Below are positions 1-64,000 of a stretch of 64,000 nucleotides of DNA, piece after piece (position 1 is the first letter of the stretch; each line of letters starts with the position of its first letter). Location: assembly GCF_000621125.1 (NCBI RefSeq), contig NZ_JHZC01000012.1, positions 1 to 64,000 of the forward strand, written 5' to 3'. The notes beneath the pieces are model-generated. The model was not told where the DNA came from, did no database searches, and saw nothing but the letters and a program-made list of their open reading frames with translations. Made by a program: the position numbers and the translations under genes. The DNA is from Maribacter antarcticus DSM 21422 (GTDB taxonomy: Bacteria > Bacteroidota > Bacteroidia > Flavobacteriales > Flavobacteriaceae).

Positions 1-3000
1 GTAAACTGGACAGCGCCTGGATTAAAGCTTGAATTAAAAATAATACCCAATGGCATATTGCCAATAGTAGCTTTATTTATCTGTAAGCCATCGGTTAAAT
101 CAAATAAAGGTGTGTCTGTTGTGGCATCCAACACTATCAATGCGGTATTTCCTACTTCAGGCGCTACAATTAAAGTAACTGGAATACCTGCATTTGTATA
201 TCCACTAACCGGACCTGCAGTTAGTATTGCCGTGTATGTACCGGGTGTTAATCCCGTGGCATCCAAATTCACTTCATAAGAAGTTCCTTGATTAGCAGCA
301 CTTGTGGTTGATGCCCAGGTCGCCGGATTATTTGTTGCATTATCAATAATAGACATTGCGGCTGGTGTTGGTAAGGTACTTGCATCATCTGAAGCCACCA
401 CATAATCTCGCATAGCAGTTTCTCCCTGAATAAGATTCACTGTTATCGCGGAAGGTGCAATAGTCAAGGAAGCAAGTATCGCTGGTTTTATGATGGCATT
501 GAATGTACACGGCGCTGATGTAAGTCCGGCAGCTATTGCGGTAAATGTTACAAGAACCGTTCCGGATACCATAGTACCAGGTGCTGGTGATTGTGTAACC
601 ACAATACTTTGGTTACAATTATCACTTGCTACAGCCATTCCAGTAAAATCTGGCAGAATTGCATTTCCGGCAATGTCCCCCTGCACAGTTGTATCAATAA
701 GACAACTAAGTGTTGGTGCTTGCGTATCATTCACGGTAACATCAAAACTACATGATGCCGTTAAACCTATTGCATCTGTTGCTGTAACGGTCACCGTTGT
801 AGTTCCTACATCAAACACAGATTCACTAGCCACAGAATAGCTAAGCGTTACCCCGGGCAGATTGTCCGTGGCAATTGCATTGAAGGTGACTAACGCGCCA
901 CAAACTCCAGTATCATTGGCTACTATCATATCATCAGGACATGATGTAATTACTGGGTCTTCCATATCCGGAGCCACACTAATAGTAACCGTCCATTCTT
1001 TTGTAGTATCATTCTGTGCAGTTACTGTATACGTTTGAGGCGTTGTGAAATCCCTCGGTGTACCTGAACTAGGGCTTATTTCCGCAGCATTGGAAATTAC
1101 AATTGTTGGCGCCAGGGCGGCAAGAGAAGTTCCGGTGCTTACCGTTAGCGCTATAGTACCTGTACCTGAATCAATAATTTCGTTCCCAACCTGTTCTGTA
1201 ACATCAAACCCAGTAATCTGTTTCCCACTGGAAATAGGAGCTGTGATAGTTACTTGTGTCTGGCATGTTCCTACTGCACCATTGTTGTCCGTTGCAATCC
1301 AGGTAACCATTGTAACAGTCCCTACTAAGTAGGAATCAGTGAGTTCTAGACCGTCACTACGTGAACCTACAATTGTAATTGTATTTACGCCACAAGCATC
1401 ACTAGCCGTAGGAGGATTTAGCTCAAGTACCTGAGCAGTTGGGCTTGTAATAAATCTGTTTCCAGGACAATCCACTAGTACAGGAGGTGTCTCATCAATG
1501 ACGGTTACTGTTGCCATACAAGAAGCTGTGTTGCCATTGTTATCTTCAACAATCAACATCACCGTATTATCCCCCACATCAGCGCAATCGAAACTGCTTA
1601 GATTTACCGATAAACTGGCAATTCCTGCAGCATCATTTGAGCCGTTATCCATATCTGTCGCAGTAATGGTAGCCTGTCCGTTAGCATCCAAGGCAACGGT
1701 AAAGTTTTGACATATTGCCGTAGGCGCTTCATTGTCCTCTACCGTAACTGTGGCGGTACACGTTGAATGGTTACCACTGGTATCGGTGATTGTTAAGGTA
1801 ACCGTATTGGCACCAACATTCTTGGCATTAAAATCACTGGTGTCTATGGAAATAGTATCAATACCGCCATTGTCAGTAGACCCGCCATCTACATCTGCAG
1901 CGGTAATTGCTACATTTCCATTCGCATCAAGTTCTACGGTAATATCCTGACAAATAGCTGTAGGGGCCAAATTATCCTCTACAGTAACAATCGCCGTACA
2001 AGTTGTAGTGTTATTATTTGTATCCGTGACCATAAGCGTGACCGTATTGGGGCCTAGATTGGCTCCAAAAAAACTATCTACATCAATAGTCAGACTTGCA
2101 ATACCTTCGTCGTCGGAAGAACCACCATCGACGTCTGCAGCGGTAATTGCTACATTTCCAGTTTCATCAAGTTCTACGATAATATTCTGACAAACAGCTA
2201 TTGGATTTGTGGTGTCCCCTAAAACATTAAAGTTTACTTCATCCCTTGCTTCAGAATTTAAGAACTCTAAATGCCCACTGTCAGCCGCAATAATAACTAC
2301 TTTATTTGCTCCTTCAACGATACCATCTATAGCGGTAAGGTCCCAAAATAATTGTCCAGCGAAACTGGCTGTAGAAATTCGGTCTGAGGAAACCAGATTA
2401 TTTTCGTCTGCGGGATTAACCCAAAGGTGAAAATGTTCTGGTGTAGTACCACCAAAATTCATGTTGGTGGCCGACCATGTTACCTGTATATTTTTGGTGA
2501 CCAAATCTGCATTCTCTGCCGGGGATGTAAAGTTCACATCCGGCCCAAGCACTATTACTTCAATTTCATCGAAAGCTGCATTGGTATCGCTATCCGTGCT
2601 AGTTGCCCGAATCGTATATACACCAGGCACAAGTAAGGTATCGTCAAAAGTACCGCCAGTTCCCGCAAAATTTGCTTCGATAGGGTTGATGCTCCATACC
2701 AGGGCATTTGTTAGTGTGGTATTATCATCCTCAGCATCTTCTGCTGTGGCAGTAAAAGTGGTTGAAACCAGACGGTCAATGCTCACGGGAGTTATATTGT
2801 CCGTTGGTGAACTGATGGTAACCACAGGAGGTGTATCTGTTGGTAAGTCTGACACAAAACAAATATCAAATCCTTTTACAGAAGGATTTTCATTACCCTT
2901 TATAAAGTTGATATTTAATACACCATCGGTAACCGTAGCCCGAAATACCTCTACTTTTGCTACATTGATTTCGGTGCCATCTACCGAAGGTCGATAGTCG

Positions 3001-6000
3001 TCCAGTGCAATATCTCCTTCAATTTTAACATCAAAAATACGGTGGGTATTGGCATTGGCGTTTTCATTACTCCAATTTTCGTTAAACAGAATCTTTACAT
3101 CATAAATACCATCTCCTGTTGGGAAGCTCCAATTCATATTATTAGGATTAGCCGCATCACTAAAGCGTTCCGTTTGGAATAAATAATCTGGATAGCCTGT
3201 TGTATTTGTCAATGTTCCAATTGCAGCAAATGTCTTATCAACCGCAGGTAATACCGTATTCACATAAATGGAAGGTGTTCCAGTCTGAGCGATTCCTCCT
3301 GCCGCAGAAAGTGCCTGGTCTTCCTTAAAGTCGCCTGTAGCAGAGTTTACCATTGGGCCTCCGGCATTCACTCTAAATCTTGTATCACAAAACGGTGATT
3401 GCGAGACAATAATTAGGGATACGGTAGTGGAACCAATTAGAGGTGTGCCATCCAAATCGGTAGCCTCGGCGGTTATAACATGTGTCCCTTCAGTTAAGGT
3501 TGCGTTTATATTCGCACCGGCACCCAAAGCTCCGTCTAGATTTGAACTCCAAACAATACTGGTTGACAGATTGCCATCCTGCGTATCAGTAGCCGTTCCT
3601 GTAAAATTGATAGAGAAGTCACTTTCTGCAACCATGTTGTCTTCAGGAGATGTGATTGTTACATCTGGAGCCGTGTTACCGGTAGAAGATGTAAACTCAA
3701 ATTCATTGGTGTTTACACCACCATCAAAGGCCAAGCGAAGTGTTTGCAACCCAGTATCTGTAAATGTTACAGTGGTAGTAAAATCTAGAGGGTTGCCCCA
3801 ACCTGCGTTAGGCACATTAACTATTCCTATTGGTGTTGCATTTCCTTCTTCTAGAATGGTAATATTGGTAGCTGAATTACTTCCATTTGAAGAATTAAGT
3901 CGCATATTATAATCACCAACAGTGGGCACATTAATTAGATATTCTACAAATTCTCCAACACCAGTCCATCCAATATTTCCTGCATTTTCAATTGCAACTG
4001 TAAATCCTGCTTTTGGTTTAACTCCGTACCAAGGAACTGGATTATTAAAGGTCCGTGCCAGAATTAATCCTGGCAGCTGTTGGGCTACATCTATTCTAAA
4101 TTCTTCTATTACAATAGAATTCACCCCATCATCTGCGGTTACCTTGGCCAGGTAGGAACGGCCTGTTCCTGCTGCAGGGGTCCAGTTAAAAATATAACTA
4201 CCACCCGTATTGTCTACTAACGTACCTACCGCTACTGCCGTAGTAGGAGTAAAAGGATTATTTGTACCTCCTTCACTTACGTCAAATATTTCTATGGTTG
4301 CAGTTGGAAGATTGTCGTCTGTCACCAAAATGGCTTGAGTTATCAATTCCCCTTCATTTACTTGTAAGTCTGCAATTGCATCTATAGTTGGACTAGTATC
4401 GTTTGGAGAAGTAAAATTAAAATCCCGAATATTGGCACCTCCATTAAAATCAAAACGTAAAGTTTGCACGCCTGCATTGGTGAAAGTTACTTGGGTCTCA
4501 TAGGAAACAAACGTCTGCCAGCCAGATTTGAGCACATTTACAGATCCGATGGCAGAAAACCCTCCTCCCCCATCTTCTTCGGATAATGTAACTATAGTAG
4601 CACCTTCATTACCCTTACCTGCAAATATCTCAACATCGAAAGTACCCGCAGCAGGTACATTTATTAAGTACTCTACAAAATCTTCATTGTTTATATAGCC
4701 AATATTCTTGGCCGCTGACGTTTCAATGGCTACAGAGAATCCATTACCGGGGGCAGAAGAACCGTACCAAGGAACTGGATTATTAAAGGTCCGTGCCAGA
4801 ATTAATCCTGGCAGCTGTTGGGCTACATCTATTCTAAATTCTTCAATTACGACAGGGTTCACCCCGTCATCTGCGGTTACTCGGGCCAAGTAGGAACGAC
4901 CTGTTCCTGCTACAGGGCTCCAGTTAAAGGTATAGCTACCACCCGTATTATCTACTAACGTACCTACCACTACTGCCGAAGTAGGAGTAAAAGGATTATT
5001 TGTACCCCCTTCACTTACGTCAAATATTTCTATGGTTGCGGCTGGAAGATTATCGTCTGTCACCATAATGGCTTGAGATATCAGTTCTCCTTCATTTACT
5101 TGCAAGTCTACAATGGCATCTATAGTTGGAGAATCATTTCCTAACACCGGATTTATAACTAATATAAATTCTTCCGTAACCGGATCACTGTTACCATCAG
5201 AAATGATGGCATTGATGGTATAGGTATTGACATCTGTAGCCAATGGTGTCCCCTGGATTTGATTTGTACTTGGGTCATAAGACAAAGAAGCAGGCAAGCC
5301 ATTGAATACGACACTTAGCACATCATTTTCAGGATCCACAATATTTAAAGGGTCTGCAACGGCTACCGACGCATCATAAGTAAGATTACCAATAGTGCTT
5401 ACTGGATGCAGGTTAGCACTCGTTACCGCAGTAATACACAAGCCAGATAATTTACCATTATCAATTGCAGCAGGACCTATACCTACTTGGAGAGAACCAT
5501 CGGTAACACTTACATAATAGGTGCGGGTAATAGCAGTTTTAAAGGTAGAAATCCCATCTTTTATAGGATCAACCATCTCATACTCATCTAAAATAACATT
5601 GCCTTCCAATAAAACATCAAAAATACGTTTGTTGGTTATCGAATGAAATACTTCTGCAAAATATAAATCCACCTGGTATAACCCATTGGCAACCGGTATG
5701 TTATAGTTATAGGCAGGATTTGTCCCGGTTTTTCCACCATAGATTTCTTTTTGAAAGAGGGTTAGTTCATCGTCTGTACTTACCCCGGCAACTGCCCCAG
5801 TATAGCCTGCGTAAACATTTCCATTAGTCCTAGTGAATCCTAAACCTGTAGGGGGAACTGTTGCGGGATCGCCCACAAAATTTCTACCAAAAGCTATAAG
5901 GTCCCCCGATCCGGATGAGATACATAATTGGAAAGGTCCTGTTGGGGTTGCACTAAAACTCACGCTAATGTTTGCAGGAGCAGATACATTTTGGATTGTA

Positions 6001-6959
6001 AAAGAAGTTGTTGGCAGAGGGTATTGAGGAACGCCATCAACCAAAACTTCGGAGACCTCAAAACCAGCATTTGGACTAAAACTAAATGTCTGACCACTAC
6101 CCGCATTAACCGAAACAGCTCCTGAAGGGGCTATGGTTCCGTTACCGTTTGAACTGGCATTAATGTTATATTGGGTAACCGATGGTGCACTTACCATAAT
6201 GGTTTTCGTAGTAGTATTGATAGCTCCCAAATTGTCGGTCACTGATAATGCAACTATATATGTATCAATTGCCGTATAACTATGTGTTGTAATGGAATTT
6301 GCACTAGCAACTTGTGTATTGCCATCTCCAAAATCCCATGCGTATGAATCTACTGTCCCATCATCCGTGGAAAATGAACCATCAAAAGTCACTACTTCAT
6401 TGGTAGATGCTGGACTGGGATTAATCGTGAAGTCCGCTATTGGGTCATCGTTGGCGCTAGCAATAGTTACAGGAATACTCACCGCTGTTCCAAATACAGG
6501 CGTACCATTTAAAGCGATGTTTGTATTTCTAGAGCCACCTACGTTGACATTAAAATCAATATTAGTTGAAATGGCACCAATAACCTCAAACGTAACATCC
6601 AATATTGGGAAACCAACCGTAAAAGAAGTTCCGATAACGGTACCACCATAATTTACAGTTCCAGTAGTATTATCAGATGAAGGTCCAATTGGTAAATTAA
6701 ATTGGTTCCCAGATGCAGCCACCACACTTACTACCTGTAAAACGGAGGAATCAAAATTTAAATTTAAGGCCGCAGCATTAAATGCCTGGGAATTAGATTG
6801 CGGTATCTCGATAGTTACTTTAAAAGTATCACCCTGCGTTACTGCTACTGATGTTGGGCTGGAGACTAAATCGACCCCTTGTGCCAAAACAGAACCTGTA
6901 AAGCCCATGAATACACTAATTATCATCAAGAAAAGAGTTCTCTTTCCTGATACAAACAT
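1..6959 (-). CDS. Giant secreted modular surface protein (cohesin-like, PKD, malectin, CBM6, HYR modules); C-terminus outside window
   Basis: This frame is open without a stop from the ATG at 6959 to the window edge, giving 2319 codons. It starts with a signal peptide ending near residue 26 (SVLA/QG). Modules, roughly: cohesin-like 29-165; PKD with W-D-F-G-D-G 170-255; InlB B-repeat-like 256-335; malectin 340-505; putative Ig (He_PIG) 510-600; two cadherin-like plus CBM6 units 603-856 and 850-1090; Ig-like 1090-1180; malectin 1188-1370; Ig-like 1373-1580; three 80-residue HYR-like repeats 1580-1820; further HYR and Ig-like modules to the edge. The modules point to carbohydrate binding at the cell surface; no catalytic domain is visible. 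The frame also stays open upstream to an ATG at 7088 (stop at 7103-7101), which would add 43 residues. I prefer 6959 because the signal peptide then sits at the N-terminus. A T9SS C-terminal domain is expected but lies outside the window. Confidence 0.9.
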   Translation of the reverse strand, partial: MFVSGKRTLFLMIISVFMGFTGSVLAQGVDLVSSPTSVAVTQGDTFKVTIEIPQSNSQAFNAAALNLNFDSSVLQVVSVVAASGNQFNLPIGPSSDNTTGTVNYGGTVIGTSFTVGFPILDVTFEVIGAISTNIDFNVNVGGSRNTNIALNGTPVFGTAVSIPVTIASANDDPIADFTINPSPASTNEVVTFDGSFSTDDGTVDSYAWDFGDGNTQVASANSITTHSYTAIDTYIVALSVTDNLGAINTTTKTIMVSAPSVTQYNINASSNGNGTIAPSGAVSVNAGSGQTFSFSPNAGFEVSEVLVDGVPQYPLPTTSFTIQNVSAPANISVSFSATPTGPFQLCISSGSGDLIAFGRNFVGDPATVPPTGLGFTRTNGNVYAGYTGAVAGVSTDDELTLFQKEIYGGKTGTNPAYNYNIPVANGLYQVDLYFAEVFHSITNKRIFDVLLEGNVILDEYEMVDPIKDGISTFKTAITRTYYVSVTDGSLQVGIGPAAIDNGKLSGLCITAVTSANLHPVSTIGNLTYDASVAVADPLNIVDPENDVLSVVFNGLPASLSYDPSTNQIQGTPLATDVNTYTINAIISDGNSDPVTEEFILVINPVLGNDSPTIDAIVDLQVNEGELISQAIMVTDDNLPAATIEIFDVSEGGTNNPFTPTSAVVVGTLVDNTGGSYTFNWSPVAGTGRSYLARVTADDGVNPVVIEEFRIDVAQQLPGLILARTFNNPVPWYGSSAPGNGFSVAIETSAAKNIGYINNEDFVEYLINVPAAGTFDVEIFAGKGNEGATIVTLSEEDGGGGFSAIGSVNVLKSGWQTFVSYETQVTFTNAGVQTLRFDFNGGANIRDFNFTSPNDTSPTIDAIADLQVNEGELITQAILVTDDNLPTATIEIFDVSEGGTNNPFTPTTAVAVGTLVDNTGGSYIFNWTPAAGTGRSYLAKVTADDGVNSIVIEEFRIDVAQQLPGLILARTFNNPVPWYGVKPKAGFTVAIENAGNIGWTGVGEFVEYLINVPTVGDYNMRLNSSNGSNSATNITILEEGNATPIGIVNVPNAGWGNPLDFTTTVTFTDTGLQTLRLAFDGGVNTNEFEFTSSTGNTAPDVTITSPEDNMVAESDFSINFTGTATDTQDGNLSTSIVWSSNLDGALGAGANINATLTEGTHVITAEATDLDGTPLIGSTTVSLIIVSQSPFCDTRFRVNAGGPMVNSATGDFKEDQALSAAGGIAQTGTPSIYVNTVLPAVDKTFAAIGTLTNTTGYPDYLFQTERFSDAANPNNMNWSFPTGDGIYDVKILFNENWSNENANANTHRIFDVKIEGDIALDDYRPSVDGTEINVAKVEVFRATVTDGVLNINFIKGNENPSVKGFDICFVSDLPTDTPPVVTISSPTDNITPVSIDRLVSTTFTATAEDAEDDNTTLTNALVWSINPIEANFAGTGGTFDDTLLVPGVYTIRATSTDSDTNAAFDEIEVIVLGPDVNFTSPAENADLVTKNIQVTWSATNMNFGGTTPEHFHLWVNPADENNLVSSDRISTASFAGQLFWDLTAIDGIVEGANKVVIIAADSGHLEFLNSEARDEVNFNVLGDTTNPIAVCQNIIVELDETGNVAITAADVDGGSSDDEGIASLTIDVDSFFGANLGPNTVTLMVTDTNNNTTTCTAIVTVEDNLAPTAICQDITVELDANGNVAITAADVDGGSTDNGGIDTISIDTSDFNAKNVGANTVTLTITDTSGNHSTCTATVTVEDNEAPTAICQNFTVALDANGQATITATDMDNGSNDAAGIASLSVNLSSFDCADVGDNTVMLIVEDNNGNTASCMATVTVIDETPPVLVDCPGNRFITSPTAQVLELNPPTASDACGVNTITIVGSRSDGLELTDSYLVGTVTMVTWIATDNNGAVGTCQTQVTITAPISSGKQITGFDVTEQVGNEIIDSGTGTIALTVSTGTSLAALAPTIVISNAAEISPSSGTPRDFTTPQTYTVTAQNDTTKEWTVTISVAPDMEDPVITSCPDDMIVANDTGVCGALVTFNAIATDNLPGVTLSYSVASESVFDVGTTTVTVTATDAIGLTASCSFDVTVNDTQAPTLSCLIDTTVQGDIAGNAILPDFTGMAVASDNCNQSIVVTQSPAPGTMVSGTVLVTFTAIAAGLTSAPCTFNAIIKPAILASLTIAPSAITVNLIQGETAMRDYVVASDDASTLPTPAAMSIIDNATNNPATWASTTSAANQGTSYEVNLDATGLTPGTYTAILTAGPVSGYTNAGIPVTLIVAPEVGNTALIVLDATTDTPLFDLTDGLQINKATIGNMPLGIIFNSSFNPGAVQF
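1500..2219 (-). repeat. Three tandem 240-bp repeats inside the giant gene
   Basis: Three consecutive units of exactly 240 bp (about 1500-1739, 1740-1979, 1980-2219) encode 80-residue HYR-like modules, each with an A-x-C-Q motif and a TVTVED-type ending. The two units nearest 2219 share long identical DNA stretches (for example around 1896-1920 and 2136-2160). The in-frame period means that unequal crossing-over would change module number without breaking the gene. Confidence 0.85.
4021..5133 (-). repeat. Duplicated cadherin-like plus CBM6 block in the giant gene (copies about 738 bp apart)
   Basis: Two stretches, about 4021-4400 and 4759-5133, are nearly identical at the DNA level, including an unbroken match of more than 70 bp starting at 4025 and at 4763. 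Each encodes the end of a cadherin-like module and the start of a CBM6 module with the motif N-N-P-V-P-W-Y-G. The CBM6 parts further downstream in the gene differ more. This reads as a recent internal duplication or gene conversion. Confidence 0.85.
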
Positions 6960-7103
6960 AAGTGATTCGCGTAGGACACCTGGATGATTGCCAAAGTTAA
7001 TAAATGAAATTAAGTCCTTTAGATTTCGAATAAGGCCTATCAATAATGGTATTGACCTGGTACTATACTTGGTAGTAAAAATCTGCATAATTGTGGGATA
7101 TTA

Positions 7104-8039
7104 GTGTAGCTATTATTTTTTTTTGGTAGTTAAAATACTCATGACACCTAGAGGGGAAGATTCTTTTTTCCTAAGTGTACCTAAACTGACCTGTAGAAGT
7201 AAAAATGCAAGATATGCCCACGGTTTATAAAACATGTGAGACAAATTAGAAAACAATTCTAAATGATGCTTAAAGTAATTTTCAATCATATAAACTCAGT
7301 TTGGTTACAACCATAACTAAGCAATTGCTCATAGAAATTTGGGTAAAATCACTATTGAAAAAAATAAAACAATGGGGGCAAAAAACATACAATATTTATA
7401 CTTTGAAACTAATCTGTAGGAAATTTAGAACAAAAATATTATATCATTTTTTCTTGTGTGTATTTCATTTCACTTAACATTTTAAATATTGCTTTTAAAT
7501 CCGACAAACTGCATATAACTGGTAATACTTTCGATAAAGCGCTCATTTTTTAGGTTAATATACCAAATCATACTATCCCATCACAGAGCAAGCTTTTAAT
7601 ACATTCCTATTTTTGAGATAATTTCATACCATCTATATGTGGAACTTTATACTCCTTGTTTCATTTATTCTGTATAGTATTTAAACAAACCTTTTTAGTT
7701 GCCAAATTGAATTATCGAATGGTCAGTATTCTGGAAAATTCCGAATCAAAAAATATAAATGATTTTCGTGTAATATTATTTCTAAAAGACAGGTTTTATA
7801 TCTGTATTAGATATCCAGAATTGAACGGCCAAATACCATCTTAATCATTGAAAAGGTAACAATTAAAGATACTTTTTTGAACAAACTAAATAGACGATAC
7901 AACCTCGCAACACTTTATCTTTCTAAACATGTCAAATCTAACTCACGTCCATGATTACTAGTTTAGTTCCAGAACCAAGCATCATGCAAAAGTATTTTAA
8001 TATAACAAGCGGACCAATTATGGGTTTTAACAGTAATTC
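7104..8039. other. Gene-poor AT-rich region upstream of the giant gene
   Basis: About 0.9 kb without a convincing gene. A 62-codon plus-strand frame at 7656-7844 has no recognisable motif and a composition like random AT-rich DNA. The stretch near 7104-7160 should contain the promoter of the giant gene on the minus strand, but I could not pick out a clear flavobacterial TAnnTTTG element. Confidence 0.5.
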
Positions 8040-8054
8040 CAGCAGTGGGCAAGA

Positions 8055-8407
8055 ATTCTTCAATCTTCCAAAAAGACATCCCGATTATGGGAAATCAGTA
8101 GCTGCATATTACTATTGGATTTTCCCTAATATGATGTTTGATTTTTATGCGTGAGTACTTTCTATAAATGTTTTTAATCCAATTTCGATAAGCAAGACAA
8201 AGGTTCAGTTTCTGACCTATGTCTTGCTTATCGAAATTGAATACTTGAGCTAGAGCACTTTTGGGTAAAGTGGAACGGGAGGATGAATTTGTAGTAGAAG
8301 GCGTTCATAACAGATTAAAGGCGCAATTTTACTCTAACGGTAGATTTTCGCCTACACGAGAAAAAGGGGTGCACCATTTCCACTCGTTTTTAGCAAAACA
8401 GCTTTAA
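8055..8407 (+). pseudogene. Remnant of a Rieske-type aromatic ring-hydroxylating oxygenase alpha subunit (C-terminal half)
   Basis: Two pieces of the same family are readable. In 8055-8151 the frame encodes H-P-D-Y-G-K, then A-A-Y-Y-Y-W-I-F-P-N-M-M, the conserved block of the catalytic domain of RHO alpha subunits. In a different frame 8249-8407 encodes V-E-R-E-D-E, then G-R-F-S-P-T-R-E and G-V-H-H-F-H close to a natural stop, which is the typical C-terminus of the same family. The stretch normally linking them (I estimate about 60 residues) is missing and replaced by DNA holding a perfect inverted repeat. The Rieske domain is absent. The gene is dead. It is not a copy of the Rieske gene at 48317, which belongs to another subfamily. 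Confidence 0.72.
8181..8238. repeat. Perfect 19-bp inverted repeat at the pseudogene deletion junction
   Basis: Arms AATTTCGATAAGCAAGACA (8181-8199) and its exact reverse complement (8220-8238) flank a 20-base loop in which further short complementarity (TTCAG / CTGA) is present. There is no U-run typical of a terminator. It sits between the two Rieske remnants. It may be a small mobile palindromic element or the scar of one; no transposase is nearby. Confidence 0.85.
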
Positions 8408-8435
8408 TAAAACTAGCAGTAGGAAGCAATAAAAA

Positions 8436-8471
8436 CTAAAAAGGATATACAATCAGCGTTGCATACCCTTT
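8436..8471 (-). terminator. Intrinsic terminator of the sigma/OMP operon
   Basis: On the minus strand the RNA forms a 13-bp stem (8471-8459 with 8452-8440, including G-U pairs) with a six-base loop, followed by a U-rich run read from about 8439 down to 8431. It lies 30 bases beyond the stop codon of the outer-membrane protein gene. Confidence 0.75.
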
Positions 8472-8500
8472 CTTAATCATATAATAAGCTAACTTAATTT

Positions 8501-9580
8501 TTATAGGTCAAAGCGAAGGCCAAAGGAAATATTTCGCTGCTCTACCAAAGCATCTTGAAAAATAGGGTTTAGGTCATACTTTACATAAAAAAGCACCCCA
8601 TCAAATCCCGCATAAGCACTTAATCCATAAATAAAATCACTTGTATTGTATCCCCTTTTTAGCTTGTCTTTGACCTTCTCACCATTACGTTCATATTTTA
8701 ACTTTTGACGAGTTCCAAGATTGAAACCACCATAGCCACCAATTCCTATCCTAAATTGATTTCGCAAAGAGTACCTAATGGTATTTTCGGTTTTCTTGAA
8801 TTTTGAAGGTCCAAATTCTAAATGCAGTGGAAATACAAGATTATCCATTCTAAGTTTTGACTTATCAAGGTCAAATTCGAATTCCTCTAATTGCACCTGC
8901 CCAGTACCATCAGACACAAAGTACTGGTTATCCTTAGGCTTTAAACCATTGAACTGGAAAGAAACCCCATAATTAAACCTAAGAAAATTGGAATTTTGAA
9001 AAACTCTAGTACGCCATTGCCACCCCATTTCAAAAAATCGGCTACCGCCTACTTTATATGGAGAATCTTCTAGAGATTGTCCATCTATGATAGCGTTATT
9101 CAATCCTACCGCCAAAACAAAATCCGAATGTGTACGACGATCATACTTGAGCTCTTTACTCCTAATCTTCCTATTAAAAATAAACTGCTTGGCCGGTTTG
9201 CCGTCAATATCAATACCAATACGGATTTGTGTTGCTCTTGCAGAGTCTGTTTTAATATCCGGCATAAGAACACCTTCGTTTCGCTCCAAGAGTCCGATTT
9301 TATTATCAAGAATAGCCGCTCTATCAGCAATGTTCAAGGCTCGCTTTTCTGCTGCTCGCTTTTTTAAATTATCGGCCTCTTCAGCAGTTATTTGGCTTTT
9401 GGTCAATCTTTTGTTGATTGCTTCCACTTCAAACTTCAAAGCTTCTTTTTCTTGTTTAATAATTTTATCCTTCTGCTGCTGCAACTCTGTTACTATCTGC
9501 TTATAATCTTCCTGTGCTGCCGTTTGCTGTAGAATAAATATGGTAGCCAATACCAATAGATAAATACTAATTGTTCTCAT
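8501..9580 (-). CDS. Outer-membrane beta-barrel protein with N-terminal coiled coil
   Basis: 359 residues. A signal peptide (about 1-22) is followed by a charged, heptad-like helical region (about 25-105, rich in K, E and Q) and then alternating amphipathic strands with aromatic girdles to the C-terminus, which ends F-D-L. This fits an outer-membrane barrel with a periplasmic coiled coil; I cannot name the family. It is the last gene of a three-gene unit with an ECF sigma factor and a single-pass membrane protein, 91 bases after the latter, and is followed by a terminator. The context suggests it is a target or sensor partner of the sigma factor, which is inference. Confidence 0.8.
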   Translation of the reverse strand: MRTISIYLLVLATIFILQQTAAQEDYKQIVTELQQQKDKIIKQEKEALKFEVEAINKRLTKSQITAEEADNLKKRAAEKRALNIADRAAILDNKIGLLERNEGVLMPDIKTDSARATQIRIGIDIDGKPAKQFIFNRKIRSKELKYDRRTHSDFVLAVGLNNAIIDGQSLEDSPYKVGGSRFFEMGWQWRTRVFQNSNFLRFNYGVSFQFNGLKPKDNQYFVSDGTGQVQLEEFEFDLDKSKLRMDNLVFPLHLEFGPSKFKKTENTIRYSLRNQFRIGIGGYGGFNLGTRQKLKYERNGEKVKDKLKRGYNTSDFIYGLSAYAGFDGVLFYVKYDLNPIFQDALVEQRNISFGLRFDL

Positions 9581-9671
9581 GTTGTTTGATTTTTGATTGA
9601 TTGATGAATAAACTCCTCACTGCTCCATCTGTCTGAGATGGTATTTAGAGATGCGTGAAATTGCTGGTAAA

Positions 9672-10430
9672 TTAATTATTACGGTCTGCAACCGCAGTCC
9701 TCACTTTAAGAAATCCGGTCTTGAGCGACTGGAATATTTGGTCTCGAAAGGATTGATCAAGTTCCTCCTCAACCTGTGCTAACAGCGCCATGGCGTCAAC
9801 GCTTTGGTCTGGTTTAAAAAGCCGTTCCTTTAAAATCGTACGCTGCGCATTACGCAACAACGAATCTACTTCCGCATCGGTTACTTTTGAAGTGCTTTCC
9901 AATAACCTTACTTGAGCTACTACCTCTGTTATTTTTTCTTTTAATATTGCTTCGAAAAGTTGAGTGGGCATTTGAACATCTTGCCGTTCTTGTTGATTTA
10001 CCTCAACGAATATGGCATCTGCTTGCTTTTGCCTTATAAAATCCGGCTCTAAAACAGTATCCGAAGGTACAATTACTGGCTTTATTCCTTTCGTCCCCTG
10101 CACGTCCGCTTGTTCCAGTACAAGGCCATTGGAATTTTCTAAAGCTGTTGTTCCCATAACTTCTTTTACTTTTTCAACGCTTGTTTTGGACGGTGTTTCT
10201 ACCAGTTCCTGTGTCGATAGCTCCTTCTCCCCGGTATTCAAATAAAAGATGGTCACACCTAGTAATACTGTTACACTGGCAGCGATGCCTAACCAAAAAT
10301 AATGGGGTGTATTAGCAATTGGCTCCGATTTCAATTCCTTGGCTATTTTGTCCCAAGCCCCTTGTGTGGGCGCTATCTCTCGTGCATCTAATTTAGATTT
10401 TATATATGTTTCGAACTTATCTGGTTCCAT
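9672..10430 (-). CDS. Single-pass membrane protein, probable anti-sigma factor
   Basis: 252 residues. The N-terminal cytoplasmic part (1-43) contains a G-A-W-D-K-I element common in Bacteroidota anti-sigma-like proteins, followed by one transmembrane helix (about 44-65) and a periplasmic part with helical, charged C-terminal half. The start overlaps the end of the sigma factor gene by 14 bases, so translation is probably coupled. Gene order and topology are those of a sigma/anti-sigma pair. No zinc-binding ZAS motif is seen, so the anti-sigma role is inferred from topology and position. Confidence 0.72.
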   Translation of the reverse strand: MEPDKFETYIKSKLDAREIAPTQGAWDKIAKELKSEPIANTPHYFWLGIAASVTVLLGVTIFYLNTGEKELSTQELVETPSKTSVEKVKEVMGTTALENSNGLVLEQADVQGTKGIKPVIVPSDTVLEPDFIRQKQADAIFVEVNQQERQDVQMPTQLFEAILKEKITEVVAQVRLLESTSKVTDAEVDSLLRNAQRTILKERLFKPDQSVDAMALLAQVEEELDQSFRDQIFQSLKTGFLKVRTAVADRNN

Positions 10431-10980
10431 ACCCTATAATATTTTGTTTCTTTAATTGTTCTTGTAAAAGTCTCCGCCCCTTTAGTAATTGTGTTTTAGA
10501 GGTACTCTCGGTAATATCTAGCATTTTTGCTATTTCCTGATGTTTATACCCCTCAACCGTGTACAACACAAATACCATTTTATACCCCTGTGGAAGAGCG
10601 TCTATCAATCGCTGTATATGTTCGGTATCTAAAGCCGTAGTTTGAACATTCGTTTGATGCTCGTGCTTTTCGTAGATGGTGTCGTCATAGACCACAAATT
10701 GTTGTTTTCTTAGGTAGGAAATACTCTCCCGTATCATAATACGACGTATCCAACCTTCAAAACTACCCTGAAATTTAAAGGTGTGCAGGTGAATAAAAAC
10801 CTTTAAAAACCCCTGTACCATTACATCCTCTGCAAAATAGATATCGGTTATATACTGCCTACAAACACCCAGCATTTTTGACGAATGTGTTCCGTACAAA
10901 CGGTGCTGCGCATCCGCATTGCCAGCTATCGCTTTTTTTATGAGCTGTTTTTCGTTTTTATAAAAAGGTATGGTTTTCAC
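10417..10980 (-). CDS. ECF-type RNA polymerase sigma factor
   Basis: 187 residues, the usual length for a group IV sigma factor. Region 2 (about 25-95) holds A-E-D-V-M-V-Q-G-F-L-K-V-F and the W-I-R-R-I recognition stretch. Region 4 (about 125-180) holds L-P-x-G-Y-K-M-V-F-V-L-Y-x-V-E-G-Y-K-H-Q-E-I-A, the helix-turn-helix that reads the -35 element. It is the first gene of the unit and overlaps the membrane protein gene. It directs core polymerase to a small regulon, probably including its own operon. Confidence 0.93.
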   Translation of the reverse strand: MKTIPFYKNEKQLIKKAIAGNADAQHRLYGTHSSKMLGVCRQYITDIYFAEDVMVQGFLKVFIHLHTFKFQGSFEGWIRRIMIRESISYLRKQQFVVYDDTIYEKHEHQTNVQTTALDTEHIQRLIDALPQGYKMVFVLYTVEGYKHQEIAKMLDITESTSKTQLLKGRRLLQEQLKKQNIIGYGTR

Positions 10981-11222
10981 AATCTTTAATGGTCTTCTAT
11001 TGGTATAGACGCTGAACTTGGAAAGATAGTTGCCTAAGAAAAATTAAAAAATTCAATTATTTTTTAAAGTGCTGATTTCAATGTAGTTAAAACAAAAAAT
11101 ACTTTCGTACTATGGCCCTAACATAAAATTGTTTACACATAACTCACGTCAAAACCTTGTATAACCATGACTGAATCGGCTTTTTGGTTCATTTTTATCA
11201 TCAGTAAAACTAAAATATCAGT

Positions 11223-12158
11223 TTACTTGTCACGCTCCACGACGTAGTTGACCATGAGTTCCAAGGCGCTCCTATATTCAGACTCCGGATAGCTTTTCAA
11301 AAGGCCCAAAGCCTCATCCCTATAGGATAACATTTTAGCAACGGCATACTCCAAGCCGCCTTTGTCCTTTACAAAAGAAATAACCTCCTTCACCCTAATT
11401 TTGTCCTTGTTGTGGTTTTTAATGGAATTGATCACCCAACTTTTTTCCTTTTTGGAACAGTGGTTTAATACATAAATGAGGGGAAGTGTCATTTTCTGCT
11501 CCTTAATATCGATTCCCGTTGGTTTCCCAATGCGTTGGTTCCCATAATCGAACAAATCATCCTTTATTTGAAAGGCCATACCACAAAGCTCCCCAAATTT
11601 TCGGAAGGTTTCTACGTCTTCAGTTTCCGGCTTTACGGAACAGGCGCCCAAGCTACAACAGGCAGCTATCAAGGTTGCGGTTTTCTGGCGGATTATTTCA
11701 TAGTAAACCGCTTCGGTAATATCCAAGCGTCGTGCTTTTTCAATCTGCAAGAGCTCTCCCTCACTCATTTCACGCACAGCAACGGAAATAATACGAAGCA
11801 AATCAAAATCGCTGTTATCAATTGAAAGCAGCAGCCCTTTTGATAATAGATAATCACCAACAAGGACTGCAATCTTATTTTTCCATAAGGCATTTATAGA
11901 AAAGAAGCCTCGTCGTTTATTACTTTCGTCCACCACATCATCATGGACTAAAGTAGCTGTATGAATCAATTCGATTACGGCGGCACCACGATAGGTACGC
12001 TCGTTCACCTCTCCATCATTTAAGAGCTTGGCTGTTAAGAATACAAACATTGGCCGCATTTGCTTGCCTTTTCTGTTAACAATATAATGGGTAATACGGT
12101 TGAGTAAGGCTACTTTTGAAGTCATGGATTCCCGAAATTTGGACTCGAAAAGTTCCAT
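11223..12158 (-). CDS. Polyprenyl diphosphate synthase (IspA/IspB type)
   Basis: 311 residues from the first ATG. It condenses isopentenyl diphosphate onto allylic diphosphates; chain length is probably that of the menaquinone side chain. First Asp-rich motif D-D-V-V-D at 73-77, second D-D-L-F-D at 200-204, with G-K-Q-M-R-P near 31-36 for diphosphate binding. The reading frame upstream of this ATG encodes K-I-V-A-Q-I-K-E-P-V-A-K-E, which as I recall is the conserved N-terminus of the family. The only plausible start there is a CTG at 12200, 14 codons upstream, so the true protein may begin with this non-standard codon. Separated from rlmN by about 0.4 kb. Confidence 0.92.
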   Translation of the reverse strand: MELFESKFRESMTSKVALLNRITHYIVNRKGKQMRPMFVFLTAKLLNDGEVNERTYRGAAVIELIHTATLVHDDVVDESNKRRGFFSINALWKNKIAVLVGDYLLSKGLLLSIDNSDFDLLRIISVAVREMSEGELLQIEKARRLDITEAVYYEIIRQKTATLIAACCSLGACSVKPETEDVETFRKFGELCGMAFQIKDDLFDYGNQRIGKPTGIDIKEQKMTLPLIYVLNHCSKKEKSWVINSIKNHNKDKIRVKEVISFVKDKGGLEYAVAKMLSYRDEALGLLKSYPESEYRSALELMVNYVVERDK

Positions 12159-12200
12159 TTCTTTGGCAACGGGTTCCTTTATTTGCGCTACTATTTTCAG

Positions 12201-12569
12201 CCTGTTTTTATTTACATCAAAATTAATGAAAAGCGAGCAGTAAACGGTATTCTCTAAGCGGTAATCAGTTTAAGGGATATCGAGGAAAGACAAATTACAA
12301 TCTATTGTCTTTGCAATCAAAGGAGTCTTCTAACCTTAACGATAGTGCATCCCACTTAGTCTCGGATAGTCGTTTCTTACTTCTCTTATGAAGAATCCTG
12401 TCAACCTAGCAACCCTAATTCTACACCTCCTCTACAAACAGCATCAACCCACCCACTGCGCTCGCAGCGTCGCCTTTTTAGAAGGAAAACTCATGCGTTA
12501 ATTCATCCTTTCGTATCAAGTGCTTTCAGTTTTTTTCTAAATCAGGATAATCACCTATTGCTCCTCACT
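12201..12569. other. Intergenic region between the prenyl synthase gene and rlmN
   Basis: No gene is seen. It must hold the promoter of the minus-strand prenyl synthase gene. A GC-richer patch at about 12452-12475 (ACTGCGCTCGCAGCGTCGCC) stands out from the AT-rich surroundings and resembles dispersed palindromic repeat debris, but I could not define its ends. Confidence 0.4.
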
Positions 12570-13610
12570 TTAAGACTTATTCGCCAATTGTCCGCAAGCA
12601 GCATCAATATCTTTTCCTCTCGATCGCCTTACCGTAACTGTAATACCGTTTTTCTCTAAAGTCTCCACATACATATCTATCGTAGCGTTAGAGGCTTGTT
12701 GAAACTCTCCGTCGTCTATGGGGTTGTATTCGATAAGATTTACTTTTGACGGAGCAAACCTGCAAAAATCGACAAGTGCATCTACATCTTTTTTCTTATC
12801 GTTGATGCCTTTCCAAACCACATACTCGTATGTAATCCGGCTTTTGGTTTTTTCGTACCAATATATCAACGATTCTCGTAAATCTGACAAAGTAAACGTG
12901 GCATTAAAGGGCATAATCGAAGTACGTATCTCATCTATGGCCGAATGTAAAGATACGGCTAGTTTAAAACGGACTTCCTCATCTGCCATGCGTTTTATCA
13001 GTTTAGGCACTCCTGAGGTAGAAACAATAATACGTTTAGGAGACATGCCCAAGCCCTCTGGCGAGGTGATCATATCTATCGCTTTAATTACATTTTTGTA
13101 ATTCATGAGCGGTTCTCCCATGCCCATAAATACAATGTTACTCAAGGGCCTATCAAAATACAAACGGCTTTCATTATCTATTGCCACTACTTGATCATAG
13201 ATTTCGTCAGGGTTCAGATTACGCATACGCTTTAAACGAGAGGTCGCACAGAACCTACAATCTAAACTACAACCTACTTGACTAGAAACACAAGCTGTTG
13301 TTCTGGTTTTTGTTGGAATCAAAACAGATTCTACAACGAGGTCGTCATGCAAGCGTACTGCATTTTTTATGGTACCATCCGAACTTCGCTGCATCAAATC
13401 TACCTTTATGTGATTGATTACAAAGTTGGCCTCCAACATATCGCGTGTAATCTTGGAAAGATTGGTCATAATGTCAAAGGAATGTGCCCCTTTTTGCCAC
13501 AGCCATTCGTACACTTGATTGCCACGAAAAGGCTTGTCTCCCTGACCCTCAAAAAAGTCTCGGAGTTGCTCCTTGGTCAGTGCTCTAACGTCTTTCTTTT
13601 TTATCTCCAC
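12570..13610 (-). CDS. rlmN: Dual-specificity 23S rRNA A2503 / tRNA A37 C2-methyltransferase RlmN
   Basis: 346 residues, full length. This radical SAM enzyme methylates C2 of A2503 in 23S rRNA and of A37 in tRNAs. The Fe-S cysteines form C-S-L-D-C-R-F-C (114, 118, 121) and the methyl-carrying Cys lies near 339 in A-A-C-G-Q-L. G-M-G-E-P-L (SAM binding) is present. It lies downstream of queA but is separated from it by a strong terminator, so it probably has its own promoter. Confidence 0.97.
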   Translation of the reverse strand: MEIKKKDVRALTKEQLRDFFEGQGDKPFRGNQVYEWLWQKGAHSFDIMTNLSKITRDMLEANFVINHIKVDLMQRSSDGTIKNAVRLHDDLVVESVLIPTKTRTTACVSSQVGCSLDCRFCATSRLKRMRNLNPDEIYDQVVAIDNESRLYFDRPLSNIVFMGMGEPLMNYKNVIKAIDMITSPEGLGMSPKRIIVSTSGVPKLIKRMADEEVRFKLAVSLHSAIDEIRTSIMPFNATFTLSDLRESLIYWYEKTKSRITYEYVVWKGINDKKKDVDALVDFCRFAPSKVNLIEYNPIDDGEFQQASNATIDMYVETLEKNGITVTVRRSRGKDIDAACGQLANKS

Positions 13611-13621
13611 AAGTACGCAAT

Positions 13622-13662
13622 AAAAAATCCCTCTTGTATCAACTTTGGTATAAGAGGGATTT
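13622..13662 (-). terminator. Intrinsic terminator after queA
   Basis: Arms AAATCCCTCTT (13625-13635) and AAGAGGGATTT (13652-13662) are perfectly complementary. On the minus strand the stem is followed by a U-run (13627-13622). It ends queA transcription just before the rlmN start codon at 13610. Confidence 0.85.
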
Positions 13663-13681
13663 AGTTTTTAAAATTATATGG

Positions 13682-13701
13682 ATTTCCGCTTACGCGGAAA
13701 T
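13682..13701. repeat. Short perfect hairpin ATTTCCGC-TTAC-GCGGAAAT
   Basis: Eight-base arms with a four-base loop directly after the queA stop codon and before the terminator. It has no U-run of its own. Similar compact hairpins occur elsewhere in the window (38745-38759), so it may be a small REP-like element or a transcript-end stabiliser. Confidence 0.6.
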
Positions 13702-13714
13702 GCAAATCAGTCTA

Positions 13715-14764
13715 TTAAATAATTAACATGGCATCACCATAGGAATAGAACTTGTACTGCTCCAAAATAGCTTCCTTGTAACATTTATTCATTAAATCAT
13801 GGCCCATAAATGCTGAAATCATCATCAATAAGGTAGATTTAGGTAAATGAAAATTGGTAATCATTGCATTAGCAATACTAAACTCGTAGGGTGGAAAAAT
13901 AAACTTGTTCGTCCATCCCTCATAGGTATTCAAGGTACCATTGGAAGAAACAGCACTTTCCAAACCTCTCATTGCCGTGGTTCCAATAGCACAAACTCTT
14001 CGCTTCTGTGTTTTGGCATTATTAACAATTTCAGTAGCTTTTTCATCAATAAACAACTCTTCGCTATCCATTTTGTGTTTGGACAAATCTTCTACTTCTA
14101 CAGGATTAAAAGTACCCAATCCAACGTGTAGGGTCAATTCTGCAAAATCAATTCCTTTTATCTCCAAGCGCTTTAACAAGTGTTTTGAAAAATGCATCCC
14201 GGCTGTTGGTGCTGCCACAGCACCTTCATGCTTAGCATAAATAGTCTGGTAACGCTCTGCATCCTCTGGCTCTACGTCTCTTTTTATATACTTTGGCAAT
14301 GGAGTTTCTCCCAATTCTTTCAGCTTTCTTCTAAAATCTACATACGCACCATCATATAAGAAACGTAGGGTACGTCCTCTAGAAGTAGTATTATCTATAA
14401 CCTCCGCTACCAAGGTTTCGTCCTCCCCAAAATAAAGTTTGTTACCAATACGAATTTTACGCGCCGGATCAACTAAAACATCCCACAAGCGTTGCTCTTC
14501 ATTAAGTTCACGTAAAAGAAACACTTCAATACGCGCTCCAGTTTTTTCTTTGTTTCCATAAAGTCGAGCTGGAAAAACTTTGGTATTGTTCAACACCATA
14601 ACATCACCTTCATCAAAATAATCAATCATGTCCTTGAACATTTTATGCTCAATTTTTCCAGTTTCCCTATGGACGACCATTAATTTAGATTCATCTCTAT
14701 TTTCAGACGGATGCTCTGCCAATAATTCGTCCGGAAGTTCAAAACCAAAGTGTGATAATTTCAT
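13715..14764 (-). CDS. queA: S-adenosylmethionine:tRNA ribosyltransferase-isomerase QueA
   Basis: 349 residues, normal for the family. It transfers and isomerises the ribosyl moiety of SAM onto preQ1-modified tRNA to form epoxyqueuosine at the wobble position. Conserved blocks seen include [24 protein letters not shown] and the late [11 protein letters not shown]. It lies downstream of aroA (164-base gap) and may be the last gene of the rsgA-dtd-aroA block. Confidence 0.97.
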
Positions 14765-14928
14765 TTCTTGTATGTTTGTTTATGTTTTAGTGAATAGCGA
14801 TTCTAATAAAAAATCCATAATAAAAGCGATCGTATAACGCTTGCCTTATCCATGAACTAATGCTTTTGGATGGAATTGCGGCTGCAAATATACAATCTGG
14901 AAAGGGGGGTTGTCAAGTAAATAAGGGA

Positions 14929-16158
14929 TTATAATTCTATGGTAGTAAATTGAAGTCCTCTTAGGTCCTCCCAAAAATCTGGATAGGATTTGGAGACTAC
15001 CTCTGCATCATTTATAAACAGGGGTATTTTTAGTGCCAGTGGCGCAAAAGCCATTGCCATTCTATGATCATTATAGGTATCTATGGCAACCTCCTTATTT
15101 AGGATATTTGATGGTTTTATCGTTAGCGTTTTGTCCGTTACCGAGATATCGGCTCCCAATTTGGTCAGTTCCGTATGCAGGGCTTCCAATCTATCGGTCT
15201 CCTTTATTTTTAAGGTATGTAGACCCACCAAATGACATCCCATACCTAAACCAAAAGTAGTAACGGCGATAGTCTGCGCAATATCAGGTGCATTTGCGAG
15301 GTCAAACGCCACCGTTTTTTCTTTTGGGGTGTTTAACTTTTTTAAGGTTATGCTGTGTTCGCTAAATAGCGTTTCCACTCCAAAACCTCTATATAGCTCA
15401 GCCAAAACACTGTCGCCTTGCAGGCTGTTTTTTTTATAGGCCGATAAGCTAATTTCCGAACCAACGGCTGCCAAGGCAACCATACTGTAATAGTAGGAAG
15501 CGGAACTCCAATCAGATTCTACAATTAATCGTGCAGGGGCAACGGAAGTTTTAGGACTTACCTTGATGAGATTACCTTCAAAAGAATTGGGTATGCCTAA
15601 TTCATCCAAAAGGCCCAAGGTCATTTTTATATATGGAACTGATGTGATTTTACCCACTAATTCCAATTCCAATCCGTTTTTGAGGCTTGGTGCGAGTAAT
15701 AATAGTGATGATATATACTGACTACTCACATTCGCTGGAAGACTTACTTTATCCTTTGTTAGTGCTTTTCCGTTAATTTTAATCGGGGGATATCCTTCTT
15801 CCTTAACATAAGAAATATCCGCACCCAAGTCGCGTAGGGCATCTACCAATATTTTGATGGGCCTTTCCGTCATACGTTTGGAGCCCGTTAAGAGCACATT
15901 TTTTCCTTCTTGCCCGGAAAAATATCCTGTCAAAAAACGCATTGCCGTACCCGCATGATGAATATCTACGGTACCCGAATTTTTTTGCAATCCCTGCTCC
16001 ATCACCTGTGCATCGTCTGAATTGGATAAATTTTCGATGGTAACCCCTTTATAATGCGCAGCCAACAACAAGGACCGATTAGATTCGCTTTTGGAACCTG
16101 TTATTTTAATGTTTGCGTTAAATTGCTGTTCTCTGGGACCGGTAAGGTGAATTTTCAA
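14929..16158 (-). CDS. aroA: 3-phosphoshikimate 1-carboxyvinyltransferase (EPSP synthase)
   Basis: 409 residues, a little shorter than the E. coli enzyme, as is usual in Bacteroidota. It joins phosphoenolpyruvate to shikimate-3-phosphate in the chorismate pathway. Visible motifs: G-S-K-S-E-S-N-R-S near the N-terminus (shikimate-3-phosphate and PEP binding), H-H-A-G-T-A-M-R-F, and N-D-H-R-M-A-M-A-F near the C-terminus. It lies 36 bases after the MazG-like gene, consistent with one transcript. It feeds the same pathway as the aromatic operon at 22.9-27 kb. Confidence 0.96.
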   Translation of the reverse strand: MKIHLTGPREQQFNANIKITGSKSESNRSLLLAAHYKGVTIENLSNSDDAQVMEQGLQKNSGTVDIHHAGTAMRFLTGYFSGQEGKNVLLTGSKRMTERPIKILVDALRDLGADISYVKEEGYPPIKINGKALTKDKVSLPANVSSQYISSLLLLAPSLKNGLELELVGKITSVPYIKMTLGLLDELGIPNSFEGNLIKVSPKTSVAPARLIVESDWSSASYYYSMVALAAVGSEISLSAYKKNSLQGDSVLAELYRGFGVETLFSEHSITLKKLNTPKEKTVAFDLANAPDIAQTIAVTTFGLGMGCHLVGLHTLKIKETDRLEALHTELTKLGADISVTDKTLTIKPSNILNKEVAIDTYNDHRMAMAFAPLALKIPLFINDAEVVSKSYPDFWEDLRGLQFTTIEL

Positions 16159-16194
16159 AATAGAATAGGTTAAAAACGAAGGGCAAATATAGTA

Positions 16195-16521
16195 TTATTT
16201 CAGCTTTTTATTATTGTGATGGCGGTCATGATCGCGCTTGGTTTTTAGATCTAACTTATCATCGAAAGATTGTTGTAAATCTATCCCTGTTTGATTGGCC
16301 AAACAGAGTACCACAAAAAGCACATCTGCAAGTTCTTCCCCCAAATCTTTAGATTTATCGCTTTCTTTTTCGCTTTGCTCCCCATAGCGTCTGGCAATAA
16401 TACGAGCTACTTCTCCCACCTCCTCCGTGAGTTGGGCCATATTGGTCAATTCGTTAAAGTAGCGAACACCGTGCTCCTTAATCCAATCATCTACCGCGGT
16501 TTGTGCGTTTTGTATGTTCAT
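16195..16521 (-). CDS. MazG-like nucleotide pyrophosphohydrolase
   Basis: 108 residues, a single MazG-type all-alpha domain. The metal-binding E-x2-E ... E-x2-D signature is present as T-E-E-V-G-E-V-A and G-E-E-L-A-D-V-L-F. Such enzymes hydrolyse (d)NTPs, often non-canonical ones, to monophosphate and pyrophosphate. It sits between a DUF3857 gene (59 bases upstream) and aroA (36 bases downstream). The substrate cannot be told from sequence. Confidence 0.88.
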   Translation of the reverse strand: MNIQNAQTAVDDWIKEHGVRYFNELTNMAQLTEEVGEVARIIARRYGEQSEKESDKSKDLGEELADVLFVVLCLANQTGIDLQQSFDDKLDLKTKRDHDRHHNNKKLK

Positions 16522-16580
16522 CTAAAGGTTTTAGTAAAAATATGTAAAGAAGAGCATTGTTCATCTTTTCTAAAGAACAA

Positions 16581-18590
16581 TTATGATTTAGATAAAACCA
16601 CCTGTTCTGTTTCTTTTTGAACGATTTGATTAAAAAACTCTTTAATGAATTGGTATTGCTTGGAAGGGATAATCGAATTATTGAACTTTATATCCACTAA
16701 AACCTGTAAACCTGTTGAATTAACCTTTAGAGTATATAAAAAAGAACCCATTTTATCTGGTAATTCTAATTTTAAACTCTCTGGTATTGACTCTATCACA
16801 TACCCTTCTGGAATATTAATACTTATATTATATTTTTCTTCCCAAGGATACTTAAAATCAATAGGGAAATATCTTTCTTCTAATTTAAAAGGGTTTTCCT
16901 TGGTAGCAAAATGAAACAAAGGATTAAAATAAATCTTATCCCCAATAGAACTGGCTTGATTTTCCATTAAAAACGCATAACTCTCCGTGATGGGTTTTCC
17001 TATTATTAGCTGATTCTTAACAGAAAATTCAGAAATCTCTATACCACCTGTTTTGCTCTCCAAATTTTTGATATAAGACTCATCACTCACACCATTGAAG
17101 TCGTTCCTGTGATTGTAAGCTAAATAATCTGAATAAACTGTTCGTTGCTTTCCTGTGATCTCGCCGTCTTCAGTTAGGAAAAGACTACAGGTCAAAGTTT
17201 CCTTTGAAACAGTCTTAGGTATTAATGATATACTTTTACGGGTACCGTCTTTCTTTACTACTTGTCCAAACCAATTAATAGCTCTTGCGGGTAAAAGGTT
17301 AGGCTCCGTGTATTTATTTGAAGCATCCAATAAAATACTTCCTTTATCCAACTCTACATACACTGCCACATAATTAAACCCTTCCCTAGTCGGGAACATA
17401 GGCACCCCGTTTTCCCGTGTACTAATGAGCACAGGATAACTTTTTACTCCAGCATCGTTCAACATTGCAATAAGCATCAAATTAATATCTGCTGTATTTC
17501 CCTTTTTTTCTTTGTAGGCCTTTCTGACGCCCTGATTTACATAATAACCATAATAACCGTCCCAATTCATACGGTCTTGAATAAAATGAAAAATCGCTCC
17601 TGTTTTTTCTATGTCACTATTCTTATCTGCTAAAATCACACTCAAGTCATCTTTAAAAAAATTACCTTGAGTTAATTGACCTCCAAATCTCTGACTTTGA
17701 TAAATTTCATCAATAACGTCCTCCCAAGTAGTGGTATAGTTTTTAACAGGTGAATCTGGCATTTTCACAGACTCCAACTCGTATTTAACGACAGACCTAT
17801 AATTATTAATATTATTAATAAAAGGCTCAGCTTCCAAAGCCGGCACATCAATCATTTCGTATGTGTTTACACTGGTTGAATAATCCAGTTCAGTCTGGTC
17901 ATAGTTATAACGCGCATTACCTCTTCTTTGTTTATTGGAATTAATGAAATTCATTTTTCCGTTTCCGCTTCCTACGCGAGGGTTTAATTTTAAATACCCC
18001 TTTATATTAGGTTTAAAAACAAAATACTCTGGAGTTGATATAGAGACTTCTTGTTTCTTTATAGGAATATCATATTGCAATACCAATTCATCTATAGACC
18101 AGTAAAATGGAGAACTAATAGAGTATTGGTATTCTATTACACTACCATCATTAACATTAGGCATAGTAAACTTTTCCTGATTATAAAAATCATTTAATTT
18201 AGTTTTAAACTCAGCAGAAGATTTAAGCTTGTCTTTGACAATCTTACCATCTACTAAATTATAGGTGTAAGCCTTTAGCCCCGTTAAATGCTCATTTTGG
18301 CCTTTATTGTAGAACAAGTTTTCTTTTACCGTTGCGTACTTAAATCCGTCAGCATTGTATATTTTAACACGCTCATAAATAAATGTAATTATTTGAAACC
18401 CATTTGACTGCAGGTAATTAAAACGAGTTTTGTGAGATCTATACAATACAGCTGCTGGAGCACTAGAATCCTTTGCATATACTTTCTCTGTAAGTTCCTC
18501 CTTAGAAACTTTTCCAAATTTATAATCTTGGGATTTTACCGAGAAGACAGCAAATAAAAGGAAGATAATTAGTAGTGTGTCTTTTATCAT
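16581..18590 (-). CDS. Exported DUF3857 protein with degenerate transglutaminase-like domain
   Basis: 669 residues, signal peptide (1-20), DUF3857 domain (about 50-220), transglutaminase-like core (about 275-420) and a C-terminal beta-rich region. In the core the position of the catalytic Cys reads K-K-G-N-T-A-D-I-N (Thr for Cys) and the His position reads F-N-Y-V; only the Asp (L-L-D-A-S) remains. It is therefore probably not a working transglutaminase or protease; a binding or structural role is more likely. It lies 21 bases after its paralogue (18612-20519), which keeps the full triad, so the two probably act together in the periplasm. Confidence 0.88.
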   Translation of the reverse strand: MIKDTLLIIFLLFAVFSVKSQDYKFGKVSKEELTEKVYAKDSSAPAAVLYRSHKTRFNYLQSNGFQIITFIYERVKIYNADGFKYATVKENLFYNKGQNEHLTGLKAYTYNLVDGKIVKDKLKSSAEFKTKLNDFYNQEKFTMPNVNDGSVIEYQYSISSPFYWSIDELVLQYDIPIKKQEVSISTPEYFVFKPNIKGYLKLNPRVGSGNGKMNFINSNKQRRGNARYNYDQTELDYSTSVNTYEMIDVPALEAEPFINNINNYRSVVKYELESVKMPDSPVKNYTTTWEDVIDEIYQSQRFGGQLTQGNFFKDDLSVILADKNSDIEKTGAIFHFIQDRMNWDGYYGYYVNQGVRKAYKEKKGNTADINLMLIAMLNDAGVKSYPVLISTRENGVPMFPTREGFNYVAVYVELDKGSILLDASNKYTEPNLLPARAINWFGQVVKKDGTRKSISLIPKTVSKETLTCSLFLTEDGEITGKQRTVYSDYLAYNHRNDFNGVSDESYIKNLESKTGGIEISEFSVKNQLIIGKPITESYAFLMENQASSIGDKIYFNPLFHFATKENPFKLEERYFPIDFKYPWEEKYNISINIPEGYVIESIPESLKLELPDKMGSFLYTLKVNSTGLQVLVDIKFNNSIIPSKQYQFIKEFFNQIVQKETEQVVLSKS

Positions 18591-18611
18591 AGTTACGGTT
18601 TAGTAATTTTT

Positions 18612-20519
18612 TTATTTCTTAATAAGCACAACCATAGAATTGTCTGCAGTAGCTGTTTCTTTTCTAAAATCTCTGTAGGCTTTGTATTTATCCTTCTTGA
18701 AAACACCTTTTTTAATAAACAGTTTTCTTTTATATTTTATTGTGTTGTCTTTTGCTATATACTCTATGCTAAATAGATACTCTCCAAATTCATTTGCAAT
18801 ACTAATATTATCTGGTATAGCCTCAACCGCATAGCCTTCAGGAAGGTTTATCAAAAAATCATTATCATGGGAATAGCCCCTGTCAATAACCAAGGATCTT
18901 GTTCTATTCCTATATCTGTTTGGAATGTATGTATTTCTATCAAAGGCATTTGGAGTAAAAAACATTCTATTGCCACTTATGGTTCCATAATTTGCTGCCT
19001 CTAGTAAAACTTCTTCTTTAAAAATAATCTTATCGCGATTGTTACTAATATCAATATTTTTAATTTCAATATTATTTATTGTACTCCAGTACTCTTTATA
19101 AGCTTTTACCACGTTATCATTGGTTTCATTTTCTAAATAAAAACGATTATCATAAGGAATACCCTCTGATGTTATATAAACCATTGCCTTGATATCGCCT
19201 TTTTTTCCTAGCGTATACTGAGCTACTGTTTTTTTACTGTTATCCTCATTTATATAAGAAACGGTTTTTATAATTTTCCCGCCATTTGGAGTTACAATTA
19301 ATGCCTTTCTATCATCGGTGAAACCTCCGACAAAACCAAAAGGATGTACTTGTGAAGTGCAATCTATCCAATAATAGGTGCCGTTATAAGGAACAGCCAA
19401 AATAGCATGATTGCCCTGTAATACAGCAAAATCCTCCTCAAAATCTATTTTGTCTTTCCCTGCATAGATTACGGTGTAATGAGAGGTGACGCCAACTGCT
19501 TTGAACAAGGCATAGGTGTAGTTGGAGAGCCCCTTGCAATCACCATACTTTACCTCATCTACATTAATAGCGCTAATAGGTTTCCAACCTCCAATACCAA
19601 TCTGTACACTTATATATCGTGTATTATCCTGAACATACTTGTAAATAATCTTGGCTTTTTCCAAATCATCCTCAATTCCCTCCACCAATTCCTTAACCCT
19701 TGTTATAGTTTCAGGAGCCAATTCGTCTGCTCCGCTCAGCAACTTATCATCCATCCATTTTCCAAAGTCGGACCAACTTTCTACTTGCCCCTCCTCCCCT
19801 TTAAGATTAAATTTTATCATTCGCACAGACAATCGGGGCACAATATTTCTAAAAGATGGACTTAATTCTTCATATTTAATAGCTGGTATCATAGCTGCGG
19901 AATACACCAATTTTCCTGGGTCATCTATTTTGGAGATGTTTAAACCATCTAACTGATGCTCCTTGATTTCTGGTTTTAATTCCGACCTAGCATAGGTTAT
20001 TTCATAATAACTCTTTTGCACACTTTCCCGATAATTAGAAAGAAAGTACCATGGCGGAAAAAATCCAGTATCCGAGGTCTCTACTTCGTAAGAGGTGTGT
20101 ATAGTGTAGGGATAGCTAATTGGTGTGTATTTATGCCGTAACACCCTGTCATCATTGAATAAAGAAAATCCATCAGCAGCACTAACATCAGTAAAATTCT
20201 TCTTATTGAAATGATCTATCTCGTTGCCCAACTGATCGTAAATAAAGACCTCTAAATCCTTTATTTTAAGTTCCTTATCAAAAGAAATACTTTTGGTACT
20301 GTGGTAATTACCAAATTTATTTAACACCGTAATAACCTCGTCAACCTTGTACCTCAGGTGATCATGTCCCAAAATCTCAATTTTCATTTCGTCCAATCTC
20401 ACCACCGCATTGGCATCCTTGGTCAAGGCTTTATCCATGGTTAAAATAGAATAATCTAAGTTTTGTGAAGAAGATAACACGCTGAATAAAAAGGCACAAT
20501 AGAGTGAAAATAAACGCAT
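18612..20519 (-). CDS. Exported DUF3857 transglutaminase-like protein, catalytic triad intact
   Basis: 635 residues. Signal peptide about 1-18, DUF3857 domain about 45-215, transglutaminase core about 260-400, C-terminal DUF2569/beta region. The triad is visible as Y-G-D-C-K-G (Cys), G-N-H-A-I-L (His) and W-I-D-C-T (Asp), the order typical of bacterial transglutaminase-like cysteine proteases. The substrate is unknown; such proteins are frequent in Bacteroidota envelopes. It is first of a tandem pair with the inactive-looking paralogue, and lies 78 bases downstream of dtd. Confidence 0.9.
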   Translation of the reverse strand: MRLFSLYCAFLFSVLSSSQNLDYSILTMDKALTKDANAVVRLDEMKIEILGHDHLRYKVDEVITVLNKFGNYHSTKSISFDKELKIKDLEVFIYDQLGNEIDHFNKKNFTDVSAADGFSLFNDDRVLRHKYTPISYPYTIHTSYEVETSDTGFFPPWYFLSNYRESVQKSYYEITYARSELKPEIKEHQLDGLNISKIDDPGKLVYSAAMIPAIKYEELSPSFRNIVPRLSVRMIKFNLKGEEGQVESWSDFGKWMDDKLLSGADELAPETITRVKELVEGIEDDLEKAKIIYKYVQDNTRYISVQIGIGGWKPISAINVDEVKYGDCKGLSNYTYALFKAVGVTSHYTVIYAGKDKIDFEEDFAVLQGNHAILAVPYNGTYYWIDCTSQVHPFGFVGGFTDDRKALIVTPNGGKIIKTVSYINEDNSKKTVAQYTLGKKGDIKAMVYITSEGIPYDNRFYLENETNDNVVKAYKEYWSTINNIEIKNIDISNNRDKIIFKEEVLLEAANYGTISGNRMFFTPNAFDRNTYIPNRYRNRTRSLVIDRGYSHDNDFLINLPEGYAVEAIPDNISIANEFGEYLFSIEYIAKDNTIKYKRKLFIKKGVFKKDKYKAYRDFRKETATADNSMVVLIKK

Positions 20520-20597
20520 AAGCTTGATTTATGGAAGAAAGCTAAAGAATTCTCCTACAAGAAACAAAAAACTAAGCTTGAAAATAGCCGAAATATC

Positions 20598-21050
20598 CTA
20601 TTCCTTATTTTTTGAGTCCATACTAATCGTAACAGGCCCATCGTTAACTAATTCCACTTTCATGTCTGCGCCAAAAACACCCGTTCCTACTTTTTTGCCC
20701 AGTTCCTTTTCTAGTTCCAAGACAAAAGCTTGGTATAGCGGAACAGCAATATCCGGCTTGGCAGCCTTTATATAGGAGGGTCGATTTCCCTTTTTAGTGG
20801 CTGCATAAAGTGTAAACTGACTTACCACTATGGCCTCCCCGTTTATATTCGATAGCGAAAGGTTCATGACACCTTCAGCATCATTAAAAATACGGAGGTT
20901 GGCTATTTTTCGTATTAACCATTGTATGTCCTCCATACCATCTTGGTCGGTAACACCCAACAAAACCAATAATCCGGTTTCTATAGCTGAAATCACTTCT
21001 CCCTCAGCGGTTACACTAGCGCTAGAAACTCTTTGTACTACTGCTCTCAT
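20598..21050 (-). CDS. dtd: D-aminoacyl-tRNA deacylase
   Basis: 150 residues, full length. It removes D-amino acids (and glycine from tRNA-Ala) mischarged on tRNA. The family signatures S-Q-F-T-L-Y-A and N-x-G-P-V-T (here N-D-G-P-V-T-I) that build the chiral proofreading pocket are both present. The start overlaps the rsgA stop by four bases (ATGA), indicating translational coupling. Confidence 0.97.
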
Positions 21051-22000
21051 TTCTTTTCACCATAAGTATCCACTCTGTAATGCTCATCTTCCCCAGCAAC
21101 CATTTGCACATAGCTGCGGTAGCGGCTCCAAGGTATCGTTCCTTCCTCTAAGGCATCTTTTATAGCGCATTTAGGTTCATCTAAATGCAAGCAATTATTA
21201 AACTTACACTCTTGTTTTAATTTAAAAAGCTCAGGGAAATAATCGCCAATTTCTACTTTTTCCATATCTACAATACCAAATCCCTTAATCCCAGGCGTAT
21301 CTATAATACGTGCATCAAAATCCATATCATACATTTCCGCAAAAGTAGTAGTATGTTGTCCTTGCAGATGTTGTTCTGAAATTTGAGCAGTTTTAAGATT
21401 TAGGTTTGAATCTATAGCATTAATCAAGGTTGATTTTCCTACGCCCGAATGTCCCGAAAACATCGAAGTTTTTCCTACCATCCATTCTTTTATAGTATCT
21501 ACGTTTTTACCAGTAACGGCAGAAATTCCAATACACGTGTACCCGACCTCTCTGTACATAGCCGCTAAGTACTTCACCTCGTCACGTTCTTCATCCGTAT
21601 AGGTGTCAATTTTATTAAACACCAAAATCGCCGGAATATGATAGGCTTCGGCAGTTACTAAAAATCGATCTATAAAAATAGAATGGGTAGGAGGATTATT
21701 AAGGGTTATAAGTAGAAATACTTGGTCTAGATTTGAAGCTATAATGTGAGTTTGCTTGGAAAGGTTTACAGATTTTCGAATGATGTAGTTCTTACGCTCT
21801 TCTATCTTATGTATAATTCCTATGGTATCGTCACCTATAGTTTCTACATCAAAATGTACCTTATCCCCTACCGCTATCGGATTGGTACTTTTTATTCCTT
21901 TTATCCTGAATTTTCCCTTAATCCTGCAGTTGTAAAAATCACCATTATCTGATTTTACGGTGTACCAACTTCCGGTGGATTTATAAACGATACCTAGCAT
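21047..22000 (-). CDS. rsgA: Ribosome small-subunit-dependent GTPase A
   Basis: 317 residues from the ATG at 22000. This circularly permuted GTPase matures the 30S subunit. The G4 motif N-K-I-D precedes the P-loop [10 protein letters not shown] and D-T-P-G, with an N-terminal OB fold and a C-terminal zinc knuckle (C-x5-C-x-H-x5-C). The frame extends 12 codons upstream to 22036. I choose 22000 because the family begins [11 protein letters not shown] and because a strong purine-rich ribosome binding site lies just before it. Confidence 0.96.
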
Positions 22001-22003
22001 GTG

Positions 22004-22013
22004 CCTCCTCCTA
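22004..22013 (-). promoter_or_regulatory. Strong Shine-Dalgarno sequence deciding the rsgA start
   Basis: The minus strand reads TAGGAGGAGG, then CAC, then the ATG at 22000. Doubled AGGAGG cores are rare in Bacteroidota, where most starts rely on A-rich leaders, so this favours 22000 over the upstream ATG at 22036. Confidence 0.8.
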
Positions 22014-22324
22014 AATAATACATCCTCATAGTACAAAGTAACGATTTTCTTTTATAAACCAACCAATTCGGGGACTCCTATTCCTATATATCAAGATATT
22101 ATCTATGAAACAAAAACAGACTGCACTTCCGATAAACTAAAATCTAACTAAAGAAGCTAAAGCGTTAAAATACGCGTTACATAAGTTTGAATTCACTAAA
22201 CGCATACTTACCCTTAAATTTTACCGTTATACCACTGAAATACAAATTTCAACATAGTATTTCTGAAAGATTCCTGTCAATTTGTATCTTTTTAATCATA
22301 TTTATAAATAAATCAACCATTATT

Positions 22325-22765
22325 ATGAAGAAAATTATTTTTATCGCATTCGTAACATTTGTATGTACGTTTGAAATGAACGCGCAACAGTTTAAAGTAA
22401 TTACAAGTGTGGAATCTATTGTTTCCAGTGGTCTAGGCCGTTCAAGAATTATATCTGGTAATGAAGAAAAAGATTTTACAGCGTTTACTTCAACTCAAAC
22501 AGAAGAAGACAATACCCGTAATAAATCAAAAAGAAGTGAGATTCGAGTAAAAGATTTTGACGAAACCAAGTTATTGAACTTCTTTAATATTGCTGGTATT
22601 CGTTTTCAAAATATTGCCGCAAATGATGCTATAATTAGCTCTAAAATTAATGCCATGGTTGCCGAAGGCTGGGAGCTGGCTTTTGTAACTAGTGCTGTTG
22701 AAAGTGATAGTGGTAAAGGAGATGGCTCTGGTATTTTTATTACCAGATATATTTTCAAAAAGTAA
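22325..22765 (+). CDS. Small exported DUF4177-like protein
   Basis: 146 residues from the ATG at 22325. An upstream in-frame ATG at 22187 would bury the signal peptide (1-20, ending N-A-Q), so I reject it. The C-terminal half has A-E-G-W-E-L-A-F-V-T, the core motif of DUF4177-like small domains. It is alone on the plus strand and ends at a bidirectional terminator shared with the aromatic operon. Function unknown. Confidence 0.8.
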   Translation: MKKIIFIAFVTFVCTFEMNAQQFKVITSVESIVSSGLGRSRIISGNEEKDFTAFTSTQTEEDNTRNKSKRSEIRVKDFDETKLLNFFNIAGIRFQNIAANDAIISSKINAMVAEGWELAFVTSAVESDSGKGDGSGIFITRYIFKK

Positions 22766-22842
22766 CCTGAACTAGCGTTATCCTTACTACTGATTTTGAT
22801 AGCAGCTGTACTAGCGAAGGCTATTTCAGTACTAAACAAAAT

Positions 22843-22879
22843 TAAAAAAAATCCCGACTTTTTAAGTCGGGATTTTTTA
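22843..22879. terminator. Bidirectional intrinsic terminator
   Basis: ATCCCGACTT (22851-22860) and AAGTCGGGAT (22864-22873) form a perfect 10-bp stem flanked by an A-run on the left and a T-run on the right, so it works for both the DUF4177-like gene (plus) and the aromatic operon (minus). Confidence 0.93.
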
Positions 22880-22880
22880 T

Positions 22881-23963
22881 TTAAGCCTTTACAATTTTCT
22901 CTTGGTGATTAATAGATTCTTGGTGAATGGCCTTAAACATGCGCAAGACAAACTCCTCGCTAAGCCCTTTCGATTCTCCTTCTAAAATCATCTTACCCAA
23001 AATTTCGTTCCAGCGATTAGATTGAAGTACAGCAACATTCCTAGACTTTTTTAAACCACCGATTCCGTCAGAAACTTTCATTCGTCTCCCGAGCGTTTCA
23101 ATCAATTGATTATCAAGTACATCTATCTGTGCCCTAAGGTTGCTCAATTGCTTGTTATATTCTGCTTCTGGATCAGATTCCTTTCTGATTTTCAAATCCC
23201 TCATAATTTGCACTAAAGTATCAGGCGTCACTTGCTGTGCAGCATCACTCCAAGCATTATCAGGGTCAAAGTGAGTTTCAATCATCAAGCCATCAAAATT
23301 CAAGTCCAATGCTGTTTGCGAAACATCAAAAATCATATCGCGTTTACCCGTAATATGAGAAGGGTCATTAATCAATGGCAAATCCGGAAACTTGTTCTGG
23401 AATTCAATAGCCAATTGCCACTCTGGAATATTTCTATACTTCGTTTTTTCATAGGTTGAAAAACCTCTGTGAATAGCACCTAACTTTTTAATACCCGCTG
23501 TGTGTAATCTTTCGATACCTCCTAACCACAAAGCTAAATCTGGATTTACAGGGTTCTTAACCAAAACAATCTTGTCTGTTCCTTTCAAAGCATCTGCTAA
23601 CTCTTGCATTATAAAAGGGCTCACAGTAGACCGCGCACCTATCCATAATAAATCTACATCATGCTCCAAAGCCAATTCTACGTGCGCACGGTTCGCAACT
23701 TCCGTAGCCGTTTTTAGTCCAGTTTCTGCCTTCACTTTCTGAAGCCATTTAAGGCCTAGGGCACCAACGCCTTCAAAATTCCCAGGACGCGTTCTTGGTT
23801 TCCAAATACCTGCTCGGTAATAATTAACATCGGTATCTTTTAATTCGTGCGCTATTCGCAATACCTGTTCCTCGGTTTCAGCACTACATGGCCCTGCTAT
23901 TACTAGTGGATGATCTAAACCCATATCGTCCAACCATGTTCTCATTTCTTTTGTATTCTCCAT
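22881..23963 (-). CDS. Bifunctional DAHP synthase / chorismate mutase
   Basis: 360 residues. The N-terminal 255 or so form a type I-beta DAHP synthase (A-G-P-C-S-A-E, K-P-R-T-R-P, D-P-S-H-x-x-G, I-E-x-H) making 3-deoxy-arabino-heptulosonate-7-phosphate from PEP and erythrose-4-phosphate. The C-terminal part (about 265-360) is an AroQ-class chorismate mutase with L-R-x-Q-I-D-x-L-D. The order DAHPS then CM is the reverse of Bacillus AroA but usual in Bacteroidota; the mutase domain commonly acts as the feedback sensor. It is the last gene of the pheA-led operon, so entry and branch-point enzymes of the pathway share one attenuator. Confidence 0.95.
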   Translation of the reverse strand: MENTKEMRTWLDDMGLDHPLVIAGPCSAETEEQVLRIAHELKDTDVNYYRAGIWKPRTRPGNFEGVGALGLKWLQKVKAETGLKTATEVANRAHVELALEHDVDLLWIGARSTVSPFIMQELADALKGTDKIVLVKNPVNPDLALWLGGIERLHTAGIKKLGAIHRGFSTYEKTKYRNIPEWQLAIEFQNKFPDLPLINDPSHITGKRDMIFDVSQTALDLNFDGLMIETHFDPDNAWSDAAQQVTPDTLVQIMRDLKIRKESDPEAEYNKQLSNLRAQIDVLDNQLIETLGRRMKVSDGIGGLKKSRNVAVLQSNRWNEILGKMILEGESKGLSEEFVLRMFKAIHQESINHQEKIVKA

Positions 23964-24083
23964 TACTTTGTTTTTGGTGAAGGCTTAAGCAGCAAAAGGG
24001 GTAAAGGTGTTCATTTTTCTACTGCCTTAGGTCTTCGTGTATTTAATAGTATTTATTAATATTAATTTTTGTTCTCAATTAGT

Positions 24084-24947
24084 TCAATTACCTTTTTTAG
24101 CTGGCAATCCTTTTAGAATAGTTTTTATCTTATTGGTATTATTCATTTCATTGTAAATCCCCTCATAATCATCTTTCAAAAGTAGTTCCTTAAATTCCGT
24201 CAAATTTTGAATATACTCCGCCAAGGTCTCTATTACATTCTCTTTGTTTTGCCTAAAAATTGGGGTCCACATCGCTGGCGAACTTTTAGCCAAACGCACG
24301 GTACTTTCAAAACCACTGCCGGCCATATCAAAAATATCACGTTCGTTCCTTTCCTTTTCTATGACCGTTTTTCCTAACATAAAAGAACTGATATGGGACA
24401 AATGAGATACATAAGCTATATGCTTATCATGTGCTTTAGGGTTCATATACCGTATACGCATTCCTAGCAATTTAAAAATCTCCAAGGCTTTCTCTTGCAA
24501 CGTAAAGGCGGTTTTCTCTACTTCGCAAATAATATTTGTCTTCCCGTCATAGAGTCCGTTTATAGCTGACGAGGGTCCGGAAAATTCGGTTCCTGCGATA
24601 GGATGGCATGCTAAAAAATTACGTCTTTTAGGGTGGCTCTCCAGCACCTTACATAGCAGTTCTTTAGTAGAACCCGCGTCGCAAACCACACAACCCTCAT
24701 GTACTCTATCCAAGATTTTAGGTAGCTCTTGCACGATTACATCTACCGGGATACTTACCATGACAAAATCTGCTAAGGGTAACTCGTCGTAGGTTGCAAT
24801 TACGTCAATCAAACCCAAAGAAAGTGCTTCTTCTAGATGCTTAGCGTTTGCATCTATTCCGTATACGGTAGCCTTCGGCATTTTTGCCTTAAGGTCCTTT
24901 ACAAAAGAGCCTCCAATTAAACCTACACCTACTACAAAAACGTTCAT
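24084..24947 (-). CDS. tyrA: Prephenate dehydrogenase
   Basis: 287 residues. It oxidatively decarboxylates prephenate to 4-hydroxyphenylpyruvate for tyrosine. The N-terminal G-V-G-L-I-G-G-S dinucleotide motif and the active-site block H-P-I-A-G-T-E-F-S-G-P (catalytic His) are clear. No ACT domain follows, so feedback control is more likely through the chorismate mutase of the neighbouring gene. Third gene in the operon. Confidence 0.94.
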   Translation of the reverse strand: MNVFVVGVGLIGGSFVKDLKAKMPKATVYGIDANAKHLEEALSLGLIDVIATYDELPLADFVMVSIPVDVIVQELPKILDRVHEGCVVCDAGSTKELLCKVLESHPKRRNFLACHPIAGTEFSGPSSAINGLYDGKTNIICEVEKTAFTLQEKALEIFKLLGMRIRYMNPKAHDKHIAYVSHLSHISSFMLGKTVIEKERNERDIFDMAGSGFESTVRLAKSSPAMWTPIFRQNKENVIETLAEYIQNLTEFKELLLKDDYEGIYNEMNNTNKIKTILKGLPAKKGN

Positions 24948-25005
24948 ATGTACTTTTAGATATTAAATCTAGAATTGAGATTTTAGACGTAATTATTTTA
25001 TCTCA

Positions 25006-26154
25006 CTACTCAAATCTCTTTATCGCTTCCTTTATTTTTTCTTCGGTAACACAGAGTGAAAACCTAATAAACCCTTCTCCATTACTTCCAAAAATAGTAC
25101 CTGGTGCAATAAAAATATCCTTTTCATATAATAACTCATCTATAAATTCCTCTGAGGACTTTGATGCTATGGGTAGCTTAGCCCAGATGAACATACCTGC
25201 TGCATTAAGGTCATATGTGGCGCCAATTGAATCTACCAATTGGAACATAAGTGCCCTTCTTTTACTGTATGTACGGTTCAACTCTTGGAACCATCCATCC
25301 CCACTTTTCAAAGCGGTAATTGCTCCCTTCTGCACGCCGTAAAACATACCGGAGTCCATATTGCTCTTTATCTTTAGTACAGCGGTAATATGCTCGGCAT
25401 TCCCAGAGACCATCCCAACGCGCCAACCAGCCATATTAAACGTCTTACTCAAGGAATTTAATTCAAGTGCAACCTCTTTGGCACCAGGTACCTGCAAAAT
25501 ACTGGTAGGGGTATCGTTCAACACAAAACTGTAGGGATTATCATTTACCAATAATATTTGATGCCTTTTTGCAAAAGTGACGAGCTCATCCATTTTTTCA
25601 ATGGTAATACGCGCTCCTGTAGGCATATTAGGATAACTAATCCACATTAATTTCACCTTACTGAGATTCATTTGGCCCAACTTATCCATATCTGGCAACC
25701 AGTTGTTTTCCTCGGTAAGATCATACATGACCGGTTCTGCCCCTACCAAATTGGTTACCGATGTATAGGTAGGATAACCAGGATTTGGAATGAGTACCTG
25801 ATCGCCAGCATTCAAAAAGGCCATGCTTATATGCATTATGCCTTCCTTTGAGCCCATTAAGGGCAAAATCTCAGATTGTGCTTCTAACAACACATTAAAC
25901 TTTTTTTTATAAAAAGAGGCAAAGGCAGACCTGAGTTCTGGCAAACCTTGATAGCTTTGATATTGATGTGCACCAGGCTCCAAAATAGCCTGTTGCATAC
26001 TAGCAATGACTTCCATTGATGGTGCCAAGTCTGGACTACCGATACCCATATTAATAATGTCTTTACCTTCTCCCATGAGTACCCGAACCTCTCGTAACTT
26101 TTTGGAAAAGTAGTATTCTTGTATCGTTTCTAAACGTTTTGCCGTTTGTATCAT
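25006..26154 (-). CDS. PLP-dependent aminotransferase (class I/II), probably aromatic
   Basis: 382 residues. Fold-type I aminotransferase with N-P-G-Y-P (cofactor), Y-P-N-M-P-T-G, and the PLP-lysine motif S-L-S-K-T-F-N-M-A-G-W-R-V-G. It starts inside the end of pheA (ATGA overlap) and precedes tyrA, so it most likely transaminates phenylpyruvate and 4-hydroxyphenylpyruvate (or prephenate). Exact substrate is inferred from context. Confidence 0.9.
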   Translation of the reverse strand: MIQTAKRLETIQEYYFSKKLREVRVLMGEGKDIINMGIGSPDLAPSMEVIASMQQAILEPGAHQYQSYQGLPELRSAFASFYKKKFNVLLEAQSEILPLMGSKEGIMHISMAFLNAGDQVLIPNPGYPTYTSVTNLVGAEPVMYDLTEENNWLPDMDKLGQMNLSKVKLMWISYPNMPTGARITIEKMDELVTFAKRHQILLVNDNPYSFVLNDTPTSILQVPGAKEVALELNSLSKTFNMAGWRVGMVSGNAEHITAVLKIKSNMDSGMFYGVQKGAITALKSGDGWFQELNRTYSKRRALMFQLVDSIGATYDLNAAGMFIWAKLPIASKSSEEFIDELLYEKDIFIAPGTIFGSNGEGFIRFSLCVTEEKIKEAIKRFE

Positions 26155-26978
26155 ACCATGGCTTTTTTATATTCTCCTAAAACTTTAAATTCTTCTGTCA
26201 TGATATCCAATAAGGCTTTTAACTTACTAAAATCTTCATAATCGTTAAACGTAATATCCACAAAGAAGGCATATTTCCAAGGTGTCTCTATCACAGGGAG
26301 CGACTGTATTTTAGTTAGGTTCATTCTGCAATCGCTCATCACATTAAGCACAGCCGCCAAACTACCGCGTTTGTGGTTAGCAATGAACCTTACAGAAGCC
26401 TTATTTATTTCAATCTCGGGAAGCTCTTTATTTCTTGTCTTTACAATGATAAATCGTGTGGAGTTATTCTTAATGGTCTGTATATTGTCCGCTACGATGT
26501 CCAACCCATATAATTGGGCTGCTACTTTAGGTGCAATCGCTGCCACATGCTTTAAATTTTGCGCTTGGATACGTTTAGCTGTTTCCGCAGTATCCACATC
26601 TTCCACCAAACGTATATGAGGGAAACCTTTAAAAAACTCCTTGCATTGTAGCAAAGCCATGGGATGCGAACTAACCTCAGTAATATCGGAAAGTTGTTGC
26701 CCTTCCATCACCATTAAATGGTGATGAATGTTTAGGTAGTACTCCCCTATTATGTGTAAGTCGTTGTGAAATAACAAAGCGTAATTCGGGATAATAGATC
26801 CAGCAATGGAGTTTTCAATCGCCATAACCCCTTTATCGGCATCTTTCTCCAAGAGATTTTGAACCAAGGCATCAAATGAAAGGCACTCTGCCAAATCTAT
26901 TTCTTCACCAAAGTAATCCAATGCCACTTGATGATGATTAGACCCCTTAATTCCCTGTATGGCTATCTTTAAACCCAT
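26151..26978 (-). CDS. pheA: Prephenate dehydratase
   Basis: 275 residues, no chorismate mutase domain. It converts prephenate to phenylpyruvate. The catalytic T-R-F motif (N-N-S-T-R-F-I-I-V) is present and a C-terminal ACT domain starts near 197 (H-K-R-G-S-L-A-A-V). The E-S-R-P phenylalanine-binding motif of the enterobacterial ACT domain is replaced by I-Q-S-L-P, so feedback sensitivity may differ. It is first gene of the operon, 63 bases after the attenuator stem. Confidence 0.95.
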   Translation of the reverse strand: MGLKIAIQGIKGSNHHQVALDYFGEEIDLAECLSFDALVQNLLEKDADKGVMAIENSIAGSIIPNYALLFHNDLHIIGEYYLNIHHHLMVMEGQQLSDITEVSSHPMALLQCKEFFKGFPHIRLVEDVDTAETAKRIQAQNLKHVAAIAPKVAAQLYGLDIVADNIQTIKNNSTRFIIVKTRNKELPEIEINKASVRFIANHKRGSLAAVLNVMSDCRMNLTKIQSLPVIETPWKYAFFVDITFNDYEDFSKLKALLDIMTEEFKVLGEYKKAMV

Positions 26979-27040
26979 TTTTAAATTTAATGTAAAAACT
27001 AAAACACCTTCAGGTTATTCCAAAATTAAAAGTTTTAAAC

Positions 27041-27070
27041 AAAAAAAAAGCCCCGTTGGTAACGGGACTT
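27041..27070 (-). terminator. Attenuator terminator of the pheA operon
   Basis: On the minus strand AAGTCCCGTT (27070-27061), a three-base loop (27060-27058) and AACGGGGCTT (27057-27048) form a 10-bp stem with one G-U pair, followed by a run of U (27047-27041). The first arm is also exactly complementary to AACGGGACT at 27111-27103 inside the leader peptide gene, so the stem can be replaced by an antiterminator. Terminator forms when Phe/Tyr-tRNA is plentiful. Confidence 0.9.
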
Positions 27071-27095
27071 CTATTGTTCATATGTTTAAAATATA

Positions 27096-27167
27096 CTACA
27101 ACAGTCCCGTTCCTCTTTTAAAAAAGAAGTAGAAGTAGAAACTGTTCCAAAAATATTGCTTTGTCAT
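27096..27167 (-). CDS. Phe/Tyr-rich leader peptide of the pheA operon
   Basis: A 23-residue peptide of which 11 are aromatic: Y-F-W, then F-Y-F-Y-F-F-F, before K-R-G-T-G-L-L and a TAG stop. The start is preceded by an A-rich stretch, as usual here. The last codons (GGA ACG GGA CTG) contain the sequence that pairs with the terminator's first arm. A ribosome stalled in the aromatic run leaves this sequence free to pair and blocks terminator formation; a ribosome reaching the stop codon covers it. The layout is that of classical transcription attenuation, reacting to phenylalanine (7 codons) and tyrosine (3 codons). Confidence 0.9.
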   Translation of the reverse strand: MTKQYFWNSFYFYFFFKRGTGLL

Positions 27168-27612
27168 TTTTTTCTTAACTGTTGCTAATGTACTAATTAT
27201 ATTTAATACCTATAATTTATACTAATTTTTTTTTGAATTTCGAGTTTTAGAATAATTTTATGAAGAATATGATTTAAAAATGACGTGTTTAATGTGAATT
27301 AGTTAAAAATATAAAGCGAGTCCTAACTTCGCCAATAAAGCACCTCCAGCTAACGCTTCTTTTCGTTTAGACTTTTCCTAGTGTTTGTTTATATCCACGT
27401 TCTTCTCCGTTAAAATATTAAGCTATCTGTTTATCATCTTTATACTATCCCGTTTTCCAAAATCCCAGAGAGGAAGTTATCTCTTGTGTAATTACAATAA
27501 AAAAGAATAATAGAACGACAGAAAAAAGCATGGTGTTGTAATTGATACGCTTTTACAGATTGTAGTTACTTCACTGCAGCTAAGTTAATTCTTGAATTGA
27601 TAAAACATATAG
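27168..27612. other. Intergenic region holding the promoter of the pheA leader
   Basis: About 445 AT-rich bases between the leader peptide and the M20 hydrolase gene. It must contain the promoter for the attenuator-controlled operon. TACATTAG about 20-30 bases upstream of the leader ATG is one mismatch from the flavobacterial -7 element TAnnTTTG, a weak candidate only. No gene seen. Confidence 0.4.
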
Positions 27613-29133
27613 TCACAACTTCTCCTTCAAAATTGCAATCATTGTCTTTACCCCATCCCTATAATTTCCTATTCTTAAATTTTCATTAGGACTGTGCTGA
27701 TTATTGTCCCTATTGACCGTGGGTACCGTAACGGCCGGAATACCCAAAGTGGACACAAAAGGGGATATAGGAATAGAACCACCACTCATACGTATCCGTA
27801 TAGGATCTTCCCCAAACCCATTTTTTAAGGCACTCGTAAGCCACTTACCAACTTCGGAATCGAAATCTGTTCGAAAGGATTGATACGAAATTTCTGAAGT
27901 GAAAGTCGCAATCTTATCATGGGTTAGTCGCTCTTCTTCCGTCGGTTCCAAAGCTGTTACGTAATAGCCTTGGTCTACTATGTGGCCTTTAATTAACTGA
28001 ATTAATCGTTCCGGATTTGATTCTAAGACCAACCGAACATCAAGCTCGGCTCTAGCCCAACCTGGTATAATCGTGCGTACTTTTTCGTTTATCCAACCCG
28101 ACTGCATTCCCCGAATATTCAAAGACGGATACTGAATGGCTTCTTGATAAGAATCACCCACCTTATCAGGCGTTACAATTTGAAGTCGCTTTTTAATTTC
28201 TTCCTCATTATCAGGGACATTTCTTAAAATTTGTGCTGTTTCAGTGTCGATGTTTATACCATCATAAAACCCTGATATTGTTACACGGCTATCATCATCT
28301 TTCATGGAGGCCAAAAGTTTGGAGAGGCGTAAAGCAGGGTTAGGCGCATAATTTCCAAAATGACCGCTATGTTGGGAAACAACAGGACCATAGGTCGTCA
28401 AAGTGACGGTGGCGATACCTCTCGCCCCAAAAGTCAAGGTTGGTTTATTACTTATATGACGTGGACCATCAAAAATAATCAACATATCCGCGCTTAACAA
28501 TTGAGCGTTTTGTGTAACTGCATCTGGCAGTCTTGGTGAGCCTAATTCCTCTTCAAAATCCATTACGACCTTGATATTATAATTAGGGACTATATTTTTT
28601 GAGGCTGCGGCGTCCAGGGCTGCCAAAAACATAACCACAGGACCTTTCGCATCACTTGCTGACCTGGCAAAAATACGCCATTCATCATTCATACTGCTGG
28701 CTGAATCCCAAATTGCTTCCTCCCATTCATTATTTTTATTTTTCCTTTTTACAACCGGTTTATAGGGACTCTCCTGAAACCACTGGGTGCTATCTACAGG
28801 CTGACCGTCTAATTGAAGGTAAATCAAAACCGTCTTCTTAGCTTTAGGATGTTTTCTTTCAGCTAACAATAGTGGCGCATGGGTTGTGTTAATGCGTTGT
28901 GTAGAAAAGCCCCGACTACCGAACTCTTTTTCGCACCACAATACGTTTTGCTCAATATCCTCTGGGTAAAAAGCATCATTGGGAATACTCAAAAGCTCCT
29001 TTAACAAAGGCAAACTAGCATCGGCATAGGTCTTCGCTAACGCATCAAAATCCCCGTCTCTCTGGGCCGGACAGTAAAAAGAAATCAAAGAAAGAAGGAA
29101 AAGAATAAATAAAGTACGGATTGGTTTTCTCAT
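27613..29133 (-). CDS. Exported M20-family metallo-hydrolase
   Basis: 506 residues with a signal peptide (1-23). Peptidase M20 layout with inserted dimerisation domain. The bridging Asp (A-S-D-A-K-G, 161), catalytic and metal Glu (F-E-E-E-L-G, 194-196), a later Asp (F-D-G-P-R) and the final ligand His in N-N-Q-H-S-P-N-E-N are present. At the usual first motif G-H-x-D the sequence is L-Q-L-D (107-109), so the first metal-binding His is replaced by Gln. It probably hydrolyses a peptide or acyl-amino acid in the periplasm; the substrate is unknown. Confidence 0.88.
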   Translation of the reverse strand: MRKPIRTLFILFLLSLISFYCPAQRDGDFDALAKTYADASLPLLKELLSIPNDAFYPEDIEQNVLWCEKEFGSRGFSTQRINTTHAPLLLAERKHPKAKKTVLIYLQLDGQPVDSTQWFQESPYKPVVKRKNKNNEWEEAIWDSASSMNDEWRIFARSASDAKGPVVMFLAALDAAASKNIVPNYNIKVVMDFEEELGSPRLPDAVTQNAQLLSADMLIIFDGPRHISNKPTLTFGARGIATVTLTTYGPVVSQHSGHFGNYAPNPALRLSKLLASMKDDDSRVTISGFYDGINIDTETAQILRNVPDNEEEIKKRLQIVTPDKVGDSYQEAIQYPSLNIRGMQSGWINEKVRTIIPGWARAELDVRLVLESNPERLIQLIKGHIVDQGYYVTALEPTEEERLTHDKIATFTSEISYQSFRTDFDSEVGKWLTSALKNGFGEDPIRIRMSGGSIPISPFVSTLGIPAVTVPTVNRDNNQHSPNENLRIGNYRDGVKTMIAILKEKL

Positions 29134-29281
29134 GAAAAAAGATTTAAAACTAAAAATAACACATATGTGGACATAATCTTTGACATGGAACTATTTAGTT
29201 TAAACCTTAACATTATTACCTATTTATTAAAGAAAGGGTAGTGGATGAAACTATCACGTTTAAAGTGTCGTAGATAAACAA

Positions 29282-30241
29282 ATGAAGACAACCTACATTC
29301 TATTATTTCTACTCTTTCTTGGCTATCACGTTTATAGTCAAAAAATTAATAATTTGGTTTCCTTTAGGGATATTGAAAGCGCGTCTTATCTCAGATTTAA
29401 TTATGAGAACGATTTTTTCTCAGCTACCGACAAAAATTACACCCAAGGCTACAACTTAGAATTAGCACATCCAAGCTTAAAAAAAAATCCTATAAATCGT
29501 CTTTTTTTAAAAACTAAAAATTACAATACTCGATATGGTATTTCCATAGAACATATAGGATTTACACCTAGTGATTTTGTGAGTCCAGCTATTCAATTTG
29601 GTGACCGTCCTTTCGCATCGGCCATTATGCTAAAAAGTTTTACCGTTGCAACTGATACTTCCAAATCAAACAGAATATCACAATCCTTAAGTCTTGGACT
29701 CATTGGGCCAGGTTCTTTTGGGAAAGAGATGCAAGTAAAAATCCATGAGGCAACAGGCAATAAAATTCCTGGTGGGTGGGACAATCAGATTAAAAATGAT
29801 ATTGTATTCAACTACCGCATCGATTTTGAAAAACTACTTTATCGGTATAATTCTATTTTCGCTATAAATAGCCAAGCTACCGCGCAAGTTGGCACCTTGT
29901 TCACAAATATTTCGGCAGGCGTAAATGTTTCATTAGGGCTGTTAAAATCGTCTTTTTCACTCAAAAAAAATAAGCGTAAATTTCAGTTATACTTGTATTC
30001 GCAACCAGTTGTATCCCTTATAGGGTATGATGCAACATTGCAAGGCGGCTTTTTCAAAAAGGATAGTCCTTATACCATAGAAGCATCAAAAGTAGAGCGT
30101 TTTACCGCCGAATTTAACTATGGACTTATTCTTAAGACAAGCATACTATATTTTGAATATGCTAAAACTACAATTACACGGGAGTTTGAATCTGGAAATA
30201 GTGCGAATTGGGGCGGGATAAAAGTGGGGTTTACTTTTTAG
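29282..30241 (+). CDS. LpxR-family lipid A deacylase
   Basis: 319 residues, signal peptide 1-19 and a 12-strand outer-membrane barrel ending in F-T-F. LpxR removes the 3'-acyloxyacyl group of lipid A in a calcium-dependent manner. The active-site pattern is visible: E-N-D-F (Asn43, Asp44), Y-T-Q-G (Thr54), and His155 in a K-I-H-E-A-T-G context matching the catalytic His of Salmonella LpxR. It converges on the serine hydrolase gene, with a four-base tail overlap. Confidence 0.88.
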   Translation: MKTTYILLFLLFLGYHVYSQKINNLVSFRDIESASYLRFNYENDFFSATDKNYTQGYNLELAHPSLKKNPINRLFLKTKNYNTRYGISIEHIGFTPSDFVSPAIQFGDRPFASAIMLKSFTVATDTSKSNRISQSLSLGLIGPGSFGKEMQVKIHEATGNKIPGGWDNQIKNDIVFNYRIDFEKLLYRYNSIFAINSQATAQVGTLFTNISAGVNVSLGLLKSSFSLKKNKRKFQLYLYSQPVVSLIGYDATLQGGFFKKDSPYTIEASKVERFTAEFNYGLILKTSILYFEYAKTTITREFESGNSANWGGIKVGFTF

Positions 30242-31362
30242 GAAATTTCGAAATTATCGATCAGTAAATTAATTACTTCGTCCAACTCTTCTTGCACCTT
30301 AGAATCTGTACTATTAATTAAAATTGAAAATACCATTCGCTCCTCCGGATACACAAAAAGATTGGAATAGGCCCCAACGCTGCTCCCAACATGCCCAAAA
30401 TAGGGTCTACCCTTTTTATCTTCACTTACTTGCCAACCCAATCCATAGTAGGTTGGCTTACCATTAATAGAAACAGAAGTTAAAAACTCGGAAACAATGT
30501 TCTTATTTAAAATTATCCTATCCAAGTAGGCCTGACCAAATTTGGCAATATCGTCCGATGTGCTCAAAAAACCACCACCAGCCAATTTATAAAAATTATT
30601 TACCGGAATCGCTTCACGAAAACCTAATCTAGTTTTGGTATACCATGTCGCGTATTCCAATGTACTTTCCACACTAGGTGAAATAGCACCAACTAATGGC
30701 CCATCTCTTGGAAACTGTTGTGGCGCTATGGTTTGTTGCAATCCCAAAGGTATCAACACCTGTTCGGTTACATAATCCTGGAATGGTATACCGGTGGCCT
30801 CCTGTATGGCCAAGGAAATCAATACCCAGTCAAAACTATTGTATTCATATCCATTCCCCGGTTCAAAAAGTAAGGCATCTTCCTTGAACATATCAATACT
30901 TTCTTTGATGGAATATGGTTCATTTAATGCGAATTCCTTCCCCCTATAGCTTCGGATTCCAGCAGTATGGCTAGCCAATTGCCGAATCGTAAAATCCCAT
31001 TTCTTTTTAGGGAAGTAAGGGACATAGTAATGGAATGATGTATCCAAAGTAATATCCCCTTTAGCAACCGCATAGGCTAAGGCTGTGGCAGCAATAGGTT
31101 TAGAGACACTAGCGGTACGGAAGATGGTTTTTTGGGGATTAACCCTACGTTTTTCCTCCAAATCAGCATATCCATATCCTTTTTGTAGTATAGGGCTTCC
31201 GTCTTTTAGCACCGTTGTAGAAAGTCCTGGTACACGCTTTTCATTCACCAAGCCTTGCAATAAACTATCTGCCTTTACTAAAGCATTCAAGTTGTTGTCA
31301 TTCCCTAAAATCCTTTTAGAAGTAACTATATTTTTTAGATATTTTAGGATAGGGTTCGCCAT
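30238..31362 (-). CDS. Serine hydrolase, class C beta-lactamase/LACTB fold
   Basis: 374 residues from the ATG at 31362 (a TTG sits one codon earlier). S-V-S-K gives the SxxK nucleophile (Ser at about 85), H-V-G stands for the third motif, and the middle motif reads Y-N-S instead of Y-x-N, as in LACTB-like hydrolases. No signal peptide is predicted from this start, so location is unclear. It follows a DUF2807 lipoprotein gene by 18 bases. Peptidase or esterase activity is more likely than antibiotic resistance. Confidence 0.85.
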   Translation of the reverse strand: MANPILKYLKNIVTSKRILGNDNNLNALVKADSLLQGLVNEKRVPGLSTTVLKDGSPILQKGYGYADLEEKRRVNPQKTIFRTASVSKPIAATALAYAVAKGDITLDTSFHYYVPYFPKKKWDFTIRQLASHTAGIRSYRGKEFALNEPYSIKESIDMFKEDALLFEPGNGYEYNSFDWVLISLAIQEATGIPFQDYVTEQVLIPLGLQQTIAPQQFPRDGPLVGAISPSVESTLEYATWYTKTRLGFREAIPVNNFYKLAGGGFLSTSDDIAKFGQAYLDRIILNKNIVSEFLTSVSINGKPTYYGLGWQVSEDKKGRPYFGHVGSSVGAYSNLFVYPEERMVFSILINSTDSKVQEELDEVINLLIDNFEIS

Positions 31363-31380
31363 CAAGAATACATCAGAAAA

Positions 31381-32181
31381 TTAATTAAACAAAAGGCGGC
31401 CATTAAATATTTCCTCGACCTCAACGGTTGGTGGGCGATTGAAAGAAATCACATCCCCAGTGCCTCGAATAACACCCCGTACCGATTCTTGTGGATTTAT
31501 TAAAATATCGTTGGTTCCCCTATGGTTCAGCACCACATTCTGGGCCATTAAATTTTTAGCTTCAATTCTAGAATCGCCTGCTGCAATGGTCACATTAAAA
31601 TCCGTAGTGGTTCCCGACAACTTAAAATAAGCAATACCGTTTCCTACTATAGATACGGTATCGGTAGCCAAAGTTAGGTCAAATGAACCATCGGTAGTTT
31701 CTGTCTCCGGATTAATAAAACTTTCAGATATCAAACTGAGATTTGGATAAGTCAATACACCATCACTACTAATCAACAAGCCCGTACTACTGCGAATGGT
31801 GGTTATATTTGGCGAAGTAACATAAACCGTGGTAAGCCCGTAGTCCCTAAAAAGATTACAGCCGTTCTCATTTCTTACTATCAATTTATCTCCATCTATA
31901 GTTGCAGTTACTTCGTTCATTAAAAATTCTCCAGTCTCAATTTCTACTTTTTGAACAGGCCCCTCTTTTAGAACAAGAGCTACTTTCTCAAAAACGGTAA
32001 TCTTATCAAAACTAGGTAACGCAACTTCCTGTCTCACCAGTTCACCCTCATTCTGAAGACAATCTGGAGCATTTTCAGAATTACAGGAAAATAAGAAGCA
32101 GCTAATGAGAAGCCCTACAGTATACCACTGCATCCCAAAACTAAATAATTTTCTCTGTATTATTACTCCAAGGTCTAACAT
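31381..32181 (-). CDS. DUF2807 (head GIN domain) lipoprotein
   Basis: 266 residues as annotated. The lipobox L-F-S-C follows a hydrophobic stretch; starting at the internal Met17 (32133) would give a standard lipoprotein signal (about 18 residues). The rest is a right-handed beta-helix-like DUF2807 repeat region (D-G-D-K-L-I-V-R-N, S-S-T-G-L-L, G-D-S-R-I-E-A, G-T-G-D-V). Function unknown. Located between the PagL-like gene and the serine hydrolase. Confidence 0.82.
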   Translation of the reverse strand: MLDLGVIIQRKLFSFGMQWYTVGLLISCFLFSCNSENAPDCLQNEGELVRQEVALPSFDKITVFEKVALVLKEGPVQKVEIETGEFLMNEVTATIDGDKLIVRNENGCNLFRDYGLTTVYVTSPNITTIRSSTGLLISSDGVLTYPNLSLISESFINPETETTDGSFDLTLATDTVSIVGNGIAYFKLSGTTTDFNVTIAAGDSRIEAKNLMAQNVVLNHRGTNDILINPQESVRGVIRGTGDVISFNRPPTVEVEEIFNGRLLFN

Positions 32182-32209
32182 CTAAATTCTTATATCTAAA
32201 CTCTATTTT

Positions 32210-33319
32210 TTAAAATCTAATTCCTATTCCAAACTCAACCCCTTCGGCCGCAGCTCCATGCGATTTAAGGGTTACAGCACCAAAAACCGTATCGCCAAAA
32301 TAGCGTTTCATTCCTACACGATTATACACTCTACCTTCAAAATCAAAAGGATAATACACATAATAGCCTAACTGCGTTACAATACTCGTTCTATTAATGA
32401 ACAATTCATGACCCACAAAAAGACCTACCCTTCTGTAATCATCATCAATATTTACATCCATTTCAGGAAAAGAGGTGCCTTGAAAACGTATCAATTCCTT
32501 TAAAAAATTTGAGAAAAACACGTCAGCCCCTAGCTGAATGGCACTTTTTCTACCCAAGCGTTTGTCCGCATATCCTGATAAAACAACAAAGCCATACTGT
32601 CCTGAACCTATAATGTCACTCTCATTAATACCACTCCGCAAGGCTAAATTGTAACGTACCGGCTCGGTGACTTTTTCTTTAGGCCCCGCAGGAATATAAG
32701 CCACCTCAGTTCCGCCGTCCAGGTCATAGACCAATCCAGCATTGAACGCAAAGGTATTGGTAGAGGTATTTGGTGCGCGAACATTAGCATTAGAGTAATG
32801 TATCACCGACACACCTGCTTTAAACCCCAAACCTTTAAAGATGTTCTCTTTATGATAGTTAAGCATTAAATAGGTAGAACTCATAAAATCCGAGCCATAG
32901 GCATTGTTCCTAAAATTGGTGTTCTTGTCGTATGGATTGGTATTATAGGCAAGTCCTTGCCCTATTCTAAACTGTATGTTTCGCTTAAAAAAATAAAAAT
33001 TATAGTGGGCGTACACCCCAAAATTATTCCCTAATGTCTCATTATTCATGTTTTGATAGATGAACGATGCGCCATAATCAGGATACTTGTACAGGGCTTC
33101 CCATTCGCGTGAACCATAGGTTTTTCTGTTATAGCTTAGAATAAAACCAGCAGGATGATTGGAAACCAAATGCGATATATCCGGATTATGCAGCAACACG
33201 GAACCATAAAACTGACTTACATCTATGGTATATTTTTTTATTTCCTCGCCATGTTGAGCTACACAAATAGATAAGGATAATAAAGCACAAAAAAGAAAAA
33301 TCTGCCTCATGGGGCGCAA
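32210..33319 (-). CDS. Acyloxyacyl hydrolase (PagL-type lipid A 3-O-deacylase)
   Basis: 369 residues, signal peptide about 1-21, beta-barrel rich in aromatic-terminated strands and ending I-R-F. The catalytic H-Y-S-N-A motif (His-Ser pair of PagL) is clear and is followed by N-T-S-T-N-T-F. PagL removes the acyl chain at position 3 of lipid A. It is much longer than proteobacterial PagL, as usual in Bacteroidota. It lies three genes from the LpxR homologue. Confidence 0.87.
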   Translation of the reverse strand: MRPMRQIFLFCALLSLSICVAQHGEEIKKYTIDVSQFYGSVLLHNPDISHLVSNHPAGFILSYNRKTYGSREWEALYKYPDYGASFIYQNMNNETLGNNFGVYAHYNFYFFKRNIQFRIGQGLAYNTNPYDKNTNFRNNAYGSDFMSSTYLMLNYHKENIFKGLGFKAGVSVIHYSNANVRAPNTSTNTFAFNAGLVYDLDGGTEVAYIPAGPKEKVTEPVRYNLALRSGINESDIIGSGQYGFVVLSGYADKRLGRKSAIQLGADVFFSNFLKELIRFQGTSFPEMDVNIDDDYRRVGLFVGHELFINRTSIVTQLGYYVYYPFDFEGRVYNRVGMKRYFGDTVFGAVTLKSHGAAAEGVEFGIGIRF

Positions 33320-33840
33320 AGGTAAGGAGTTCTGTAATGCAAGTGGGAAATGGGAAGTACGAAGTTGGACCTACAAGGCGGGAAATTTTAAATGGGAAAA
33401 ATATTCGCTGTATGCACGATGTTTCAAAGACAAATATAAGCTCAAACTCAAATACAAGTTATGGGATAACCGCATGCTATGCGCGCGAAGCTCAAAATAC
33501 GATATGTAGGCCTATACTTCTGCTTAAAAAGCAAACTAACCTATGTTAAAAAATCATAATCAAATACCGTTATACGTTTTATAAAATTAGATGCTACCCA
33601 TATAAAATAACAAAATTTGGTTCCCTCTACTAAACACCAACTAATAAAACCTAAGACAATAAAACTATAAAAATGGCCTCCTTATTCAACAGATTACTAC
33701 CTTTTGTCAACTATCGTTTACCCATTCAACCTTCCATTAGCTCCTAGTAAAAACTCGTATATTTTATCACTATTTCATTATTCACTTTTACTTTGATAAC
33801 AATTAGCGTCAACCGTCTACAAACTGCCAACGAAGACCTT
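33320..33840. other. Intergenic region between the PagL-like gene and metF
   Basis: About 520 bases. Short plus-strand frames at 33309-33549 show no motif and are considered chance. The promoter of the PagL-like gene should lie at about 33320-33420. No RNA gene or clear terminator seen. Confidence 0.4.
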
Positions 33841-34794
33841 CTAAAAAATAGCCTTCGCAATTGATTTAATATTATCCGATTTTCCCATCGAGTAGTAATG
33901 TAAAACTGGGACGCCAGCTTCTTTGAGTTCCATGGATTGTTGAATAGCCCATTCAATCCCTACTTGTCTAACTTCCTTATTGTTTTTACAATCATCCACC
34001 GCCTCAATCAAATCTTGTGGTAAATCTATTCGAAACACCTGTGGCAATAATTGCAAATGTCGTTTTACGGCAATCGGTTTAATCCCAGGAACAATAGGTA
34101 CATTTATTCCCATGGCTTTGGCAGCTTCTACAAACTCAAAATACTTTTGATTATCAAAAAACATTTGGGTAACCACATAATTGGCACCGGCTTCCACCTT
34201 TTCTTTTAAACGTTTTAAATCTGATGTTAAAGAAGGAGCTTCCAAATGCTTTTCGGGATACCCGGCAACACCAATGCAAAAATCCGCACAGTCATCCGTT
34301 TCAATAACCTCGTGTAGGTACTTTCCATAGTTCAAATCCTGAATCTGTTTTACCAAACCTGTAGCGTAAGGGTGTCCCCCTTTTGTTGCCTCAAAATACT
34401 TTTCCTCTCGCATAGCATCGCCACGGAGCGCCATTACATTATCTATACCCAAGTAATGACAATCTACCAATAAGTACTCCGTTTCCTCCTTGGTAAATCC
34501 ACCACAAAGCACATGTGGCACAGTATCTACATCATACTTATGCTTGATGGATGCGCATATCCCTACAGTACCCGGACGCATGCGCGTGAGTTTCTTATCC
34601 AAAAGTCCGTCCCTGTCAATGTAGATGAATTCCTCACGAGAAGTCGTCACATCAATAAAGGGTGGCTTAAACTCCATTAACGGGTCAATATTGCCATATA
34701 ACTCTTGAATATTACGTCCTTTTACCGGTGGAATAATTTCGAACGAAAATAATGTTTTCCCTTTCGCTTCTTTAATGTGGTCTGTTACTTTCAT
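33841..34794 (-). CDS. metF: 5,10-methylenetetrahydrofolate reductase
   Basis: 317 residues, one catalytic TIM-barrel domain. It reduces methylene-THF to methyl-THF, the methyl donor for MetH. Motifs: F-S-F-E-I-I-P-P, N-V-M-A-L-R-G-D, T-Q-M-F-F-D and the FAD-contacting P-G-I-K-P-I. It lies 211 bases downstream of the split metH and is probably in the same riboswitch-controlled unit. The gap holds a sequence like ATGCTGAACTTGTTTCAAG (about 34799-34817), resembling a dispersed flavobacterial repeat. Confidence 0.95.
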   Translation of the reverse strand: MKVTDHIKEAKGKTLFSFEIIPPVKGRNIQELYGNIDPLMEFKPPFIDVTTSREEFIYIDRDGLLDKKLTRMRPGTVGICASIKHKYDVDTVPHVLCGGFTKEETEYLLVDCHYLGIDNVMALRGDAMREEKYFEATKGGHPYATGLVKQIQDLNYGKYLHEVIETDDCADFCIGVAGYPEKHLEAPSLTSDLKRLKEKVEAGANYVVTQMFFDNQKYFEFVEAAKAMGINVPIVPGIKPIAVKRHLQLLPQVFRIDLPQDLIEAVDDCKNNKEVRQVGIEWAIQQSMELKEAGVPVLHYYSMGKSDNIKSIAKAIF

Positions 34795-35005
34795 TTATGC
34801 TGAACTTGTTTCAAGATCCTATTTACTACCGACCTCTTTTTGATAGCGGCAACTCTTTCTCGGGCCCTTTTAATTAATACTTGATTACTCACTTTGATTG
34901 GGCGTTTCCGCCTAATGGCGTTAGGGATTGAATAGGTTAGTACGGGTTAATTTCTATTCACCTTTTCCACACTTCCAGCACTATTGCTTTTAAAACAAAG
35001 AATCC

Positions 35006-37735
35006 TTATTCCTCTGCAATATTAGGTGCTAGCCATTTTTTCGCTTTCTCCAATTCTATTTCCTTTCTATTAGCAAAATCTTCTACTTGATCACCCTTAA
35101 TCTTACCCAGACCAAAATATTTGGCCTCAGGGTTTCCAAAATAATATCCACTAACAGATGCCGCTGGCCACATCGCCAAACTTTCCGTAAGGGTTACGCC
35201 AATATTTTCTTCTACTTCTAATATTTCCCAAATGGTTAATTTCTCCAAATGGTCCGGACAAGCAGGATAACCGGGTGCGGGGCGAATACCTTTATACTTT
35301 TCGTTAATTAATTCTTCGTTAGCTAATTCTTCGTTGCAAGCATAACCCCAATGTTTGGTTCGCACTTCTTTGTGTAAATACTCCGCGAAAGCTTCTGCCA
35401 AACGGTCAGCCAAGGCTTTAATCATTATAGAATTATAATCATCCAAATCCTTCTCGTATTGCGCTGCTGCTTCTGCAGTTCCGAAACCGGTGGATACACA
35501 AAAACATCCCATGTAATCTTGTTTACCGCTTTCCTTAGGGGCAATAAAATCTGCCAAGGCGTAGTCGGGAACACCTTCACGCCTTTGTAATTGTTGACGG
35601 AGGGTTCGGAAGGTGTAGGTTTTAAATTCACCTTTTTTAGCAGTACCTCTTTCTTCGGAATTCTCGGATATGCTGAGTGTAATATCATCAGAATCAATTG
35701 TATTCGCAGGGAACAGTCCAAAAACAGCTTTCGCATTCAATTTTTTCTCAGTTATTATTTCCATTAACATTTTCTGGGCATCCGCAAACAAATCTGTTGC
35801 CTGTTCCCCAACCACATTATCCGTTAAAATATCGGGATATTTACCATGGAGTTCCCAGCTTCGAAAAAAGGGTGTCCAGTCTATAAATGGGACCAATTTT
35901 TCTAAATCCATATCTTCTATGACTTGGATTCCAAGCTTATTTGGTTTTGCTATTTCTGAAGTATCCCAATCTACTTTAAACTTGTTTTCCCTAGCTTTAT
36001 CAATGGATTTATATACTCTCTTGACAGAACGTTTCAAAAATTTATCTCGAAAAATATCATAATCCTCCTTTATGGCTTTTTTATATCCATCGGAAGTCTC
36101 TTTTTTGAGTAAGTCACCAACGACGGTAACCGCTCGAGAAGCATCATTGACATGCACTACAGCCTGACTATATTGTGGGTCTATTTTCACAGCAGTATGC
36201 GCTTTACTTGTGGTTGCTCCACCTATTAACAATGGTACCTTGAAATTTTTACGTTCCATCTCCTTTGCTAAATGCACCATTTCGTCCAAGGAAGGTGTAA
36301 TCAAACCACTTAACCCAATGATATCAACGTTATGTTTTATAGCGGCATCTATGATTTTTTCTGGTGGTACCATAACGCCTAAGTCCACTATCTCATAGTT
36401 ATTACAAGCTAAGACCACACTCACAATATTTTTTCCTATATCGTGCACATCACCCTTTACAGTAGCCATCAAAATTTTTCCGGCACCGTCGGCATCTCCT
36501 TCTTGAGGATTACGTAATTTCTCTTCTTCGATATAAGGCAACAGATATGCAACCGCCTTTTTCATCACGCGAGCAGATTTCACCACTTGCGGTAAAAACA
36601 TTTTTCCACTTCCAAAAAGATCTCCCACTACATTCATTCCTGTCATCAAATTCACTTCAATAACCTCAATGGGCTTCTTTGCGGCTTGTCTTGCTTCCTC
36701 TACATCTTCAACAATATACTGGTCTATTCCTTTAACTAAGGCCCTTGTAATCCTGCTTTGAAGCGGTTCTTCCCTCCAGGATAGGTCTTTCTTATTTTCT
36801 TTAGTTTTACCAATAACAGATTCTGCAAAATCCAGTAGTCTTTCAGTAGCATCATCACGGCGATTGAGCATTACATCTTCTACATGATCTAACAAATCTT
36901 TGGGTATATCATCATAAATCTCCAACATAGTCGGATTCACGATACCCATATTCATACCAGCTTTAATAGCATGATACAAAAAGACAGAATGCATTGCCTC
37001 GCGTACGGGGTTATTGCCTCGAAACGAAAAGGAAACATTACTCACGCCACCACTTACACTACAATAGGGAAGATTATTCCGCACCCATTTGGTGGCACGT
37101 ATAAAATCGAGCGCATTTAACTTGTGTTCATCCATACCTGTAGCAACAGGAAAAATATTAAGGTCAAAAATAATATCCTCTGGAGCAAAGCCTACTTTTT
37201 GTACCAGCACGTCATAGGAACGCTTGGCTATTTCTGTTCGTCTGTCGTAATTATCTGCCTGTCCTACTTCGTCAAAAGCCATCACAATAACCGCTGCACC
37301 GTAGCGCTTAACTAATTTTGCATGATGTATAAACTCGGTTTCCCCTTCTTTTAAACTAATGGAGTTGACCACGCATTTACCTTGTACTACCTGTAAACCA
37401 GCTTCTATTATTTCCCATTTAGAGCTATCAATCATGATAGGAACTCGCGAAATATCTGGCTCTGCAATGACAAGGTTTAAAAATTTGACCATGGCCTCTT
37501 TACCATCAATAAGACCGTCATCCATATTAATATCGATGATTTGTGCCCCTCCTTCTACTTGATCTCTAGCGACAGTTAAAGCCTCCTCAAATTTTTCTTC
37601 CTTAATAAGCCTTAAAAACTTTTTAGAACCCGCCACATTGGTACGTTCCCCAACATTAACAAAATTTGTTTCTGGGGTTACCACAAGTGGTTCAAGACCA
37701 CTTAACTTTAAGTATTTTGGTTTTGATGCTATCAT
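35006..37735 (-). CDS. metH: Cobalamin-dependent methionine synthase, C-terminal subunit
   Basis: 909 residues: methyl-THF (pterin) domain about 1-270, four-helix cap about 320-400, B12-binding domain with G-D-V-H-D-I-G-K-N (His ligand near 430), and the SAM-binding activation domain (about 590-909). It lacks the homocysteine/zinc domain, which is encoded by the preceding gene. The start overlaps that gene's stop (ATGA), so the two polypeptides are made together and should assemble into a whole MetH. This split is common in flavobacteria and is not a frameshift. Confidence 0.95.
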
Positions 37736-38733
37736 GATACCTTTTCAGCCTTAAAATTTCTAGGCTCATATTTCTCAACTAACTTGGTAATTGCAGCAAT
37801 ATGTTCCGGCGTAGTTCCACAACATCCACCAACAATATTCACCAAACCTTTTTCAACATATTCCTTTATTTGTTCCGCCATCTGTTCCGGTGTTTCATCA
37901 TACGCTCCAAATGCATTGGGCAGACCAGCATTAGGGTGTGCAGAAACTCCAAAAGAGGTTCTGCTCGCTAATACTTCTAAATGTGGTACAAGTTGACTGG
38001 CACCCAAGGCGCAGTTAAATCCTACGGTTAAAATAGGAATGTGGGAAATGGATATAAGGAAAGCTTCAGCTGTTTGTCCGGAAAGGGTTCTTCCAGAGGC
38101 ATCTGTAATGGTGCCACTTACCATAATGGGAACATCAATATTCCGCTCCTCCTTTATTTCTTCAATGGCAAATAAGGCAGCCTTGGCATTTAAGGTGTCA
38201 AAAATAGTTTCAACTAAAAGCAAATCGGCACCACCATCCAACAAAGCTTCTACTTGTTGTTTGTAAGCAATACGAAGCTCATCAAAAGAGATTGCCCTAA
38301 AGCCAGGATCATTTACGTCTGGGGACATGCTCGCTGTTTTGTTGGTAGGGCCTATGCTACCTGCTACAAAGCGTGGTTTATGAGGTTCTTTTAACGTGAA
38401 TTCCTGGGCTACCTCCTTGGCGATACGGGCTGATTCAAAGTTAAGCTCATACACCAGTTTTTCCATGTGATAATCTGCCATAGCAATGGAAGTGCCTGAA
38501 AAAGTATTGGTCTCGACAATATCGGCTCCAGCAGCAAAATACTTCCGATGGACTTCTGCAATGGCTTCTGGTTGGGTTACTGATAATAAATCATTATTCC
38601 CTTGTAAGGGATGTTCCCAATCCTTAAAACGTTCCCCTCTAAAATCTTCCTCGGTAAACTTATGGCGCTGCAGCATCGTGCCCATAGCACCGTCTAGCAC
38701 TAATATTCTTGTTTGTAGCAAATCCTTTATCAT
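37732..38733 (-). CDS. metH: Methionine synthase N-terminal subunit (homocysteine S-methyltransferase domain)
   Basis: 333 residues forming the Hcy-binding TIM barrel of MetH. The zinc ligands are seen as V-G-F-N-C-A-L-G and G-G-C-C-G-T-T-P. It needs the 909-residue partner for methyl-THF, B12 and reactivation. A SAM-I riboswitch lies about 87 bases upstream of its start and a compact hairpin only 12 bases upstream. Confidence 0.95.
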
Positions 38734-38744
38734 ATACCAATTTT

Positions 38745-38759
38745 TACGCCTTTGGCGTA
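38745..38759 (-). promoter_or_regulatory. Hairpin directly upstream of the metH start codon
   Basis: TACGCC-TTT-GGCGTA is a perfect 6-bp stem placed 11 bases before the ATG at 38733 and 60 bases after the SAM aptamer. No U-run follows, so a role in ribosome access is possible, or it may be a small REP-like palindrome. Confidence 0.45.
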
Positions 38760-38819
38760 TTCATAAAATCGTATGTATCAAGTAAGGAAAAGGTAGGACG
38801 AAGTATCCTCTTTTAGCTG

Positions 38820-38935
38820 GTTATCTATTCCCGTTTTAGCAGGGGTAGAATGTAGCACCTTCTTTATCTAAATTAATTTAGCAAAAGGGTTGCTAAGGCT
38901 TCAATGGGTCTAATCCCTCTGCCTTTCTTGATAAC
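38820..38935 (-). ncRNA. SAM-I (S-box) riboswitch upstream of split metH and metF
   Basis: Read on the minus strand the element opens with GTTATCAAGA (38935) and closes with GATAAC (38820), forming P1. Conserved core blocks are present in order: GAGGGATTAGACCC, TGAAGCC, TAGCAACCC, AAGGTGCTACATTC. It shares long identity with the element at 61439-61576. The expression platform is less clear than in the second copy: a weak stem at about 38798-38818 and the hairpin at 38745-38759 follow. Confidence 0.93.
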
Positions 38936-39091
38936 AATTTCAGTTTATTAATGAACTCATAACAAAGAAACACCACAGTTGCCTCTTAACCAAATTAAAA
39001 CAGCTATTTCTTACCGTAGTTTTAGCTCAAAAACCCTCTGTTATGCTTTAAGATTAGCGGGTTAATAGCTAACACAAATAGAGGCAATGTT

Positions 39092-40153
39092 TTAAGAAAT
39101 ACTTTGAATCACCTCTTTCTTTCCTTCTTTTTTAGTACCATCGAAACCTTCTACACCTCCAACAGTTGTATATTTCATGATATATCGTTTTCCGGGATTG
39201 ATGAGCTGATATGCATATTGACACATTACCGCAGCTTCGTGAAAACCAGAAAGAATCAACTTTAGTTTCCCTTCATAGGTGTTCACATCTCCAATGGCAA
39301 AAACGCCAGGAATATTCGTTTGATAATCTTTTGCATTATTTACTTTAATCGCATTTTTATGTATCTCTAAGCCCCAGTTACCAATCGGACCTAGTTTTGG
39401 TGAAAGTCCGAATAATGGAATAAAATTATCTACTTCCAGATACGTTTCGCCCTTTTTGTCATCATTGTGTTTAATAACAACTGCTTCTAAGTGGGTGTCA
39501 CCATATAATTTTTTGACTTGGGCTTCTGCAAATAATTTAATTTTACCCAACTTGGCCAATTCTGATGCTTTTTCTACCGAATCTAAAGCGCCACGAAATT
39601 CGTTTCGGCGATGTACTAAAGAAACTTCTGAGGCAACATCAGCTAAGAAGATAGCCCAATCCAATGCCGAATCTCCACCCCCAGCAATAACTACTTTTTT
39701 ATTGCGGTACACCTCTGGGTCTTTCACTATATAAGCTACGCCCTTCTCTTCAAAATCAGCAATATTTTCTATTGGAGGTTTGCGTGGCTCAAAAGAACCC
39801 AAACCACCAGCTATAACCACTACCGGTGCATGATGTTCGGTTCCCTTGTTGGTAGTTACTATGTAGGAACCATCTTCTTGTTTCTCTAAAGTTTCTGCTC
39901 GCTCTCCAAATGTAAACCCCGGTTCAAATGGTTTTATTTGCTCCATTAGATTGTCCACCAGATCTCCAGCTAAAATCTCTGGAAATGCAGGGATATCATA
40001 AATGGGTTTTTTAGGATAGATTTCTGAGCATTGTCCTCCAGGTTGTGGTAAGGCATCTATTAAATGGCATTTTAATTTTAATAAGCCTGCTTCAAAGACG
40101 GTAAACAATCCTGTTGGTCCAGCTCCGATAATGAGTATATCCGTTTTTATCAT
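39092..40153 (-). CDS. Ferredoxin-NADP+ reductase-like flavoprotein (thioredoxin reductase fold)
   Basis: 353 residues from the ATG at 40153; an ATG four codons upstream (40165) is also possible. FAD motif G-A-G-P-T-G at the N-terminus, NAD(P) motif G-G-G-D-S-A near the middle, and G-D-V-N at the end. The C-x-x-C of thioredoxin reductase is absent, as in YumC-type ferredoxin-NADP+ reductases. It is the last gene of the sulfate operon, so it most likely supplies electrons, via ferredoxin, to the sulfite reductase. Confidence 0.86.
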   Translation of the reverse strand: MIKTDILIIGAGPTGLFTVFEAGLLKLKCHLIDALPQPGGQCSEIYPKKPIYDIPAFPEILAGDLVDNLMEQIKPFEPGFTFGERAETLEKQEDGSYIVTTNKGTEHHAPVVVIAGGLGSFEPRKPPIENIADFEEKGVAYIVKDPEVYRNKKVVIAGGGDSALDWAIFLADVASEVSLVHRRNEFRGALDSVEKASELAKLGKIKLFAEAQVKKLYGDTHLEAVVIKHNDDKKGETYLEVDNFIPLFGLSPKLGPIGNWGLEIHKNAIKVNNAKDYQTNIPGVFAIGDVNTYEGKLKLILSGFHEAAVMCQYAYQLINPGKRYIMKYTTVGGVEGFDGTKKEGKKEVIQSIS

Positions 40154-40192
40154 AATGTTAAGCATATTGAGTATTCAAGTTTTTTACTGTTT

Positions 40193-40771
40193 TTATATTT
40201 TTTCAACCAGCTTTTGAGTTATTTCATTCATCTTATCCACTTTTACTTCAAAATCGCCCTTTATAGTTTTCCGATAATCATTAAGGTTTTGAACCATTTT
40301 ACTAATATCTTCTGGGATGACTTCTTCAAAAAATTGACGCAAACGTTTTGCCGTAGTAGGCGATTTACCATTCGTAGAAATAGCTATTTTCACATTCCCT
40401 TTAGTTACGATGCCACCCATATAAAAATCGCAATACGGTGGGTTATCGGCAACATTAACTAACTTATCGAGTCTTCTGCAATCCTCATATACCTGTACAT
40501 TGACTTCTGGCATATCTGTAGTAGCAATTACGATATGTTTTCCTTTTAAATAGGTTTCATTATAGACATCCGTTATCAACTCCACTTGATACGTAGCGGC
40601 CAGAGCTACCGTTGCTTCTCTAAACATGGGCGAAACCATAGTAACTGTCGCATCTGGACTGGACTTCGTTAAAAAGGTAAGTTTTTCCTCAGCTACATTA
40701 CCTCCACCAATTATAAGTACATGGAGATTGGAGGTCTTTAAAAAAACAGGATACAGATTATTTCTTTCCAT
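40193..40771 (-). CDS. Precorrin-2 dehydrogenase / sirohydrochlorin ferrochelatase (Met8p/CysG-N type)
   Basis: 192 residues. It oxidises precorrin-2 with NAD+ and inserts iron to give siroheme. The NAD-binding G-G-G-N-V-A-E-E-K and the active-site stretch N-V-A-D-N-P-P-Y-C-D-F are visible, followed by A-I-S-T-N-G-K-S-P. It lies beside the SUMT gene and sulfite reductase, which needs siroheme. Confidence 0.92.
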   Translation of the reverse strand: MERNNLYPVFLKTSNLHVLIIGGGNVAEEKLTFLTKSSPDATVTMVSPMFREATVALAATYQVELITDVYNETYLKGKHIVIATTDMPEVNVQVYEDCRRLDKLVNVADNPPYCDFYMGGIVTKGNVKIAISTNGKSPTTAKRLRQFFEEVIPEDISKMVQNLNDYRKTIKGDFEVKVDKMNEITQKLVEKI

Positions 40772-40807
40772 CAGTATGCTTTTACTTTTAAATACGTAAA
40801 AGAGAAA

Positions 40808-41578
40808 TTAAATTTCTAAGGTCTCCAACTCATGAGACTGAACAATCAATTCATTAATTTTCTCTCTATGTCTTACCACTTCACCTATGATGATAATGGC
40901 GGGGTTCGTCAATTGTAGCTCCAGTACTTTAGCCTCTATTGTGCTTACAGTGCCTATTCCAATTTTCTCTCGTTTCGTTGTACCATCTTGAATAATAGCT
41001 ACTGCAATTTCTGATTTTCCCTCTGCCATAAACAAAGCTATGACCTCTTTTAATTTTGACATTCCCATAAGAATAATGACCGTAGCACTCGACTTTGCCG
41101 CGAGGGCTATATCCTTAGACAATTCATGCTCTTTTGTAGTTCCTGTTATTACCCAAAAACTCTCGGACAAGCCTCTTTTGGTTACGGGTATATTTTGATT
41201 TGCAGGCACTGATAAGGAAGAAGAAATACCTGGTACAATTGCAACATCGATACCTTGTTGGGCAGCAAATTCCATTTCTTCAGCTCCTCTACCAAAAACA
41301 AAAGGGTCACCACCTTTCAGTCTAACAACATGACCATGAGATTTAGCCCTGCTCACTATTAAATCATTTATCTGTTCTTGCTGATAGGCATAGCATCCTT
41401 TTCGTTTACCCACAAAAATTTGTTCTGCATTTGGGGCATACTCTAAAAGATCAATATTTACCAAAGCATCATACAAAACAACAGCTGCCCCTTGCAAGGT
41501 TTTTATTGCTTTCAATGTTATTAGTTCTGCATCTCCTGGACCAGCGCCTACAACGGTTAATTTTCCTTTCCTAAGCAT
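40808..41578 (-). CDS. cobA: Uroporphyrinogen-III C-methyltransferase
   Basis: 256 residues. SAM-dependent methylation of uroporphyrinogen III at C2 and C7 to precorrin-2. Motifs: V-G-A-G-P-G-D, R-L-K-G-G-D-P-F-V-F-G-R-G and P-G-I-S-S. It overlaps the end of the sulfite reductase gene by eight bases, so expression is coupled to the apoenzyme that uses its product. Confidence 0.95.
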   Translation of the reverse strand: MLRKGKLTVVGAGPGDAELITLKAIKTLQGAAVVLYDALVNIDLLEYAPNAEQIFVGKRKGCYAYQQEQINDLIVSRAKSHGHVVRLKGGDPFVFGRGAEEMEFAAQQGIDVAIVPGISSSLSVPANQNIPVTKRGLSESFWVITGTTKEHELSKDIALAAKSSATVIILMGMSKLKEVIALFMAEGKSEIAVAIIQDGTTKREKIGIGTVSTIEAKVLELQLTNPAIIIIGEVVRHREKINELIVQSHELETLEI

Positions 41579-43661
41579 TTGTCAATTCTAATTTTCTAAA
41601 TTTTTCAACTTGATTTAAAAATGATTTTGCATCCGCTAAATACCTTTTAGCAAAGCCTTCTGATGGTTCGTTTTTATTTAATTGAAGTACCAAAGCCTCA
41701 AAACCTCCTTCTATAGTAAACCTGCCTGTTGCCACGAACTTTTCGTCAAAATCAGCAATGATACTGTTGTGGGTATTTACTTTGGTTTTTTCTGCAGTAA
41801 GTAATGCTTTAGCAGAATTTACCATACTGGAATAGCCATGATAAATACTTGCCGCCCATTTCCCTTCTTCAAAAGTTTCTTCTGCCTTTTGAATTTTTTC
41901 CTCGCTTTCAAAAAGTAATGTGGCTATTAAATCAATAACAACACCTGCACATTCTCCTATTCCAATTGCTTTCTCATATCGATCTGAATTTCCCCAATCG
42001 ATAAAATCTTGTTGCGTAAGATTTTCTATATTCGTTAAGGGTTTAAGAAAATCATAAAAATACATCTGACCTTTTTTTAGATAATAATCCGCATAGGACA
42101 AGTCAGTTCCATTAGTATCAAAATCGTCTAAAATAAGGCGCAATGCATCTGGGCCTCTTTTACTAGGCACTTTTACGACCTTATCTGCAAAACGTCCTTC
42201 GCCATTCCCTATATTTCCGCCACCTAATAATACTTGTAAGGCTGGGGCTACCAATTTACCTTTTGTTCTCACGGACATTCCTTGAAACCCTATATTGGCC
42301 ATATTATGCTGGCCGCACGCATTCATACAACCACTTATTTTAATCACGATATCTGAATTACTACTATACTGTGGGTATTCCTCCTTTATAATTCGTTCTA
42401 ACTCCACCGCAATTCCAGTGCTACTTGCAATGCCTAAATTACAGGTATCCGTGCCGGGGCAAGCTGTTATATCCAACGCTTTATTATAACCACTTTCTAC
42501 AAAGCCTAACTTTTCTAATTCGGTATAGAAAAACGGAACATGTTCTTCCTTCACATACGGAATTAAAATATTTTGCCGAAGTGATAATCGGAATTCCCCA
42601 GCCGCATAATTCTGAACTAAGTCTGCCAATAAACGTGCCTTATCCGTATAAAAATCTCCAAGAAGCACCTTAATACCAATGGCAACAAAACCGTGCTGCT
42701 TTTGAGGAACAATATTGGTCGACTTCCATTTTTCAAAAGCGTTGCTATTCTCTATCCTTACGTTTGGAACGCTTACCTGAGCTAAAACTATCTTAGGAAA
42801 GGCAAGCGCGTCAATATGAAATGTGCTGATGGGAACGGCTTTTTGTTCTTCTTCTAATAGTTTTTTAAATCCGTCTAGTCCTACATCCTTCAATAAAAAT
42901 TTTAGTCTAGCCTTGGCCCTACTTTTCCGTTCACCATATCTATCAAAAACACGGATAACGCCATCCATTAATGGAATAATCTTGTCCGCAGGTAAAAAAT
43001 TAAAAAGTACGTCGGCATGTCTCGGTTGTGAACCTAATCCCCCGCCAAGCATTACTTTAAAACCTTTGGCCTCATCTTTTATTTTAGCTATAAAGCCTAA
43101 ATCATGCATATAAGACAGACCTGTATCCGCATCACTAGAAGAGAAGGAAACCTTGAACTTTCGTCCCATTTCCTGGCTAATTGGGTTTCTTAAAAAATAG
43201 CTGAATAAAGCATCTGCATAAGGAGAAACATCAAATGGTTCATCTATATCTATACCCGCAGTTTCACTGGCGGTAACATTACGAACAGTATTACCACAAG
43301 CTTCTCTCAATGTTATCTCGTCCTTTTCTAATGCTGCCCATAAGGCAGGAGTACGATTTAAATCTACATAATGAATTTGAATATCCTGACGGGTAGTAAT
43401 ATGCAAACGTCCCGTTGAATACTCATCGGAAACATCACATATACGCTTTAACTGCTTTGACGAAACTTTCCCATAGGGCAGTTTTATACGTATCATCTGA
43501 ACACCCTGCTGTCGCTGACCATACACCCCACGAGCTAAACGAAGACTTCTGAATTTTTCCTCATCAAGTTTTCCATCATGAAACTCATGAATCTTTCGTT
43601 CCAGTTCCAAGATATCTTTTTCAACAACCGAATTTTCTATTTCTGTTCTAAAGCTTTGCAT
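41571..43661 (-). CDS. Assimilatory sulfite (or nitrite) reductase hemoprotein with C-terminal HEPN-like extension
   Basis: 696 residues. The first 530 or so are a complete siroheme/4Fe-4S reductase: two ferredoxin-like half-domains and the cluster ligands C-P-G-T-D-T-C and C-M-N-A-C. The last 150 residues are helical and not part of the classic enzyme; the family carries a HEPN-type C-terminal domain of unknown use. Its place between cysN and siroheme genes supports sulfite as substrate. Electron donor is probably ferredoxin reduced by the flavoprotein at 39092-40153. Confidence 0.93.
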   Translation of the reverse strand: MQSFRTEIENSVVEKDILELERKIHEFHDGKLDEEKFRSLRLARGVYGQRQQGVQMIRIKLPYGKVSSKQLKRICDVSDEYSTGRLHITTRQDIQIHYVDLNRTPALWAALEKDEITLREACGNTVRNVTASETAGIDIDEPFDVSPYADALFSYFLRNPISQEMGRKFKVSFSSSDADTGLSYMHDLGFIAKIKDEAKGFKVMLGGGLGSQPRHADVLFNFLPADKIIPLMDGVIRVFDRYGERKSRAKARLKFLLKDVGLDGFKKLLEEEQKAVPISTFHIDALAFPKIVLAQVSVPNVRIENSNAFEKWKSTNIVPQKQHGFVAIGIKVLLGDFYTDKARLLADLVQNYAAGEFRLSLRQNILIPYVKEEHVPFFYTELEKLGFVESGYNKALDITACPGTDTCNLGIASSTGIAVELERIIKEEYPQYSSNSDIVIKISGCMNACGQHNMANIGFQGMSVRTKGKLVAPALQVLLGGGNIGNGEGRFADKVVKVPSKRGPDALRLILDDFDTNGTDLSYADYYLKKGQMYFYDFLKPLTNIENLTQQDFIDWGNSDRYEKAIGIGECAGVVIDLIATLLFESEEKIQKAEETFEEGKWAASIYHGYSSMVNSAKALLTAEKTKVNTHNSIIADFDEKFVATGRFTIEGGFEALVLQLNKNEPSEGFAKRYLADAKSFLNQVEKFRKLELTNA

Positions 43662-43808
43662 ATGGCTACTTGTAATGTGTAGTACGTTTTTAATTAATGA
43701 GTTATCTCATCAGATTTTATTTTATCTATTTGTCCTATAGATTAAATAGACATTTAAAACGTATTTCTTTTAATGTTTAAATCTGCCCGAGGATATCTTT
43801 AATCCACC

Positions 43809-45056
43809 TTAACTGATGAACCCAGCTCCTACCGTACTATTTGTTTGGGTATCAATTAAAATAAACGACCCATTGGTTCTATGATTTTTGAATTTATCGT
43901 AAAAAATAGGCTTGTTCAATCTAAAACTTACCTGGGCAATATCATTCATTCCTAACGACTCCGTTTCTGTGTCTATACCTGAGTAATCGGGTGCTATTTT
44001 GTGCTCCACAGTGGCTACCTTCGCTAACACTTTATTGACCCCGTGTTGTACGATATATTTATTACCTGCGGTGAGTTTTTGAGAATCCATCCATGACAGG
44101 GTTGCCGTAAATTGCTTGTCTATGGTTGGTAAATCATTAGTCTTAACCAACATATCTCCCCTACTTACATTAATTTCATCTTCTAAAGTAATCGTAACCG
44201 ATGATCTTCTTGAAGCTGTTTTATACTGCTTATCGTGAAAATAAATGGCCTTGATTTTAGATGTAGTTTGGGAAGGCAAAGCCACTACAGCATCTCCCAC
44301 ACTTAATTCTCCACCGTACACCTTTCCTGCAAATCCTCTAAAATCGTGAAATTCATCAGTTTTAGGTCTTATAACGTACTGAACAGGAAACCTTGGTGTT
44401 CCCGTATTGGACACCGCTACTAAATCCAGCCCTTCCAAATGCTCCAATAGCGTATCTCCTTTGTACCAAGCAGTATTTTTAGATTTGTTCACTACGTTGT
44501 CCCCTTTAAGGGCACTTACGGGAATAAAAGTAATACGCTGGTCCTCATAATCGCGTTTACGCATCAATTCTTCAAAATCTGATTTTATCTCATTGTATCG
44601 CTCTTCAGAAAAATCCACGAGATCCATCTTATTGATGGCTACAACTACTTCCTTGACTCTAAGTAAATTATTGATGAAAAAGTGACGGTTCGTTTGCGCT
44701 ATCACTCCTTTTCTAGCATCAATCAAAATAATAGCAGCTTGAGACGTAGAAGCCCCAGTTACCATATTACGTGTATATTCCACATGCCCTGGTGTATCTG
44801 CTATGATATAGCTTTTTTTCTGAGTTGAAAAATAGATATGGGCGACATCAATCGTAATTCCCTGTTCTCTTTCTGCTACTAAACCATCGGTAGCTAAAGA
44901 AAAATCAAGGTAATCATACCCCTTTTGCTTGCTTGTTTTTTCTATGGCCTCCAGCTTATCTGTTGTTAGGGAGTTAGTATCGTATAATAACCGACCGATT
45001 AAGGTACTTTTACCATCGTCTACACTTCCTGCTGTTGCTATTTTTAGTACTTCCAT
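43809..45056 (-). CDS. cysN: Sulfate adenylyltransferase subunit 1 (GTPase)
   Basis: 415 residues. Elongation-factor-like GTPase that drives APS formation: P-loop G-S-V-D-D-G-K-S-T, D-T-P-G-H-V-E-Y, N-K-M-D. It ends after the second beta-barrel and has no C-terminal APS kinase domain, unlike NodQ-type fusions. It follows cysD by 66 bases and precedes the sulfite reductase gene by about 150. Confidence 0.95.
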   Translation of the reverse strand: MEVLKIATAGSVDDGKSTLIGRLLYDTNSLTTDKLEAIEKTSKQKGYDYLDFSLATDGLVAEREQGITIDVAHIYFSTQKKSYIIADTPGHVEYTRNMVTGASTSQAAIILIDARKGVIAQTNRHFFINNLLRVKEVVVAINKMDLVDFSEERYNEIKSDFEELMRKRDYEDQRITFIPVSALKGDNVVNKSKNTAWYKGDTLLEHLEGLDLVAVSNTGTPRFPVQYVIRPKTDEFHDFRGFAGKVYGGELSVGDAVVALPSQTTSKIKAIYFHDKQYKTASRRSSVTITLEDEINVSRGDMLVKTNDLPTIDKQFTATLSWMDSQKLTAGNKYIVQHGVNKVLAKVATVEHKIAPDYSGIDTETESLGMNDIAQVSFRLNKPIFYDKFKNHRTNGSFILIDTQTNSTVGAGFIS

Positions 45057-45122
45057 ATTTTAATAATAAGTGAAAAGTAATTAGTAAGAGTTACGACTCG
45101 TATTGTATCTACCCTTTGTTTT

Positions 45123-46076
45123 CTAGAAATATCCTTGTTGTTTTCTTTTTTCCATGGCCGCATCTGAACGCTTATCATCTATACGTGCGCCTCTTTCAGA
45201 AATAGTTGAATTCCTAATTTCCTGTACAACAGCATCAATATCAAATGCTTCTGAATATTCAGCAGCTGTGCAGCTCATATCACCAACCGTTCTAAACCGC
45301 ACCATTTTCTCCAATACTTCCTCATCTTCTTCCTGATAGACGTAATCTGAATGTGACCATATTAATCCGTCACGTAAGAATATCTTTCTTTTATGTGCAA
45401 AATAGATAGATGGAATTTCCATCGCCTCTTCCTTTATATAGGACCAAACATCTAATTCTGTCCAATTAGAAATAGGAAATACGCGCACGTTCTGTCCCAG
45501 TTCTATCTGTCCGTTCAGCATGTCAAACAACTCCGGACGCTGATTACGTTCATCCCACTGCCCAAAATCATCCCGAACAGAAAAAATACGTTCTTTAGCT
45601 CGTGCTTTTTCTTCATCTCTACGCGCACCACCAATACAGGCATCGAATTTAAACTCAGCTATCGCATCCAATAGTGTTGTGGTTTGCAAAGAATTTCTGC
45701 TAGCATATTTACCCGACTCCTCTTTTACCTTTCCTTGGTCTATAGAGTCCTGAACATTTCTAACGATTAATTCCAGCCCTAATTCGGCAACCAACTTATC
45801 GCGAAATACTATAGTCTCTGGAAAATTGTGTCCCGTATCAATATGCATCAAAGGAAATGGTATTTTTGCCGGCCAAAATGCCTTTTGAGCCAATCGCACT
45901 AGGGTAATCGAATCTTTACCTCCAGAAAACAATAACACTGGCTTTTCAAACTGTGCTGCAACTTCACGAAAAATATAAATAGCTTCATTCTCGAGCGTAT
46001 TAATTTGCGAAGTGTCATTTAACAGCGCTACCTCAGTTACCTGAGACAACTCTAATTCTATACTGCTAATTTCCAT
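45123..46076 (-). CDS. cysD: Sulfate adenylyltransferase subunit 2
   Basis: 317 residues. PP-loop enzyme with S-G-G-K-D-S and H-I-D-T-G-H-N-F that adenylates sulfate with ATP, partnered by CysN. C-terminal R-G-A-R-I-D-D motif and typical G-Y-F ending are present. It lies 22 bases after cysH. Confidence 0.95.
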   Translation of the reverse strand: MEISSIELELSQVTEVALLNDTSQINTLENEAIYIFREVAAQFEKPVLLFSGGKDSITLVRLAQKAFWPAKIPFPLMHIDTGHNFPETIVFRDKLVAELGLELIVRNVQDSIDQGKVKEESGKYASRNSLQTTTLLDAIAEFKFDACIGGARRDEEKARAKERIFSVRDDFGQWDERNQRPELFDMLNGQIELGQNVRVFPISNWTELDVWSYIKEEAMEIPSIYFAHKRKIFLRDGLIWSHSDYVYQEEDEEVLEKMVRFRTVGDMSCTAAEYSEAFDIDAVVQEIRNSTISERGARIDDKRSDAAMEKRKQQGYF

Positions 46077-46098
46077 ATATACTATTTCTAAATTCTAT

Positions 46099-46722
46099 TT
46101 AAGTATGTAAACCACATTCTCTATTCTCTAAGACCTTTGTTGGGTCAAAATAAGTATGTTCGTTTGGTAAATTTCGTTCTTTCAGATAGGCATCCAAATG
46201 CGTTTCGTTCCAATGATAAAAAGGACTTACTTTGAGCACCCCATCTATACTTAAACTCAGAATATTCAAACTGTCTCTGTGAGCAGTCTGCCCTTTTCTC
46301 AGGTTCGTAAACCAAACATCTGGTTGATGAGTAGTCATTGCCCTTCTAAAAGGCTCCAATTTTACTTGTTCTGTAAACAAGATATGCTTAGCATCATCAA
46401 TTGGCGGTATTCCCATAACCGCATCCCTATGTGCTGTTGTTTGTTTAGGTACGTATAGGTCTATATTCAAGTCCAATCGTTCAATAAGCTCTTCCGCGTG
46501 TTTATAGGTATTAGGTGTATTATATCCTGTATCACACCAAACTACAGGTATATCGCTTTTCACTTGAGAGACTGCGTGTAAAATCGCAACTTCGTATGGT
46601 CGGAAGTTGGTTGTTACCAATGCCTTTAAGGAATACTCCACCGCCCAAGAAATTATTTCTTCTGGAGGTATTCCTTTAAATTGAACATTTAATCGATTGA
46701 TTTCATCTTGTTTAAATCTCAT
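46099..46722 (-). CDS. cysH: Phosphoadenosine phosphosulfate reductase
   Basis: 207 residues. Thioredoxin-dependent reduction of the activated sulfate to sulfite. The C-terminal catalytic E-C-G-L-H is present. Only two cysteines are seen (W-C-D-T-G and E-C-G-L-H) and the C-C ... C-x-x-C ligands of [4Fe-4S] APS reductases are missing, so the substrate should be PAPS. No APS kinase (cysC) is in this operon or window, so it must be encoded elsewhere or the specificity is unusual. Confidence 0.93.
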   Translation of the reverse strand: MRFKQDEINRLNVQFKGIPPEEIISWAVEYSLKALVTTNFRPYEVAILHAVSQVKSDIPVVWCDTGYNTPNTYKHAEELIERLDLNIDLYVPKQTTAHRDAVMGIPPIDDAKHILFTEQVKLEPFRRAMTTHQPDVWFTNLRKGQTAHRDSLNILSLSIDGVLKVSPFYHWNETHLDAYLKERNLPNEHTYFDPTKVLENRECGLHT

Positions 46723-46730
46723 AGCACCTT

Positions 46731-46994
46731 TTATTTACCCCAATTAATATTATTCCATATGCGCTCATGAAAAAAGTATAAAAACATTTTTGTTATGAAA
46801 TCTATAGATGCTATTGAAGCTGCTAAAGCAACTTTTCCAGTTAATAGAAAGGAAATTAACAACGTGTCTAAGGTTCCAATCACCCGCCAGCTTATAGCTT
46901 TAGCAATACTCCGAATAGGCCGTTCAGATTTTTTATCAGCATCATACTTACTTTCTGAGGATTTCTTATCAAGAATAAACTGATTTACAATCAT
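46731..46994 (-). CDS. DUF2061 small membrane protein
   Basis: 87 residues. DUF2061 core S-I-A-K-A-I-S-W-R-V-I-G-T-L-D-T followed by two hydrophobic segments (about 44-58 and 60-74) and H-E-R-I-W. It is the first gene of the sulfate operon, eight bases ahead of cysH, right behind a dyad operator candidate. DUF2061 genes are often linked to cys genes in Bacteroidota; a role in sulfate or sulfite transport has not been established as far as I know. Confidence 0.88.
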   Translation of the reverse strand: MIVNQFILDKKSSESKYDADKKSERPIRSIAKAISWRVIGTLDTLLISFLLTGKVALAASIASIDFITKMFLYFFHERIWNNINWGK

Positions 46995-47012
46995 ATGTTA
47001 TACAATTATTAA

Positions 47013-47035
47013 TACCCTACTTGTTTAGTAGGATA
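47013..47035. promoter_or_regulatory. Dyad operator candidate ahead of the sulfate operon
   Basis: TACCCTACT (47013-47021), five-base spacer, AGTAGGATA (47027-47035): arms match in 8 of 9 positions. It lies 18-40 bases upstream of the DUF2061/cysH operon start, in the expected promoter area, and the next gene upstream encodes an Rrf2 regulator. Binding by that regulator is inferred. Confidence 0.6.
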
Positions 47036-47198
47036 ACAAAAGTAGAATTTATATTGACTTTACAGGCATATAATATTATTATTTTATAATTACCCCATAG
47101 ATTTACTAGATTAATAATTAATCGCAGTGAATTTTGATAATTATGGATTCTAAAACTTTGGAAACTACTTGGTTCTAGAGTGTTTGAAAATTGACATT

Positions 47199-47609
47199 CT
47201 ACTGTATGATATCGGCCAATGTAGTATTGCGATAGACTGATAAATTGGCATCTCGTACCATCAGCATCAATTTATGGACAGAGCAAGCTGCCTCGTCCGG
47301 ACAGTCATCACATTTCTCATAAAAATTAAGACTTACGCAGGGCACCATAGAAATAGGACCTTCCAGCACCCGCATGACATCGGTCATTAAGATTTCCGTT
47401 GGAGTTTTAAGCAGATAGTACCCCCCACCCTTTCCCTTTTTGGAACCCAAAAAACCGGATTTCCTTAGGGAGAGTAAAATGCTTTCCAGAAATTTCTGGG
47501 AGATGTTCTCCTGCTCTGCTATTTCTGCTATTTGTATCGGCTTTTTATCATTCTGTACACCAAGATAAGCCAATGCCTTAAGACCGTATTTCGTTTTTTT
47601 GGAAAGCAT
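47199..47609 (-). CDS. Rrf2-family transcriptional regulator with Fe-S-type cysteine cluster
   Basis: 136 residues. Winged helix-turn-helix (about 1-65, with Q-K-F-L-E-S-I-L and G-G-G-Y-Y-L) and a loop with Cys91, Cys100, Cys103, Cys109 and His112, reminiscent of IscR/NsrR cluster ligands though with wider spacing. Same strand as and 204 bases upstream of the sulfate operon. CymR, a relative, controls cysteine metabolism in Firmicutes, so regulation of the neighbouring cys genes in response to cysteine, sulfide or redox state is a reasonable inference. Confidence 0.9.
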   Translation of the reverse strand: MLSKKTKYGLKALAYLGVQNDKKPIQIAEIAEQENISQKFLESILLSLRKSGFLGSKKGKGGGYYLLKTPTEILMTDVMRVLEGPISMVPCVSLNFYEKCDDCPDEAACSVHKLMLMVRDANLSVYRNTTLADIIQ

Positions 47610-47663
47610 GCGGCTAAGATAGGAAAAAGGGGTAGAATATTTTGTGAAACCAGAAACCCAGCT

Positions 47664-48242
47664 TCACTTCATTAGGATGCCGTGAAATATAAAATCAATC
47701 AATTGTTTCTCTAGAATCAAGGGATTACTTTGAGCTTTATTACTTAGAAATTTCTGATAAGACCATCGTAAGGTAGATAGAATCATTTTGGTGGCTAATT
47801 CTGAATCCATATCCCTTAACTGCCCCATTTCAATCCCTTGCTGTATTATAGTTTCCAATTGCCTTTCGTATTCTCTTCGGCGTTTCACAAATTCCTCTAA
47901 TTTAGGTGTTTTTAGATTACGCCATTCGTTCACAAGCAGCGCTTGTTCGTAAGGTCTCTCAGATGTAATTTGGATGTATGAACCTATAACAAGCTCCAAT
48001 TTTTTTCTGGCATCATATTCTGAATGCTCAATAGTATCCATAGCCAAAAGGAATTCCTGTTGTATTCCAAAAAGTGATTCCTCCAAGAACGACTCTTTTG
48101 ACGCTATATAATTGTAAACATTGGCCACTTCAAATTGTAAATTTTGCGCTATAGCGCGCATGGTTGTAGCTTTAAATCCCTTCTCGTGAATGAGTACTAA
48201 GGTCAAATTAAAAAATCTATCTCTCTTGGTATTATTTGTCAT
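47664..48242 (-). CDS. TetR/AcrR-family regulator
   Basis: 192 residues. N-terminal helix-turn-helix (about 10-55) with K-G-F-K-A-T-T-M-R-A-I-A and N-V-Y-N-Y-I, then a helical ligand-binding part. Divergent from the Rieske oxygenase gene, with a 74-base shared region containing a perfect palindrome. Most likely represses the oxygenase and itself until a substrate-like ligand binds. Confidence 0.92.
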   Translation of the reverse strand: MTNNTKRDRFFNLTLVLIHEKGFKATTMRAIAQNLQFEVANVYNYIASKESFLEESLFGIQQEFLLAMDTIEHSEYDARKKLELVIGSYIQITSERPYEQALLVNEWRNLKTPKLEEFVKRRREYERQLETIIQQGIEMGQLRDMDSELATKMILSTLRWSYQKFLSNKAQSNPLILEKQLIDFIFHGILMK

Positions 48243-48279
48243 AGGTTTAAATATAATCGTTGCTCAACAAATGTATATA

Positions 48280-48305
48280 TTTACATGAACACTTGTTCAT
48301 GTAAA
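48280..48305. promoter_or_regulatory. Perfect palindromic operator between the tetR-like gene and the oxygenase gene
   Basis: TTTACATGAAC, spacer ACTT, GTTCATGTAAA: 11-base arms without mismatch. It ends 11 bases before the oxygenase start codon and lies 38 bases from the regulator start, a position suiting repression of both genes. Confidence 0.85.
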
Positions 48306-48316
48306 CTTTTAATCAG

Positions 48317-49318
48317 ATGATAAAAAAGCACAAAATATTTCCTAAAAAACTCTTTGGATGTTGGCATCCAGTAGGCTACAGCTATGAAATTAAGTCATCT
48401 AAACCTTACGGTACTTTTCTGCTAGATGAGCCAGTGGTAGTCTGGAGAACCGCTGATGGCAACGTACACGCCATGCGGGATATTTGCATACACCGAGGAA
48501 CGGCTCTTTCCCTTGGCTGGATAAAAGACGATTGTTTAGTTTGTCCGTACCACGCTTGGCAATTTGACAAAAAAGGGGATTGTGTGCTTATTCCGCAAGC
48601 CCCTGAAGCTGAAATTCCTAGCAAAGCCAAAACACCTACCTACCACTGTCAAGAAAAATTTGGTTTGGTTTGGGTTGCGTTAGAAAATCCCGTCTATGAC
48701 CTACCGACTGTTCCCGAGTATGAAAACACCGCCTGGAAATTAGTAAAAACAGGACCTTTTGATTGGAAGAGCGATAGCTCTAGACAGGTAGAAAATTTTA
48801 CGGATTTCGGTCATTTTCCCTGGGTGCATCCTGGTCTTTTGGGCGATCCCGAAAGACCCAAGGTACCTGAATGCAAAGTAACAGTAAAAGACTCCGTTTT
48901 ACACTATTCTGTAGTGCGACCGGAAGCGGCCAATACCGATGATTTCCCCATTTTCGCGAATGACAAGGTAGTGAAGCCTGAGCGTCACAGCCGTTATGAA
49001 CTTCACCTTCCCTACACTATAGTTCTGCGATTGGGTTGGGGCGGTGAGAAAGGAATGGTCTATTTTTTCGTTTCTCAGCCTATATCACATAATAAATGTC
49101 GCGGCTATTGTATCATTGGCCGTAATTATAATTTAGAAGAACCAGACTCCGTTTTACAGGATTTTGAAAAGATTATTTTTAATCAGGATAAGCGCGTTGT
49201 AGAATCGCAACGTCCCGAGCAGGTTCCTTTTGACTTTACTGAGGAGCTTCACCTAAAGTTTGATGCGGTAGCCATGAATTACCGTAGGGCTATGAAAAAA
49301 CAGCTGTTGGATTATTAA
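48317..49318 (+). CDS. Rieske non-heme iron oxygenase (vanillate demethylase / pheophorbide oxygenase type)
   Basis: 333 residues. Rieske [2Fe-2S] ligands Cys57-x-His59 and Cys76-x2-His79. The mononuclear iron site is seen as N160-x2-D163-x2-H166-x4-H171. Length and motif spacing fit VanA-like O-demethylases or hydroxylases of aromatic acids. No reductase gene is adjacent. Controlled probably by the divergent TetR protein through the palindrome in front of it. Substrate unknown. Confidence 0.92.
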   Translation: MIKKHKIFPKKLFGCWHPVGYSYEIKSSKPYGTFLLDEPVVVWRTADGNVHAMRDICIHRGTALSLGWIKDDCLVCPYHAWQFDKKGDCVLIPQAPEAEIPSKAKTPTYHCQEKFGLVWVALENPVYDLPTVPEYENTAWKLVKTGPFDWKSDSSRQVENFTDFGHFPWVHPGLLGDPERPKVPECKVTVKDSVLHYSVVRPEAANTDDFPIFANDKVVKPERHSRYELHLPYTIVLRLGWGGEKGMVYFFVSQPISHNKCRGYCIIGRNYNLEEPDSVLQDFEKIIFNQDKRVVESQRPEQVPFDFTEELHLKFDAVAMNYRRAMKKQLLDY

Positions 49319-49677
49319 AATACCAACGGAAGCGTAATTATTTACAAAGCTACGTACGAAAGGATATCTTGTCTTATTCATAGGTACTTAAAATAGTAAA
49401 CGTTTTATGAAAAACTAAAATCAGTTTGCATGTATAATATTGTAAAAGAACTAGATAGCTATTATATTTAACTAGGCTCAGAATAAAAAATAGTATTTTA
49501 AGAAAACAATAGGGTCCAAAACTTAATTGAAGTTAAAGCCAAGGTGTAGTTAAAACCGCTTCTAATAAATTTTATATCTTCCAAATGGGTATAGACCAAT
49601 CCATAATCTAGTTTATGAAAAATCACTCTCCTTGTTAATATTTATAGTGCTTCAATTTAGTGTTCAAACTTAAAGTA
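49319..49677. other. Intergenic region after the Rieske oxygenase gene
   Basis: About 360 AT-rich bases with stops in all frames. I see no gene, no clear terminator and no RNA. It may be further decayed sequence of the amidohydrolase that becomes readable at 49678. Confidence 0.4.
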
Positions 49678-50323
49678 ATGGCCGAAGGTGGAATAGCTTC
49701 AAACTTCGACCCTATTCATTCAGTTCAGTCCACTCCTGCATAACTTGAGACCGCTGTGCAAGCAGCTGCAGATTGGGGTATCTATATAGCCGTACATATT
49801 TATGAATCCAAAGGTGCCATACGTGTCCTACATACAGGTGTAAAATGCTTGGAACATGGTCATCGTATTAACTAGCAAACCATAACGCTTATAAAAGAAA
49901 AAGATACGTGGCTAGTTCCACAGTCCTTTTAGCCAAATTCCAAGCCAGTTTTTGGGTACCCGGTAAGGATACGATTGCAGAAGCCCTTAACAAAAAGTAA
50001 AACCCGTTTTAGAGGGTACGGACAATGTTTTTAAACTAGCTAAAAAACACGGTATCAATGTGGGCTTTGGTTCCAATGCATAGGGGCACTGGGATACGAG
50101 TCCTATGCCTTATTGGAATTTACTTCACGTACCACATAGTACAGCCCTTTTGGAAATCTTAAAACAGGCTACATCAAGCAATGCTCAATTACTCTCCCTA
50201 TTAGAAAAAATAAATCCCTACACAGAAGGTAAACTTGGAGTCATAGTCGAAGGGACCTACGCAGATCTACTGCTTTACGAAGGCAATCCGTTGGAAAATA
50301 TAGAGGTAATAGCCCAGCCATAA
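49678..50323 (+). pseudogene. Decayed amidohydrolase (imidazolonepropionase-like), C-terminal part
   Basis: Translation from 49678 gives A-E-G-G-I-A-S-N-F-D-P, A-A-A-D-W-G, A-V-H-I-Y and C-L-E-H-G-H, the typical metal-site region of amidohydrolases, but with in-frame stops at 49741, 49873 and 49930. After a frameshift the tail (50105-50323) encodes L-E-I-L-K-Q-A-T, G-K-L-G-V-I-V-E-G and A-D-L-L-L-Y-E-G-N-P-L-E-N-I, the family's C-terminus. The N-terminal H-x-H is not readable. The gene is dead. Confidence 0.82.
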
Positions 50324-50496
50324 AAAACACTGAAACTAATTATATAAAATTGGGGTTATCTGTAAAAACCTTATCGCTGAGTAGTAGGCTATTTAGAATG
50401 GCTGTGTCAAAATTAGATTTAATTATGATTGATTAAAACTAGTTGTTTTGACGGTTTAAAATGGAAAATAACCCATGAACTTGTAAAGCTAGAGTA

Positions 50497-52593
50497 CTAC
50501 TCCGTCAACACCCCGATTTCCGCAAAAGAAGCCCTTGGGTCTTCACCGTCAGTTTTTATAGCCTTTAACTTCATGTAGCGCGCCTTTTTTAGCGTAAACC
50601 GTACTTCTTGTTTCAATCTACTATTAACTACATTGGAAAATTCTCCGGCTGCTGCCAAATTCCATTTCTGTCCGTCCCTGCTTAGATAAACCGCATACTC
50701 GGTCATAATACCGAAAGGATAACGCTCTTGACTGGGTACATAGGTAAATCCGTTTACCGAATACGAGGCTCCCAAATCGATTACAATTTCCTGTGGACTT
50801 ACCGTCATATTGTCCGTTGCCCATACCGTTTCAGGGTTTTCGTCCATTATATTTTGAATATTTTCAGGTGTTCCAGAAGACACCGAAACCACTTTCCAAA
50901 CTGCCTTAGGAATATCTATATGCTTACTTACAGATGCTGTAACCATACCCGTTTCAGTATCAAAGGCGATTACTTTTAACATCCTTGGTGTTGCTACCAT
51001 AAAAGGTCGTTCATATTTTTGGGATTCCTTGGTAGGTTCGCTGCCATCCAGCGTATAATAAACCGAAACCGTAGCTTCTGGAACCAAAAGACTTACCATC
51101 CCTTCCCTGTTTCTTTGTATAGTCGGTGGTACTAACAAATTAGGCGCACGATACAATGCTAGATTGGAAATAAGAGGCGATGCTTTGGCATCGGCAATAT
51201 CCAAACGAAAGGCTGTTGCTTTAACCGTATTAAAACGAAGTATCCGTTTGTATCCGATAGTGGTTTGGGTGTCGATTTGAATCCACTCCTCCCCTATTTT
51301 TGCAGCTATGGAAAACTCTTTGACCCTTTGCCCAAGGGGAATATGTTCCTGCAATACCATCCGATTGATTTCCGTAGGTTCGTAAAAATCTATGGTTAGC
51401 GAACCACTAGTAACACCATCATCTGTAGTCCAATAGCTTGTGTTGTTCCCATCCGTTGCATTTTTAGCAGCATAGGTATCATTATTTCCCCGAACATTGG
51501 TCGCCGAAGTCTTGACTCCAATAGCGAGTTCTTGGGCAAAATCAGCATCTATTTGTTCTTTCAACAGCATCAATTGGCGGGCATCGGTTTCATGTACTAA
51601 ACCTCTGGAATCAACAGGCAGGTTCAATAAGAAATTACCGTTTCTACCTACAGATTCGTAATACGTATCGACCAAACGTGTCAAGGATTTCACCTGATGA
51701 TCTTCGCCCGGATGATAGTACCAACCAGGCCTTATGGATGTGTTTACCTCAGCCGGTAGCCAATGAGTTCCATCTTCATGTCCGGAGCGTAACTCTACAT
51801 ACCTAGGCCATCCAGGGTAGATTTCGTCACGTCTCATGCTACTCCAATTGGTCTCATTGGCGAATCCTTCTTCCGTCCCTACCCAGCGAATATCTGGTCC
51901 GCCATCACTAAAAATAACGGCATTGGGCTGCAGTTGACGAACAATTTCCGTGACAGTATCCCATTCGTAATAGCTTTTACTATCAATTTTTCTAGTTTCG
52001 TTGGCACCGCCATAGTAGCCGGAACCGCCATTGGCACCATCAAACCAAACTTCAAACACCTCCCCGTAATTGGTCAACAGTTCCCGTAGTTGTTCATGAA
52101 AATCGGCAACATATTCCGGTGTTCCGTAATTAGCCGCATTCCGATCCCAAGGTGAAAGATACACCCCGAATTTTAAGCCGAGCTCCTTACAGGCTTCAGA
52201 CAACTCTTTAAGCACATCACCATTCCCATTTTTCCATGGAGAATTTTTGACCGAGTGCGATGTCGTTTTCGTTGGCCACAAACAAAATCCGTCATGATGT
52301 TTGGCGGTAATGATGACGCCCTTCATACCTGCATTTTTGATGACTTTTGCCCACTGGCGCACATCCATTTCGGAAGGGTTAAACTGCTCCGGGCGTTCCC
52401 CACCCGTACCCCATTCCATGTTGGTAAAGGTGTTCATGTTATAGTGAATAAAGGCGTAATACCCCAATTCTTGCCATGCCAATTGACGTTCTGAAGGTAC
52501 TGGCCCCACAGCTTCTGGTATAGCTACTTGAGAACAAGATATACTGAGAAATGGTAAGACCAAAACTAATAAGAATTTGAAATAAGATTTCAT
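50497..52593 (-). CDS. Alpha-L-fucosidase (GH29) with discoidin-type domains
   Basis: 698 residues. Probable lipoprotein (signal ends at Cys20, lipobox weak). GH29 barrel about 25-345 with H-H-D-G-F near 100 and the nucleophile in V-W-F-D-G (Asp185). Then an F5/8-type C domain (about 355-480), a chitobiase C-like linker (about 490-560) and a second F5/8 domain to the end, both for glycan binding. It removes terminal alpha-L-fucose. Paired with a sulfatase gene 33 bases upstream, which suggests sulfated fucose-containing glycans as substrate. No SusC/SusD pair is in the window. Confidence 0.93.
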   Translation of the reverse strand: MKSYFKFLLVLVLPFLSISCSQVAIPEAVGPVPSERQLAWQELGYYAFIHYNMNTFTNMEWGTGGERPEQFNPSEMDVRQWAKVIKNAGMKGVIITAKHHDGFCLWPTKTTSHSVKNSPWKNGNGDVLKELSEACKELGLKFGVYLSPWDRNAANYGTPEYVADFHEQLRELLTNYGEVFEVWFDGANGGSGYYGGANETRKIDSKSYYEWDTVTEIVRQLQPNAVIFSDGGPDIRWVGTEEGFANETNWSSMRRDEIYPGWPRYVELRSGHEDGTHWLPAEVNTSIRPGWYYHPGEDHQVKSLTRLVDTYYESVGRNGNFLLNLPVDSRGLVHETDARQLMLLKEQIDADFAQELAIGVKTSATNVRGNNDTYAAKNATDGNNTSYWTTDDGVTSGSLTIDFYEPTEINRMVLQEHIPLGQRVKEFSIAAKIGEEWIQIDTQTTIGYKRILRFNTVKATAFRLDIADAKASPLISNLALYRAPNLLVPPTIQRNREGMVSLLVPEATVSVYYTLDGSEPTKESQKYERPFMVATPRMLKVIAFDTETGMVTASVSKHIDIPKAVWKVVSVSSGTPENIQNIMDENPETVWATDNMTVSPQEIVIDLGASYSVNGFTYVPSQERYPFGIMTEYAVYLSRDGQKWNLAAAGEFSNVVNSRLKQEVRFTLKKARYMKLKAIKTDGEDPRASFAEIGVLTE

Positions 52594-52626
52594 ATAGATA
52601 TGTGAGCGTTTAATTTTAAAATACGG

Positions 52627-54219
52627 TTATTGAGCCATCAGATTTTCCACTTGATGCCATTCCTTCCCGTTTAATTGCAGCGGTGAATTTTGTTGCAGAA
52701 GACCTGGATTGCTTCTTCCGTTTTCAATATACGAAACCATCTGCTTACTTAATTCGATTACGATATCCGGATAAAGTGCTACTATATTTTCACTTTCTGA
52801 TGGGTCAGCAACTAAATTATACAATTGGTATTTAGGCAAACCCCTCACATCATCCTTCCCCGGTATAGGGTAGCTCCATCCGCCAGAATCTGGAGCAAAA
52901 ATGAGTTTGTAATTGCCTTTTCTGATGGCAAAACTCCCGTTTATGGAATGATGAATCGTAGCTTCGCGCAAATAGGAGGTAGTTTCATTAGCATCAAACA
53001 ACGGTACTAAAGAAAAGCTATCCTCGGCTTCGTTGTCCTTTAATGGAACATTGAGCAAATCGGCACAAGTAGCCATAAGGTCTGTCAGCGAAATAGTGGT
53101 GTTAGAGACGCTACTAGCTGCAATTTTCAAAGGCCATTTTATAATAAAAGGAACACGGTGCCCGCCTTCATAAATATCTGCCTTATGACCCCGAAATCCT
53201 GCCCCAGGGTGGTGACCATATTCCGCTAAAATTTCAAAATCAGCCTGTGGGGAACAGCCATTATCACTAGTAAAAACAATAATAGTGTTTTCTTCAATTC
53301 CCTGTGCTCTTACGGTATCCATCACTTGCCCTACGTAATCATCTATCTGCATCATAAAATCCGCATAAGGATTTATACCACTTTTCCCTTGCCATTGCGG
53401 TGTCGGCTGAATTGGCGTATGCGGCGATGGCAAGGCCAAATACAAAAAGAAAGGGGCATCTTGCTCCGACCGCTCCTTAATATGTGCTATCGACCTTCTG
53501 AAAAAGTTGGGTGTAACGTCTTCGTGCACAAAATCGGAAGCTGTTGGGCCCTTGCGCCACCAGGTATATTTTCCGGTGTCTTCGGTTACCTTATCTACAT
53601 TAGCAGTAATACGTCCGTTTTCCACATAAACATAAGGTGCCATATCCAAGGAGCCTGAATGTCCATAGGTATAGTCAAAACCTAAATCGTTGGGGGAATG
53701 GCTGATATTTTGAGTGAAATCGAGGTTGTCAAAATCTTCATAATTCCATCCTTCGCCACCAAAATTAGCCGTGTCCTTTTCGGCCCAGTTCCAACCCAGA
53801 TGCCATTTCCCTATAAATGCGGTATGATAGCCCGATTTTTTGAGCAGAGAAGCTACCGTAGTCCTACTTTCCGGAATCAATGCTTTTGATTTTCCTGTTA
53901 GCACCCCACTTTTCAAAGGACTTCGCCAACTGTAGCGCCCTGTAAGAATTCCGTAGCGCGTAGGCGTGCATACCGAGGACGGACTATGGGCATCCGTAAA
54001 CCGCATACCTTGAGCAGCTAGTTTATCGATATGAGGGGTATTGATTTTTCCCGATGGATTATAACTTGATATATCGCCATAGCCTAAATCATCTGCCAAG
54101 ATATAAATAATATTGGGTGCTTTTTCCTGCAACATCGCAGAGACTTTTTCCTTCCTACAGGAACTTAATGTGCAAAGGAAAAGAATGAGTATAACTAGAA
54201 AATGAGAATTTTTTGGCAT
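52627..54219 (-). CDS. Sulfatase (arylsulfatase-type) lipoprotein
   Basis: 530 residues from the ATG at 54219; the frame reaches 54258, but the later start puts a lipoprotein signal (L-S-S-C) at the N-terminus. Formylglycine signature C-T-P-T-R (Cys84), metal residues A-D-D-L-G, and F-I-G-K-W-H-L-G are present. The Cys-type site needs a formylglycine-generating or anaerobic maturase enzyme not seen here. With the fucosidase it probably desulfates and trims sulfated fucans or host-type glycans. Substrate is inferred. Confidence 0.93.
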   Translation of the reverse strand: MPKNSHFLVILILFLCTLSSCRKEKVSAMLQEKAPNIIYILADDLGYGDISSYNPSGKINTPHIDKLAAQGMRFTDAHSPSSVCTPTRYGILTGRYSWRSPLKSGVLTGKSKALIPESRTTVASLLKKSGYHTAFIGKWHLGWNWAEKDTANFGGEGWNYEDFDNLDFTQNISHSPNDLGFDYTYGHSGSLDMAPYVYVENGRITANVDKVTEDTGKYTWWRKGPTASDFVHEDVTPNFFRRSIAHIKERSEQDAPFFLYLALPSPHTPIQPTPQWQGKSGINPYADFMMQIDDYVGQVMDTVRAQGIEENTIIVFTSDNGCSPQADFEILAEYGHHPGAGFRGHKADIYEGGHRVPFIIKWPLKIAASSVSNTTISLTDLMATCADLLNVPLKDNEAEDSFSLVPLFDANETTSYLREATIHHSINGSFAIRKGNYKLIFAPDSGGWSYPIPGKDDVRGLPKYQLYNLVADPSESENIVALYPDIVIELSKQMVSYIENGRSNPGLLQQNSPLQLNGKEWHQVENLMAQ

Positions 54220-54510
54220 AATAACATCGATTATATAGTCATTAGCTAAAATAAGCAATTAGGTCCATTCAGTCCTTTGGACTGTAAAATTCAAAAAGTA
54301 TTTGTACTAAATTCTACAACCAGTGTCTCAAAGTCTGCTGCACACAACTTATTCTATTATCAATATGCTAAAAATAAAAACTAATTATCGTTACACCAAA
54401 AAAGGTGTAATACTATTATATTATAATACATTAACTATTGTTTATGAATAGTAATGATTTCATAATAAGATTTAGAAGCTATTTTTGCCTAGAAGTTAAA
54501 ATTAAGCACC

Positions 54511-55242
54511 ATGAGAGAAAATATTATGATAGTAGTTGGATTAATGCTGTTTTCGAATGCCATAAATTCACAAGCCTCAAGAGAAGGTACCATTGAAATT
54601 GAGAGGAGTAGAATCCTAATTGAATCCATATTATCAGCTGAAGAACAAGAGGCTTTGACGCCACTTGATGTTTTCAACACCCTGGCTGCAGGAAACGAAA
54701 GATTCGTAAGTAACGATATTACCGCTCGGGACCATTCTATGCAAATAAGGGAAAGTGCCGCATCTCAATATCCAAAAGCAATAGTTCTTTCATGCATAGA
54801 CAGTAGAGTGCCCGTTGAGGATGTTTTTGATAAAGGTATTGGTGACATTTTTGTAGCTCGTGTTGCAGGAAACTTCATAAACGATGATATTCTGGGAAGT
54901 ATGGAATTTGCAACAAAAGTTGCTGGCGCTAAACTTATACTGGTATTAGGACATGAAAATTGTGGAGCCATACATGCAGCTATAGATGGTGCAAAGCTTG
55001 GACATATTACCAAAATGCTAAAAAACATACAACCTGCGGTAAAAATATCAACACTATCCGAAGGGCCAAGAACTTCAAAAAATAGGTTATTAGTTCATGA
55101 AGTGAGTGAGAACAATGTACGATTGGCTATAGAAAAAATAACCAAAGACAGTTCTATTTTAAAAACTATGCTTCAAAATGGCGAAATAAGCATTAAAGGT
55201 GCAGTTTATGATATGGATACAGGTGTAGTAAATTTTTTATAA
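54511..55242 (+). CDS. Exported beta-class carbonic anhydrase
   Basis: 243 residues. N-terminal hydrophobic signal (about 5-20), then a helical lead-in and the beta-CA core. Zinc ligands Cys95, His148 and Cys151 with the Asp97-Arg99 dyad (C-I-D-S-R, G-H-E-N-C-G-A) are all present. It interconverts CO2 and bicarbonate; the signal peptide places it in the periplasm, less common for the beta class. It stands alone, convergent with the methionine operon. Confidence 0.92.
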   Translation: MRENIMIVVGLMLFSNAINSQASREGTIEIERSRILIESILSAEEQEALTPLDVFNTLAAGNERFVSNDITARDHSMQIRESAASQYPKAIVLSCIDSRVPVEDVFDKGIGDIFVARVAGNFINDDILGSMEFATKVAGAKLILVLGHENCGAIHAAIDGAKLGHITKMLKNIQPAVKISTLSEGPRTSKNRLLVHEVSENNVRLAIEKITKDSSILKTMLQNGEISIKGAVYDMDTGVVNFL

Positions 55243-55262
55243 TATTTGGATAATTAAGTAGC

Positions 55263-55293
55263 TAGCCCTTTCAGTATATTACTGAAGGGGCTA
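55263..55293. terminator. Terminator between carbonic anhydrase gene and methionine operon
   Basis: TAGCCCTTTCAGTA (55263-55276), loop TAT, and TACTGAAGGGGCTA (55280-55293) pair over 14 bases with one mismatch. It lies between convergent genes and can serve both, although the T-runs beside it are short. Confidence 0.72.
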
Positions 55294-55333
55294 TTGTAAT
55301 CGTAGTAGTTTTAAAAAATTCAAACTTTATATT

Positions 55334-56497
55334 TTATTTTAAAGCCTGCCCAACATCTTCAATAATATCATCAATATGCTCCAAACCCACAGAAACCCGA
55401 ACCATACCATCGGTGATACCTGTTTCCACTCGTTCTTCTTTAGATAACTTGCTATGCGTAGTAGATGCAGGATGGGTTACAATACTCCTACTATCGCCAA
55501 GATTTGCAGATAGGGATAACAGTTTTATAGCATCAAAGAATTTCTGACCAGCCTGCAATCCGCCCTTAACTTCGAAAGCCACTACGCAACCGCCAGCCTT
55601 CATCTGCTTTTTGGCCACTTCATATTTTGGATGTGATTTAAGGAAAGGATATTTGACCCAATTCACCTCCTTATGGCGCTCTAAATAGTTTGCCAACTTC
55701 AAGGCATTTTCACAATGGCGATCTACACGAATGGCCAAGGTCTCCAAACTTTTGGAAAGCACCCAAGCATTAAAAGGCGATAATGCCGGACCCGTAATAC
55801 GGGAAAATCGATATACTTTATCAATCAATTCTGTAGTACCAACTGTAATTCCAGCCAGCACTCTACCCTGCCCATCCATCAATTTTGTTCCGGAATGAAT
55901 AACCAAATCGGCTCCAAATTTTATGGGTTGCTGCAAATAGGGAGATGCAAAACAATTATCAATAACCAAAATGAGTTTGTGTTTTTTGGTAATTTTCCCC
56001 AAGGCCTCCAAATCGAGTACATCTACACCAGGATTCGTAGGCGTTTCTGCATAAATGAGTTTTGTCTTGGGCGTAATCAATGCTTCTATGGTATCTAAAT
56101 CCTCAATTTTAAAACAGCTATGGTTAATGTTCCACTTGGGGAAAAAATTATTTAAAAGTGAGTGTGTTGACCCAAAAATATTACGAGCGGAAATCATGTG
56201 ATCGCCACTATCTAATAAGGACGCCAACGTAGAAAATACAGCTGCCATACCACTTGCAAAAGCAAAACCAGCCTCAGCACCCTCCATTTGACAGACCTTT
56301 TCTATAAATTCGGACGAATTGGGATTGGAGTAGCGTGAATAAATATTCCGCTCCTTTTCCTCTGCAAAGGAAGCGCGCATATCCTCTGCATCCTCAAATA
56401 CAAAGCTTGAAGTAAGATACAAAGGCACGGAATGTTCCAAATGCTCTGTTCGTTTTAACTGAGTGCGTATGGCGTTGGTTTCGAATCGTTTTTTCAT
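55334..56497 (-). CDS. PLP-dependent trans-sulfuration enzyme (O-succinyl/acetylhomoserine sulfhydrylase or cystathionine gamma-synthase type)
   Basis: 387 residues. Cys/Met metabolism PLP family with Y-S-R-Y-S-N-P-N, E-G-A-E-A-G-F-A-F-A-S-G-M-A, the PLP-lysine in H-S-G-T-K-L-M-D-G-Q-G-R, and S-L-x-x-N-L-G-D near the C-terminus. It is the last gene of the methionine operon, 46 bases after the MetX fusion. The operon already has an OAH sulfhydrylase, so this one may use cysteine (giving cystathionine) or a second sulfur donor; sequence alone does not decide. Confidence 0.9.
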   Translation of the reverse strand: MKKRFETNAIRTQLKRTEHLEHSVPLYLTSSFVFEDAEDMRASFAEEKERNIYSRYSNPNSSEFIEKVCQMEGAEAGFAFASGMAAVFSTLASLLDSGDHMISARNIFGSTHSLLNNFFPKWNINHSCFKIEDLDTIEALITPKTKLIYAETPTNPGVDVLDLEALGKITKKHKLILVIDNCFASPYLQQPIKFGADLVIHSGTKLMDGQGRVLAGITVGTTELIDKVYRFSRITGPALSPFNAWVLSKSLETLAIRVDRHCENALKLANYLERHKEVNWVKYPFLKSHPKYEVAKKQMKAGGCVVAFEVKGGLQAGQKFFDAIKLLSLSANLGDSRSIVTHPASTTHSKLSKEERVETGITDGMVRVSVGLEHIDDIIEDVGQALK

Positions 56498-56543
56498 ATT
56501 TTTTCAAACTTCATAGTTCTAAGTTCCTATTTCAAACTTCCAA

Positions 56544-59500
56544 CTACATTTTCTCCGCAATCCTCAAGATATCTCCAAAAACACCCCTTGCCGTAACTGC
56601 GGCACCGGCACCGGCACCTTGAATTACCAGTGGGTTTTTGCCATAGGATTCCGTGTATATTTCGATGATGGAATCGGAACCTTTTACTTGGCCCAGTGCG
56701 CTTGTCTTTGGTACGGAAACCAATTTTACATCTAGCACTCCTTTTTCTTTTTGCAAATTTCCATGTAAATCACCCACATAACGCAGTACATGATTCGGTT
56801 TCTGATTATTTTTGATTTGATTGAATTTCTCGTCCAAAATGGCCAAGTTATTCATAAAGAAATCGGTCTCCACCGTTTGCAAACTTTCAGGTATCAGATT
56901 ATCGATGTTAATTTCAGAAAACTCATTACTCAAGTCGAGCTCACGAGCCAAAATCAATAGTTTGCGACCTACATCGTTCCCAGATAAATCTTCCCTTGGG
57001 TCAGGTTCCGTGTAGCCGCGTTGCATGGCATCTTTAAGAATGGAGGAAAAAGGCGCATCGACCTCAGAAAACGTATTAAAAATATAACTCAAAGAACCAG
57101 AAAATACTCCATTAATTCGGGTAATATTCTCTCCAGATAAATGCAGTAATTTTATCGTATCTATTAGGGGGAGTCCTGCGCCCACATTTGTTTCGTACAG
57201 GTATAGCTTTTGGTGTTTGGCTAATTCTTCCCGTAACAGTTGATAGTAATCAAAGCCCAACGTGTTGGCAATCTTATTGGAAGACACCATATCAAAACCG
57301 TTCTCTATAAAATCGAAATAACAGGCCACAAAATCTTCACTTGCTGTATTATCAATGGCAATCAGGTTTTCTAAATGATGTGTTTTGGCAAAATCAAAAA
57401 TATCCTGTTGACCATAAGGCTCTCCTTTTTTTTTAAGCTCCGACTTCCAATTCTTAGAAACGCCATCGGCATTCAAGACCACCTCTTTGGAATTAGCAAT
57501 AGCAAAGACCCGTAGGTCTATATGCTTTCTTTTGGCTATGGTTTTTGTCGATTTTAAAATTTGGTCTATCAGCGTGCCACCCACATTACCGTGGCCAAAA
57601 ATAGCGAGATTTACTTTTTTACTAAATCCAAAGATTTGTCCGTGCATGACGTTCAAAGCTTTTATTAAATCCTGTTTATTGACTACTAAACTCACATTCT
57701 TACCAGACACCGTATTGTTAAACAAGAGGGGCGTTATCTGATTTTTGATAAGCGCGTTGTAGGGTTTGTGAAAGGTACTCAGGTCCTGACCAACAATAGA
57801 AATGACCGAAACTTCGGCCACTACTTTTATTATATTAATGTCTTTGGATTGAAAATCTCCAGCAAATTCCTCTTCCAGCGCTTCCTTAGCCTTTTGCGCC
57901 TTATGTCGTTTTACTACAAGTCCAATACCACGTTCCGATGAGCCTTGAGAAATAATACTTACGCTAATATTATTGGATTCCAAGGTCTTAAAAATACGGG
58001 CATCTATACCTACTTTACCCAAGAGCCCCCTACCCTCCAAATTGACCAGAGCCATATCTTCTATGACCGACAAACTCTTGATTCCTTCCTTACTAGATTT
58101 AGCACTTATCAGCGTTCCTTCACTATCATAATTGTAGGTATTTAGAATACGTAAGGGAATATTTTTTTCGATTAGCGGGATAATAGTCTTGGCATGTAAT
58201 ATGGTTGCGCCAAAATTAGCAAGTTCATTGGCTTCAGCATAGGACAGATGTGACAGCCGTTTTGCCTCTTTCACATAATCTGGATTCGCCGTAAAAATAC
58301 CGTCAACATGGGTGTAATTTTGTAATTCTTCGGCATCTAAAAAGTTAGCCAATAGCGCCGCGGAATAATTACTTCCGTTTCTTCCCAAGTTGGTCGTTTG
58401 ACCATTGGCTGTGGCCGCTATAAATCCTGTAATTACAGGAACGGTATCCCCTGGCAACGCTGCAATTATATTGATCAGATTTTCTCTGGATGGTTTTTCT
58501 AACACTTTAGCATCTCCAAAGCTTGCATCCGTAATCAAAAAAGTACGCGAATCTATGAAACTAGCCTTCACTCCTTTTCCTATTAATAATTTAGTGACCA
58601 ATTTCCCTGAAATTAGCTCTCCATATGACAGCACCTCGTCCTTGATTTTAGCACTGTAATCACCCAAGAGCGATACACCCTCAAACAACTTGGACAAACC
58701 TTTAAATTCCTTCGAAAGGTCTACATTACCATAGGTATGCTGTTGGTATTTCTCAAAGGCTTCAAAATCTACAACGTAATCCTTGCACTTGGCCGCGTTT
58801 TGCAATATTGTCTCCAACTGGTCGGTTGCGTTTCCTCTAGCGGAAACCACAATGGCAATATGCTCCCCATCAGAAACCTTATCACAGATAAGTCTTAGTA
58901 CGAGCTCCAATCCTTCTCCGTTACTCAAGGATTTTCCCCCGAACTTTAACACCTTTGGCTTTCCAGTTTTTCCGTTGGCATTAAAAACAGTATGCAGTAA
59001 TTTTTCCAACTGTTGAAACTCTATCAAAAAGGCGTCGTGACCATGTAAGGACTGAATTTCTCCGTATGTCACGTTGCTATTGGCCTGCGCAATTTGTTTA
59101 AACGTATCCTTGTTTTCCTTCGCAGTAAAGAACAAATCAGAATCCACACCCACAATATGAATGTTGGTATCACTGTTTTGTAAGGCGATAAACTTTTCCT
59201 CTCCGTCTCGGGTGACATCAATCGTTTTCAGCAATTGGTTCATTAATTTATAGGCCGATAACTGAAACCGTTCCTGTAATTTCTCGCCATGATGCGTTAA
59301 CCAACTCTCTACATTAAAGACTTTAAGTTCCTCGTTGGTACTCCTTTTAAAACGTTCCTTAAAAGATTCCGGCGTTCGGTAGCAAAGCATGGCATGCATA
59401 CGGGCATCATGCACTGGTTGCTTAGAATTTACCAAGAACTGTTCCTGTATCTGACAGTTGCCAATCAACCAATCGGTAGATTTCCAATCGGAAGCCACAG

Positions 59501-59930
59501 GAATCAAATGCTCCGTTAAATTAGGGCGCAAGACCGCCATTTCCCAAGCGATACCACCACCCAAAGAACCCCCGATAATAGCGAACAGCTTGTTTACACC
59601 TAACTGCTCCAGTCCCACTAAGAAAATAGCTGCCATATCGCCAGCCACAAAATCCTTATAGTTTTCTATGATAAATTTATCATGTCCGTTGCCCGGAATA
59701 TTAAAGGCAAGTATGGTGTATTTCTGCGTATCGATACATTTTTTATCCCCGATTAGGGTAGACCACCATCCTTCTGGACCCGTAATATTAGAATTACCCG
59801 TTAGTGCATGATTCACCATTACAATAGGTGCTGTGTGCAACTCCTTACCAAAAATCTGATACGAAAGTTGAATGTCTTGTGTTATGCCACTTATGGTGCG
59901 GAAGTCCTTTATCTGTAACGGTTGTAGCAT
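56544..59930 (-). CDS. Trifunctional homoserine O-acetyltransferase / aspartokinase / homoserine dehydrogenase fusion
   Basis: 1128 residues. Residues 1-325: alpha/beta-hydrolase MetX domain with G-G-S-L-G-G-G (Ser nucleophile), G-V-D-S-D (Asp) and H-G-H-D (His). About 327-770: aspartokinase starting K-F-G-G-K-S, with ACT domains at about 620-765 (G-L-L-G-K-V-G). About 774-1128: homoserine dehydrogenase with G-H-G-N-V-G-G and S-G-S-L-S-Y-I-F-N. One polypeptide thus performs the first and third steps from aspartate and then acetylates homoserine, committing it to methionine. It lies between two sulfhydrylase-type genes behind a SAM-I riboswitch. Aspartate semialdehyde dehydrogenase is not in the window. 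Confidence 0.93.
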   Translation of the reverse strand: MLQPLQIKDFRTISGITQDIQLSYQIFGKELHTAPIVMVNHALTGNSNITGPEGWWSTLIGDKKCIDTQKYTILAFNIPGNGHDKFIIENYKDFVAGDMAAIFLVGLEQLGVNKLFAIIGGSLGGGIAWEMAVLRPNLTEHLIPVASDWKSTDWLIGNCQIQEQFLVNSKQPVHDARMHAMLCYRTPESFKERFKRSTNEELKVFNVESWLTHHGEKLQERFQLSAYKLMNQLLKTIDVTRDGEEKFIALQNSDTNIHIVGVDSDLFFTAKENKDTFKQIAQANSNVTYGEIQSLHGHDAFLIEFQQLEKLLHTVFNANGKTGKPKVLKFGGKSLSNGEGLELVLRLICDKVSDGEHIAIVVSARGNATDQLETILQNAAKCKDYVVDFEAFEKYQQHTYGNVDLSKEFKGLSKLFEGVSLLGDYSAKIKDEVLSYGELISGKLVTKLLIGKGVKASFIDSRTFLITDASFGDAKVLEKPSRENLINIIAALPGDTVPVITGFIAATANGQTTNLGRNGSNYSAALLANFLDAEELQNYTHVDGIFTANPDYVKEAKRLSHLSYAEANELANFGATILHAKTIIPLIEKNIPLRILNTYNYDSEGTLISAKSSKEGIKSLSVIEDMALVNLEGRGLLGKVGIDARIFKTLESNNISVSIISQGSSERGIGLVVKRHKAQKAKEALEEEFAGDFQSKDINIIKVVAEVSVISIVGQDLSTFHKPYNALIKNQITPLLFNNTVSGKNVSLVVNKQDLIKALNVMHGQIFGFSKKVNLAIFGHGNVGGTLIDQILKSTKTIAKRKHIDLRVFAIANSKEVVLNADGVSKNWKSELKKKGEPYGQQDIFDFAKTHHLENLIAIDNTASEDFVACYFDFIENGFDMVSSNKIANTLGFDYYQLLREELAKHQKLYLYETNVGAGLPLIDTIKLLHLSGENITRINGVFSGSLSYIFNTFSEVDAPFSSILKDAMQRGYTEPDPREDLSGNDVGRKLLILARELDLSNEFSEINIDNLIPESLQTVETDFFMNNLAILDEKFNQIKNNQKPNHVLRYVGDLHGNLQKEKGVLDVKLVSVPKTSALGQVKGSDSIIEIYTESYGKNPLVIQGAGAGAAVTARGVFGDILRIAEKM

Positions 59931-59965
59931 TGCAATCTTAAAAAGTGTCTCTATAATTTAAAAAA

Positions 59966-60000
59966 CAGTCGAGACAAAAATATATCTCGACTGCGCTCGA
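59966..60000. repeat. Inverted repeat CAGTCGAGA / TCTCGACTG between operon genes
   Basis: Perfect nine-base arms (59966-59974, 59985-59993) with a ten-base AT loop, running into CGCTCGA. The TCGACTGCGCTCGA core resembles short dispersed repeats that I recall as frequent in flavobacterial intergenic regions. No long U-run is present, so it may be an RNA-processing or stabilising hairpin within the operon. Confidence 0.55.
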
Positions 60001-60019
60001 TATGTCAGTACTACCAGCT

Positions 60020-61312
60020 TTAAACCAAAATGGCCTTATCCACTTTAGCAAAAGCATTTTCCAAATCGGTCTTTAAGTCTTCTATATCCTCCAATCCCAC
60101 TGATAAACGAATTAAATCTTGACCTACACCCGCACTCTCCTGCTGCTCAGCGTTTAATTGCTGGTGCGTAGTACTTGCCGGATGAATAATTAAGGATTTT
60201 GTATCCCCAATATTTGCCACCAAAGAGAATATCTCGGTAGCATCTGTAAACTGTTTTGCTGCTTCAAATCCACCTTTTACACCAAAGGTTACCAAGCCAC
60301 TCTGGCCTTTAGGTAAATATTCCTGTGCCAAATCATAGTATGTGTTGCTTTTTAAACCTGGGTAATTTACCCAAGCAACCTCATCCCTACTTTCTAACCA
60401 GGTTGCCAGTTCTAATGCGTTAGCACTATGTTGCTTAATTCTCACCGGTAAGGTTTCTAGTCCCTGTATGATTTGGAACGCATTGAAGGGACTCAAAGCT
60501 CCTCCAAAATCTCGTAAGCCTTCCAAAATTAGTTTGAAGGTAAATGCAGCAGCTCCGAGAGCTTCGCTGTACACCAATCCATGATAGCCTGCGGATGGCT
60601 CCGTAAACTCTGGAAATTTTCCGTTGGTCCAATCAAAGGTACCGGCATCGATTATGGCACCACCTAGGGTTGTTCCTTGTCCTCCAATATATTTTGTTAG
60701 GGAATGAATTACAAGATTCGCTCCGTGCTCAATAGGATTCAATAAACTTGGGGTAGCAACTGTATTATCCACTATAAATGGCACTTTTGCTGCTTTAGCT
60801 TGCTTAGATATCGCTTTTAAATCCAACACGTCTAATTTTGGATTCCCTAAGGATTCCACAAAAAATGCTCTTGTATTTTCCTGTACGGCATCCTTAAATT
60901 TTTCTGGTTCCGATGCATCTACAAAGGTGGTGGTAATACCCAAGCGTGGAAGGGTGACATTTAATAAATTAAAAGTTCCTCCATACAAACTACTAGATGC
61001 TACAATATGATCTCCCGCTTTTAATAGCGTTAGCAATCCGGTAGAAATTGCTGCTGTCCCAGACGCGAAAACTACCGCACCTACACCACCTTCCACAGCA
61101 GCAAGCCTGTCCTGTAAAATCTGGTTGGTCGGATTGTTCAATCTAGTGTAGATAAAGCCCAATTCTCCCAAGGAGAAAAGCTTTGCAGCATGATCTGTAT
61201 CCTTAAAGACATAGGACGATGTCTGATAAATAGGAACCGCTCGGGTACCTCCGTTTTGCTTTGTGTCGTGACCTGCGTGTAAAGCGTTCGTTGCTAATTT
61301 GTGTGTACTCAT
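60020..61312 (-). CDS. metY: O-acetylhomoserine sulfhydrylase (aminocarboxypropyltransferase)
   Basis: 430 residues, the longer MetY-type branch of the Cys/Met PLP family. Motifs: Y-T-R-L-N-N-P-T, A-S-S-L-Y-G-G-T, PLP-lysine in H-S-L-T-K-Y-I-G-G-Q-G-T, and N-I-G-D-T-K-S-L-I-I-H-P-A-S-T-T-H. It forms homocysteine from O-acetylhomoserine and sulfide. First gene of the SAM-riboswitch methionine operon, followed by the enzyme that makes its substrate. It joins the sulfide from the cys operon to the methionine route. Confidence 0.95.
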   Translation of the reverse strand: MSTHKLATNALHAGHDTKQNGGTRAVPIYQTSSYVFKDTDHAAKLFSLGELGFIYTRLNNPTNQILQDRLAAVEGGVGAVVFASGTAAISTGLLTLLKAGDHIVASSSLYGGTFNLLNVTLPRLGITTTFVDASEPEKFKDAVQENTRAFFVESLGNPKLDVLDLKAISKQAKAAKVPFIVDNTVATPSLLNPIEHGANLVIHSLTKYIGGQGTTLGGAIIDAGTFDWTNGKFPEFTEPSAGYHGLVYSEALGAAAFTFKLILEGLRDFGGALSPFNAFQIIQGLETLPVRIKQHSANALELATWLESRDEVAWVNYPGLKSNTYYDLAQEYLPKGQSGLVTFGVKGGFEAAKQFTDATEIFSLVANIGDTKSLIIHPASTTHQQLNAEQQESAGVGQDLIRLSVGLEDIEDLKTDLENAFAKVDKAILV

Positions 61313-61406
61313 GATTTTGTTTTTTAAATAGTTAAATAAATTATTTAAAAGCCAAACCCTAGCCAGCCGACGTTGCAGTTAGGAAAAATCAAAAAGCTAT
61401 AAGAAA

Positions 61407-61430
61407 GTGAAAAAATTGCCTTAGGCAATT
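61407..61430 (-). terminator. Terminator of the SAM-I expression platform upstream of metY
   Basis: On the minus strand AATTGCC, loop TAA, GGCAATT, then TTTT. It starts nine bases after the riboswitch P1 closes (61439) and lies about 95 bases before the metY start, the standard place for a SAM-dependent terminator. No matching antiterminator was traced with certainty. Confidence 0.75.
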
Positions 61431-61438
61431 GGTTTTTC

Positions 61439-61576
61439 GTTATCTATACTCCAGTCCACTAAAACGTAGACACTGAAACGGGTTCAGCTTGAAGATAGAA
61501 TGTAGCACCTTCTTTGCCTGAAACAAAGGGTTGCTAAGGTTTCAAAGGGTCTAATCCCTCCACCTTTCTTGATAAC
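61439..61576 (-). ncRNA. SAM-I (S-box) riboswitch upstream of the methionine operon
   Basis: Minus strand: GTTATCAAGAAAGGTGGAGG opens at 61576, followed by GGATTAGACCC, TTTGAAACC, TTAGCAACCC, AAGGTGCTACATTC, and GATAAC closing P1 at 61439. All main S-box consensus blocks are present in order. The 3' arm is longer than in the copy at 38820-38935 because of an extended stem. A terminator follows immediately. Confidence 0.95.
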
Positions 61577-61934
61577 TATTCAATAAATGTTTGAACTTTG
61601 AAAGTACAAATTAAGCTCAGAAACTTTTAAAAACCTAATGATTTTTAAAAATTTCACAAAATCCTAGTATTTTGATGGGATAATATATCGCTTACATGCT
61701 TTCCACCTTTACCACATTATTTGTTTGAGCTATGCAACAGCCTAATACACTAAATATTTTTCTTTCCTTCTAAAAAAAAAGAATCGAAGAAAATCTACAA
61801 CACATAAAACAAGGACGCTTTGTTAGAAACAGCGTAATATGAAGCCACAAAATTCGCTTTGAGTTCGTATTTGTTGCGAATGAATTCCGCTATTCCGATA
61901 ACCTGATTTATCTTTGAATTCATAAATATACACT
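61577..61934. other. Divergent promoter region between the metY riboswitch and the DUF808 gene
   Basis: About 360 AT-rich bases. The minus strand must carry the methionine operon promoter; a TTAATTTG box lies about 30-45 bases ahead of the aptamer, and the same box precedes the other aptamer, a weak -7 candidate. The plus strand carries the DUF808 promoter. No gene seen. Confidence 0.35.
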
Positions 61935-62804
61935 ATGGCTTCCGGATTTTTTGCAATTCTAGATGATGTAGCAGCGCTATTAGACGATGTTGCAGCAATG
62001 AGTAAAATCGCCACTCAAAAAACAGCGGGAATTCTAGGAGATGACTTAGCCGTAAATGCAGAGAAAGCATCCGGTTTTGTTTCCAAACGGGAACTGCCCG
62101 TTCTTTGGGCCATTAGCAAAGGATCTCTACTTAACAAGGTTATCATTCTACCTATTGCTTTTCTGCTGAGTGCCTTTTTACCTTGGGCAGTAACACTCGT
62201 ACTAGTTCTTGGTGGACTTTACCTCGCCTTTGAAGGCGCAGAAAAAATATATGAATTCTTTGTCGTACATGATAAAGCAAGTATTCCATCAGGAATGGAA
62301 GTTCCTAGTGAAAGTGATATCCTAGAGCTGGAAAAAACAAAGATTAAGTCCGCCATTGTAACGGATTTTATTTTGTCCATTGAAATTGTTATCATCGCCT
62401 TGGGCACCGTCTTAAACGAACCACTTTCCACTCAAATAGTTGTGGTGTCTATCGTTGCGCTACTCGCAACAGTAGGAGTTTACGGAATTGTTGCACTTAT
62501 CGTTCGTATGGATGAATTTGGACTTAGACTCATCAACCTTAATGAAAGCGAAAACAGTATTTCCGATAAAATAGGGCGGTTTTTTGTTAACGCATTACCT
62601 ATGGTTATTAAATCACTATCCGTTATTGGCACCATTGCTTTGCTCCTAGTCTCAGGTGGCATATTTGTACACAACGTGGATTTTCTTCAGGATATTTTTC
62701 CAGCGATTCCAGGTATTATCGTTGAATTTTTAGTGGGATTTTTGACGGGATTTTTGATGCTGCTACTTTATAAAGGAATCAAAAAAATATTTAAAAGAAA
62801 CTAA
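61935..62804 (+). CDS. DUF808 inner-membrane protein (YedI-like)
   Basis: 289 residues. It begins with the family signature L-D-D-V-A-A-L-L-D-D-V-A and T-A-G-I-L-G-D-D-L-A-V-N-A, then has about four to five hydrophobic segments (roughly 73-100, 145-165, 170-190, 225-250, 260-280). Function of the family is unknown. It stands alone between the methionine operon and the sialidase gene and converges on the latter. Confidence 0.92.
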   Translation: MASGFFAILDDVAALLDDVAAMSKIATQKTAGILGDDLAVNAEKASGFVSKRELPVLWAISKGSLLNKVIILPIAFLLSAFLPWAVTLVLVLGGLYLAFEGAEKIYEFFVVHDKASIPSGMEVPSESDILELEKTKIKSAIVTDFILSIEIVIIALGTVLNEPLSTQIVVVSIVALLATVGVYGIVALIVRMDEFGLRLINLNESENSISDKIGRFFVNALPMVIKSLSVIGTIALLLVSGGIFVHNVDFLQDIFPAIPGIIVEFLVGFLTGFLMLLLYKGIKKIFKRN

Positions 62805-62856
62805 ATTTATCTCTTAACTTCTATTTTGACTTTGTGTTTTCATTATAGTTATAGGC

Positions 62857-63985
62857 TTATTTTTGTTCAGCTGATATATATTTATCAGCACCATCTGATA
62901 ACCAATCTAGTATGAGTTCCACAAATACATTTTCTTGATAATCGTCTTTCTCAAAGAACAGACCAATTGCACCATTTGAAAGTATAGTCATAGAAGAATA
63001 AGCAGCACCTTGGCTATAAATCGTTTTACCACCCGACCAAGCTTCACCTTCATCATAACTTATTCTTACGGTAAGATTACTCCGGTTATTTTTTGAATTT
63101 GCGTTTGAAAAAAGAAGTCTGTTTTTATCATCTCCATTTTGGACAGAGGTATACCGAATAATACTAGCATTGCATCCAGCATCTACGAGCAATGTCTCCG
63201 GGCTAGACTCCCATGTTCTGCCCTTATCAGCTGACGTATGTACATAGCGTGCGCCTAACTCGTTCACTCGGCTATTTATCATCCAAGTGCCATCCGCTAG
63301 TTCCACTACCTTAGATTCATCGGCGAGTACAATAGGAGTGTCAATGAAGTACCAACTATCCCCATGGTCGTAACTTCCAAAAACGTGCAACCCTTTATCC
63401 AAATTCACAATGGTATGTAACAAGGTCCCATTGGCATTTTGTATGCCCCGACCGGCCGTAATAAACTTAAAATCTTGATGCCATTCCGGTTTTGATACCT
63501 GCGATGTTATGTCTGTGGGAGTACTCCAAGTTTTCCCATTATCAAGGCTTTTTACTACTTTAAAATAACAGACCTCTTTTTCCTTGTCTAAATCCATATA
63601 ATTGAAGAAGATGAAAATTGTACCTGTGGTCGTATCAACAATCATTGAAGGGTTCGAGGCCGATTTCCCATCCGAGTAATCCACTACTGTTTCAATAGTA
63701 GACCATGAAGCTCCATTATCCGCACTGCGGCGCATGATAATATTGATATCCCTATTACTTCTTTAGATCTGCACAAGATGGTATTCTTTCATCTATGGCC
63801 ACAAGCACATTTCCGTTTGGTGCCGTAACCATGGCCGGTATTCTGTAACAAGCTACCTCCGCTTTCTGTGTAGCATCGAATAAATTAGTGAATTGAAGTG
63901 AGCTACTCTCATCTTGTATGGGTCCTACTTGCACATGAACTGAGAAAGCTATGCCTAAAAACAAACAGATTAATATAGGTTTCAT
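62857..63985 (-). pseudogene. Exo-alpha-sialidase (GH33), interrupted by a one-base frameshift
   Basis: The first piece (63985-63755) has a signal peptide, the Y-R-I-P motif with the catalytic-triad Arg, and D-E-R-I-P-S-C-A-D-L-K before a premature stop. The second piece, in the next frame (readable from about 63763, first ATG 63735), continues R-D-I-N-I-I-M-R-R-S and holds five Asp-box-like repeats (S-x-D-x-G-x-x-W). Removing one A in the run AAAGAAG near 63760 would restore a single reading frame of about 375 residues. It would release terminal sialic acids. The gene is broken by a recent mutation, phase variation or a base-call error. Confidence 0.85.
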
Positions 63986-64000
63986 CTTGTAACTATACGT

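What the first reader, a model, noticed from the sequence alone, without database searches (positions are those of the whole stretch)
27041..27167. Complete Phe/Tyr attenuator with leader peptide in a Bacteroidota aromatic operon
A 23-residue leader with an aromatic run, an antiterminator sequence at its end (27111-27103) exactly complementary to the first arm of a U-tailed terminator (27070-27041), and the pheA-aminotransferase-tyrA-DAHPS/CM operon right behind it. All parts of ribosome-mediated attenuation are present. One attenuator would control both Phe and Tyr branches plus entry to the shikimate pathway. Such leaders are well known in Gammaproteobacteria, less so in flavobacteria.
Basis: partly seen in the sequence, partly recalled or inferred. 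Interest (0 to 1): 0.75.

Follow-up and report, generated by a model that had tools for sequence, protein, structure and literature searches.

The report
Phe/Tyr leader-peptide attenuator in a flavobacterium
Upstream of its phenylalanine/tyrosine genes this marine bacterium carries a tiny aromatic-rich peptide gene and an RNA switch that most likely stops transcription when these amino acids are plentiful; the mechanism is a textbook one and the element is kept in many related bacteria.

Summary
A 23-codon leader ORF (27167-27096, minus strand) ends in AACGGGACT, the exact complement of the 5' arm of a U-tailed terminator; the pheA-aminotransferase-tyrA-DAHPS/CM operon follows. An aromatic leader (7 or more aromatics in 12 residues) lies upstream of 186 of the first 230 pheA homologues examined. 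At 8 or more: 88 of 90 family members, 1 of 900 shuffles, 1 of 90 antisense. All 181 distinct leaders have a hairpin plus T tract, against 56 of 905 shuffles. Both alternative stems carry double changes (26 and 39 cells) that none of 500 shuffles reached. In the window's clade a segment 1 can sequester the antiterminator, with matching codon bias; this is not clear in all leaders. The element is in 35 of 36 genomes of the genus; 22 of 42 genomes of other orders of the class have such a leader. A conserved structured element before pheA, and leader-peptide attenuation before amino-acid operons, were reported in flavobacteria in 2021 (PMC9723704). The mechanism is inferred from sequence; no expression data.

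The parts
27185..27192 (-). Promoter -7-like element TACATTAG (fits the TAnnTTTG type of Bacteroidota, recalled); implies a 5' UTR of about 12 nt
   Evidence: Inferred from sequence and from the upstream composition of 181 leaders aligned on ATG, with T/A favoured at -26/-25 and TTAG at -22 to -19. No transcription start mapped.
27096..27167 (-). Leader peptide ORF MTKQYFWNSFYFYFFFKRGTGLL, stop TAG; no Shine-Dalgarno, A at -3
   Evidence: Sequence; leader in 186 of the first 230 upstream regions examined; A at -3 in 76% and at -6 in 64% of 181 leaders
27120..27155 (-). Regulatory codon run (Y5-F16)
   Evidence: Sequence; shuffled and antisense controls
27138..27146 (-). Segment 1 (protector) AACAGTTTC, pairs fully (with G-U) with GGGACTGTT 27108-27100
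   Evidence: Fold; codon bias; not general
27103..27111 (-). Segment 2 (antiterminator) AACGGGACT inside the leader ORF
   Evidence: Exact complement of segment 3; covariation
27061..27069 (-). Segment 3, 5' arm of terminator AGTCCCGTT
   Evidence: covariation with both partners
27041..27057 (-). Segment 4, 3' arm AACGGGGCT (27057-27049), and U tract to 27041
   Evidence: covariation
26151..26978 (-). pheA, prephenate dehydratase
   Evidence: PF00800, E 3.7e-58
25006..26154 (-). class I/II aminotransferase, overlaps pheA by 4 nt
   Evidence: PF00155; a homologue was found in 108 of 108 loci longer than 2500 bases among L001-L030 and L091-L170
24084..24947 (-). tyrA, prephenate dehydrogenase
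   Evidence: PF02153 + PF20463
22881..23963 (-). DAHP synthase / chorismate mutase fusion
   Evidence: PF00793 + PF01817
22846..22878 (-). Terminator-like hairpin that would end the operon
   Evidence: Pattern scan (6 terminator-like sites found in the region, 3.4 expected)

Best explanation
It is a ribosome-mediated transcription attenuator. Transcription starts just upstream of the leader ORF, and a ribosome begins the leader without a Shine-Dalgarno sequence. If charged tRNA-Phe or tRNA-Tyr (and perhaps tRNA-Trp) is scarce, the ribosome stalls in the aromatic run. It then covers segment 1 but leaves segment 2 free just ahead of its leading edge. Segment 2 pairs with segment 3, the terminator cannot form, and the pheA-aminotransferase-tyrA-DAHPS/CM operon is transcribed. 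If both are plentiful, the ribosome runs to the stop codon, covers segment 2, and the 3:4 hairpin plus U tract ends transcription at about 27041. If the leader is not translated, 1:2 pairing would also permit termination. Shown here: parts, conservation, covariation, spacing. Inferred: transcription start, translation of the leader, stalling, termination, amino acid response.
For: Leader with at least 7 aromatics in 12 residues upstream of 186 of the first 230 pheA homologues, 181 distinct; 181 of 181 with a hairpin plus T tract, against 56 of 905 dinucleotide shuffles. Controls at 8 or more: sense 88 of 90, shuffled 1 of 900, antisense 1 of 90. Antiterminator pairing on 59 sequences: 85.5% of cells paired, 26 cells changed on both sides, covariation score 0.321, each with 0 of 500 shuffles reaching it. 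Terminator: 98.3% paired, 39 cells changed on both sides, 0 of 500. Antiterminator region and own arm pair better than with shuffled regions (88% of 181 at p 0.02 or below, 50 shuffles each; 3 above 0.1) and than with other species' arms (mean -11.9 against -9.5 kcal/mol, sd 0.15, 100 permutations). The antiterminator starts 7-14 nt after the last aromatic codon in 176 of 181 leaders, while the stop codon's end ranges from 11 nt before to 24 nt after its end. This is expected if a ribosome stalled in the run must just clear it (footprint recalled). In distant members aromatic content is kept but the peptide sequence is not, which fits codon sensing. Energies: 1:2 plus 3:4 is the predicted fold of the whole leader (-30.8); with segment 1 left out the antiterminator form is predicted (-19.9), against -15.1 for the terminator alone.
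Against: No transcript, ribosome-profiling or reporter data were available. In one search two of five measures are not exceptional: pairs with a change on both sides (6; 129 of 500 shuffles reach it) and further pair types (14; 71 of 500). The shuffles do not correct for relatedness; the slid-column control does, but favours a structure derived from these sequences. L076 has no leader within 600 nt. L151 and L159 have only weak leaders, 6 aromatics. L208 and L212, in the same class, have none within 450 nt. Of 26 further class genomes only 8 reach the threshold, and in two of these (L241, L254) no hairpin was found. Segment 1 pairing is clade-limited: over all 181 leaders it is barely better than synonymous nulls (-6.7 against -6.1).
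Confidence: 0.93

Rival explanations
1. The leader is a nascent-chain arrest peptide that senses free phenylalanine or tyrosine (TnaC-like) rather than tRNA charging; the alternative RNA stems are the same.
For: Among close relatives the peptide itself is highly conserved (YFWNGFYFYFFFKRGTGLL), including non-aromatic residues.
Against: Part of that conservation is at the RNA level: before F10 the codons are mostly AAC and xGT whether the residue is Gly or Arg, and the end of the peptide is the antiterminator. In other orders mainly aromatic content is left. The position of the stop codon is free.
Confidence: 0.04
2. The terminator/antiterminator pair is driven by a ligand-binding RNA or an RNA-binding protein; the ORF is incidental.
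For: Terminator and antiterminator alone could be switched by a protein.
Against: No Rfam family reaches its gathering score here; the best weak match is Phe_leader (25.3 bits). Aromatic-rich ORF in 88 of 90 relatives against 1 of 900 shuffles; narrow spacing from the last aromatic codon.
Confidence: 0.02
3. Constitutive partial terminator with a chance aromatic ORF, no regulation.
For: No expression data.
Against: Covariation of both mutually exclusive stems and conservation across genera.
Confidence: 0.01

Closest known systems
Structured 5' element upstream of pheA in Flavobacterium psychrophilum and other Flavobacteriaceae (2021, PMC9723704; passages seen)
   Same: Same gene, same family of organisms; the paper reports leader-peptide attenuation clues before amino-acid operons and names the pheA and hisG elements among those present in other genera and without Rfam hits
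   Different: The passages seen give no leader sequence, alternative stems, covariation or class-wide distribution; whether its supplementary table calls the pheA element an attenuator was not seen
Phe_leader, RF01859 (pheA attenuator of Gammaproteobacteria; E. coli leader recalled as Phe only)
   Same: Leader peptide, antiterminator and U-tailed terminator in front of pheA (recalled); whole-length but sub-threshold match over the leader (25.3 bits, gathering 55)
   Different: Not a member by score; mixed Phe+Tyr run, with one Trp in 132 of 181 leaders; here a four-gene operon with tyrA and DAHPS/CM; no Shine-Dalgarno
Bacteroid-trp, RF01692 (listed as Bacteroidetes, cis-regulatory, in Table 1 of PMC2864571; passages seen)
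   Same: Same phylum; Rfam describes it as a tryptophan peptide leader RNA
   Different: Different amino acid; only 20.3 bits here, gathering 49

Membership tests
Ribosome-mediated transcription attenuators (as a mechanism class) | Short leader ORF rich in codons for the operon's product | tested here: met
   10 of 23 residues aromatic; 88 of 90 relatives against 1 of 900 shuffles
Ribosome-mediated transcription attenuators (as a mechanism class) | Mutually exclusive antiterminator and U-tailed terminator | tested here: met
   Exact 9-nt complement; covariation of both stems; shuffle control
Ribosome-mediated transcription attenuators (as a mechanism class) | Biosynthetic operon of the sensed amino acids downstream | tested here: met
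   Pfam
Ribosome-mediated transcription attenuators (as a mechanism class) | Protector pairing 1:2 for termination without translation | tested here: inconclusive
   Present in the window and its clade (9 of 9 pairs in 56 of 117 leaders with the motif); not clear across all 181
Ribosome-mediated transcription attenuators (as a mechanism class) | Read-through rises on amino acid starvation | not testable with these tools
   Needs expression experiments
Rfam RF01859 Phe_leader | Score at or above gathering (55 bits) | tested here: not met
   25.3 bits; no gathering-level match at the site
Rfam RF01692 Bacteroid-trp | Score at or above gathering (49 bits) | tested here: not met
   20.3 bits
Flavobacteriaceae pheA 5' element of PMC9723704 | Homology to the F. 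psychrophilum element | not tested
   No supplementary look-ups were allowed and no named F. psychrophilum locus was fetched; same gene and family make identity likely (inference)

The most novel reading that the evidence does not exclude
One mixed Phe/Tyr(/Trp) attenuator, with a 1:2/2:3/3:4 switch at least in one clade, is an ancestral and widely retained control of aromatic synthesis across the class Bacteroidia. Because these bacteria lack Shine-Dalgarno initiation, its conserved ribosome-length spacing would show that a ribosome closely follows RNA polymerase from the first codons of a transcript in this phylum. In one related genome (G639) two such attenuators stand in series.
Probability: 0.55. 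Interest if true: 0.58.

Novelty: new member of a known kind. Interest (0 to 1): 0.4.

Why it matters
Ribosome-mediated attenuation works only if translation keeps pace with transcription (established, recalled). Bacteroidota start translation without Shine-Dalgarno sequences (abstract of PMC6847099), and among the titles listed by two searches none is a study of transcription-translation coupling in this phylum. A conserved attenuator with covariation evidence offers a ready-made reporter for that question. It also gives a single likely control point for Phe, Tyr and shikimate entry in a large group of bacteria, and a family that could be added to Rfam.

Tried and rejected
Second copies of the element: the covariance model's weaker second hits (E 8e-5 to 5e-4) were read for G588, G286, G631 and G595 and look like ordinary terminators without a dense aromatic leader; those of G609, G616 and G601 were not read. 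In the window the model's further hits are weak (best 26.4 bits at 22737-22881 plus strand, E 0.0033) and were not examined beyond noting that they overlap terminator-like hairpins near 22850. Universal protector pairing: tested over all 181 leaders against a synonymous-codon null and found weak; kept only for the clade with the N-x-F motif. Arrest peptide, riboswitch and chance ORF: see rivals. An early scan left minus-strand loci unreversed and was replaced.

Searches for print. Apart from PMC9723704 (passages) and a remark on possible leader peptides in Bacteroides (PMC7366714, passages), no listed title describes such an attenuator in Bacteroidota; most subscription papers are not held. 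Lopatovskaya et al. 2010 on attenuation across bacteria was seen only as a reference entry, not read, and may hold relevant predictions.

Full report
What is there. On the minus strand a 23-codon ORF begins at 27167, MTKQYFWNSFYFYFFFKRGTGLL, stop at 27098-27096. Its end holds AACGGGACT (27111-27103). Downstream, AGTCCCGTT (27069-27061) pairs with AACGGGGCT (27057-27049), followed by T up to 27041. pheA starts at 26978, then an aminotransferase, tyrA and a DAHP synthase/chorismate mutase fusion (Pfam). A terminator-like hairpin at 22878-22846 would close the operon. No Rfam family reaches its gathering score at the site.

Organism. The closest named relative by PheA is 91% identical, from an uncultured Maribacter, so the window is Maribacter-like.

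Conservation in the family. pheA was found in 268 of 299 genomes. I examined 90 upstream regions, taken from the 93 best matches (G291, G230 and G226 were passed over). A leader was found in 88, and in one more (L032) farther upstream; L076 has none within 600 nt. Nine further family members drawn in another search all have one (L217-L225). The rest of the family was not read. Of 80 named loci 74 reach at least 7 aromatics in 12 residues. Of the other six, three (L157, L161, L162) have a leader farther upstream, L151 and L159 have weak ones (6), and L126 has only 155 nt of upstream sequence. Of 60 wider loci 24 have a leader. Together 186 of 230, 181 distinct; some genomes occur in two sets, which is why distinct sequences are counted.

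Chance. The densest 12-residue window has at least 8 aromatics in 88 of 90 real upstream regions, 1 of 900 shuffled (single-base shuffles) and 1 of 90 antisense regions; at 7 or more the controls give 12 of 900 and 4 of 90. A hairpin plus T tract was found in 181 of 181 leaders and in 56 of 905 dinucleotide shuffles of the same regions; one shuffle scored as high as its original and none had also an equally good antiterminator.

Covariation. On 59 diverse sequences (alignment A1, picked from the 181 at below 80% similarity, regions over 110 nt left out), the antiterminator stem has 26 cells changed on both sides and the terminator stem 39; no shuffle of 500 reached either number, and sliding the partner columns by 1-3 did worse on pairing and covariation score. 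For the antiterminator two of five measures are not exceptional: pairs with a double change (129 of 500 shuffles reach it) and further pair types (71 of 500). The triples change together: CGGGACT/AGTCCCG/CGGGACT, TGAGACT/AGTCTCG/CGAGGCT, TAGGATT/AATCCTG/CAGGATT, CGAGGCT/AGCCTCG/CGAGGCT. Some rows look misaligned by a base at the antiterminator (for example ACGAGAC), so 85.5% pairing there is probably a low estimate. Permuting arms among species weakens the pairing from -11.9 to -9.5 kcal/mol.

Geometry. The antiterminator begins 7-14 nt after the last aromatic codon in 176 of 181 leaders and 9-11 nt in 127. The stop codon ends anywhere from 11 nt before to 24 nt after the antiterminator's end. 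The search region began at the run end, which bounds the lower side. A ribosome with the last aromatic codon in its A site reaches about 9 nt beyond it (recalled), so a stall in the run leaves the antiterminator free or nearly so, and in this window a ribosome at the stop codon covers it.

Segment 1. In the window AACAGTTTC (27146-27138) pairs fully with GGGACTGTT (27108-27100), and the whole leader is predicted to fold as 1:2 plus 3:4 (-30.8 kcal/mol). In 117 leaders with the N-x-F motif, the x codon is GGT in 60 of 70 Gly (128 of 508 in the first codons of pheA), CGT in 15 of 21 Arg (7 of 85), and AGT in 5 and AGC in 7 of 12 Ser (75 of 343 for the two); 14 leaders have Val, Thr, Leu or Ala. 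The preceding Asn is AAC in 91 of 102 (115 of 226). So AAC-xG, mostly with T third (80 of 103 Gly, Arg and Ser), is kept while the amino acid changes. Nine of nine pairs form in 56 of 117, mean 7.9 against 7.35 for synonymous nulls, none of 200 nulls reaching it. Over all 181 leaders the effect is weak (-6.7 against -6.1 kcal/mol). Relatedness is not corrected for.

Initiation. Position -3 is A in 76% and -6 is A in 64% of 181 leaders, with no G-rich stretch upstream. This agrees with the A-3 preference described for F. johnsoniae (abstract).

Codons. The 181 leaders hold 1047 Phe, 603 Tyr and 132 Trp; none lacks Phe or Tyr, and 132 have a Trp. This suggests a joint Phe/Tyr sensor with a possible Trp input (inference).

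Distribution. A covariance model (R1, from 27 of the 53 candidate sequences) finds one strong copy in 35 of 36 genomes of the genus, own included; the miss (G592) is 83% complete. That the copy lies before pheA was checked by coordinates only for the own genome, G075, G286 and the family member G001. It also finds the element in 5 of 23 genomes of other families of the order; all five were read and lie before pheA, that of G631 with a weak leader of 5 aromatics. Of 42 pheA-bearing genomes of other orders of the class, 22 have a leader: 14 of 16 and 8 of 26 (a 27th, G550, was not fetched; L250 had under 300 nt of upstream sequence). Of those 8, six have a hairpin; five of the other 18 have 5-6 aromatics plus a hairpin. 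Two genomes of the order with another PheA type have none, and outside the class 1 of 33 has one (L227).

Other leaders in this genome. Upstream of hisG lies MQNRTIHHHFHTYA, and upstream of a chorismate-binding enzyme (probably trpE) MRKTNNIWWWNNLRQHS; upstream of ilvD one ORF has a VIII run (MYYCFMKVYKNRINRVIIISDTE). None of these was tested further. The starts of two of the three homoserine dehydrogenase genes lay outside the stretches read.

Known or new. PMC9723704 (2021; passages) reports 'strong clues' for leader-peptide attenuation before amino-acid operons and lists the pheA element among structured 5' elements present in other Flavobacteriaceae genera without Rfam hits. Rfam has Bacteroid-trp. 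The window is therefore a new member of a known kind. To the extent of the passages seen, this work adds the explicit switch, its covariation, the segment 1 constraint, the spacing rule and the spread through the class.

Limits. The mechanism beyond sequence is inference; no expression data were read for this element. 

Noticed in passing
L266 (G639:C25), leaders at 170-242 and 307-385: Two leader-plus-terminator units stand head to tail upstream of pheA (MNNLVSTFRFFGFFFFRKEGAMS and MNQNTQQNFSFFGFFFFKWKSEAVD), which would be attenuators in series.
   Followed up: partly
L231, 155 nt upstream of the first ATG of the hisG frame: His-rich leader peptide MQNRTIHHHFHTYA upstream of hisG in the same genome.
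   Followed up: no
L233, 234 nt upstream of the first ATG of a chorismate-binding enzyme: Trp-rich leader peptide MRKTNNIWWWNNLRQHS, probably a trp operon attenuator.
   Followed up: no
L236, 331 nt upstream of the first ATG of ilvD: Short ORF MYYCFMKVYKNRINRVIIISDTE with a Val-Ile-Ile-Ile run, a possible branched-chain leader.
   Followed up: no
window 38818-38937 and 61437-61578, minus strand: Two SAM riboswitches (RF00162, 75.6 and 71.2 bits).
   Followed up: no
L076, upstream of pheA: The family member without a leader within 600 nt has instead repeated near-identical short ORFs (MEFKLVKRSFYKFEERNKIN and variants), perhaps a repeat that displaced or replaced the attenuator.
   Followed up: partly
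class-wide sample: Only 45 of 169 genomes drawn from the class had a prephenate dehydratase domain match, suggesting loss or a different enzyme in many lineages.
   Followed up: no
window 22844-22900, minus strand: The hairpin that would end the operon (TCCCGACTT/AAGTCGGGA) resembles the attenuator's terminator and is picked up weakly by its model (20.5 bits).
   Followed up: no
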